Source: Prochloron sp. SulCav_FS08_3_32_3330 (GTDB taxonomy: Bacteria > Cyanobacteriota > Cyanobacteriia > Cyanobacteriales > DYNF01). Taken from it: a stretch of DNA of 33,301 bases. Positions within the stretch are counted from its first letter, which is position 1, and the number at the start of each line of letters is the position of its first letter. The notes below the pieces were generated by a model. The model was not told where the DNA came from and did no database searches. It was given only the letters and a program-made list of their open reading frames with translations. A program made the position numbers and the translations under genes. This document shows positions 1-33,301 of this stretch, one piece after another. The stretch covers positions 1 through 33,301 of the forward strand of contig DYNF01000045.1 in NCBI GenBank assembly GCA_020721205.1. The letters run 5' to 3'.

Positions 1-408
1 ATTTGTAGTAAGATTAGCACCTGATTGTAGCACGTTATGGATAGACTCGATTTGATCATCTTTTCCTTTTTCTAAATTAGTTTCCCTTGTAGTATTATTA
101 GTTAAGTTAGAAGGAGATTGATCTAAACTACAATTTTGATTAGAGGTAATAACTTTCCCTTGAATAGAGTTACCTTCCTTCGTCTCATTAATATTAGATG
201 AATTTTGGGGAGAATCTTTTTTCAATAACCGCTTTTTAATGACAAAAAATACACATATTCCTAAAATAGTAACACTACCAACTACCGGAATAATCAAACT
301 TAATAAATATTCATGATTATGGTTATTATTACCGTTAATTTTATCAAGATTAGGATTAATTTCTTTAACTTCATTAATCTCAGTTTTCTTAAACAAATAA
401 AATTTCAT
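1..408 (-). CDS. Single-pass membrane protein, C-terminus off the left edge
   Basis: This open frame runs 136 codons from an ATG at 408 to the window edge with no stop, so its C-terminal end is missing. A good ribosome-binding site (GGAG, 417-420) sits 8 bases before the ATG, which supports the start. The protein has a charged N-terminus of about 35 residues, Asn- and His-rich near residues 27-33. One hydrophobic segment follows at about residues 37-57 (IIPVVGSVTILGICVFFV), then a positive KKRLLKK stretch. The positive-inside rule therefore predicts N-out, C-in. The rest is a low-complexity Ser/Asn/Thr/Lys-rich tail. I do not recognise a family and no catalytic motif is visible. It is divergent from the CruA gene, with 176 bases between them. 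Confidence 0.72.
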   Translation of the reverse strand, partial: MKFYLFKKTEINEVKEINPNLDKINGNNNHNHEYLLSLIIPVVGSVTILGICVFFVIKKRLLKKDSPQNSSNINETKEGNSIQGKVITSNQNCSLDQSPSNLTNNTTRETNLEKGKDDQIESIHNVLQSGANLTTN

Positions 409-443
409 TTGATTAACTCCTTGAATAAATATTAAAAATTCTA

Positions 444-508
444 AAAAGTCGGGGATTTTTCTTAACTTATCTTAAAAAAAATTAACGAATCTAAAATCCC
501 CGACTTTT
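444..508. repeat. Dispersed inverted repeat, 16-bp arms, copy 1
   Basis: The arms AAAAGTCGGGGATTTT (444-459) and AAAATCCCCGACTTTT (493-508) are perfectly complementary around a 33-base AT-rich loop. The same two 16-mers recur at 21134-21149 and 21182-21197, and the loops look related when one copy is reversed. Here the element lies between divergent genes, so it is not a simple shared terminator. Confidence 0.85.
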
Positions 509-526
509 AAGTGATAAGTCTTTTGC

Positions 527-551
527 GTGATATGATGATTAATCGTATCAC
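527..551. promoter_or_regulatory. Palindromic operator-like site before the CruA gene
   Basis: GTGATA (527-532) and TATCAC (546-551) form the ends of a 25-base palindrome whose inner bases GAT and ATC also pair, with one mismatch. A further GTGATA lies at 511-516 and a GATCAC at 556-561, giving a second, outer inverted pair. The site ends 34 bases before the ATG at 585. No regulator is identified, and a transcript hairpin is an alternative. Confidence 0.35.
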
Positions 552-584
552 TTTAGATCACTTTTTATTACTATTCACCATATC

Positions 585-2621
585 ATGAAAGAAATTCTTT
601 ATCTGGAAATACCTACCCCCGATACCAACGCAGTTAAAATCTATTTACAACAAGACTGGAATCCCACAAAAGGAAAAAAATTAATTACTCCTGATGGTAT
701 TCGTTTACAGTTTTTTTCTGATTCTAAAACAGAGGAAAAAAACCCATTACAAGAATTTTCGATCTTTATTTGGTCATTACAACGTACTACTTATCTTAAA
801 GTTTTTCAATGGCAAGAAAAATATACTCCCCAATCACAAGAAATTAAACAAAATTTAACTCAATCTCTCCAAAATAAATTTCCTCAACAATATCCTATTC
901 CCCCTGATATTGATCTATCTAAACAGTCTATTTTTGACACTTTAGAAGCTTATTATCCTCAAACAGTACACTTTTTTAAGAAATTTCCCCAAGGTGAATA
1001 CGACTTAACTAGGGCTTATTGGTGGGAAAAAAAATGGCGTGATAGTGTCAATAATCCTCAAATCCCCCCCCAAGTAATCTTTCCCCAATCTCAAGCTACT
1101 ACCTCAGAAAAACCTACTTTTGACCTGATTTATCTTGGCGGCGCTTTAGGCGTTATTCATGCCGCAGTAATGGCACAAAAAGGTTATAAAGTTTTATTAA
1201 TCGAAAGACTACCTTTCGGGAGAATGAATCGAGAATGGAATATTTCTCGTCAAGAATTTCAGAGTTTAATTGAGTTAGGTTTATTTAATTCTGAGGAATT
1301 TGAGGATTTAATCGCTCAGGAATATCAAGATGGTTTTAATAAGTTTTTTGATGGTAATAATCCTCCCCATCTTAAAGCGGAGATTCTTCACACGCCCACC
1401 GTCTTAAATATAGCTCTTAAGTCTGAAAAACTGTTGAAAATGTGCGGTGAAAAACTCTTAAATGCTGGGGGGACAATCTGGGATGAAACTGAATTTATCA
1501 GAGGGGATATTACCCCCCAAAAAGCAATCCTTAAAGTGGTCAATCTCACGAATAATGAGTTTACAGAGGTAACAGGAAGACTGATAATAGATGCTATGGG
1601 TACGGCTTCCCCCATCGCATGGCAATTAAATAAAGGTAAAACTTTTAATAGTGTTTGTCCAACGGTGGGAGCAGTGATTGAAAAAGGTTGTTTTTCTTCA
1701 GAGGTTTGGGATGATCAATATGGAGATGTTCTCAATTCTCACGGAGATATTTCCAGAGGACGACAGTTAATTTGGGAGTTATTTCCGGGAGAAAATGATG
1801 ATTTAACTTTCTATTTATTTCATTATCACGAAGTTCATCCCGATAATCCCGGCTCATTATTGGAAATGTATGAAGATTTTTTCACCATTATTCCTGAATA
1901 TCGTCGCTGTAAAATGGAAAATTTAATCTGGAAAAAAGCGACTTTTGGTTATATTCCCGGACATTTTAGCCTTAATAGTAGCGATCGCCTTGTTAGTTTT
2001 GATCGCATCCTAGCGATCGGGGATGCGGCTTCATTGCAGTCACCCCTTGTGTTTACAGGATTTGGCTCTTTAGTCAGAAATTTAGGCAGATTAACCGATT
2101 TATTAGATACCGCTTTAAAATATGATCTGTTAAGAGGGAAAGATTTAACTCAAATCAGAGCTTATCAGAGTAATACGTCGGTGACATGGTTATTTTCTAA
2201 AGGAATGATGGTTAAAACAGGGACAATTTTCCCCCCGGAAAGGGTTAATTCCATGTTAAATACATTTTTTGGTATTTTAGCACAAGAACCGGAGGAAATT
2301 GCCAATACATTTATTAAAGATCGCACTAACTGGTTATTATTTAATCGGTTAGCTTTAAAAGCCGCATTTCAAAATCCTACTATGTTATTTTGGATTTTTG
2401 AAATGGCAGGAATTAAGGATCTTTTTCGCTGGTTAATCTCCTATTTTACTTTTACTTTTGATGCCTTTTTAAGATTTATTTTAATGGGTTGGTTTCCTAC
2501 TTTATTAAATAAAATTAAACCTTGGTTACAGGCAAATAATCCCGCTTTGTGGTTACAATTTTTAAGTTTTTATTATCGGATGAAGGCTTTAGAAAACATC
2601 TTAGTTAATTCAAAAAAATAG
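585..2621 (+). CDS. cruA: CruA-family lycopene cyclase (FAD/NAD(P)-binding)
   Basis: This 678-residue protein belongs to the CruA/CruP flavoprotein family, whose CruA members cyclise lycopene to gamma- or beta-carotene at the membrane. An N-terminal extension of about 175 residues precedes a Rossmann dinucleotide fold at about 180-210, with a family-typical GGALGVIHAA glycine turn and an acidic end in LLIER. The signature FGRMNREWNISRQEF follows at 211-225. Length and N-terminal region fit CruA better than the usually shorter paralogue CruP, but CruP cannot be excluded by eye. No Shine-Dalgarno is visible before the ATG. A palindromic operator-like site lies just upstream (527-551). Cyanobacterial CruA is reported to bind chlorophyll; nothing in the sequence tests this. 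A D27-like gene at 11110 is a second carotenoid-linked gene in the window. Confidence 0.8.
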   Translation: MKEILYLEIPTPDTNAVKIYLQQDWNPTKGKKLITPDGIRLQFFSDSKTEEKNPLQEFSIFIWSLQRTTYLKVFQWQEKYTPQSQEIKQNLTQSLQNKFPQQYPIPPDIDLSKQSIFDTLEAYYPQTVHFFKKFPQGEYDLTRAYWWEKKWRDSVNNPQIPPQVIFPQSQATTSEKPTFDLIYLGGALGVIHAAVMAQKGYKVLLIERLPFGRMNREWNISRQEFQSLIELGLFNSEEFEDLIAQEYQDGFNKFFDGNNPPHLKAEILHTPTVLNIALKSEKLLKMCGEKLLNAGGTIWDETEFIRGDITPQKAILKVVNLTNNEFTEVTGRLIIDAMGTASPIAWQLNKGKTFNSVCPTVGAVIEKGCFSSEVWDDQYGDVLNSHGDISRGRQLIWELFPGENDDLTFYLFHYHEVHPDNPGSLLEMYEDFFTIIPEYRRCKMENLIWKKATFGYIPGHFSLNSSDRLVSFDRILAIGDAASLQSPLVFTGFGSLVRNLGRLTDLLDTALKYDLLRGKDLTQIRAYQSNTSVTWLFSKGMMVKTGTIFPPERVNSMLNTFFGILAQEPEEIANTFIKDRTNWLLFNRLALKAAFQNPTMLFWIFEMAGIKDLFRWLISYFTFTFDAFLRFILMGWFPTLLNKIKPWLQANNPALWLQFLSFYYRMKALENILVNSKK

Positions 2622-2663
2622 GCTCGTTGTTGTGCTTAGGTGCTAAAAGTGGCAGGGTGTTTT
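2622..2663. repeat. Degenerate half of the GTTCGTTGTTG hairpin family plus GGCAGGG module
   Basis: Just after the CruA stop the sequence reads CTCGTTGTTGTGCTTAGG, a single arm of the hairpin family at 9603, 22228 and 22334. It is followed by GGCAGGGTGTTTTCATTC, which matches GGCAGGGCGTTTTCATTC at 33246-33263. The same two modules stand in the same order near the right edge of the window. Confidence 0.6.
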
Positions 2664-2978
2664 CATTCTTTTTTCCAACAATTTTGAATTTTTATCATTC
2701 TTTTTTCCAATAATTTTGAATTTTGAATTTTGAATTTTTATCATTCTTTTTTCCAACAATTTTGAATTTTGAATTTTGAATTTTGAATTTTTATAATTCT
2801 TTTTTCCAATAATTTTGAATTTTTATTATTCTTTTTTCCAATAATTTTGAATTTTGAATTTTGAATTTTGAATTTTTATCATTCTTTTTTCCAACAATTT
2901 TGAATTTTGAATTTTGAATTTTTATCATTCTTTTTTCCAATAATTTTGAATTTTGAATTTTGAATTTTGAATTTTTAT
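2664..2978. repeat. Seven-unit nested tandem repeat (heptad inside a 32-53 bp unit)
   Basis: Seven head-to-tail units were delimited by eye at 2664, 2696, 2742, 2795, 2827, 2880 and 2926. Each unit is a core (YATTCTTTTTTCCAAYAA or close), then n copies of TTTTGAA, then TTTTTAT. The heptad number is 1, 3, 4, 1, 4, 3, 4, giving unit lengths of 32, 46, 53, 32, 53, 46 and 53 bases. The last unit overlaps the ppk stop codon (2975-2977, minus). The core, read on the minus strand, resembles the tail of the multi-hairpin element at 5738. This fills the whole 350-base gap between the CruA gene and ppk; no gene is visible in it. Confidence 0.92.
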
Positions 2979-5140
2979 TCCACTCCTGCTGATTCTAAAG
3001 CCATTTCCATTAAAATATTTTGAGCAGATTGTTCTCGATTTTCACTAGGGGCTTTTCTTTGAATATAACGCCCATCAGAATGTAAATCCCATGCTTGACG
3101 ATTATCCGCTAATAATATGCCTAAAATCTCTTGTAAATCACTTATTAATTCAGGAGATTCTACCGGAGTAATTGCTTCCACACGGCGGTTTAAATTGCGC
3201 CCCATCCAGTCAGCACTCCCTATATAAATTTCTTCATTTCCACTATTTTGGAAGTAAAAAATACGGGAATGCTCAAGAAATCTGCCTATAATACTAATCA
3301 CTTTAATATTATCACTAACTCCTTCAATTCCCGGACGTAAACAACAGATTCCTCGAATAATTAAATCAATTTTAACTCCAGCGATCGAAGCTTTATAAAG
3401 TTCTAAAATCATTTTAGAATCTACGAGAGAGTTCATTTTTGCGACAATTCTTCCTGTCCCTCCATTTCTTGCAATGTCAGCTTCTCGACGGATTAATTCT
3501 GTCATTCTTTCTCGTAAATTAACCGGGGCTACTAATAATTTACGGTAGGATTTTTGACGAGAATAACCTGTTAAAAAGTTAAATAAATCTGTTAAATCTG
3601 CTCCTAATTCATCTCGACAACTAATTAATCCTAAATCCGTATATAAACGGGCTGTTTTATGATTATAATTACCTGTCCCAATGTGTACATAACGTCGAAT
3701 TTTATCGTCTTCTTGACGTACCACTAAAACCACTTTAGTATGAGTTTTTAAGCCTACTAAACCATAGACCACATGAACTCCTTTTTGTTCTAATTTTCTT
3801 GCCCAATTAATGTTATTTTCTTCATCAAAACGGGCTTTTAATTCTACTAACACAGCTACCTGTTTTCCATTTTCTGCCGCCGCTATTAAAGCCGTCACAA
3901 TCGGTGAATCTCCGGCGGTACGATAGAGGGTCATTTTTATTGCTTGAACTTTCGGATCATAAGCGGCTTGAGTAATTAATTGTTGTACCGTATCACTAAA
4001 AGATTGATAAGGATGATGAACTAATAACTCTCCTTGACGAATTAAACTAAAAATATCTTCATGTTCTTGACTTTTTCCTGTTTCTTCAATACTAGAAATA
4101 TCCTTTAAATTTTGAAAAATTCGAGGAATAACAGGAGTCCAAGATTTATCTTTTAATTCGGGTAAATCTAAGCCAATTAATGACATTAAATCCCCTAAAC
4201 CTAGTAACCCTTCAATATCATAAACATCGTTTTCTTCTAATCCTAATTCCGTCATTAATTTGGCTCTTAAATGTTGAGGAATAGAGTTATTAATTTCTAA
4301 TCTAACAGAAGAACCGCCAAATTTACGCCGATGTAATCCTTCTTCGATCGCTAATAATAGGTCATCTGCTTCATCTTCTTCCACTGCTAAATCGGCATTT
4401 CTCGTAACACGAAAAGGATAACATTCCTGTATATTCATTCCCGGAAATAAGGACTCTAAATTATGCGCAATTACTTGTTCTAAGGTTACTGCCATCCAGA
4501 TTCCAGATTTTCCAGTAGGTCCTTGTCTTAAATGTTTAGGCAGTTTGACAAAGCGAGGTAAAACATCAGGAACTTTAATTCTGGCAAATAATTCTTCTTC
4601 TGTATCAGGGTTTTGAATTATTACCGCTAAGTTCATACTTAAATTAGAAATATAGGGAAAAGGATGACTAGGATCGATCGCTAAAGGTGTTAAGACGGGA
4701 AAGATATTTTCTTCAAAAAATTGATGTAAATATGCCCGTTGTTCTTGATTAATCTCTACATAATCTAATAGATAAATTCTGTTTTCAATTAATTGAGGTT
4801 TGATAATTTCTTCAAAGTGTTTAACTTGTTGTTGTATTAAGGGATAAAGACGTTCTCTAATGGCTTCTAACTGTTCATTAGGAGTACGTCCATCGGCTGT
4901 TAATTTACTTACTCCAGCCAATGCTTGTTGTTTTAATCCTGCAATACGCACCATAAAAAATTCATCTAAATTTGAGCTAAAAATTGCCATAAATTTGAGA
5001 CGTTCTAATAAAGGTGTGCGAGGATCAAATGCTTCATTTAATACTCGATAATTAAATTCTAACCAACTTAATTCTCTATTAAAATAATAGTTCGCATCTT
5101 TTAAGTTAATTGCTTGGTTTGTAATGGTTGTATTTGTCAT
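2975..5140 (-). CDS. ppk: Polyphosphate kinase 1
   Basis: PPK1 reversibly transfers the terminal phosphate of ATP to polyphosphate, storing phosphate and energy. The 721 residues show the N-terminal region (FNRELSWLEFNYRVL, 21-35; SSNLDEFFMVR, 55-65), the head domain, and two phospholipase-D-like catalytic domains. H467 in KTHTK and H486 in HIGTGNYNHKTARLY are 19 residues apart, as are H435 and H454 of the E. coli enzyme, where H435 is the phospho-acceptor. H624 in LEHSRIFYF is the second HKD-type histidine. Length is normal for the family. It is monocistronic, convergent with the CruA gene, and its TAA stop lies inside the last unit of the tandem array. An AT-rich TATAAT reads toward it at 5220-5215. 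Confidence 0.97.
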   Translation of the reverse strand: MTNTTITNQAINLKDANYYFNRELSWLEFNYRVLNEAFDPRTPLLERLKFMAIFSSNLDEFFMVRIAGLKQQALAGVSKLTADGRTPNEQLEAIRERLYPLIQQQVKHFEEIIKPQLIENRIYLLDYVEINQEQRAYLHQFFEENIFPVLTPLAIDPSHPFPYISNLSMNLAVIIQNPDTEEELFARIKVPDVLPRFVKLPKHLRQGPTGKSGIWMAVTLEQVIAHNLESLFPGMNIQECYPFRVTRNADLAVEEDEADDLLLAIEEGLHRRKFGGSSVRLEINNSIPQHLRAKLMTELGLEENDVYDIEGLLGLGDLMSLIGLDLPELKDKSWTPVIPRIFQNLKDISSIEETGKSQEHEDIFSLIRQGELLVHHPYQSFSDTVQQLITQAAYDPKVQAIKMTLYRTAGDSPIVTALIAAAENGKQVAVLVELKARFDEENNINWARKLEQKGVHVVYGLVGLKTHTKVVLVVRQEDDKIRRYVHIGTGNYNHKTARLYTDLGLISCRDELGADLTDLFNFLTGYSRQKSYRKLLVAPVNLRERMTELIRREADIARNGGTGRIVAKMNSLVDSKMILELYKASIAGVKIDLIIRGICCLRPGIEGVSDNIKVISIIGRFLEHSRIFYFQNSGNEEIYIGSADWMGRNLNRRVEAITPVESPELISDLQEILGILLADNRQAWDLHSDGRYIQRKAPSENREQSAQNILMEMALESAGVE

Positions 5141-5288
5141 AAATAATTCAAAAGGTAATAGGTTTTAGGTGGTAGATTAAGGAAATAAGTAATTAAAAAT
5201 ATTCTTTGACAAGAATTATATCAGATTTTGTTTAATTATAATGGTTAATGATTAAATTTATCTCGACTCATTTATAATTATTAATATT

Positions 5289-5316
5289 TTGCTTACCTTC
5301 TAATTTATGATATAAT
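5289..5316 (+). promoter_or_regulatory. Candidate sigma-70-type promoter for the DUF6888/6887 pair
   Basis: TTGCTT (5289-5294) and TATAAT (5311-5316) are separated by 16 bases and lie 39 bases before the proposed TTG start at 5355. The spacing is acceptable and the -10 is a perfect consensus, but AT-rich DNA makes chance matches common. Confidence 0.4.
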
Positions 5317-5354
5317 TTAATAATTTAAACTAATGGTTATGAGGTAAATATATT

Positions 5355-5528
5355 TTGCCAACTGCACAACAAAGTATTAGATGTGTTATCCTCTGTCAAA
5401 CTTTAACAAATACATTTACCCCAATTTTTATTGTTCGTTTAGACGAGCGTACAGGTAATTTATTTATTTTGGCAGGAGATAATATAGAAATAGAAATTTA
5501 TCCTAATGGTATGTGGAGGTTTTTGTGA
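5355..5528 (+). CDS. DUF6888-like small protein (TTG start)
   Basis: This is a 57-codon frame that begins with TTG at 5355 and ends at the TGA at 5526-5528. A GAGG (5341-5344) lies 10 bases ahead of the TTG, and no better-placed ATG or GTG exists; the ATG at 5339 meets TAA after one codon. The protein starts PTAQQSIRCVILCQTLTN and ends with LDERTGNLFILAGDNIEIEI and then YPNGMWRFL. From memory this matches the small cyanobacterial family DUF6888, whose function is unknown. It overlaps the next gene by the bases GTGA, so the two are probably translated as a coupled pair. No membrane segment, metal site or catalytic motif is visible. The unusual start codon suggests low expression. Confidence 0.75.
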   Translation: MPTAQQSIRCVILCQTLTNTFTPIFIVRLDERTGNLFILAGDNIEIEIYPNGMWRFL

Positions 5529-5737
5529 TTAAACCAAACTTTGATAATATGAGTAGAATTGAGTTAAGAGCTTATATTGTTGCTCATCCTAATGATCGGG
5601 AAGCATTTAATATTTTTGTTGATCGTTTTGCTTCTCAAACGAATAGTGAAACTTTTGATATTCCGAAATCAAATCATGATTTTGAACAAGTAGAAAATTT
5701 AATCAGACAAAAATTAGAACAAATAAAAGTTAAATAG
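5525..5737 (+). CDS. DUF6887-like small protein, coupled to DUF6888-like gene
   Basis: The preferred start is the GTG at 5525, which gives 70 residues beginning MIKPNFDNMSRIELRAYIVA. It has a strong GGAGG (5515-5519) at 5-base spacing and overlaps the upstream stop as GTGA. A longer in-frame GTG at 5513 would place the ribosome-binding site inside the coding region and is less likely. The N-terminal pattern (KPNF, then LRAYIVAHPNDREAFNIFVDR) fits what I remember of DUF6887, which in cyanobacteria is commonly encoded next to DUF6888. The C-terminus is predicted helical and charged. The tight two-gene arrangement resembles a toxin-antitoxin or obligate complex, but no toxin motif is visible, so no function is assigned. 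The multi-hairpin element starts one base after the stop. Confidence 0.8.
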   Translation: MIKPNFDNMSRIELRAYIVAHPNDREAFNIFVDRFASQTNSETFDIPKSNHDFEQVENLIRQKLEQIKVK

Positions 5738-5892
5738 GTAGGCAACGGGTTTCAACCCGTTGCTACATAAGCAAAACCTGCCTACGCAGGTTTAATTTTT
5801 TAATATTAGTTAATATTTAATCATAAAGCACCGAGGCAACGGCTTTGTTTGGGTAGCAACGGGTTTTAACCCGTTGGGAAAAAAAGAATGAA
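5738..5892. repeat. Multi-hairpin dispersed element, copy A
   Basis: This stretch holds four stem-loops: 5742-5763 (GCAACGGG arms), 5775-5792 (AACCTGC/GCAGGTT), 5825-5846 (AAAG..CCG/CGG.CTTT with a two-base bulge) and 5856-5876 (GCAACGGGTT arms), then a GAAAAAAAGAATGAAAA tail. It aligns over about 150 bases with 30241-30392. It lies between the convergent DUF6887-like gene and purQ, where the hairpins may also end transcription. Confidence 0.88.
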
Positions 5893-5912
5893 AATCCCCG
5901 ATTTTTTACGCT

Positions 5913-6596
5913 CTATCTATTAATTATTGATTCAAATAATCCTCGTCCATCAGTGGCTTTTAAAATCGGATCAGAAGCCCTTTCGGGGTGGGGCATCATT
6001 CCTAAAATATTGCCTTTTTTATTGACAATTCCGGCTATATTATTTAATGAACCATTGGGATTACTTTCTTGGGTAATTTCTCCTTGATTATTACAATAAC
6101 GAAATAATACTTGTTGGTTATCTTCTAACTCTTTTAAGGTGTCTTGATCCGCAAAATAACGCCCTTCTCCATGAGCGATCGGGATAGTTATTACCTGTTG
6201 ATTATGATAAGCTTTTGTCCAAGGTAAAGCATTATTTTCAACCCTTAAAACAGAGCGATCGCAGATAAAATGTAAATCCCGATTACGAATTAAAGCCCCC
6301 GGTAATAAACCGATTTCTGTTAATATTTGAAACCCGTTACAAATCCCTAAGACATATTTCCCTTGATCAGCGTGTTTAATCACACTTTTAATAATAGGAG
6401 AAAACCTTGCGATCGCCCCACAACGGAGATAATCACCATAACTAAAACCTCCCGGAATTACGATTAGATCAAGGTCATCAATATTAGTTTCTTGATGCCA
6501 AATCATACGGGTAGGTTGCTTAAATAAATCTTGAGTGACCATCGCCACATCTCGATCGCAATTTGAACCCGGAAAAACAATAATACCAAATTTCAT
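5913..6596 (-). CDS. purQ: Phosphoribosylformylglycinamidine synthase subunit PurQ
   Basis: PurQ is the glutaminase subunit of the fourth purine step; it supplies ammonia to PurL, with PurS as the third subunit. The 227 residues form a class I glutamine amidotransferase. The N-terminal [11 protein letters not shown] loop and [12 protein letters not shown] (47-58) are typical, C86 in [10 protein letters not shown] is the nucleophile, and H203 and E205 in MPHPERASD complete the triad. Length is standard. purS lies 74 bases upstream on the same strand, so the two probably form an operon; purL is not in the window. The bases before the ATG carry four TTTTGAA heptads ending 4 bases from the start, and no Shine-Dalgarno is visible. 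Confidence 0.97.
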
Positions 6597-6600
6597 AATA

Positions 6601-6628
6601 ATTCAAAATTCAAAATTCAAAATTCAAA
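6601..6628 (-). repeat. Four 7-bp repeats abutting the purQ start
   Basis: Four exact copies of ATTCAAA on the plus strand (TTTGAAT on the coding strand) occupy 28 bases, four bases upstream of the purQ ATG. The same heptad forms the array at 2664-2978 and four copies stand before pheS. Confidence 0.95.
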
Positions 6629-6643
6629 ATTTATTGGTTATTC

Positions 6644-6671
6644 AAATAACGAATAACGAATAACAAATAAC
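6644..6671. repeat. Four 7-bp repeats abutting the purS stop
   Basis: AAATAAC, GAATAAC, GAATAAC and AAATAAC follow one another, and the last base is the first base of the purS stop codon on the plus strand. It is a second heptad type with the same copy number and gene-edge position. Confidence 0.9.
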
Positions 6672-6925
6672 TATTTTTCTATTAATTCAAAACAATAATT
6701 TTCAATCACAGTATTAGCTAATAATTGATCACACATTTGATCTAATTGTTGTTTTGCCGTATTTTCATCCGATGCAGTGAGAGTTAATTCAATATATTTA
6801 CCAATTCTCACTCCTTCTACCTCGGTATAACCCATCTGTTTTAAACCCGATTCTACCGCAACTCCGGCGGGGTCTAACACAGAAGGTCTAAGGGTGACAT
6901 AAATACGAGACTGATAAGTAGCCAT
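6671..6925 (-). CDS. purS: Phosphoribosylformylglycinamidine synthase subunit PurS
   Basis: PurS is the small subunit that docks PurQ to PurL in the three-part FGAM synthetase of cyanobacteria and Bacillus. The 84-residue protein is of normal size and has the family pattern: an opening beta strand (QSRIYVTLRPSVLDPAG), the GLKQMGYTEVEGVRIGKYIEL core and a C-terminal CDQLLANTVIENYCFEL. It has no catalytic residues of its own, as expected. It is first in a purS-purQ operon and is divergent from the Zur-like regulator. The 186-base divergent gap contains a perfect 11-bp-arm palindrome at 7038-7062. Confidence 0.96.
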   Translation of the reverse strand: MATYQSRIYVTLRPSVLDPAGVAVESGLKQMGYTEVEGVRIGKYIELTLTASDENTAKQQLDQMCDQLLANTVIENYCFELIEK

Positions 6926-7037
6926 TAGAATATCCTAATCTTTACAAGAGTACATAAATTAAAATTCATTTTTAGTTTACCATTAAGATAAACAGAAAAA
7001 TGTTTTTTGATCAAATAAAAAAAAAGATAAACTAAAA

Positions 7038-7062
7038 TGATACAGGCAATCTGCCTGTATCA
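7038..7062. promoter_or_regulatory. Perfect palindrome between purS and the Zur-like gene
   Basis: TGATACAGGCA (7038-7048) and TGCCTGTATCA (7052-7062) are perfectly complementary around a 3-base centre. The site ends 49 bases before the regulator's ATG. It could be an operator (the TGATA..TATCA ends recall Fur-family boxes), an early-terminating hairpin, or one more dispersed palindrome. Confidence 0.45.
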
Positions 7063-7111
7063 CAGTTTAAAGTTAAGATAAAATAACATTAAGTCTAAAT
7101 TAATAAATCTA

Positions 7112-7501
7112 ATGAAAACAAAAAGAACTAGATCTCAAGAAAAAATATTAAACTTAATTAAAAGTTTAAATCGTCCGATTTCGGCACAAGAAATTTTTAT
7201 GGAATTACGAAAAAAAAATGAAAATATGGGATTAGCGACAGTGTATCGTTCCCTTGAAGGATTAAAATTAGAAGGAGTAATTTCCATGAGAAATTTAGCC
7301 ACAGGAGAAGCAGTTTATACTTCCATTCAAAAAGATCAACATCATTTAACTTGTGTTAATTGTGGGGCATCTATTCCTATTAATGAATGTCCTGTTCATC
7401 AATTAGAAAAAGAATTACAAGAATCTTATCATTTTAAAGTTTATTATCATACTTTAGAGTTTTTTGGTTTATGTAAGCAATGTCTTTTCAATGAACAATA
7501 A
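7112..7501 (+). CDS. zur: Fur-family metalloregulator, Zur (FurB)-like
   Basis: Fur-family repressors bind DNA as dimers when loaded with metal; Zur controls zinc uptake. The 129 residues contain an N-terminal winged helix (RSQEKILNLI..ISAQEIFMELRKK..GLATVYRSLEGL, about 7-52) and a C-terminal dimerisation domain. Two structural zinc pairs, C81/C84 (CVNC) and C121/C124 (CKQC), are intact. The HHLTCVNCGASIPI and YYHTLEFFGLCKQC stretches resemble cyanobacterial Zur/FurB more than Fur (FurA) or PerR (FurC) as I remember them. It stands alone, divergent from purS, with a palindrome 49 bases upstream that could be its own operator. The subtype is less certain than the family. Confidence 0.85.
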   Translation: MKTKRTRSQEKILNLIKSLNRPISAQEIFMELRKKNENMGLATVYRSLEGLKLEGVISMRNLATGEAVYTSIQKDQHHLTCVNCGASIPINECPVHQLEKELQESYHFKVYYHTLEFFGLCKQCLFNEQ

Positions 7502-7556
7502 ACAGTTAAATTTCTGTTTAAAATTTACTTTAATTAATTTTGACTAATTAATGATT

Positions 7557-7976
7557 TTAGAAACGCCAATTATCTAATTTTAAATTATAGCCTAAAGCTT
7601 GAATCCTTTGATAATGAACGATATTTCCTGTTACTAAAGTTAAATTATTTTCAATAGCGATCGCCGCTATCATACAATCAGGATAACCGATTCTTTTGCC
7701 TATATTTTCCAAATCTGCATAAATTTTACCCGCCATTATTGCCCCTGTAAATTCTAGGGATAATATTTCTTGTTTACCGATAATATCTAAGAATTTTTCT
7801 AATTTTTGCTGTTGTTTTCTTTTTTGCCAACCTTCCACAATTTCCATAATAGTAATTACGGAAATTGTATATTTACCAAATTGAGTTAAATAACGATTAG
7901 CTTTGATCAGAATATCTGTATTTACAGCCTTGATAATTTCTGATAGCATATCTGTATCTAATAACGATTTTTCCAC
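7557..7976 (-). CDS. PIN-domain toxin, VapC-like
   Basis: VapC-type toxins are Mg-dependent RNases that cut tRNA, rRNA or mRNA when freed from their antitoxin. The 139-residue protein has the PIN acidic set: D7 (LLDTDMLSE), E45 (ITIMEIVEG), D100 (GYPDCMIAAIA) and the final TGN turn (116-118) followed by HYQRI, close to the common LVTGN..HF ending. The catalytic set therefore looks complete. It lies 8 bases after the small antitoxin gene on the same strand, which gives the usual antitoxin-first order. A HIP1 octamer lies in the gene near 7660. Its RNA target cannot be told from sequence. Confidence 0.88.
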   Translation of the reverse strand: MEKSLLDTDMLSEIIKAVNTDILIKANRYLTQFGKYTISVITIMEIVEGWQKRKQQQKLEKFLDIIGKQEILSLEFTGAIMAGKIYADLENIGKRIGYPDCMIAAIAIENNLTLVTGNIVHYQRIQALGYNLKLDNWRF

Positions 7977-7984
7977 TTGCTTAA

Positions 7985-8212
7985 TTATCCTATATTTCTT
8001 TGTCTATTAACCATTGCTTCGGCTAAAATTTCATCAACAATTTCAGGAATATCTCCATATAATCCCATTAATGGATCTTTTTTTTCTTGAATGTCTGATA
8101 ATCTTTTAATTACTTCTGTAATTATTTCATTAATATTTACTTGATTAACTTTAGCTAAAACTTTAGCTCTTTCAAAAGTAAGTTGATCTAATTCAAGTTC
8201 GATTGTTTCCAT
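7985..8212 (-). CDS. Antitoxin partner of the PIN toxin
   Basis: This 75-residue protein begins with a short beta strand (IELELDQLTFERAKVLA) and a helix (NINEIITEVIKRLSDI), followed by an acidic C-terminal arm that would wrap the toxin. The layout resembles a small VapB-type or ribbon-helix-helix-like antitoxin, though I cannot name the exact family. A GGGGG run about 10 bases before the ATG could serve as a purine-rich ribosome-binding site. It is the first gene of the two-gene unit and would be expected to repress its own promoter. The identification rests mostly on size, order and the PIN neighbour. Confidence 0.75.
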   Translation of the reverse strand: METIELELDQLTFERAKVLAKVNQVNINEIITEVIKRLSDIQEKKDPLMGLYGDIPEIVDEILAEAMVNRQRNIG

Positions 8213-8403
8213 AATCTTTTTGAACCCCCTTTTCTAATTTTAAGTATTCTTTGTTTTATTTCACTATTTTAACATAAATTTTTACAGTGTAAAGTACATA
8301 TTACAATAAATTAATCAAAATTGCCAAAAATTATTAGTTAATTTTAACCTAAAATAAGATACTGTAGAATAAACCAAAAATTATTAACTAAGGAAATCAA
8401 AAA

Positions 8404-9597
8404 ATGACTGATGAAATTGCTAAAAGTAAAGCCGTACAAGAATTATATAATACCTATCCTTTCCCCCCGGATCCCCTTGTAGATGAACCACCTCCGGGAT
8501 ATAATTGGCGTTGGAATTGGATCGGTGCTTATCATTTTTGTACAGGCAAAAAACCCCTTTCTAATAATATTAGAATTTTAGATGCAGGATGTGGTACAGG
8601 CTCTGGTACAGATTATTTAATTCATCTTAATCCAGAAGCGGAAATAGTTGCGATTGATCTGAGTGAAAAAGCCTTAGAAGTGGCACAAGAAAGATGCAAA
8701 AGATCCGGTGTAAAAGCTAAATCTTTAGAGTTTATTCATCTCAATTTAGAAGATGTAGATCAACTTTGCGGGGAATTTAATTTTATTAATTCTGTGGGCG
8801 TTTTACATCATTTACCCGATCCAATCAAGGGTATTCAAGCCTTAGCTAAAAAGTTAGCTCCGGGGGGTATATTTCACATTTTTGTTTATGCAGAATTGGG
8901 GCGTTGGGGTATACAATTAATGCAACAAGCTATTAGTTTATTACAAGGCGAAAAAAAGGGAGATTATATTGATGGAGTGAAAGTAGGAAGACAAATTTTT
9001 TCTACTTTACCCGAAGATAATCCTTTAGTAAGATATGAAAAGCAAAAATGGGCATTAGAAAATCATCGAGATGAATGTTTTGCAGATATGTATGTTCATC
9101 CTCAAGAATTTGATTATAATGTGAATACTTTAAAGCAATTAATTGATGCTTCCGGTTTAGAATTTGTGGGTTTTTCTAATCCTCAATATTGGAATTTAGA
9201 AAGATTAATCGGTAATAATCCTGAATTATTAGAGCGTTCAAAAAATCTTTCTCAATGGGAAAAATATCGTTTAATTGAATTACTTGATCCTCAATTAACT
9301 CATTTTGAATTTTTCTTAACTAAACCACCTTTAACTAAATTTGATTGGTCAAAAGATGAAGTATTTTTAACAGCAATTCCTGAGCGACATCCTTGTATGG
9401 ATGGATTTCCTAGTGATACGTTATTTAATTATGATTATCAAATTATTAAGCTATCTAATGAAGAATTAACTTTATTAAAAGCTTGTGATGAAAATAATCT
9501 GAAAAAACGCTCTTTTAAAGATATTTTAGAGGAGTTAAACTTAGGGATTGAGATAGCAAGATTACTGGAGGAAAAAAGATTAATTATTTTACAATAA
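8404..9597 (+). CDS. Class I SAM-dependent methyltransferase with long C-terminal region
   Basis: The substrate is unknown. An N-terminal stretch rich in Pro and Trp (LYNTYPFPPDPLVDEPPPGY, then NWRWNW, about 14-39) precedes a Rossmann SAM domain. Motif I is RILDAGCGTG (57-66), an acidic ribose-binding turn is AIDLSEKAL (83-91), and the motif IV region is INSVGVLHHLPDP. The C-terminal half (about 200-397) is not part of the minimal fold; it includes YVHPQEFDYNVNTLKQLIDASGLEFVG, split here only by description, and an acidic helical end. Similar full-length proteins are conserved across cyanobacteria. A plausible AAGGAA ribosome-binding site precedes the ATG. It is monocistronic and followed within 6 bases by a strong hairpin at 9603-9658. 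Confidence 0.88.
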   Translation: MTDEIAKSKAVQELYNTYPFPPDPLVDEPPPGYNWRWNWIGAYHFCTGKKPLSNNIRILDAGCGTGSGTDYLIHLNPEAEIVAIDLSEKALEVAQERCKRSGVKAKSLEFIHLNLEDVDQLCGEFNFINSVGVLHHLPDPIKGIQALAKKLAPGGIFHIFVYAELGRWGIQLMQQAISLLQGEKKGDYIDGVKVGRQIFSTLPEDNPLVRYEKQKWALENHRDECFADMYVHPQEFDYNVNTLKQLIDASGLEFVGFSNPQYWNLERLIGNNPELLERSKNLSQWEKYRLIELLDPQLTHFEFFLTKPPLTKFDWSKDEVFLTAIPERHPCMDGFPSDTLFNYDYQIIKLSNEELTLLKACDENNLKKRSFKDILEELNLGIEIARLLEEKRLIILQ

Positions 9598-9602
9598 AAT
9601 AG

Positions 9603-9658
9603 GTTTGTTGTGGTGCTTTTAGCACCCTAATTTTTAGTGCTAAAGCCCAACAACGAAC
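9603..9658. terminator. Hairpin of the GTTCGTTGTTG family after the methyltransferase
   Basis: Arms related to GTTTGTTGTGGTGCTTTTAG and its complement (ending GAAC at 9658) face each other around an AATTTTTAG loop. The placement right after the stop suggests a terminator. The same family recurs at 22228-22281, 22334-22387, and in diverged or partial form at 2630, 27755-27816 and 33215. Confidence 0.7.
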
Positions 9659-9711
9659 TTGTTTTAAATGAACAATCGCTGAATCAAGATAAAATTAGTG
9701 TAATTTTGAGG

Positions 9712-9804
9712 AAAACCGAACCAAAATTACGGTTAACTTCCCTAATTTTACAATTAATTAATATTTACAAATACGGTTAACTTTACTTCCCTCATTTCGG
9801 TTTT
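9712..9804. promoter_or_regulatory. Inverted and direct repeats in the hspA upstream region
   Basis: AAAACCGAA (9712-9720) is perfectly complementary to TTCGGTTTT (9796-9804). Between them TACGGTTAACTT occurs twice (9729-9740 and 9772-9783), each followed at once or after a short insert by TTCCCT. This lies about 90-180 bases before the hspA start and could hold a heat-shock control site. No CIRCE element is present. Confidence 0.4.
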
Positions 9805-9891
9805 TACCAATGTATTTTTTTGAAGAAAGAGTCATGATAAAAGCATCAAAGAAAGGAATCATTTGTTAACCAATTTTGGAGGCTTAAATAT

Positions 9892-10377
9892 ATGTCTATT
9901 GTTCACTTTTCTCCTTTTACCGAAATGGAAACACTCCGTCGCCAATTTGATCGGATGCTTGGCGATTTTAGCAATGTTAATGTCTTTGGTGATGGCATTG
10001 CTTGGCAACCCGCAGTAGAATTATTAAATACGAAAGAAGCTTTAATTCTTAAAGTTTTACTTCCCGGAATTGATCCTAAAAATTTAGATATTAGTGTCAC
10101 CCGGGAATCGGTTAAAATTGCGGGAGAAAAACGCTACGAAAAAACAGCCGATGAAGATGGTTATTTCCATTCTGAATTTAGTTATGGTAAATTTGAAAGA
10201 ACAATGGGTTTACCTGTTCCGATTCAAAATGGAAAAGTTGAAGCTAATTATAAAGATGGCGTTTTAATTCTTACTTTACCTAAAATTGAAGAAGAAATTA
10301 ACCGAGTTGTTAAAGTTAATTTAGGGGAGGATTCTTCTGAAGTAAAAATCATTAATCCTGAAACCCCGGAAGCCTAA
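9892..10377 (+). CDS. hspA: Small heat-shock protein Hsp20 (HspA/Hsp17-like)
   Basis: This is a cytoplasmic or thylakoid-associated ATP-independent chaperone that holds unfolding proteins and, in cyanobacteria, stabilises membranes. The 161 residues have an N-terminal arm (FSPFTEMETLRRQFDRMLGDF), an alpha-crystallin domain from about 38 to 140 with the GVLILTLPK signature, and a C-terminal tail. Length is usual. A strong GGAGG (9878-9882) lies 9 bases before the ATG. Cyanobacterial hsp17 leaders can act as RNA thermometers; a convincing hairpin masking this GGAGG was not seen by eye. Inverted and direct repeats lie further upstream, and a HIP1-based terminator follows at 10445-10480. Confidence 0.95.
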   Translation: MSIVHFSPFTEMETLRRQFDRMLGDFSNVNVFGDGIAWQPAVELLNTKEALILKVLLPGIDPKNLDISVTRESVKIAGEKRYEKTADEDGYFHSEFSYGKFERTMGLPVPIQNGKVEANYKDGVLILTLPKIEEEINRVVKVNLGEDSSEVKIINPETPEA

Positions 10378-10444
10378 TTTATCAATTTTCAAGACTTATT
10401 CTTCTTCATTGTTGTCTCTGAATTTTTATCTTAATTAATAATGA

Positions 10445-10480
10445 GCGATCGCACTTAAAATGAGCGATCGCTTTTTTTTT
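10445..10480 (+). terminator. Terminator built from two HIP1 octamers
   Basis: Two GCGATCGC octamers (10445-10452, 10464-10471), each self-complementary, pair across an 11-base loop and are followed by nine T residues. This is a classic intrinsic-terminator layout after hspA. Confidence 0.75.
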
Positions 10481-10563
10481 CCTGACGTTGCAAAATTCTG
10501 ATAAAATAAATTTGGCAAAAAGATTTAAGTTCTAAAATTAATAGATAAACCACAGATAATACA

Positions 10564-11106
10564 ATGATTGAGCCAAAAAGCATGGGTTTTTGGAAAAAAC
10601 TATTTAGTCCCTCGAAAACAAAACGCCGATCTCAAGCTATCCCTTTTCAGGGAGAATTAGTTGATCAAAATATTTATTGTGCGCAAGGAAAACAAATTCT
10701 TTTTAGCACTGAGCGCGAAATTGATGTATATGAATTGGAAGAACTCTGCGATCGGGTGGGGTGGGCGCGTCGTCCCGTACATAAAGTGAGAAAAGCCCTC
10801 AAATTTAGCTTTCTAGTCGTGTGTATGTGGGAAGTATGGGGGTCTCGTCGTCGTTTAGTTGGTTTTGCGAGGGCAACTTCGGATCATGCGTTTAATGCGA
10901 CGATTTGGGATGTGGTAGTGGATCCTTTATATCAAAAGAAAGGTTTAGGGAGGGCAATGATGCAATTTATGATTAAAAAATTGCGTAAGGAAGATATTAG
11001 CAATATTACCCTTTTTGCCGATCCCCATGTGATCAATTTTTATGAAAATTTAGGCTTTATCCTTGACCCCGAAGGCATTAAAGGAATGTTTTTTTATGAT
11101 AGTTAA
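10564..11106 (+). CDS. GNAT-family N-acetyltransferase, Ycf52-type
   Basis: GNAT enzymes move acetyl from acetyl-CoA to an amine. The 180-residue protein has a basic N-terminus ([14 protein letters not shown]) and a GNAT fold from about 55 to 178. The acetyl-CoA loop is QKKGLGRAM (124-132), after [10 protein letters not shown], and the C-terminal [15 protein letters not shown] is typical. The pattern [18 protein letters not shown] matches the Ycf52 group of red-algal plastids, cyanobacteria and plant chloroplast GNATs; some relatives are reported to acetylate serotonin or lysines. The actual substrate here is unknown. The gene ends only 3 bases from the stop of the convergent D27-like gene. 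A second Met at residue 7 is a possible alternative start; neither has a clear Shine-Dalgarno. Confidence 0.88.
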
Positions 11107-11109
11107 AAA

Positions 11110-11769
11110 TTACAAAAAATCTCTAACTTTTGGACAAGGAATTAATTCAGTTTTTGCCACAGTACAATGATTAGGTAAACAAGGCTGATGATAAATTTCT
11201 TCTTCTTCAAGAGGAGGAGGTATTTGTCCGAAGAACATTTCACAACTAAAATCTTCAAAATTAGGGTTCATTGTTAAGGGAATACCAAAGTCTTTCGTAA
11301 AAAAATTTTGAGTGGGAAGTTTACACATATTAACACACATTCCCACACATCCACTACTTTCTAAATAGCGACATTTTTTAATTTTAACTCCGCTTTTTTG
11401 AGTACGAATTTCTCCATTTTCGATAGATACTTTTGCTTCTATTACTTCACAACTACCCACCAACCATTCAAATAATAAAGTAGTAAACCAAGCATTTAAT
11501 TCACAAACTAATTGAGTTGGTCCAAAAATGCTACGGATTATTTTTAAAACAAAAGCAGGAATTAAAGATTTTAAAACTTTTGCCACTATTTCCTGTTGTT
11601 GAATAGCGTTACGTCCTCGCATAATTTTAGTGGATAAATCTACAAAACCATCATAACCTTTTGCCTTCGTTTTTTCTCCTAAGACTTTCGACATTTTACT
11701 GGTAAATAATAATATAAAAAGTCGAGCGAAGCAATTATCTTGATAAATTGTTTTTTCCGTAATATTCAT
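11110..11769 (-). CDS. D27-like protein (DUF4033, beta-carotene isomerase-like domain)
   Basis: The C-terminal part (about 130-190) carries the D27-like signature KKCRYLESSGCVGMCVNMCK, then LPTQNFFTKDFGIPL and FSCEMFFGQIPPP. Cysteines at 133, 141, 145, 149, 176, 197 and 202 could bind iron or an Fe-S cluster. Plant D27 isomerises all-trans to 9-cis-beta-carotene for strigolactone synthesis; bacterial relatives have no settled role, so substrate is open. The N-terminal half (1-128) is helical and contains GYDGFVDLSTKIMRGR, also seen in plant homologues. The length of 219 residues is close to the mature plant protein. The gene is convergent with the acetyltransferase, with 3 bases between stops and no terminator. 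The Uma2-type gene lies 41 bases upstream on the same strand. Confidence 0.88.
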   Translation of the reverse strand: MNITEKTIYQDNCFARLFILLFTSKMSKVLGEKTKAKGYDGFVDLSTKIMRGRNAIQQQEIVAKVLKSLIPAFVLKIIRSIFGPTQLVCELNAWFTTLLFEWLVGSCEVIEAKVSIENGEIRTQKSGVKIKKCRYLESSGCVGMCVNMCKLPTQNFFTKDFGIPLTMNPNFEDFSCEMFFGQIPPPLEEEEIYHQPCLPNHCTVAKTELIPCPKVRDFL

Positions 11770-11810
11770 AACCTTTTAAAATAATAAAAAACGAGTTTAA
11801 AAATCATAAA

Positions 11811-12452
11811 TTAGGCTTTAAACTTTTCTAATAACCAAGCACAGACTTCTCCATGATCTGTTTGACGAGTCATTTTTAAAGCAGTCTCTAAAATAGATAA
11901 TTTTAAATCAGGTAAAACTAAAGATTCTCTAATATGAAAACTACCTTTATTTTCTATTTTAAAAGCCATAATTTTCCCTTTTTTAACATCAACGATCCAA
12001 TATTCTTCAATCCCTAAATCTTCATATAAAAATCGTTTTTCTCCTAAATCATCTTTTAAAGAAAAATTAGCAATTTCTACTACTAAAGTGGGGGCTGGAA
12101 ACTGATCTAAATTAACAATATTTGTACCGTAGGGAATAGCATTAAGTTTTTCCCCTAAATAATAGGATAAATCAGGTTGAGCTTCTCGATAACCTATTTT
12201 ACGATAACTACAGTTATCATTTCCGTTAAATTTAATTTTTTTAACTGTAGCAAAAAGGGTAATTGCCGAAGCAATAATATTGTGATCTCTTGAGTGATCA
12301 TTGCCTAAAGATGCCATTTCAATTTTTAACCTCTCTTGATAATAATAAAATTTAGCTTTTTGATAATCAGGATTTTCGGTGGCTTTCATAAATTCTTGCC
12401 AAGTAGCAAAAATCCATTGATCCGTTATAATTTTATCTTGTAGAATAGTCAT
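11811..12452 (-). CDS. Uma2-family PD-(D/E)XK endonuclease-like protein
   Basis: Uma2 (DUF820) proteins have a restriction-endonuclease-like fold, are greatly expanded in cyanobacteria, and mostly lack known function. The core is visible: an EMASLGNDHSRDHN region, PDLSYY, then LVVEIANFSLKDDLGEKRFL, split by a Glu and a Lys typical of the active site, and YEDLGIEEYWIVD. The start chosen is the ATG at 12452, which gives 213 residues; an upstream in-frame ATG at 12500 would add 16 residues unlike the family. No mobile element borders it. The D27-like gene follows at 41 bases and may be co-transcribed. The neighbouring divergent gene is another PD-(D/E)XK protein. Confidence 0.85.
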   Translation of the reverse strand: MTILQDKIITDQWIFATWQEFMKATENPDYQKAKFYYYQERLKIEMASLGNDHSRDHNIIASAITLFATVKKIKFNGNDNCSYRKIGYREAQPDLSYYLGEKLNAIPYGTNIVNLDQFPAPTLVVEIANFSLKDDLGEKRFLYEDLGIEEYWIVDVKKGKIMAFKIENKGSFHIRESLVLPDLKLSILETALKMTRQTDHGEVCAWLLEKFKA

Positions 12453-12561
12453 TTTTTTGTCATTAGTAATAAGTTTTAAAACATTATAACATATAATCAA
12501 TCTAAAAGTTGGATATTTTCAAAATCTCCGATTTTTAAACTCAATTTAAAATAAAAAATGT

Positions 12562-12588
12562 TATAATAAAAATTAGCTAGAAAAGGAG
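12562..12588 (+). promoter_or_regulatory. -10 box and ribosome-binding site of the Rpn-type gene
   Basis: TATAAT (12562-12567) lies 30 bases before the ATG, and AAGGAG (12583-12588) stands 9 bases before it. No convincing -35 is seen, and the 5' leader would be very short. Confidence 0.45.
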
Positions 12589-12597
12589 ACACAAAAA

Positions 12598-13503
12598 ATG
12601 AGATTTATTAGTCCAAAAATAGACTTTGCTTTTAAGAAAATATTTGGCTCAGAACAAAGCAAAGAAATCTTAATTAGTTTTCTTAATGCGATTATTTACG
12701 ATGGAGAAAAAGTAATTGAGTCCTTAACAATAAATAATCCCTATAATCCGGGTCAAATTACCAGTTTAAAAGAAACATATTTAGATATAAAAGCCGTGTT
12801 AAATAATGGCTCAATTGTCGTAATAGAAATGCAAGTAGTGAGGGTAAGTTCCTTTAATAAAAGGATAGCTTATAACTTAGCAAAAGCTTATAGTAATCAG
12901 TTAAAAACAGGGGAAGATTATCTGTTATTAAATCCGGTTATTGCTGTGACAATTACTGATTTTATCTTATTGAAAGAAAGCCCGGAAGTAATTAATAAAT
13001 TTATCTTTCAAGAAGAAAGCACAAAAGTGACAATTTTAGAGGAAGAATTAAGATTAATTTTTGTAGAATTACCCAAATTTAAGAAAAGTCTCAATGAGTT
13101 AAAAAGTTTAAGTGATAAATGGCTTTTTTTCCTGAAAGAAACGGCACATTTACAAGAAATTCCTGAAAATTTAGGCTCGGTTTCAGAAATAAAATTAGCG
13201 TTAAATTTAGCCAATCAAGTTAATATGACTTTAGAGGAATTTGAAATAGTAGATCGTCGTGGGATGATGTTACAAGATGAAAGGGGAAAATTAACTTATG
13301 CTGAGGAAAAAGGCAGAGAAAAAGGCAAATTTGAACAAACTCTTACTTTAATTGTGCGTCAACTTAAAAAGCGTTTTGGTGAAATTCCTGATGCAATAAT
13401 TAATCAAATTGAAACTTTATCTCTGGAAAATTTAGAACAATTAAGTGAAGATTTTTTAGATTTTAACAGTCAAGAAGATTTAGAAAATTGGTTAAAAAAA
13501 TAA
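12598..13503 (+). CDS. Rpn-family PD-(D/E)XK nuclease with DUF4351 tail
   Basis: Rpn (recombination-promoting nuclease, formerly transposase_31-like or PDDEXK_2) proteins are DNA endonucleases that promote RecA-independent recombination in E. coli. The 301 residues open with FISPKIDFAFKKIFGSE, typical of the family. The active-site strand is D63 (YLDIKAV) and E77-x-Q79 (VVIEMQV), a PD-(D/E)XQ-like variant. A charged linker (EEKGREKGKFEQ, about 239-250) leads to a DUF4351 domain (LTLIVRQLKKRFGEIPD to the end). A strong AAGGAG and a TATAAT precede the start. It is divergent from the Uma2 gene and ends 7 bases before a bidirectional terminator. Confidence 0.88.
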   Translation: MRFISPKIDFAFKKIFGSEQSKEILISFLNAIIYDGEKVIESLTINNPYNPGQITSLKETYLDIKAVLNNGSIVVIEMQVVRVSSFNKRIAYNLAKAYSNQLKTGEDYLLLNPVIAVTITDFILLKESPEVINKFIFQEESTKVTILEEELRLIFVELPKFKKSLNELKSLSDKWLFFLKETAHLQEIPENLGSVSEIKLALNLANQVNMTLEEFEIVDRRGMMLQDERGKLTYAEEKGREKGKFEQTLTLIVRQLKKRFGEIPDAIINQIETLSLENLEQLSEDFLDFNSQEDLENWLKK

Positions 13504-13510
13504 GACTTCT

Positions 13511-13547
13511 AAAAGTCGGGAATTTTAAAATGAAATACCCGACTTTT
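13511..13547. terminator. Bidirectional terminator, short relative of the AAAAGTCGGGG repeat
   Basis: AAAAGTCGGG (13511-13520) pairs with CCCGACTTTT (13538-13547) around a 17-base loop. The A- and T-rich flanks suit both strands. It lies between the convergent Rpn-type gene and pheS and shares its arm with the larger repeats at 444 and 21134. Confidence 0.75.
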
Positions 13548-13555
13548 CAACTAAA

Positions 13556-14560
13556 TTAAAACTGTTTTAAAAACCTTAGATCACTATTATATAAACGACG
13601 AATATCATCAATCTGATGTAATACCATCGCAAATCTTTCTACCCCAAAACCCGCCGCAAAACCTGTATAAATTTCGGGATCATAACCCACCGCTTTTAAC
13701 ACATTAGGATCCACCATGCCACAACCCATCACTTCTAACCATTTTCCTTTCCATTGTACATCAACCTCGGCAGAAGGCTCAGTAAAAGGAAAATAACTAG
13801 CTCTGAATAAAGTAGGCAAATCATCCCCAAAAAACTGACGAATAAACTCTTTTATTGTACCTTTTAAATCCGTAAAAGTTAAACCTTTATCCACTGCCAA
13901 TAATTCCACTTGATGAAAAACGGCTGAATGGGTTGCATCCACAGTATCTCGACGATATACTCGTCCGGGAGCTACCACCCGAATGGGAGGCTCATTATTT
14001 TCCATATAACGAATTTGAACAGAGGATGTGTGAGTGCGTAATAAATTTCCTCCCGGAAGATAAAAAGTATCCTGCATATCCCTAGCAGGGTGATCGGGGG
14101 GAGTATTCAGTGCCTCAAAATTGTAATAATCCGTCTCAATTTGAGGACCCTCGGCTACGGTGTAACCTAATCCGGTAAAAATATCTAAAACTCGATCAAT
14201 TGTACTATTTAAAGGGTGAATCCGCCCTAAAGGACGACTAACGCCGGGCATAGTTACATCAAGGGTTTCAGCCTCTAATTTGGCTTTAATTTGTGCTTGT
14301 TGTAAATCTTGACGTTTTTCATCTAATTTACCCTGCAATAACTCTTTAACCTCATTTGCAATACTACCAATACGGGGACGTTCTTCAGCAGAAAGTTTAC
14401 CCATTCCTTTTAATATTACAGATAATTCGCCTTTTTTACCTAAATAATTAACTCTTAATTGTTCAATTTGTTCTAAATTAATCGCCTCGGCGATCGCAGT
14501 TACGGCGGCAGTTTGTAAAATTTGGAGTTGAGTTTCGATCGAAATAATCGGATTAGTCAT
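13556..14560 (-). CDS. pheS: Phenylalanine-tRNA ligase alpha subunit
   Basis: PheS is the catalytic subunit of the alpha2-beta2 enzyme that charges tRNA-Phe. The 334 residues have an N-terminal coiled coil (about 1-95, [13 protein letters not shown]) and a class II aminoacyl-tRNA synthetase core: [12 protein letters not shown] (157-168), [14 protein letters not shown] (173-186), motif 2 [19 protein letters not shown] (199-217), and motif 3 GFGVERFAM (304-312). The C-terminus [15 protein letters not shown] is canonical. pheT is not adjacent, as is common in cyanobacteria. Four TTTTGAA heptads end 7 bases before the ATG, and no Shine-Dalgarno is seen. Confidence 0.98.
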
Positions 14561-14567
14561 AATAAAA

Positions 14568-14595
14568 ATTCAAAATTCAAAATTCAAAATTCAAA
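14568..14595 (-). repeat. Four 7-bp repeats abutting the pheS start
   Basis: Four exact ATTCAAA copies on the plus strand occupy 28 bases ending 8 bases from the pheS ATG. Sequence, copy number and position match those before purQ. The rest of the 218-base gap to the channel gene is AT-rich DNA in which I see nothing further. Confidence 0.95.
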
Positions 14596-14778
14596 AAAAA
14601 TTTTATTTTTAAAATTAATTATCTATGGTTTATTGTTAATTGTCAATTAGTTATTAATGATTGATCCCAAATATTAATTAAGAAATAAGTTTTCATATTT
14701 CCTTAATATCAGCAAATAAAACTTCAGAGAAAATTCTAGTTGATAATTAGCAAAAATACCAATAAAAGTTATTTTAAA

Positions 14779-16404
14779 TTAGTTATGATGAAACCAAATT
14801 TCTTGTTGAGGGGGAAGAATCGGAATATTAGCTTCCTCCAACGCAATTTTAATTCTTTTACGAAATTCTCTTGCTACTTCCCATTGTTTTAAGGGTTCAG
14901 TTTTAATTAAAACTTTAATTATAATCCCTTTTTCGTTAAAATTATCTACTCCTAAAACCGAAGGTTCTTCTAAAATTTTATCTTTCCATTCCAGATCATG
15001 ATTCATATTATTAGCAACAGCTTTAATAATACCTAAAGCTTGATCTATATTGGTATGATAAGAGATAGGAATATTCAAATCAGCCCTTGACCAATGACTA
15101 GATAAATTAGCAACTATACGCACTTCACTATTAGGAATAGTGATTAATCTTCCTTCACTATCTCTAATTTGAGTAATTCTTAAATTAATATATTCTACTA
15201 AACCTCCATAATTTCCCACATTAATTACATCTCCTACAGCATACTGATCTTCTAATATAATACAAAAGCCATTAATCGCATCTTTAATTAAATTTTGAGA
15301 CGCAAAAGAAATAGCTAAACCAATAATACCCGCCCCAGCTAAAATGGGAGTAATATTAATACTAATAGCCGCTAATCCTACTAATGTACCTATGGTAATC
15401 CAAGTAGCTGTAATAATACCTCTAATCACCACTGAAAGGGTATTAATTCGCAATTGAAAACGGCGATCTTTTTCCGGTGCGATAAGATTATTTAAAGCAA
15501 GTACGGAGTTAAATTGAGCAATTAAACCATAACTAAGACGAATTAAAACGTAAGTTCCAACTCCTACAATCCCTAATCTAAGGGGATATTGCAAGACAAA
15601 AATAACTAAAAGTTGAATCATTCTCGTATAAGGAAACAATCCTAAAATAAAAATAATTCCGCCGCCAATTAAACCAGTTTGTAATAATTGTAAAATTCTA
15701 ATTTGAACTTCTTTAAAATTCCAATTTTTTCTTTGAATTAATAAATTAGAAATTATTTGTTCCCCATCAGATTTATTTAAAATAGCTGGTTCAAATTCCT
15801 GTTGAGCTTTTATTAAATAATCAATTCTTTTTTTGATTAATAAATTAAGGCTAAAAATTCCAAATAATATCCCCATTGCTAGGGCAATTTGAGGGAATAA
15901 AAATTCTTTTTTTCTTTCCTCTTTTCCCTGTTTTAAACTAATAGTTAAAGTTTCAATTAATTCATTTGCTCTCACTTCTAAGGTGACACCATTTAATTGA
16001 GCATCAGGATTAGTCACCGTCAATAAACGAATTTTATTTTGCTCTTGAAATGAGATATAAATATTAGGTAAACCCCCTTCATTTTTTTGAATAATTGTTA
16101 ATGTATTATCCTCAGTTTTGAGATATTTGCTACTAATTTTATCCAATCGTTTTTGAATTTCCGAAATTCTGGCTAAAGAATCATTATCTAAAGTTGCCAA
16201 TTCAAAAATACAACGACCATCTAAATAAATACAAGCTGAATTAATTTGAGTTTTACTATCAGGAATAAGTGGAGAAGTTGGTAAATTAAGACTAGGAATG
16301 ACTTGGGCATTAATTGGATTAATTAATAAACTGCCAGTCAAAATTAAACTATTAATTAAAGTTTTCAGAAAAGATGTAAATTTTAAGCGAAACATAAATC
16401 CCAT
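14779..16404 (-). CDS. MscS-family mechanosensitive channel
   Basis: Small-conductance channels of this family open under membrane tension and release solutes. The 541-residue protein has an N-terminal signal-like segment (to about 33, ending INAQ), a periplasmic domain (about 35-165), and roughly five membrane segments at about 170-190, 239-258, 268-290, 325-350 and 352-370. The pore helix reads ITPILAGAGIIGLAISFASQ (351-370), with the Gly/Ala pattern of TM3. The cytoplasmic beta domain follows (YAVGDVINVGNYGGLVEYIN, 388-407, and GRLITIPNSEV), then a C-terminal alpha-beta vestibule to 541. It is larger than E. coli MscS because of the periplasmic part. It is monocistronic and divergent from gnd. 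It could transport something else, but the family is clear. Confidence 0.92.
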   Translation of the reverse strand: MGFMFRLKFTSFLKTLINSLILTGSLLINPINAQVIPSLNLPTSPLIPDSKTQINSACIYLDGRCIFELATLDNDSLARISEIQKRLDKISSKYLKTEDNTLTIIQKNEGGLPNIYISFQEQNKIRLLTVTNPDAQLNGVTLEVRANELIETLTISLKQGKEERKKEFLFPQIALAMGILFGIFSLNLLIKKRIDYLIKAQQEFEPAILNKSDGEQIISNLLIQRKNWNFKEVQIRILQLLQTGLIGGGIIFILGLFPYTRMIQLLVIFVLQYPLRLGIVGVGTYVLIRLSYGLIAQFNSVLALNNLIAPEKDRRFQLRINTLSVVIRGIITATWITIGTLVGLAAISINITPILAGAGIIGLAISFASQNLIKDAINGFCIILEDQYAVGDVINVGNYGGLVEYINLRITQIRDSEGRLITIPNSEVRIVANLSSHWSRADLNIPISYHTNIDQALGIIKAVANNMNHDLEWKDKILEEPSVLGVDNFNEKGIIIKVLIKTEPLKQWEVAREFRKRIKIALEEANIPILPPQQEIWFHHN

Positions 16405-16492
16405 TTATTGATAATATTATTTATTGTTGCTAAAAAATGAATATTTGTCAAAGTTTACCAAAAATCAAGATATGCTCACCAGAAAAAACCCT

Positions 16493-16498
16493 TTATAA
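16493..16498 (+). promoter_or_regulatory. -10 box upstream of gnd
   Basis: A perfect TATAAT lies 36 bases before the gnd ATG. A good -35 at 16-18 bases is not evident, so this is only a candidate. Confidence 0.35.
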
Positions 16499-16534
16499 TT
16501 TATTCTATAAAATCAGCAGTCTATTCGGAGAAAT

Positions 16535-17950
16535 ATGGCAAAAAGAACATTTGGTGTGATTGGTCTAGCTGTGATGGGGGAAAATCTCGCCCTCAACGTG
16601 GAAAGTCGGGGTTTTCCCATTGCGGTGTATAATCGTAGTGCCAGTAAAACTCAAAGTTTTATGGAAACAAGGGCTGTAGGTAAGGATATACAAGCCTCCT
16701 ACACCCTCTCAGAATTTGTCCAAGCTTTAGATCGCCCCCGTAAAATTTTGGTGATGGTAAAAGCCGGAAGCCCTGTAGATGCGGTTATTCAGGAACTTAA
16801 ACCCCTTTTAGATGAGGGTGATATGATCATTGATGGCGGTAACTCCCTTTATCAAGATACGGAACGTCGTACAATTGAACTAGAATCTACTGGTTTAGGT
16901 TTTGTGGGTATGGGTGTGAGTGGGGGCGAGGAAGGGGCGCTCAATGGACCTTCTTTGATGCCGGGTGGCACGGAAACCGCCTATCGTGAGTTAGAACCCA
17001 TTTTATTGAAAATTGCGGCTCAGGTTAACGATGGGGCTTGTGTGACTTATATCGGTCCGAGGGGTGCGGGTCATTATGTGAAAATGGTGCATAATGGGAT
17101 TGAATACGGTGATATGCAGTTAATTGCTGAGGCATATCATTTACTCCGAGATATTGCGGGTTTAAATGCTCAAGAATTACATGAAATCTTCTCAGAATGG
17201 AATAAAACCGATGAATTAAACTCATTTTTAATTGAGATTACGGCGGATATTTTCAAAAAAATTGATCCTGAAACTAATCAAGCTTTAGTAGAATTAATTG
17301 TAGATTCGGCTGGTCAAAAGGGAACTGGTAGTTGGACTGTCATTAATTCTTTAGAAATTGGTGTCCCTATTCCTACTATTTACGCCGCCGTTAATGCGAG
17401 GGCAATGTCCTCTTATAAAACTGAGCGTGTTTCTGCGTCTAAAGAGTTAACTGGTATTACCAGTAATTTTACAGGGGATATTAAGGTATTTATTAATCAA
17501 GTTAAAGATGCTTTATACTGTTCTAAAATGTGTTCTTATGCCCAAGGAATGGCATTATTAAAACGGGCTTCTGAGGAGTTTAATTATAATTTAAACTTAG
17601 GAGAAATTGCCCGAATTTGGAAAGGTGGCTGTATTATTCGAGCGGGTTTTCTTGATAAGATTAAATCAGCTTTTAATGATAATCCAAATCTAGCAAATTT
17701 ACTTCTTGCACCAGAGTTTAAACAATCAATTTTAGATCGTCAATCTGCTTGGAGGGAAGTGTTAATTATTGCTAATAAATGTGGGATTCCTGCCCCTGCT
17801 TTTAGTGCATCTTTAGACTATTTTGATAGTTATAGAAGTGCAAGTTTACCTCAAAATTTAACTCAGGCACAAAGGGATTATTTTGGGGCGCATACTTACG
17901 AGCGTATTGATAAAAATAGAGGGGAATTTTTCCATACTCAATGGCAATAG
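16535..17950 (+). CDS. gnd: 6-phosphogluconate dehydrogenase, decarboxylating
   Basis: Gnd oxidises 6-phosphogluconate to ribulose 5-phosphate and CO2 with NADP, in the oxidative pentose phosphate route that supplies NADPH in the dark. The 471 residues begin with the nucleotide fold GVIGLAVMGENLALN (7-21). The substrate-binding GVSGGEEGA (127-135) and the catalytic K183 and E190 in HYVKMVHNGIEYGDMQ are intact. Length is normal. Codon use is less AT-biased than that of its neighbours, consistent with strong expression. Its TAG stop is the first three bases of a (TAGTTAT)4 tract, and a 30-bp perfect palindrome follows. Confidence 0.98.
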   Translation: MAKRTFGVIGLAVMGENLALNVESRGFPIAVYNRSASKTQSFMETRAVGKDIQASYTLSEFVQALDRPRKILVMVKAGSPVDAVIQELKPLLDEGDMIIDGGNSLYQDTERRTIELESTGLGFVGMGVSGGEEGALNGPSLMPGGTETAYRELEPILLKIAAQVNDGACVTYIGPRGAGHYVKMVHNGIEYGDMQLIAEAYHLLRDIAGLNAQELHEIFSEWNKTDELNSFLIEITADIFKKIDPETNQALVELIVDSAGQKGTGSWTVINSLEIGVPIPTIYAAVNARAMSSYKTERVSASKELTGITSNFTGDIKVFINQVKDALYCSKMCSYAQGMALLKRASEEFNYNLNLGEIARIWKGGCIIRAGFLDKIKSAFNDNPNLANLLLAPEFKQSILDRQSAWREVLIIANKCGIPAPAFSASLDYFDSYRSASLPQNLTQAQRDYFGAHTYERIDKNRGEFFHTQWQ

Positions 17951-17975
17951 TTATTAGTTATTAGTTATTAGTTAT
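17948..17975. repeat. Four 7-bp repeats containing the gnd stop codon
   Basis: Four exact TAGTTAT copies occupy 28 bases, and the first TAG is the gnd stop codon. The copy number equals that of the purQ, purS and pheS tracts, although the heptad differs. Confidence 0.92.
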
Positions 17976-18002
17976 AGAGACGTAAAATTTTACGTCTCTA
18001 TA
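17973..18002. terminator. 30-bp perfect palindrome between gnd and the MFS gene
   Basis: The arms TATAGAGACGTAAAA and TTTTACGTCTCTATA are directly adjacent, so the hairpin must open an AATT tip. It lies between two convergent stops (17950 and 18010) and probably ends both transcripts. Confidence 0.8.
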
Positions 18003-18009
18003 ATAATTA

Positions 18010-19236
18010 TTACTTATTTTTTAGCGTAAAAACAGCTAAAATAATTCCCAAAATTGCTAAACCGCCAGTAATATAAAAATAATTTGTATAACTACCAAAA
18101 CTATCTTTAATTTGACCAGCAATAATTGTCCCAAATAAAGCCCCGGCACCGTAAGCTGTAAAGACAATTCCGTAATTTTTAGCGTAATTTTCCGAAGCAA
18201 ATAATATTAATGTGATCGTCGGGGCGATCGCCAACCATCCTCCCAAACATAACCAAAATAAACAAAAAGCGACGATATAATTAAATATTTGTCCTTCCCC
18301 GGCATTTAACATTAAAATTGAGGCAATAATGATAATTACATAAGAAATAATGGCACTATTTTTGGGTTTAACTTTATCAGTAATCCAGCCAAATAAAGGT
18401 CTGCCTAAACCATTAAATATGGCAAATATAGATACAGTCATAGTGGCAATTTTCTCATCTAAATTGATAATTTCTTGACCTACTTGTTTACTAATGCCAA
18501 TGGCAGAAAGTCCCACAAATGTACCAATTAAATAACAAAACCAGAGACTATAAAAATTAGGAGATTTTAATAAATTTTCCTGATTATTATTGTTATTTGT
18601 GAGAGTAATATTCGGTTGCCAATTTTTAGGTTTCCAGTCTTGAGGGGGCATTTCTAAAAATAGAGAAAGTCCAGTAATAATAATCGTAAATGCGATGCCA
18701 AAAATTAAAAAAGTTGGGAAAACTCCTTTATTTTCAATTAAAGTTTTTGCAATAGGAACTGTAACTAAAGGTGATAAACCAAAACCAATGACAGTTAACC
18801 CTACAGCTAAACCTTTTTTATCAGGAAACCATCGGGCTGTAACCGCAATAGGCATACCGTAGGCGATGCCTACACCAGCCCCGGCGATGATGCCATAAGT
18901 AATAACAATAGTTAGGATATTACTACTAATTAAACCTGATAAAATATAGCCTATTCCTGTTATAATACCCCCCACCATTGTAATAGTTTTTGCACTAAAT
19001 TTATTAATATAAAAACCAGTAATAGGCATTAAAATTGAAAAGACTACTAATAATACTGTAAATGGCAATAAACTTTCAGTCGCACTGATATTCAATTCTT
19101 TTTCTAAGGGAGTTCTAAAAATACTCCAAGAATAGACTGTGCCGAGACAAAGTAAAATAATTATTCCTAAAGGAATAATTAACCATCGCCCTTTTTCGGC
19201 GGGTAAACCAAATAATGTAATATTCTGATTTTCCAT
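18010..19236 (-). CDS. MFS transporter, oxalate/formate antiporter (OFA)-like
   Basis: This 408-residue protein has about twelve hydrophobic segments of the major facilitator fold. The opening GRWLIIPLGIIILLCLGTVY, then SWSIFRTPLEKE, is typical of the OFA group, which moves small monocarboxylates and dicarboxylates. GAGVGIAYGMPIAVTARWFPDKKGLAVGL (residues about 118-146, cited by its ends) contains the family loop after TM4, and GLGRPLFGWITDKV marks the second-half loop. Substrates in the family vary (oxalate, formate, lactate), so none is assigned. It is monocistronic and convergent with gnd. It lies 39 bases downstream of the broken DUF6575-like gene on the same strand. Confidence 0.85.
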   Translation of the reverse strand: MENQNITLFGLPAEKGRWLIIPLGIIILLCLGTVYSWSIFRTPLEKELNISATESLLPFTVLLVVFSILMPITGFYINKFSAKTITMVGGIITGIGYILSGLISSNILTIVITYGIIAGAGVGIAYGMPIAVTARWFPDKKGLAVGLTVIGFGLSPLVTVPIAKTLIENKGVFPTFLIFGIAFTIIITGLSLFLEMPPQDWKPKNWQPNITLTNNNNNQENLLKSPNFYSLWFCYLIGTFVGLSAIGISKQVGQEIINLDEKIATMTVSIFAIFNGLGRPLFGWITDKVKPKNSAIISYVIIIIASILMLNAGEGQIFNYIVAFCLFWLCLGGWLAIAPTITLILFASENYAKNYGIVFTAYGAGALFGTIIAGQIKDSFGSYTNYFYITGGLAILGIILAVFTLKNK

Positions 19237-19275
19237 GTTTCCCCTGATCTATTTTAAGAAAATTAAAGTATATTT

Positions 19276-19758
19276 TTACAAAATTACTTCATATTTATTT
19301 AATATATTTAATAAAATATCAACTAATTCTTGATCATTAAAAATAAATTTCATTAAAAATAATTGATCATCTTGATTCAATTCAGATTTAAAATCATAGA
19401 AAGAATCCAATTCAGGAATATAAGAATCAGGTAATTGATTGGGTGGAATTACATAAATGTGATCAGATTGTAGATTATCATTAATATCTACTAGATAGAC
19501 AAAGCCATCAATGGGATTACAAATTAAATAATTTAATGATATTTTTTTTTAAATATATGACTTTAAATCACTTTTACTTAAGCGAAAAATAAGCCATCTA
19601 TTATAATTTTCATCCACATCAAACCAATAATAAAGATAATTATCATCATTGTCATTTTTAAATAATGATAATAATGCTCCTTCAAAATAAAATAAATCAA
19701 TCAGAAAATTTAACTTTATAGGAAATTTATCTAATTTTAATCCTTCGATTTTTTCCAT
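19276..19758 (-). pseudogene. DUF6575-like gene interrupted by one in-frame TAA
   Basis: An ATG at 19758 opens 69 codons (MEKIEGLKLDKFPIKLNFLI to KSDLKSYI) and stops at TAA (19549-19551). Reading on in the same frame gives KKISLNYLICNPIDGFVYLV and a further stretch through PPNQLPDSYIPELDSF to KYEVIL and a stop at 19276-19278. This makes 160 codons with a single internal stop at codon 70. The stop lies at the edge of a run of nine A residues on the coding strand, but both halves are in one frame, so a point change is more likely than a frameshift. The joined protein resembles the small DUF6575 family as I remember it. It may be a recent pseudogene, a shortened active protein, or a sequencing error. 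No function is known. Confidence 0.7.
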
Positions 19759-20018
19759 ATATTTTTGATAGATATTATCTTATTAAATTGAGGAAACTAT
19801 ATTAAATTTTTTCTTTGTTTTTGATATTTTAACTTGGACATATTAGTTAAATATAATTAAATAGTAATTAGAAGTAACAATTATATATAATAACTCAATC
19901 TTGAGATATTGTCAACAGTTTAATGAAAATATTTAAGCTTTTTAGTTCATAATCTTATTGATATTGTCAAAATTAATGATATAATTTTTTTAAAAGTTAT
20001 AACTTAATTAATTTATCT

Positions 20019-21062
20019 ATGAACAATAATACAGAAAACTGGTCAAATTTATTACAACAATTATTAGATAAAGAATCTTTATCTATTCCTCAAGCAAAGG
20101 AATTAATGGAAGGATGGTTAAATAATCAAATTCCTGACGTTTTATCCGGGGCAATTCTAATCGCAATTCAAGCTAAAGGTGTATCGGGAAATGAGTTAAC
20201 TGGTATGGCTAAAGTGCTACAAAATCAAGCTATTCATCAAGATATTATTAACTATAATTATCCGGTGATTGATACCTGTGGCACGGGAGGAGATGGGGCT
20301 TCTACTTTTAATATTTCTACTGCCGTAGCATTTGTTACTGCCGCCGCCGGAGTTAAAGTGGCAAAACATGGGAATAGATCCGCTTCTAGTAAGGTGGGAT
20401 CTGCCGATGTTTTAGAAGTATTAGGTATTAATTTATCTGCTCCTTTAGACATAGTTAAAAAGGCATTAGATGAGGTGGGAATTACCTTTTTATTTGCTCC
20501 CGGATGGCATCCAGCGATGAAAAATGTTGTGCCTTTAAGACGGACTTTAAAAGTGAGAACGGTTTTTAATTTATTAGGTCCTTTAGTTAATCCTTTATGT
20601 CCTACAGGTCAACTAATTGGGGTTTATAGCCCTCAATTTTTAACAAGTATGGGGGAAGCTTTACAGAATTTAGGGATTAAAAAAGCAATGGTTTTATCGG
20701 GTAGAGAAAAAGTAGATGAAGCTTGTTTAGGCGATTTAACAGATATTGCTTTTGTTGAGGGTACAAATTTAAAAGTTAGCACAATTAATCCTCAAGATTT
20801 TAATTTAACTAAAGCTACCTTAACCGATTTAAAAGGAGGAGAACTTGAGGAAAATAAAGAGATTTTAACTAAAGTTTTACAAGGAAAAGGTAGCCCCGCT
20901 CAAACTGATGTAATCGCTTTAAATGTTAGTTTAGCTTTACAAGTTGGGGAGGTGATAAAATGGGAAGATCATCAAGCAGGAATTGATCTTGCTAAAGACA
21001 TTTTAAAAAGTGGTAAAGCTTGGGATAAATTACAAGAATTAGTTAATTTTCTTAAGGTTTAA
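20019..21062 (+). CDS. trpD: Anthranilate phosphoribosyltransferase
   Basis: TrpD joins anthranilate to PRPP, the second step of tryptophan synthesis. The 347 residues have an N-terminal helical domain (LTGMAKVLQ), the PRPP loop [14 protein letters not shown] (85-98), [18 protein letters not shown] (116-133) and the metal-binding DE pair in [12 protein letters not shown]. Length is normal. It stands alone, without other trp genes, as usual in cyanobacteria. The 260-base upstream region (19759-20018) is very AT-rich and I see no other gene in it. A diverged inverted repeat and a copy of the AAAAGTCGGGG element follow the stop. Confidence 0.98.
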
Positions 21063-21063
21063 T

Positions 21064-21130
21064 TTGTAGGGTGGGCAATTTTCTTTTAATTATTATAATC
21101 AATAAAATTTATTCATTGCCTACCTTACAA
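21064..21130. repeat. Imperfect inverted repeat after trpD (TTGTAGGGTGGGCAAT)
   Basis: TTGTAGGGTGGGCAAT (21064-21079) and ATTGCCTACCTTACAA (21115-21130) pair with two G-T type mismatches around a 35-base loop. It begins 1 base after the trpD stop and probably works as, or has replaced, its terminator. Confidence 0.7.
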
Positions 21131-21133
21131 CGG

Positions 21134-21197
21134 AAAAGTCGGGGATTTTAAATAAGTTAATTTTGAGAAGATAAATTAAAGAAAATCCCCGACTTTT
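21134..21197. repeat. Dispersed inverted repeat, 16-bp arms, copy 2
   Basis: The arms AAAAGTCGGGGATTTT (21134-21149) and AAAATCCCCGACTTTT (21182-21197) are identical to those at 444-508. The 32-base loop, when reversed, resembles the loop of copy 1. Confidence 0.88.
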
Positions 21198-21307
21198 GAA
21201 TTATTTTTCTTGACAAAATTAAATTCTTATGTTAGAAACAAAATAGAGTATTAAATATCTTTAACTTGATATTTGTCTCATTTATATAAACTTCAAATCT
21301 GATATTT

Positions 21308-21374
21308 TTGTAAATCTTTGCTCTTGATTTAGTTTTTAGTACATTATTACTAAATCAAAAGATAAGATTTACAA
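21308..21374 (+). promoter_or_regulatory. Long stem-loop in the rnc upstream region
   Basis: TTGTAAATCTT (21308-21318) pairs with AAGATTTACAA (21364-21374), and TTGATTTAGT (21324-21333) pairs with ACTAAATCAA (21349-21358), with a 5x5 internal loop and a 15-base tip. This makes at least 21 paired bases. A second hairpin follows (ATCGCTAA 21435-21442 with TTAGCGAT 21455-21462). Both lie in the 470-base gap between trpD and rnc, 70-225 bases before the rnc ATG. Whether they are transcribed with rnc is not known. Confidence 0.55.
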
Positions 21375-21532
21375 CTAGATTAGGCTTAAAGATTGTATGT
21401 TTGAGACTTGTAATCAATGTTAAAAAGTAGTTTGATCGCTAATTTAGTTTAAATTTAGCGATATTATTTCTTATTATTTTTGATATTGAAATGCTCCTAA
21501 ATATCCTTGTTTTTTAAATGTAACTTAAAAAA

Positions 21533-22210
21533 ATGAATAAATTATTAGAATTTAACAACCAAAAATTATTACTTCAAGCGTTAACTCATCGTTCTTTTGT
21601 GAATGAAAATGCAGAAACAATAGAAGATAATGAAAGATTAGAATTTCTAGGTGATGCGATTTTAAACTTTTTAAGTGGTGATTATTTATATCAACATAGT
21701 AACAATATGACAGAGGAAGAAATGACCCGCAGACGAGCGGCTTTAGTGGATGAAAAACAACTAGCAAAATTTGCTGATGAGATCGGTTTAACCTTTAAAA
21801 TGCGCTTAGGTCAAGGTGCTATTCGAGACGGAGGTTATCAAAATCCTAATCTGTTAAGTAGCACTTTTGAAGCGGTTATTGGTGCTTATTATTTAGATAA
21901 TAATTGTAATATTGAAGCGGTACGTCTTTTAGTGGAAAATTTATTTAATTCTGTACCAAAAGATTTAATGATTGTGCGCTCAAATGTGGACTCAAAAAAT
22001 CGTTTTCAACAGTGGGTACAAGCGAATAAGTCTAATAATCCTCCTAAATATATTACGGAAAAAATTGAAGGTACTCCTGATCATTCTCCTTTGTTTATTT
22101 CTAAAGTTTATGTTGATAATAAATTTTATGGAGAAGGCAAGGGTAAAAATAAAAAAGATGCGGAAAAAGAAGCGGCTGAAAATGCTTTAATTAATATTAA
22201 AAGTCTGTAA
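21533..22210 (+). CDS. rnc: Ribonuclease III
   Basis: RNase III cuts double-stranded RNA, including rRNA precursors. The 225 residues carry the signature NERLEFLGDAILN (33-45), with the metal ligands E37 and D41 in it, and a second acidic site at TFEAVIGAYYLD (E113). The double-stranded-RNA-binding domain spans about 150-222 (NRFQQWVQANK to GKNKKDAEKEAAENALINI). It is short but within range. Cyanobacteria often carry more than one RNase III-like gene, so this may be one of several paralogues. The upstream stem-loop invites an autoregulation test. A tandemly duplicated hairpin follows the stop. Confidence 0.97.
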   Translation: MNKLLEFNNQKLLLQALTHRSFVNENAETIEDNERLEFLGDAILNFLSGDYLYQHSNNMTEEEMTRRRAALVDEKQLAKFADEIGLTFKMRLGQGAIRDGGYQNPNLLSSTFEAVIGAYYLDNNCNIEAVRLLVENLFNSVPKDLMIVRSNVDSKNRFQQWVQANKSNNPPKYITEKIEGTPDHSPLFISKVYVDNKFYGEGKGKNKKDAEKEAAENALINIKSL

Positions 22211-22217
22211 TTTTGTT

Positions 22218-22429
22218 TTAAAAAAAAGTTCGTTGTTGGGCTTTAGCACGATTAAAATAGTGCTAAAGCACAACAACAAACCTAAGCCGGATAAATTCTT
22301 AAACGACAGTTAGGTTCTTCCCCTTAAAAAAAAGTTCGTTGTTGGGCTTTAGCACGATTAAAATAGTGCTGAAGCACAACAACAAACCTAAGCCGGATAA
22401 ATTCTTAAACGACAGTTAGGTTCTTCCCC
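22218..22429. repeat. 106-bp tandem duplication carrying the ycf45 3' end and its hairpin
   Basis: Copy 1 (22218-22323) and copy 2 (22324-22429) differ at one base (GCTAAAGC versus GCTGAAGC). Each contains eight A residues, a GTTCGTTGTTGGGCTTTAGC hairpin (22228-22281 and 22334-22387), and the bases encoding the last 13 codons and stop of the minus-strand gene. Only copy 2 is joined to the gene; copy 1 carries an orphan tail. Confidence 0.95.
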
Positions 22430-24172
22430 AAAACTATCACATTGTAAACGATAATGCTCAATTAACTCATGTTGCATTTTGCGCACTTTTTCTGAGCGTG
22501 GAAGTAACTCAACAGGTTGCCCCGTCGGTATTACTACCTGTTCCACTGCTAAACGAGCTTCCTCTAAAGCCTCTATTTCGTCATTGTTACGATTACGAGT
22601 AAATAACCCGATTTCTTTTGGCTCTAGGATCGGGGGATCATCTATTTTTAATAATCGTCTTAAAGCTCTTGTTATTTGCGGAATACTATTCGATTTAATT
22701 CCATAAACAGGAATTTGATTAACTTTCGCTATTTGACGCAATTTTGCATCTTTTTTAATCTGCGATCGCAGGGCAATCAGAGCGTCAGCACTTTTTAATT
22801 CATGGGTTAAAACCACAGGAAAATTTAAAATCTCAATTACCTCCTGTAACTGAGGGCGACTTACTCCATAAGGATATATTTTCAGGGGTAATTCATCGTC
22901 ATTTTTCCATTTAAAATCATTTTTCATTAAATCTTGAGTGTGCCAAGATTGGGCAAGTAATCGCTCAAAATCCTGTTGTTTAACTGTTTTTGAAGATTGA
23001 GTCGAAATTGGAGCTAGAGGTATCATATTACCCGTTGTAGACCAACCTCCTGTATAAATTGGAGTAGGGATAATAGGAGTATCATCTTTAAAACTCTGAA
23101 TAACGGATAAAGGATTTTCTTGGGTAATTTTCACCACCCCTTCATCGCTCACAGTGCGCACCTGTAAAGAGGGCTGATGATGACGTAAAAGCAGATCCAC
23201 CGTTTGAGCAACATTTTCATGAATTACCCATTTTTGACGCTCTAACATTTCCACCGCTATGCCAAAAGTAGGGGGTGCTTTGCGCTCTAATACCGTCTTT
23301 TGTGAGCCTCGACGACGTGCTTCTTCATCCCCTAATGTGACGGCTTGAATACCGCCGATTAAGTCGGCAAGGGTAGGATTTTTAATTAAATTTTCTATTT
23401 GATTACCGTGGGCAGTACCCACAAGCTGAACTCCTCTCTCTGCAATAGTTCTAGCCGCTTGTGCCTCTAATTCTGTGCCAATTTCATCAATGACGATCAC
23501 CTCCGGCGTATGATTTTCCACAGCCTCGATCATTACATGATGTTGTAACTCAGGACGGGCTACCTGCATACGTCTCGCCCGTCCGATCGCAGGGTGAGGA
23601 ATATCGCCATCTCCAGCGATTTCGTTAGAAGTATCAATAATCACCACTCGTTTTTTGAGATCATCAGCCAAAACCCTTGCAATCTCCCGCAGTGCGGTAG
23701 TTTTACCTACTCCGGGACGACCTAATAAGAGAATAGATTGACCAGTTTCGACTAAATCCTGAATCATCGTAATTGTACCAAAAACTGCGCGTCCAATCCG
23801 ACAAGTTAAGCCGATAATCTCCCCGCTACGGTTACGAATAGCACTAATACGGTGTAAAGTGCGCTCAATTCCTCCTCGATTATCACCGCTAAATGTGCCT
23901 ACTTTCTCCACACATTGATCAATTTCCTCTTTTGTTACGGGAATTTCGCTCAAATAGGCTACTTCATCAGGAAAACGAGCTTCGGGAAGCCTACCTAAAT
24001 CCAAAATTACCTCAATTAATTGGTCTTTTTTGGGATGATTTTCAATAGATTCTTTAATTTTTACAGGTAAAATTGCTAAAAGTTTATTGAGATCGTCAGT
24101 AATTTGTCTACGGTGGGCAGGTATTTTTTCAAGCATAGAGGGTGCTGTGATGATTTTTTTATTTTTATTCAT
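22388..24172 (-). CDS. ycf45: Ycf45-like P-loop ATPase with C-terminal R3H domain
   Basis: Ycf45 is a conserved cyanobacterial and algal-plastid protein related to the SpoIIIAA-type AAA ATPases; its role is unsettled. The 594 residues have an N-terminal helical region (1-125), a P-loop domain with Walker A GRPGVGKTT (151-159), TSNEIAGDGDIPHPAIGRAR (181-200), Walker B VIVIDE (225-230) and an arginine-rich GDEEARRRGS. A variable linker (about 345-470) leads to a C-terminal R3H nucleic-acid-binding domain (SEKVRKMQHELIEHYRL, ending PNCRLRIYPA). Single-stranded nucleic acid binding is therefore likely. Its last 13 codons and terminator hairpin are duplicated in tandem downstream. It is convergent with rnc. 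Confidence 0.93.
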   Translation of the reverse strand: MNKNKKIITAPSMLEKIPAHRRQITDDLNKLLAILPVKIKESIENHPKKDQLIEVILDLGRLPEARFPDEVAYLSEIPVTKEEIDQCVEKVGTFSGDNRGGIERTLHRISAIRNRSGEIIGLTCRIGRAVFGTITMIQDLVETGQSILLLGRPGVGKTTALREIARVLADDLKKRVVIIDTSNEIAGDGDIPHPAIGRARRMQVARPELQHHVMIEAVENHTPEVIVIDEIGTELEAQAARTIAERGVQLVGTAHGNQIENLIKNPTLADLIGGIQAVTLGDEEARRRGSQKTVLERKAPPTFGIAVEMLERQKWVIHENVAQTVDLLLRHHQPSLQVRTVSDEGVVKITQENPLSVIQSFKDDTPIIPTPIYTGGWSTTGNMIPLAPISTQSSKTVKQQDFERLLAQSWHTQDLMKNDFKWKNDDELPLKIYPYGVSRPQLQEVIEILNFPVVLTHELKSADALIALRSQIKKDAKLRQIAKVNQIPVYGIKSNSIPQITRALRRLLKIDDPPILEPKEIGLFTRNRNNDEIEALEEARLAVEQVVIPTGQPVELLPRSEKVRKMQHELIEHYRLQCDSFGEEPNCRLRIYPA

Positions 24173-24298
24173 ATTATAATTAAAAAATAATTATTTGTCA
24201 TTGTTGGTTGTTAAAAAAACCTAATATTATTTGAGCAATAGATTAATCTGTTATAATTACTTATAAAAACATTCATTATATTCTTAATCATTATATTT

Positions 24299-25525
24299 AT
24301 GAAGTTCTCTATTGTAAAGACTATTTTCTATACTGTCACAGCTTCATTATTAGTAATCTCCTTTCCTGTTTTAGCTGAATTAGATTCTTCAGAAGCGAAT
24401 AAAGCTAAACAATTTACTGTGGAAATAGATAACAATCTTGATGATGAACATAATAATCATGGTTCTGGTGTAATTATAGAAAAAAATAATAATACTTACA
24501 CTGTTTTAACTAATTGTCATGTTATTTTTAGTGTAGATATGTGTAATGATACCAGTTTAATAACTCAGGAAGTATTAAGAAGGCAGATTGCAATTCTTAT
24601 TGGCAATAATAGAGAAATAACAAATTATCAAACTGTTAAATATTTACCCGGAATTGATTTAGCAATTGTTCAATTTAATAGTTCTAATAATTATCAAGTT
24701 GCCAATATGAATACTGATATATATGAGTTGCAAAATGTCTATGTTACAGGCTATATTTTGCCAACTTCTAACTATCCCCAAGGTGGTTATGCTCCTTTAT
24801 CTACTTCTATTAGAGCAATTAATGCGAATAGAGAGGATGGTTATGAAATTATTTTAAGAGACAGTAGCCAAGCTGGAAGTTCAGGAGGTGCTGTAATAGA
24901 TGATAATGCAAATCTTGTTGGTATTAATGGCGAATCATTTGAGTTTAATTATCAAACAAATACTCAAGTTGGTGCGGCTATTCCTATTTCTATTTTTTTG
25001 AATAGAAGAAATAATTTTATTTCACCTCCCGGAATTACTATTGTTGATAATAATATAAATAACAATTCTGAACTTCCACTATTTCCGGAGGTTGGTGATT
25101 TTGATCTTCCTGATAAACTTAAACAAAAATATTTTTACAATGTAAAAAATAGCTTAAATCGTTTAAAACAACAAGGCAGATCTTTTTATTGTGGAACAGA
25201 TAACGGGTTTCCAGCTACAATATATCAATCAGACACTGGAGCAGAACTAGCTTTAATACAATATGTTACTGAATATTCCAATTATAGTTCCCAATCTCTT
25301 TGTCAAAGAATATCTAATAATTTTGAAATTAATCGCAGGAATGGAACTTTAATGTATATAGTACCAAGTTTTATTGATGATCACCCTGTAATATGTGCCA
25401 GTAGAACCGAAAATGGTACTTGTGATCATTTATTATTTCCCGTTCCTTATGGAATGAATGCAGATGAAATTCTTGAAAATTTTATGCAATGTAATAATGG
25501 ATTTTGTAGTCCTTTACAATTATAA
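24299..25525 (+). CDS. Secreted trypsin-like serine protease fused to a COP23 domain
   Basis: The 408-residue protein has a signal peptide (1-26, ending PVLA) and a trypsin-like protease fold with the full triad: H74 (TNCHVI), D120 (PGIDLAIVQF) and S195 (QAGSSGGAV). A spacer with Asn-rich and Pro-rich segments (about 238-275) leads to a C-terminal COP23-like domain (about 290-405; FYCGTDNGFPATIY, LCQRISNNFE, CDHLLFPVP) with several Cys that may pair outside the cytoplasm. COP23 was first described as a circadian-oscillating membrane-associated protein in Synechococcus; its function is unknown. It is monocistronic. The next genes are toxin-antitoxin parts, so this may be an accessory patch. 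Confidence 0.85.
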   Translation: MKFSIVKTIFYTVTASLLVISFPVLAELDSSEANKAKQFTVEIDNNLDDEHNNHGSGVIIEKNNNTYTVLTNCHVIFSVDMCNDTSLITQEVLRRQIAILIGNNREITNYQTVKYLPGIDLAIVQFNSSNNYQVANMNTDIYELQNVYVTGYILPTSNYPQGGYAPLSTSIRAINANREDGYEIILRDSSQAGSSGGAVIDDNANLVGINGESFEFNYQTNTQVGAAIPISIFLNRRNNFISPPGITIVDNNINNNSELPLFPEVGDFDLPDKLKQKYFYNVKNSLNRLKQQGRSFYCGTDNGFPATIYQSDTGAELALIQYVTEYSNYSSQSLCQRISNNFEINRRNGTLMYIVPSFIDDHPVICASRTENGTCDHLLFPVPYGMNADEILENFMQCNNGFCSPLQL

Positions 25526-25554
25526 TAAACTTAATTTTGTTTATGATCTAAATT

Positions 25555-25626
25555 ATGGATGTTTATTTTATACTAAATAATATTACTTTCGTTTGGAATC
25601 AAGAAAAAACTAAAATTAATCCTTAA
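25555..25626 (+). pseudogene. N-terminal stub of a BrnT-like toxin
   Basis: A 23-codon frame reads MDVYFILNNITFVWNQEKTK then INP and TAA. The pattern (short beta strand, ITFVWN.EK...N) matches the start of BrnT-type RNase toxins, which normally run about 90 residues. The expected continuation (KHGVSFE and onward) is absent from all frames, and the antitoxin starts 10 bases later. This suggests that a deletion removed most of the toxin. The homology call rests on about 20 residues. Confidence 0.55.
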
Positions 25627-25636
25627 AAAAAAGAAT

Positions 25637-25921
25637 ATGAAAATTGAAACATTAAAAAAACGATTACAAGCAAATCGTCAGAAGACTAATATAACAATTT
25701 CAATCCCTGAAGATGTGATTGAAGATTTACAAAAGATTGCTCCCTTATTAGGTTTTTCAAGGTATGAATCTTTAATTCGTGCTTATATTGGTCAAGGTTT
25801 GCGTCATGATTTAGAAAGACTAGAAAACGAAACAATTACAGCTTTAATTGCTAGTTTAAAACGTCGGGGTGTACAAAAGCAAATTATTGATGAAGCATTA
25901 AGTGAAGTGTTACATAATTAA
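25637..25921 (+). CDS. CopG/ribbon-helix-helix-like antitoxin, orphaned
   Basis: This is a 94-residue protein with a ribbon-helix-helix-like segment (NITISIPEDVIEDLQKIAPL, about 18-37; FSRYESLIRAYIGQGLRHDL follows). The C-terminal helix (ENETITALIASLKRRGV to the end) would contact the toxin. In cyanobacteria such proteins often follow a BrnT-type toxin; here only a toxin stub precedes it. It may survive as a DNA-binding regulator or as an anti-addiction gene. Its TAA stop directly abuts the TAG stop of the convergent HepT gene, with no base between. An A-rich leader with a weak AAAGAA precedes the ATG. Confidence 0.75.
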   Translation: MKIETLKKRLQANRQKTNITISIPEDVIEDLQKIAPLLGFSRYESLIRAYIGQGLRHDLERLENETITALIASLKRRGVQKQIIDEALSEVLHN

Positions 25922-26254
25922 CTATTTATTAGTGAGAATTTCATTAATTTGTAAATCTAAAATAGGAATTTCTTGTTCAACAATAAACCAAACAATCTCT
26001 AAATCAACTCGAAAATACTCATGAACTAATAAATTACGAAAATCTGCTATATCTTGCCATGCTATTTGATTATAATTACTTTTAAAATCATTAGACATTG
26101 ATTTAACAGCCTCCCCAATAATTTGTAAATTATATAATATATAAGTCTGGATTAATTCATCTTCTAAAAAAGCATTTTTGCCACGAGTAGAATATTTTTG
26201 AACTTTCAAAATTGCTTCTTGAATATCAATTAATCTTTCTTGATCACTTCTCAT
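25922..26254 (-). CDS. hepT: HepT-like RNase toxin (DUF86)
   Basis: HepT is a HEPN-domain RNase toxin neutralised by the nucleotidyltransferase MntA, which AMPylates a tyrosine near the active site. The chosen start (ATG at 26254) gives 110 residues and overlaps the mntA stop as ATGA; a start at 26266 would add four residues and overlap further. The HEPN helices are visible (LIDIQEAILKVQKY, IIGEAVKSMS), and the catalytic motif RNLLVHEYF shows the RX4H with a following tyrosine, the expected AMPylation site. The set is therefore complete. The gene is translationally coupled to mntA and convergent with the orphan antitoxin. Confidence 0.9.
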   Translation of the reverse strand: MRSDQERLIDIQEAILKVQKYSTRGKNAFLEDELIQTYILYNLQIIGEAVKSMSNDFKSNYNQIAWQDIADFRNLLVHEYFRVDLEIVWFIVEQEIPILDLQINEILTNK

Positions 26255-26544
26255 AAATAAATACACTCCTTTAATACTTCTGGTTTAATTTTTTCTTTAA
26301 GACCATTTTCTGTAACAATATCAACTTTTTTGCCTAAAAGTTTTTCTAAATCTCGAATTAAACGGACTGGAAACCAAGGAGAAATTTTATTTATATCATA
26401 ATCAATTAAAAAATCAATATCGCTAGTTTCTGTCTCTTTTCCTTTCGCCACAGAACCAAAAATTCTAATATTAAAAGCACCGTGTTTTGACGCTATATTT
26501 AAAATTTCTTCTCTTTTTTCTTTTAATAATTGTTGAGCTTTCAT
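26251..26544 (-). CDS. mntA: MntA-like minimal nucleotidyltransferase antitoxin
   Basis: MntA transfers AMP to HepT and so silences it. The 97 residues have the minimal nucleotidyltransferase motif FGSVAKGKETETSDIDFLID (29-48), with GS and two Asp in SDIDFL, and the third Asp in KKVDIVTE. It is the first gene of the pair and overlaps hepT by 4 bases. Length is normal for the family. Only 43 bases separate it from ldpA upstream on the same strand. Confidence 0.92.
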   Translation of the reverse strand: MKAQQLLKEKREEILNIASKHGAFNIRIFGSVAKGKETETSDIDFLIDYDINKISPWFPVRLIRDLEKLLGKKVDIVTENGLKEKIKPEVLKECIYL

Positions 26545-26587
26545 AAGTTTAATTTTCCTAATTTAAAAATCAATATATAACTAATAA

Positions 26588-27685
26588 CTAATCTAACCTT
26601 TTCTTTTTAATTTGATTAACCAAATCAGAAGCAATTTTCACACTGTGCCATAATAAATCATCATTTTCCTCCAAATAAATTGATTTTTCCGTAGTTTCTA
26701 ATTGTTCTAATAAAGGTATTAATAAACTTCTAGCATAACTTCCATAAGCTACCCCTGCAATATAAGGAAAATTTGTTTTTGCTAATTGGTAATAATCTAT
26801 ATTTTCTAATAATAAATTTTCCCTAATTAAATGTTTTTCTTTTAATTTTTTAACCGTATATTGATTAGTTCCTCCTGCTAATTGAATAAAGCCCGGAATT
26901 TTATTTAAAATTGCTTTTTCAGCCATTTTTATCGCTGGATGAGTTGTACCTATTCCTATATCTCCACTCATAGGTCTACCATCAGTTTGCCAGATTAAAG
27001 CACAATTTAAAGGCGAAATTATGGTATATAAATTATTAAGATATTCTATCACATTTTCATGATCTTGACAACTAATAGCTAATAATTTTAAAGAAGAAAT
27101 AATCGGTGTTAAACCTTGCCATAATCGTTTAAAATCATCTTCATGTCCTACTTGAGTATGTATTTCGATCGCATCAATTTTTAACTCTTTAATTAATGGT
27201 AAAATACCATTAATACTCGATACATAAGAACGAGTTTCAATTAAATTTAAAGGACAAATAGGAATACATCTACCACAACCATAACATTTTTCATCTATTA
27301 CTCCATTATGATTAATAGCATTGGCTGGACAAATTTTTTCACAAGGGCGAGGACAATTTTTAGGACATAATAAAGGATTAAATTCTGCTTTACGAAAATG
27401 AGGATCTTCTCCATCATTTAAACTTACCATTAACCAAGGTAAATTATATTTATTAAAACCTTTTTTTTTCGCTTCTAATTTTAATTTTTTTGCAATATTT
27501 AACCCTTCTTTCACAGCATTAATCACCGCAGAATCCGCCGCTACATCTATACAATCTGCCCCCGCTAAACTATAAGCGATCGCTAAACTTCTAATCGTAG
27601 GTAAATCTTGAAAACTCGCTCCACAAATTAATTTAAACCAGTTCCCTTGTATTAATGATTGTAAAGGAATTTCTAAAGTTTTCAC
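26588..27685 (-). CDS. ldpA: LdpA-like iron-sulfur protein (circadian/light input)
   Basis: LdpA of Synechococcus elongatus tunes the period of the Kai clock in response to light, probably by sensing redox state. The 365 residues contain two 4Fe-4S sites: C107, C111, C115, C119 (CPKNCPRPCEKIC) and C134, C137, C140, C144 (CYGCGRCIPIC). The N-terminal AGADCIDVAADSAV and the C-terminal half (IQLAGGTNQYTV) resemble a TIM-barrel-like oxidoreductase fold. Length and domain order fit LdpA. It is divergent from the FHA-ABC transporter and followed by the HepT/MntA pair. No kai genes lie in the window. Confidence 0.9.
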   Translation of the reverse strand: MKTLEIPLQSLIQGNWFKLICGASFQDLPTIRSLAIAYSLAGADCIDVAADSAVINAVKEGLNIAKKLKLEAKKKGFNKYNLPWLMVSLNDGEDPHFRKAEFNPLLCPKNCPRPCEKICPANAINHNGVIDEKCYGCGRCIPICPLNLIETRSYVSSINGILPLIKELKIDAIEIHTQVGHEDDFKRLWQGLTPIISSLKLLAISCQDHENVIEYLNNLYTIISPLNCALIWQTDGRPMSGDIGIGTTHPAIKMAEKAILNKIPGFIQLAGGTNQYTVKKLKEKHLIRENLLLENIDYYQLAKTNFPYIAGVAYGSYARSLLIPLLEQLETTEKSIYLEENDDLLWHSVKIASDLVNQIKKKRLD

Positions 27686-27754
27686 TCTTTTTAATAATTA
27701 ACTAAATTTAATTGATATTATAACTTATAACTGATCTATTATAAACTAATCTAA

Positions 27755-27816
27755 GTTTGTTGTTGTACTTTAGCACCACAAAAGAAAGATTGAGGGCTAG
27801 AGCCTCTACTACAAAC
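27755..27816. repeat. Diverged hairpin of the GTTCGTTGTTG family
   Basis: GTTTGTTGTTGTACTTTAGC (27755-27774) faces a complementary but diverged arm ending CTACTACAAAC (27816). Several paired changes relative to the 22228 copy keep the stem. It lies between divergent ldpA and the transporter gene, 29 bases before the latter's ATG, so it would lie in the 5' leader or promoter. Confidence 0.6.
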
Positions 27817-27844
27817 AAATATATATTAATATATAATAAATATT

Positions 27845-30235
27845 ATGCAAATATCTTCAAATACTCAAACTGTTTTTAGTAATACGCCTTATTTAATATT
27901 TAATAATCAAGGTGATATCTTACCTCCGGTTTCCTTAACTAAACAATATCACGTTTTTGGACGTGATACCAATAAAACTGATATTACCCTTCCGGGGGGG
28001 TGGATGGTTGCTAGTGGCTGTCACGGCAGATTTCAGAAGATTGGCAATGATTATTTTATTTTTGATGGCGACGGCAATAAACCTAGCACTAACGGTTTAT
28101 TTATCAATAATACAAGGGTATCGCTTACTCAAGGGTTAAAACTGCAAAATGGGATGGAGTTTAAAATTGGTCAAAATCCGACGGAATGGATTATTATTAA
28201 CTATTTTGACCCTAGTAGTAGTCAAACAGCCCCTCCTCCCTCCCATCGTAGCGTATCACTGAAAAATCGTTCCGTATTACTTGGACGGGATCCGAATGCT
28301 AATTTAATTCTGGATTCTCCCATTATTTCCCGTCGTCATGCGGTAATTGATCAAGATAGTCAAAACCGTTATACTATAAAGGATTACAGCACTAATGGTA
28401 TTTTTGTTAATGGTCAAAAAGTAAACGGATCGGCAATATTATCCCCGGGATCAAAAATTCAATTAGGTCCTTATACCCTTGTCTTACAAGGAGATGAGCT
28501 AATTTTAGCGGATCAGGGTGATAATATTCGTCTGGACGCTCAGAATATCGTGCGGATCGTTAAAAATAAACAAAATCAACCGATTACTCTCTTAAATGAT
28601 ATCACTTTACCGATCGAGCCGGGTCAATTTGTGGCGTTAGTAGGAGGGAGTGGGGCTGGAAAGTCAACTCTGATGAGGACTTTACTCGGTATTGATCCCA
28701 CAACTCAAGGAGTTGTCTATTTAAACGGTGAAAGTTTGAGAAAGAATTTTAATATTTATCGTACTCAGATCGGCTATGTACCCCAAAGTGATATAGTACA
28801 TAAAAACTTAAGAGTAATTGATGTGTTAAATTATGCCGCAAAATTGCGTTTACCTCCTGATATTAATGTTAAAGAAGTAGTGGAAAAAACCCTTCAACAA
28901 ATTGAAATGAGTGACCGTAGAGATGTATTTGTAAAAGCGTTAAGTGGTGGTCAATTAAAAAGGGTAAGTATTGGGGTAGAATTATTAGCGGATCCTAAGT
29001 TATTTTTCTTAGATGAACCTACTTCTGGTTTAGATCCAGGACTTGATAAAAAGATGATGCAACTATTAAGAAAATTAGCCGATGAAGGACGTACAATTAT
29101 CTTAGTTACCCATGCTACAACTAATATTAATCAATGCGATCGGATTGTTTTTATGGGTGCGGGAGGTTATCTTTGTTATTTCGGACCTCCTCAAGAATGT
29201 TATCAATTTTTTAACATTCAAACTAATGATTTTGCTGACATTTATATTAAGTTAGAAACGAAACAAGCAATATTACAAGAATCTCAAAGATATCGTAACT
29301 CTAATTATTATAAAAATTATATTGAAAATCGTCTTAGTGTAGGGCAACAACCCACCACTAAAAATCAACCTCAACAAGTAAAACCTTCCTTTTTTCAACA
29401 ACTTTTTATTTTAACTCAACGCTATCTTAAATTAGTATTAGAAGATAAAATTAATTTGGTTTTATCTCTTATTACTGCTCCCATTGGTATTGCTTTAATA
29501 AACTTAGCAATACGAGAACAAGAACCGTTAATTATTCCAGCAGAACTTGAACCGGGTTTAGCACCTTTAGCTTTAAGGGTTTTATTTGTGTTTACCTCGG
29601 CGGCTTTATGGGTAGGTTTATCAACTTCTTTGCAAGAAATTGTGAAGGAATCTGATATTTATTTACGGGAAAGATTGGTTAATTTAGGTTTATTTTCCTA
29701 TCTAGGTTCTAAACTTTTAGTGTTAGGAGGATTGGCAGTTATTCAAAGTATTTTAATGACGATAGCTATTTTAATCGGATTTGAGTCTCCTCAATCAGAC
29801 CTAATTTCTTGGGCGATCGGGGCAGGAATTACTACTTTTTTAACTCTTTTTACTTGTATGAGCTTAGGTTTAATGATTTCTGCTATGGTAAAAAATAGCA
29901 CTCAAGCTAATAGTTCATTACCTCTTTTATTGATACCTCAAATCATTTTTTCAGGGGTATTATTTGACATGGAAGGAGCAGGACAAATTATATCTTGGTT
30001 AATGTTAAGTAGTTGGTCAGTGAGAGCTTTTAGTAGTATTGTAAATGTTAATGCGATGGTGCCAGAAGCTCAAGTATTTCCCGATGGTACGACCATTCCC
30101 TTACCTTTTGAAGCTACGGATATTTATAATGCAACATGGGATAATTTAGGCTTAACATGGACAATGTTAGGAGTGCATACTTTGGTTTATTTAACTATCA
30201 CTTTAATCTTACAAAAACGCAAAGATATTTTATAG
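27845..30235 (+). CDS. FHA-FHA-ABC transporter (ABCG-type, half-size)
   Basis: This 796-residue protein combines two forkhead-associated domains, an ABC ATPase and an ABC-2 membrane domain. FHA1 spans about 35-115 and lacks a clear SxxH; FHA2 (about 140-215) has LGRDP, ISRRHAVI and STNGIFVNG, the phosphothreonine-binding set. The ATPase has Walker A GGSGAGKST (267-275), signature LSGGQ (366-370), Walker B LFFLDE (386-391) and H423. A linker (about 450-515) precedes about six membrane segments to the C-terminus. The order ATPase before membrane domain is that of ABCG (White) exporters. The FHA domains suggest control by a Ser/Thr kinase. Cargo is unknown. No partner kinase is in the window. 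Confidence 0.93.
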   Translation: MQISSNTQTVFSNTPYLIFNNQGDILPPVSLTKQYHVFGRDTNKTDITLPGGWMVASGCHGRFQKIGNDYFIFDGDGNKPSTNGLFINNTRVSLTQGLKLQNGMEFKIGQNPTEWIIINYFDPSSSQTAPPPSHRSVSLKNRSVLLGRDPNANLILDSPIISRRHAVIDQDSQNRYTIKDYSTNGIFVNGQKVNGSAILSPGSKIQLGPYTLVLQGDELILADQGDNIRLDAQNIVRIVKNKQNQPITLLNDITLPIEPGQFVALVGGSGAGKSTLMRTLLGIDPTTQGVVYLNGESLRKNFNIYRTQIGYVPQSDIVHKNLRVIDVLNYAAKLRLPPDINVKEVVEKTLQQIEMSDRRDVFVKALSGGQLKRVSIGVELLADPKLFFLDEPTSGLDPGLDKKMMQLLRKLADEGRTIILVTHATTNINQCDRIVFMGAGGYLCYFGPPQECYQFFNIQTNDFADIYIKLETKQAILQESQRYRNSNYYKNYIENRLSVGQQPTTKNQPQQVKPSFFQQLFILTQRYLKLVLEDKINLVLSLITAPIGIALINLAIREQEPLIIPAELEPGLAPLALRVLFVFTSAALWVGLSTSLQEIVKESDIYLRERLVNLGLFSYLGSKLLVLGGLAVIQSILMTIAILIGFESPQSDLISWAIGAGITTFLTLFTCMSLGLMISAMVKNSTQANSSLPLLLIPQIIFSGVLFDMEGAGQIISWLMLSSWSVRAFSSIVNVNAMVPEAQVFPDGTTIPLPFEATDIYNATWDNLGLTWTMLGVHTLVYLTITLILQKRKDIL

Positions 30236-30240
30236 TTTGG

Positions 30241-30392
30241 GTAGAGGCAACGGGTTGAAACCCGTTGCTACATAAGCAAAACAGGCATACGCAGGTTGTT
30301 TTTTTAAATATTAGTTAATATTTAATTAGAAAACCCGTAAAGACGGGTTTTGTTTGGGTAGCAACAGATTTTAATCTGTTGCAAAAAAAAAG
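30241..30392. repeat. Multi-hairpin dispersed element, copy B
   Basis: It aligns with copy A (5738-5892). Stem-loops are at 30247-30268 (GCAACGGG arms), 30330-30351 (AAAACCCG/CGGGTTTT) and 30361-30382 (GCAACAGATT/AATCTGTTGC). The region around ACAGGCATACGCAGGTT is less paired than in copy A. It begins 5 bases after the transporter stop. The rest of the 283-base gap to the dehydrogenase gene (30393-30518) is AT-rich, and I see nothing else in it. Confidence 0.88.
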
Positions 30393-30518
30393 AGAGTTAG
30401 AGGAAATTAAACAAAATTTTGAGGAAATGTTTTATAATAAAAAGCAAAGATGAACCAAAAAGTTTATTTTTTCTATCTCCTATCTTTCGTCAATATTTAA
30501 TCAAAAATAAATAAAATA

Positions 30519-31895
30519 ATGTCAACTCAAACTAATGCTTCTATTTCTGATATTTTAATTACACAAAAAGAATTTTTTGCGACGGGAAAAACTAAAGATA
30601 TTAATTTTAGAATTGCCCAATTAAAAAAATTAAAACAAATTATTCTTAATCATCAAAACGATATTTTACAAGCCTTAAAAGCTGACTTAAATAAACCGGA
30701 AGTTGAAGGTTTTTTTGAAATATTAGTAACTCAAGATATTGATTATGCTTTAAAACATATTAAGTCTTGGGTTAAATCGAAAAAAGTTAAAACTCCTCTT
30801 AATGTTTTTCCTGCTTCTGGTTACATTATACCCGAACCTTTAGGTAATATTTTAATTATTTCTCCTTGGAATTATCCTTTTTCTTTAGCAATTTCTCCTT
30901 TAATCGGTGCAATTTCGGCGGGAAATTGTACGATGATTAAACCTTCGGAAATAGCCCCTAATACTTCTAAAATTCTTAATCAATTAATTAAGGAAAATTT
31001 TGAACAAAATTATATCGCTGTAATCGAGGGAGGAGTGGAAACAAGTCAAGCTTTATTGACAGAAAAATTTGATCATATTTTCTTTACTGGTGGCACAAAA
31101 ATTGGTAAAATTGTGATGGAAGCGGCGGCGAAACATTTGACTCCTGTTACTTTAGAATTAGGGGGCAAAAGTCCTTGTATTGTTGATATAGATATTAATT
31201 TAAAAGAAACTGCTAAAAGGATTACATGGGGTAAATTTATTAATTCTGGTCAAACTTGTATCGCTCCTGATTATTTATTAGTAAATCGAAAAATTAAACA
31301 AGAATTGATTACAGAAATTAAACAATGTATTCTTAATTTTTATGGCGAAAATCCTGAAGCAAGTCCCGATTATGCCCGAATTATTAATCAAAAACAATTT
31401 GATAGATTAACTAATTTATGGCAAAATGAAACTATTATTTATGGTGGAAAAACTAATCCTCAAACTAATTTTATTTCCCCTACTTTATTAGATAATATCA
31501 ATCCTGATTCTCCTATTATGCAGGAGGAAATATTTGGTCCGATTTTACCTATTTTAGATTATGATAATTTAGAGGAAGTAATTACCTTTATTAATCAACG
31601 TCCTAAACCTTTAGCTTTATACATATTTTCTAATAATAAATATCTACAGGAAAAAATCCTAAATTCCACATCTTCGGGGGGAGTTTGTATTAATGATACT
31701 ATTTGGCAAGTCGCTATTCCTGAGTTATCTTTTGGCGGTGTAGGGGATAGCGGGATCGGTGCTTATCACGGAAAAGCGAGTTTTGATCTATTTTCTCATC
31801 ATAAAAGTGTGTTGAAAAAATCATTTTTATTGGAATTTAATTGGCGTTATGCACCCTATCAAGATAAAATTGAACAAATGAAAAAAATGTTATAA
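30519..31895 (+). CDS. Aldehyde dehydrogenase, class 3-like
   Basis: This family oxidises aldehydes to acids with NAD(P). The 458 residues lack the long N-terminus of class 1/2 enzymes and fit the shorter class 3 group. The catalytic residues are present: N118 (SPWNYP), E213 (TLELGGKSP) and C247 (NSGQTCIAPDY); the cofactor loop is FFTGGTKIGK. The C-terminal hydrophobic hairpin of microsomal fatty-aldehyde enzymes is not obvious. Cyanobacterial relatives (AldE-like) act on fatty or apocarotenal aldehydes; substrate is not assigned here. It is monocistronic, 116 bases before the CBS-CP12 gene on the same strand. Confidence 0.92.
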   Translation: MSTQTNASISDILITQKEFFATGKTKDINFRIAQLKKLKQIILNHQNDILQALKADLNKPEVEGFFEILVTQDIDYALKHIKSWVKSKKVKTPLNVFPASGYIIPEPLGNILIISPWNYPFSLAISPLIGAISAGNCTMIKPSEIAPNTSKILNQLIKENFEQNYIAVIEGGVETSQALLTEKFDHIFFTGGTKIGKIVMEAAAKHLTPVTLELGGKSPCIVDIDINLKETAKRITWGKFINSGQTCIAPDYLLVNRKIKQELITEIKQCILNFYGENPEASPDYARIINQKQFDRLTNLWQNETIIYGGKTNPQTNFISPTLLDNINPDSPIMQEEIFGPILPILDYDNLEEVITFINQRPKPLALYIFSNNKYLQEKILNSTSSGGVCINDTIWQVAIPELSFGGVGDSGIGAYHGKASFDLFSHHKSVLKKSFLLEFNWRYAPYQDKIEQMKKML

Positions 31896-31933
31896 ATTAG
31901 ATAGTCATTTTTAACAAAATTTATCTTAATTTT

Positions 31934-31965
31934 TTGACAAAAAATGATCTATCTTCTGCTAAAAT
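31934..31965 (+). promoter_or_regulatory. Candidate promoter of the CBS-CP12 gene
   Basis: TTGACA (31934-31939) and an extended -10, TGCTAAAAT (31957-31965), are separated by 20 bases between hexamers, which is long, but the TGn extension may compensate. The site lies 47 bases before the chosen ATG. Confidence 0.4.
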
Positions 31966-32011
31966 AATATCAAAACTAATAACAACAATTAAAAAGAGAG
32001 AACAAAAAATT

Positions 32012-32623
32012 ATGAAAGCTGAACAAATTATGACTAAAGATGTGGTCACTATTCGTGGCTCGGCAACGGTAGCTGAGGCGGTAAAACTCTTAAAAGAGAA
32101 AAATTTAAGAGCTTTAATCGTGGATCGTCGTCATGATGAAGATGCTTATGGGATTGTAACGGAAACTGATATTGTTTATAAAGTTACCGCTTTTGGCAAA
32201 GATCCTAAACAAATTCGAGTCTATGAAATTATGACTAAACCTTGTATTCTAGTCAACCCGGAGTTAAGTGTAGAGTATGTTGCTCGTTTATTTGCTAATA
32301 CAGGAATCCGTCGCGCTCCTGTGATTAAAAATTCACTTTTAGGGATTATTTCTGTTAGTGATATCTTAAGAAAAAGTAATTTTGTGGAAGCACCAAAATC
32401 CTTAATTTTAGAGCAAGAATTGGAAAAATCCAGAGATGAAGCTCGGAAAATTTGTGCGGAAAAAGGAGCTTCTTCCCGGGAATGTGCTTCTGCTTGGGAT
32501 ATAGTAGAAGAATTACAAGCAGAATTAGCTCATCAAAAAGCACAAAAACCGGAAAAAAATTACTTTGAAGAATATTGTGAAGAAAATCCTTCTGCTTTAG
32601 AAGCGAGAATGTATGATAGTTAA
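32012..32623 (+). CDS. CBS-CP12 fusion protein
   Basis: CP12 is a small redox switch that ties GAPDH and phosphoribulokinase together in the dark; CBS pairs bind adenylates. The chosen start (ATG at 32012, with AAAGAGAG upstream) gives 203 residues beginning MKAEQIMTKDVVTIRGS; an ATG-like start at 31934 would put the likely promoter inside the gene. Two CBS motifs fill residues 1-125. CP12 follows (133-203): the N-terminal cysteine pair C148/C158, AWDIVEEL (161-168), and the tail YCEENPSALEARMYDS. In the tail, C189 is present but the usual partner nine residues on is A198, so the C-terminal disulfide cannot form. Such fusions are known in cyanobacteria. Confidence 0.92.
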   Translation: MKAEQIMTKDVVTIRGSATVAEAVKLLKEKNLRALIVDRRHDEDAYGIVTETDIVYKVTAFGKDPKQIRVYEIMTKPCILVNPELSVEYVARLFANTGIRRAPVIKNSLLGIISVSDILRKSNFVEAPKSLILEQELEKSRDEARKICAEKGASSRECASAWDIVEELQAELAHQKAQKPEKNYFEEYCEENPSALEARMYDS

Positions 32624-32658
32624 ATTTTAGATCTGATTAAATTATAAAGATTTAATCT

Positions 32659-32749
32659 GGCGTTGCTGAATGGAGGTATGATTTAAAAATATTTCTTTGC
32701 GCCTTTGCGTCTTTGCGAGATTTGATCATACCTTAATTTATGCAACGCC
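32659..32749. repeat. MITE-like nested inverted repeat
   Basis: The ends GGCGTTGC (32659-32666) and GCAACGCC (32742-32749) are perfectly complementary, as is an inner pair GGTATGAT (32675-32682) and ATCATACC (32725-32732). The middle holds three CTTTGCG copies. It encodes nothing. The form is that of a non-autonomous mobile element about 91 bases long; no flanking target duplication was confirmed. Confidence 0.7.
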
Positions 32750-32757
32750 TAATAGGA

Positions 32758-33159
32758 TTAAATCCCTAATTTTAAATATTTTTTGATTAATAAAATAGCG
32801 ACTAAATCATCTATGGGGCGTGGGGGTATTCTTAAGCCTTGGGGGATTAATTTTTTTAAGCCTTTTGCTGGATACATTTGCCAATAAAGATCCCTAGCTT
32901 CTAAACTACTATTTCTTTCATCTATCATAATAATTGAAATCTCAGGAGTTAAATTTTCCTGTAGTTGTTTTTTCCATTTTTTAGAAGTAGTTTGATCTCC
33001 CATAATTAAGGTTTGAATTTGATATTTTTCCCTTAATAATTTTATCGTAGAAATAGCCTGATCCGATCGCACTACTTGATGAGTTAAAATCGTCTGTTCC
33101 TCTGTCATGATGGCAACTCCACATTTATCTTTTCCGGGATCAAATCCTAATATATTCAT
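32758..33159 (-). CDS. RNase H-fold (YqgF/RuvX-like) protein
   Basis: The 133-residue protein has the RuvC/YqgF-type start ILGFDPGKDKCGVAI with D7, a central IQTLIMGDQTTSKKW strand-loop, IIMIDERNSSLEARDLYW and a C-terminal RPIDDLVAILLIKKYL. The acidic residues D7, E81 and D119 or D120 are candidate metal ligands. YqgF itself processes 16S rRNA ends; this version differs in sequence and is more like a cyanobacterial side group, so its substrate is not assigned. It is monocistronic and convergent with the CBS-CP12 gene, with the MITE-like element between. Confidence 0.8.
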   Translation of the reverse strand: MNILGFDPGKDKCGVAIMTEEQTILTHQVVRSDQAISTIKLLREKYQIQTLIMGDQTTSKKWKKQLQENLTPEISIIMIDERNSSLEARDLYWQMYPAKGLKKLIPQGLRIPPRPIDDLVAILLIKKYLKLGI

Positions 33160-33204
33160 ATATTTTTATTGATTATTAAGTAGATAAGTATAATTATTTA
33201 TAAC

Positions 33205-33301
33205 CAAAGGAAAAGTTCGTAGTTGGGCTTTAGCCCATCTCCGCAGGGCAGGGCGTTTTCATTCTTTTTTTTTCAACGGGTTAAAACCCGTTGCTACCCA
33301 A
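33205..33301. repeat. Mosaic of three repeat modules, running off the right edge
   Basis: GTTCGTAGTTGGGCTTTAGC (33215-33234) is one arm of the 9603/22228 hairpin family. GGCAGGGCGTTTTCATTC (33246-33263) matches the lead-in to the tandem array at 2651-2668. The last part, CAACGGGTTAAAACCCGTTG (33274-33293) and CTACCCA, is the end of the multi-hairpin element in the opposite orientation to copies A and B. Confidence 0.8.

Follow-up and report, generated by a model that had tools for sequence, protein, structure and literature searches.

A long conserved hairpin lies upstream of rnc

We found that a long double-stranded structure lies upstream of rnc, the gene for RNase III, in the window, by which we mean the whole stretch of 33,301 nucleotides of a Prochloron sp. 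genome that was analyzed, and that this structure is conserved at rnc loci of relatives. We consider it probable, as judged by comparison of sequences, that the hairpin belongs to the leader of the rnc transcript and is cut by RNase III in a negative feedback on rnc. The observation of a long stem-loop before rnc, made in an initial annotation of the DNA, is confirmed. As shown in Table 1, the hairpin occupies part of the gap between rnc and its upstream neighbor trpD (20019–21062, same strand). This gap holds three palindromes and measures 470 bases, not the 335 initially given for the leader region, which would begin just past the second palindrome. Palindromes 1 and 2, on the trpD side (~21064–21131 and ~21134–21197), both lie upstream of the predicted promoter, and the core word of the second occurs nine times, on both strands, in a 400-kb sample of the window's genome plus the window; the third palindrome is the conserved leader hairpin. 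The genome encodes further RNase III genes besides the rnc of the window. On the 3' side of rnc, at ~22218–22436, we note a tandem repeat of two copies (period, 106 bp; 108 of 113 positions identical), which extends into the 3' end of an ORF on the opposite strand.

Table 1. Coordinates of the features at the rnc locus of the window
Feature	Position	Strand	Basis
Predicted -35 box, TTGACA, 65 nt 5' of GTCTCA	21210–21215	+	65 loci aligned on the box
Weak predicted -10 box, TAGAAA, 17-nt spacer	21233–21238	+	Inference from the box alignment
Entire conserved leader hairpin	21262–21420	+	Arms, fold, match of model R2 (53.7 bits, E 1e-10)
Lower helix, 5' strand, TTGAT (partner 21413–21417)	21266–21270	+	
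Conserved base helix, 5' side, GTCTCA	21275–21280	+	Comparison of relatives
Inner stem, 23 pairs, variable arm region	21308–21374	+	Fold
Conserved base helix, 3' side, TGAGAC	21402–21407	+	Comparison of relatives
Lower helix, 3' strand, ATCAA	21413–21417	+	
8-bp hairpin, ATCGCTAA/TTAGCGAT	21435–21462	+	Sequence, fold
GATATT...AATATC, directly 5' of rnc	21482–21505	+	Weak; likeness to GATATTCCGATGCT of relatives
rnc, RNase III, 225 aa	21533–22210	+	NCBIfam TIGR02191, 216.4 bits (cut-off 166.25)

The hairpin is a single imperfect stem with 59-nt arms (21275–21333 and 21349–21407) that are 75% complementary. The fold of 21265–21420 has 54 pairs and a minimum free energy of -46.4 kcal/mol, compared with a mean of -22.6 kcal/mol for shuffled sequences (z -7.4; 0 of 200 shuffles equaled the real fold), and the reverse strand folds almost equally well, as with any palindrome. 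The stem of at least 21 pairs over 67 bases that had been noted initially is present as the inner stem of Table 1, and the second, 8-bp hairpin exists as well, with seven of its eight pairs kept in the minimum-energy fold. The outer sequences near 21267 and 21404, which had been taken to pair partly and to enlarge the structure, do pair, but they proved to be the base of one continuous hairpin, and the element begins ~45 bases earlier than the 21308–21462 originally assigned to it. This outer part, GTCTCA/TGAGAC with TTGAT/ATCAA below, is the best-conserved piece of the hairpin.

Because the window's genome is rich in palindromes, with 14 inverted repeats in the 400-kb sample that equal or exceed the top score of the window (101), stem length alone does not make the rnc hairpin special. 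Ten of these 14 contain one recurring repeat unit. Palindromic repeats are very numerous in this genome (L155–L174), several being built from common units and often nested. What makes the rnc hairpin remarkable is its homology, position, and single copy, not its length: at the search sensitivity used, it is single copy in its own genome, and the many dispersed copies required of a palindromic repeat or MITE were not found. A scan for a G+C-rich stem followed by a T run gave no site at the hairpin, which speaks against an intrinsic terminator. At the gathering threshold, Rfam gave no match in the window and none at the hairpin in the loci of 12 relatives; at the permissive threshold, all matches fell far under the gathering scores and were mostly to microRNA families. 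The only matches above the gathering threshold elsewhere in the 12 loci were two c-di-AMP riboswitches downstream of rnc (L037, 5534–5795; L067, 4009–4224).

The base of the hairpin recurs at rnc loci of relatives

The first set of loci comprised 77 rnc loci (four not cyanobacterial) and 30 more that included the window's own copy; the window's own family is not represented among the 60 relatives searched first, and one genome of the window's order (G034) has the locus that is also found in Anabaena sp. 4-3 (L067, L090). A first survey revealed hairpins of 60–92 pairs ~400–700 nt 5' of rnc in Scytonema, Leptolyngbya-like, and Nostoc genomes, many of them followed by a small HNH ORF ahead of rnc. 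The compared groups share a base in which GTCTCA (5') faces TGAGAC (3'), with an internal loop and lower helix outside; the arms above it differ almost entirely from group to group. The exact pair GTCTCA...TGAGAC, with its halves 80–340 nt apart and no more than 1500 nt upstream of rnc, was found at 62 of 115 distinct rnc loci and in 1 of 150 background stretches from those loci, and 300 control hexamers gave a mean of 2.0 loci and a maximum of 15. A further seven loci have a paired variant together with a promoter box, so that 69 of 115 were scored as carriers by rules that were fixed after inspection and that required the box for the seven variants. The variants of the base stay paired (GTCGCA/TGCGAC, GTCTAA/TTAGAC, GTCTTA/TAAGAC, and, in L153, ATCTCA/TGAGAT). 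The hairpin is not indispensable, because 46 of the 115 loci did not qualify as carriers, although one of these, L153, was nevertheless matched by the covariance model described below.

An inverted-repeat score of at least 100 was reached at 63 of 131 rnc loci (duplicates included) compared with 0 of 152 background stretches; this inverted-repeat scan took the place of a fold-based count, whose 300-nt windows overlooked some long hairpins. Two loci counted as having rnc-adjacent hairpins by loose fold counts (L069 and L073) failed the inverted-repeat and motif tests. At the extremes, L096 forms 122 pairs in a stem that has no branches and leaves just 15 bases unpaired (z -20), and L128 forms 124 pairs with 40 bases left unpaired (z -17.6).

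Because the motif was picked after the 115-locus set had been viewed, a later set of 69 rnc loci (29 from a class search and 40 chosen across the identity range, with some genomes overlapping the earlier set) provides the fairer test. Where RNase III is at least 61% identical to that of the window, the exact pair is present at 20 of 43 loci, the paired GTCTTA or GTCTAA variant at ten (one of them without the box and one with a weak repeat score), and neither at 13 (one of them with just 328 nt of upstream sequence). Below 58% identity, the exact pair is present at 0 of 26 loci; five of the 26 have a loose paired word, none with the box, and five have repeat scores above 80. Six low-identity loci with an HNH gene (L107, L122, L127, L129, L133, and L137) do carry the hairpin, and identity is therefore no strict limit, nor is the hairpin a marker of one clade. 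On a protein tree of 114 rows, from which L080 was left out as short, hairpin carriage needs 25 changes, compared with 35.7 when the labels are shuffled (0 of 500 shuffles as low). We conclude that the hairpin, as placed on this tree, is clustered and appears to have been often lost or partly moved.

As a further control, we considered other RNase III paralogues. The exact motif was found upstream of none of them in 20 regions, two of which come from the window's own genome; loose paired words (GTCNNA and its complement) occur at 3 of 20 paralogue loci, one of them with a TTGAC box.

Pairing is kept by compensatory changes

A covariance model, R2, was built from ten relatives with the window left out, and it found the hairpin of the window with the score given in Table 1. 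The antisense strand of the window also scores 25 bits, and the best other match in the 400-kb sample of the same genome scores 28.5 bits (E 6e-4), from which it follows that part of the R2 score reflects mere hairpin shape. When whole genomes were searched with stricter filters, the window was the sole match in its own genome at E ≤ 0.01, and among 291 genomes of the order nine were matched, at one place each (both strands of one place being counted once). A DNA search with a Nostoc hairpin matched 8 of the 291 genomes, also at one place each after pieces and strands had been joined. At all 17 places from the two genome searches, rnc lies downstream on the same strand.

In the window's group (11 sequences), 94.5% of the 51 pairs are formed, and two-sided changes occur in 22 of the 51, compared with 8.3 in shuffled alignments (0 of 500 shuffles as high). 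In a second group (23 sequences), 97.3% of 57 pairs are formed, with two-sided changes in 15 of 57 compared with 4.1 (0 of 500 as high). These shuffle counts are not probabilities, as related sequences are not independent. Controls in which the alignment was slid, so that relatedness was kept, were lower throughout (3–8 and 2–7 pairs with double changes in the two groups), and the predicted structures have an advantage over them from having been derived from the same alignments. The initial annotation had made its reading depend on conservation of the pairing in relatives, and the pairing is kept, with compensatory changes in both groups.

A predicted promoter lies directly 5' of the hairpin

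Alignment of the loci on a TTGACA box pointed to the putative promoter elements of Table 1, and transcription likely starts near 21245. The box is found upstream of GTCTCA or its variant at 65 of 69 carriers, at -57 to -98, within a search window limited to -45 to -110. It stands at -65/-66 in the window and ten relatives, at -80/-81 in 25 loci, at -57 in five loci of one genus, and elsewhere in 24 loci. We note that the list returned by a generic promoter scan of the window does not contain the box at 21210–21215.

The genes between hairpin and rnc are exchangeable

In relatives, either an HNH ORF or an NYN ORF lies between the hairpin and rnc; the window and L153 have neither. The HNH ORF is small (~76–85 aa, mostly ~76–78; e.g. 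L067 2661–2897 and L074 2614–2844), and NCBIfam matches it best to the HNH parts of IscB and Cas9d, at scores well under the cut-off. It is decayed in several loci, by a broken frame in L009, a Cys to Ser change in L018, an interruption in L010, and a stop in L077. In several relatives, GATATTCCGATGCT sits ~40–50 nt 5' of this ORF. In other relatives, the ORF encodes a protein of ~260 aa with an NYN domain, and the hairpin is then ~1050–1300 nt 5' of rnc. The gene labels are regular-expression guesses; Pfam was run on only three proteins of each kind, and it confirmed the NYN domain in 3 of 3 NYN proteins. Close Nostoc relatives have the hairpin in common and differ in the intervening gene (HNH in L016 and NYN in L040; HNH in L055 and NYN in L026). 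Because relatives thus swap HNH, NYN, or no gene at all, we regard the hairpin and rnc as the constant pair and the intervening gene as exchangeable. Both the HNH and the NYN proteins give weak matches to defense models; the RNase III encoded by rnc matched no model of the defense library. In one locus (L104, G011), the greater part of the NYN gene and the beginning of rnc are missing, apparently through a deletion, and the hairpin is retained.

A search for HNH homologues among the 291 genomes of the order gave 30 loci, in 23 of which rnc lies beside HNH; the window's own genome gave no match at E ≤ 1e-12. HNH homologues away from rnc have background hairpins only (25–29 pairs in six of six measured, with repeat scores of 42–63), in a survey in which HNH was not located in L133, L136, L141, and L145 and L138 was read incorrectly. 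The hairpin therefore travels with rnc and not with HNH. Folds of 60–61 pairs that overlap the HNH ORF in L139 and L142 came from loci not oriented to the strand of the gene and were rejected; the inverted-repeat scores there are only 53 and 42. L131 and L135 adjoin rnc without a clear long hairpin of the rnc-leader type. In L135 (G043; reverse-complemented locus, from 1501), the HNH ORF continues in frame into the dsRNA-binding part of an RNase III that lacks the catalytic part. A second group of HNH homologues, with an MSPAS start (L139, L140, L142, L143, and L144), is found apart from rnc; its members are followed by two similar ORFs and lack a long upstream hairpin.

The IscB/HEARO system, in which a structured RNA (omega RNA) lies near an HNH ORF, bears some likeness to these loci, in that the small HNH ORF aligns with the HNH portion of the IscB model (38–45 bits; cut-off 175). 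It differs in that the ORF here, at ~76–85 aa, has no RuvC part and in that the hairpin persists without HNH and follows rnc. Identity with IscB/HEARO would require a protein with both RuvC and HNH, and was rejected since the relatives have HNH-only ORFs and the window's own genome has no HNH match at E ≤ 1e-12.

Discussion

The simplest reading of the hairpin is that of a substrate of RNase III, because it is a long double-stranded stem, at the predicted 5' end of the RNase III mRNA, that is kept more by pairing than by sequence. The suggestion in the initial annotation of an RNase III autoregulation site holds as far as the conserved pairing and the tie of the element to rnc loci are concerned; the mechanism we infer. 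A promoter at ~21210–21238 would start an RNA just 5' of the hairpin, which would then be the 5' leader of the rnc transcript. The RNA would fold into a long double-stranded stem on the GUCUCA/UGAGAC base, flanked by the internal loop and lower helix, and excess RNase III would cut this stem. The cut mRNA, having lost its protecting 5' structure, would decay, and the level of the enzyme would be held down. A base kept largely by sequence and arms kept mainly by pairing are what would be expected of a dsRNA substrate, and HNH or NYN ORFs between the hairpin and rnc would fall under the same control. As the window's genome has other RNase III genes, the cutter may be another RNase III.

We weighed several other readings. 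The hairpin could be a separate gene for a dsRNA-like small RNA, processed by RNase III or a paralogue and acting in trans, perhaps as a partner of the HNH or NYN protein, such that the linkage to rnc would denote a shared system and not feedback in cis. The promoter box directly 5' of the hairpin, the length of the unbranched stems in two relatives (122 and 124 pairs), and the nuclease-family ORFs that adjoin it in many relatives would suit such a gene; however, no terminator-like site lies 3' of the hairpin in the window, the window and L153 keep the hairpin with no gene in between, and the arms share little sequence among groups, unlike those of a trans-acting guide, and we consider this reading unlikely. 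It is quite unlikely that the hairpin affects the stability or translation of the mRNA without RNase III, e.g. by shielding the 5' end from RNase E or J, which would agree with the stable fold and the predicted position at the 5' end but would leave unexplained both the link to an RNase III gene and the upkeep of such a long dsRNA. Chance placement before rnc of a MITE-like palindromic repeat might be suspected in a genome so rich in palindromes, with two more of them just upstream. The hairpin is single copy there at the sensitivity used, however, and it precedes rnc in many genera with compensatory changes and at a promoter distance typical of each group, which makes this extremely improbable.

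The nuclease genes suggest yet another reading, in which RNase III, by cutting the leader, would keep the HNH or NYN cargo low, and cargo and RNase III would rise together as a defense once foreign dsRNA overwhelms RNase III or the enzyme is inhibited. That the cargo varies among close Nostoc relatives under a constant hairpin (L016 and L040), and that HNH and NYN are both nuclease families that weakly match defense models, is consistent with such a guard. The window, however, has no cargo, several loci have decayed HNH copies, and the defense library gives no match to RNase III itself, and we regard a guard of this kind as very unlikely. A bolder version, to which we give only a slim chance, is that the hairpins constitute a new family of giant dsRNA leaders that controls a swappable nuclease slot in cyanobacteria, with the hairpin as a sensor of RNase III activity: RNase III would dice the leader and so silence its own operon, and HNH or NYN would be freed when the enzyme is overloaded or blocked.

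Cutting of the leader by RNase III in negative feedback, the reading that we prefer, has parallels in other bacteria. One is the leader of E. coli rnc (rncO). The structure in that leader is far shorter than the cyanobacterial hairpin, which is a single hairpin of 54 pairs in the window and of ~40 to 124 in relatives. The original reports on rncO are said to be those of Bardwell (1989) and Matsunaga (1996). Passages on the E. coli enzyme describe how it cleaves a structure within the 5' UTR of its own mRNA, which is thereby destabilized (PMC8708148, PMC5371410). The likeness is that an RNase III gene has a structured leader region, predicted in the cyanobacteria to be a 5' UTR, with negative feedback being proposed here; in contrast to rncO, the cyanobacterial leader has a conserved GUCUCA/UGAGAC base and optional intervening genes. 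The two are thus alike in logic and unrelated in sequence, and cleavage of the cyanobacterial leader is put forward on comparative grounds. In S. aureus, according to PMC3386247, RNase III lowers its own mRNA by way of a structured region in the rnc coding sequence, whereas the cyanobacterial candidate site is in the leader. The same paper cites absB of Streptomyces coelicolor, an RNase III that cuts its own operon transcript, which is likewise regulation of the enzyme's own transcript in a phylum different from that of the window. A review of RNA decay in cyanobacteria (PMC10989914) states, in its passages on RNase III, that there are several RNase III genes per genome, and these passages make no mention of rnc feedback; those parts of the literature that our search covered contain no description or test of this cyanobacterial rnc leader. 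A mutant of Nostoc PCC 7120 that is deficient in one RNase III (alr0280) has been described (PMC11288750).

If the feedback reading is correct, cyanobacteria too use a leader hairpin for RNase III feedback, but in another form, in which the base is conserved in sequence and the arms are free to evolve as long as pairing holds. The leader would then separate one kind of RNase III gene from leaderless paralogues, it would offer a simple route to testing the role of the linked HNH and NYN genes, and its natural variants, with ~40 to 124 pairs, would serve as a series of candidate substrates for RNase III. We note, as a separate observation, that the 122-pair palindrome of L096 (200–580, 5' of an NYN-rnc locus) is DNA of a kind expected to be unstable, and its upkeep is curious.
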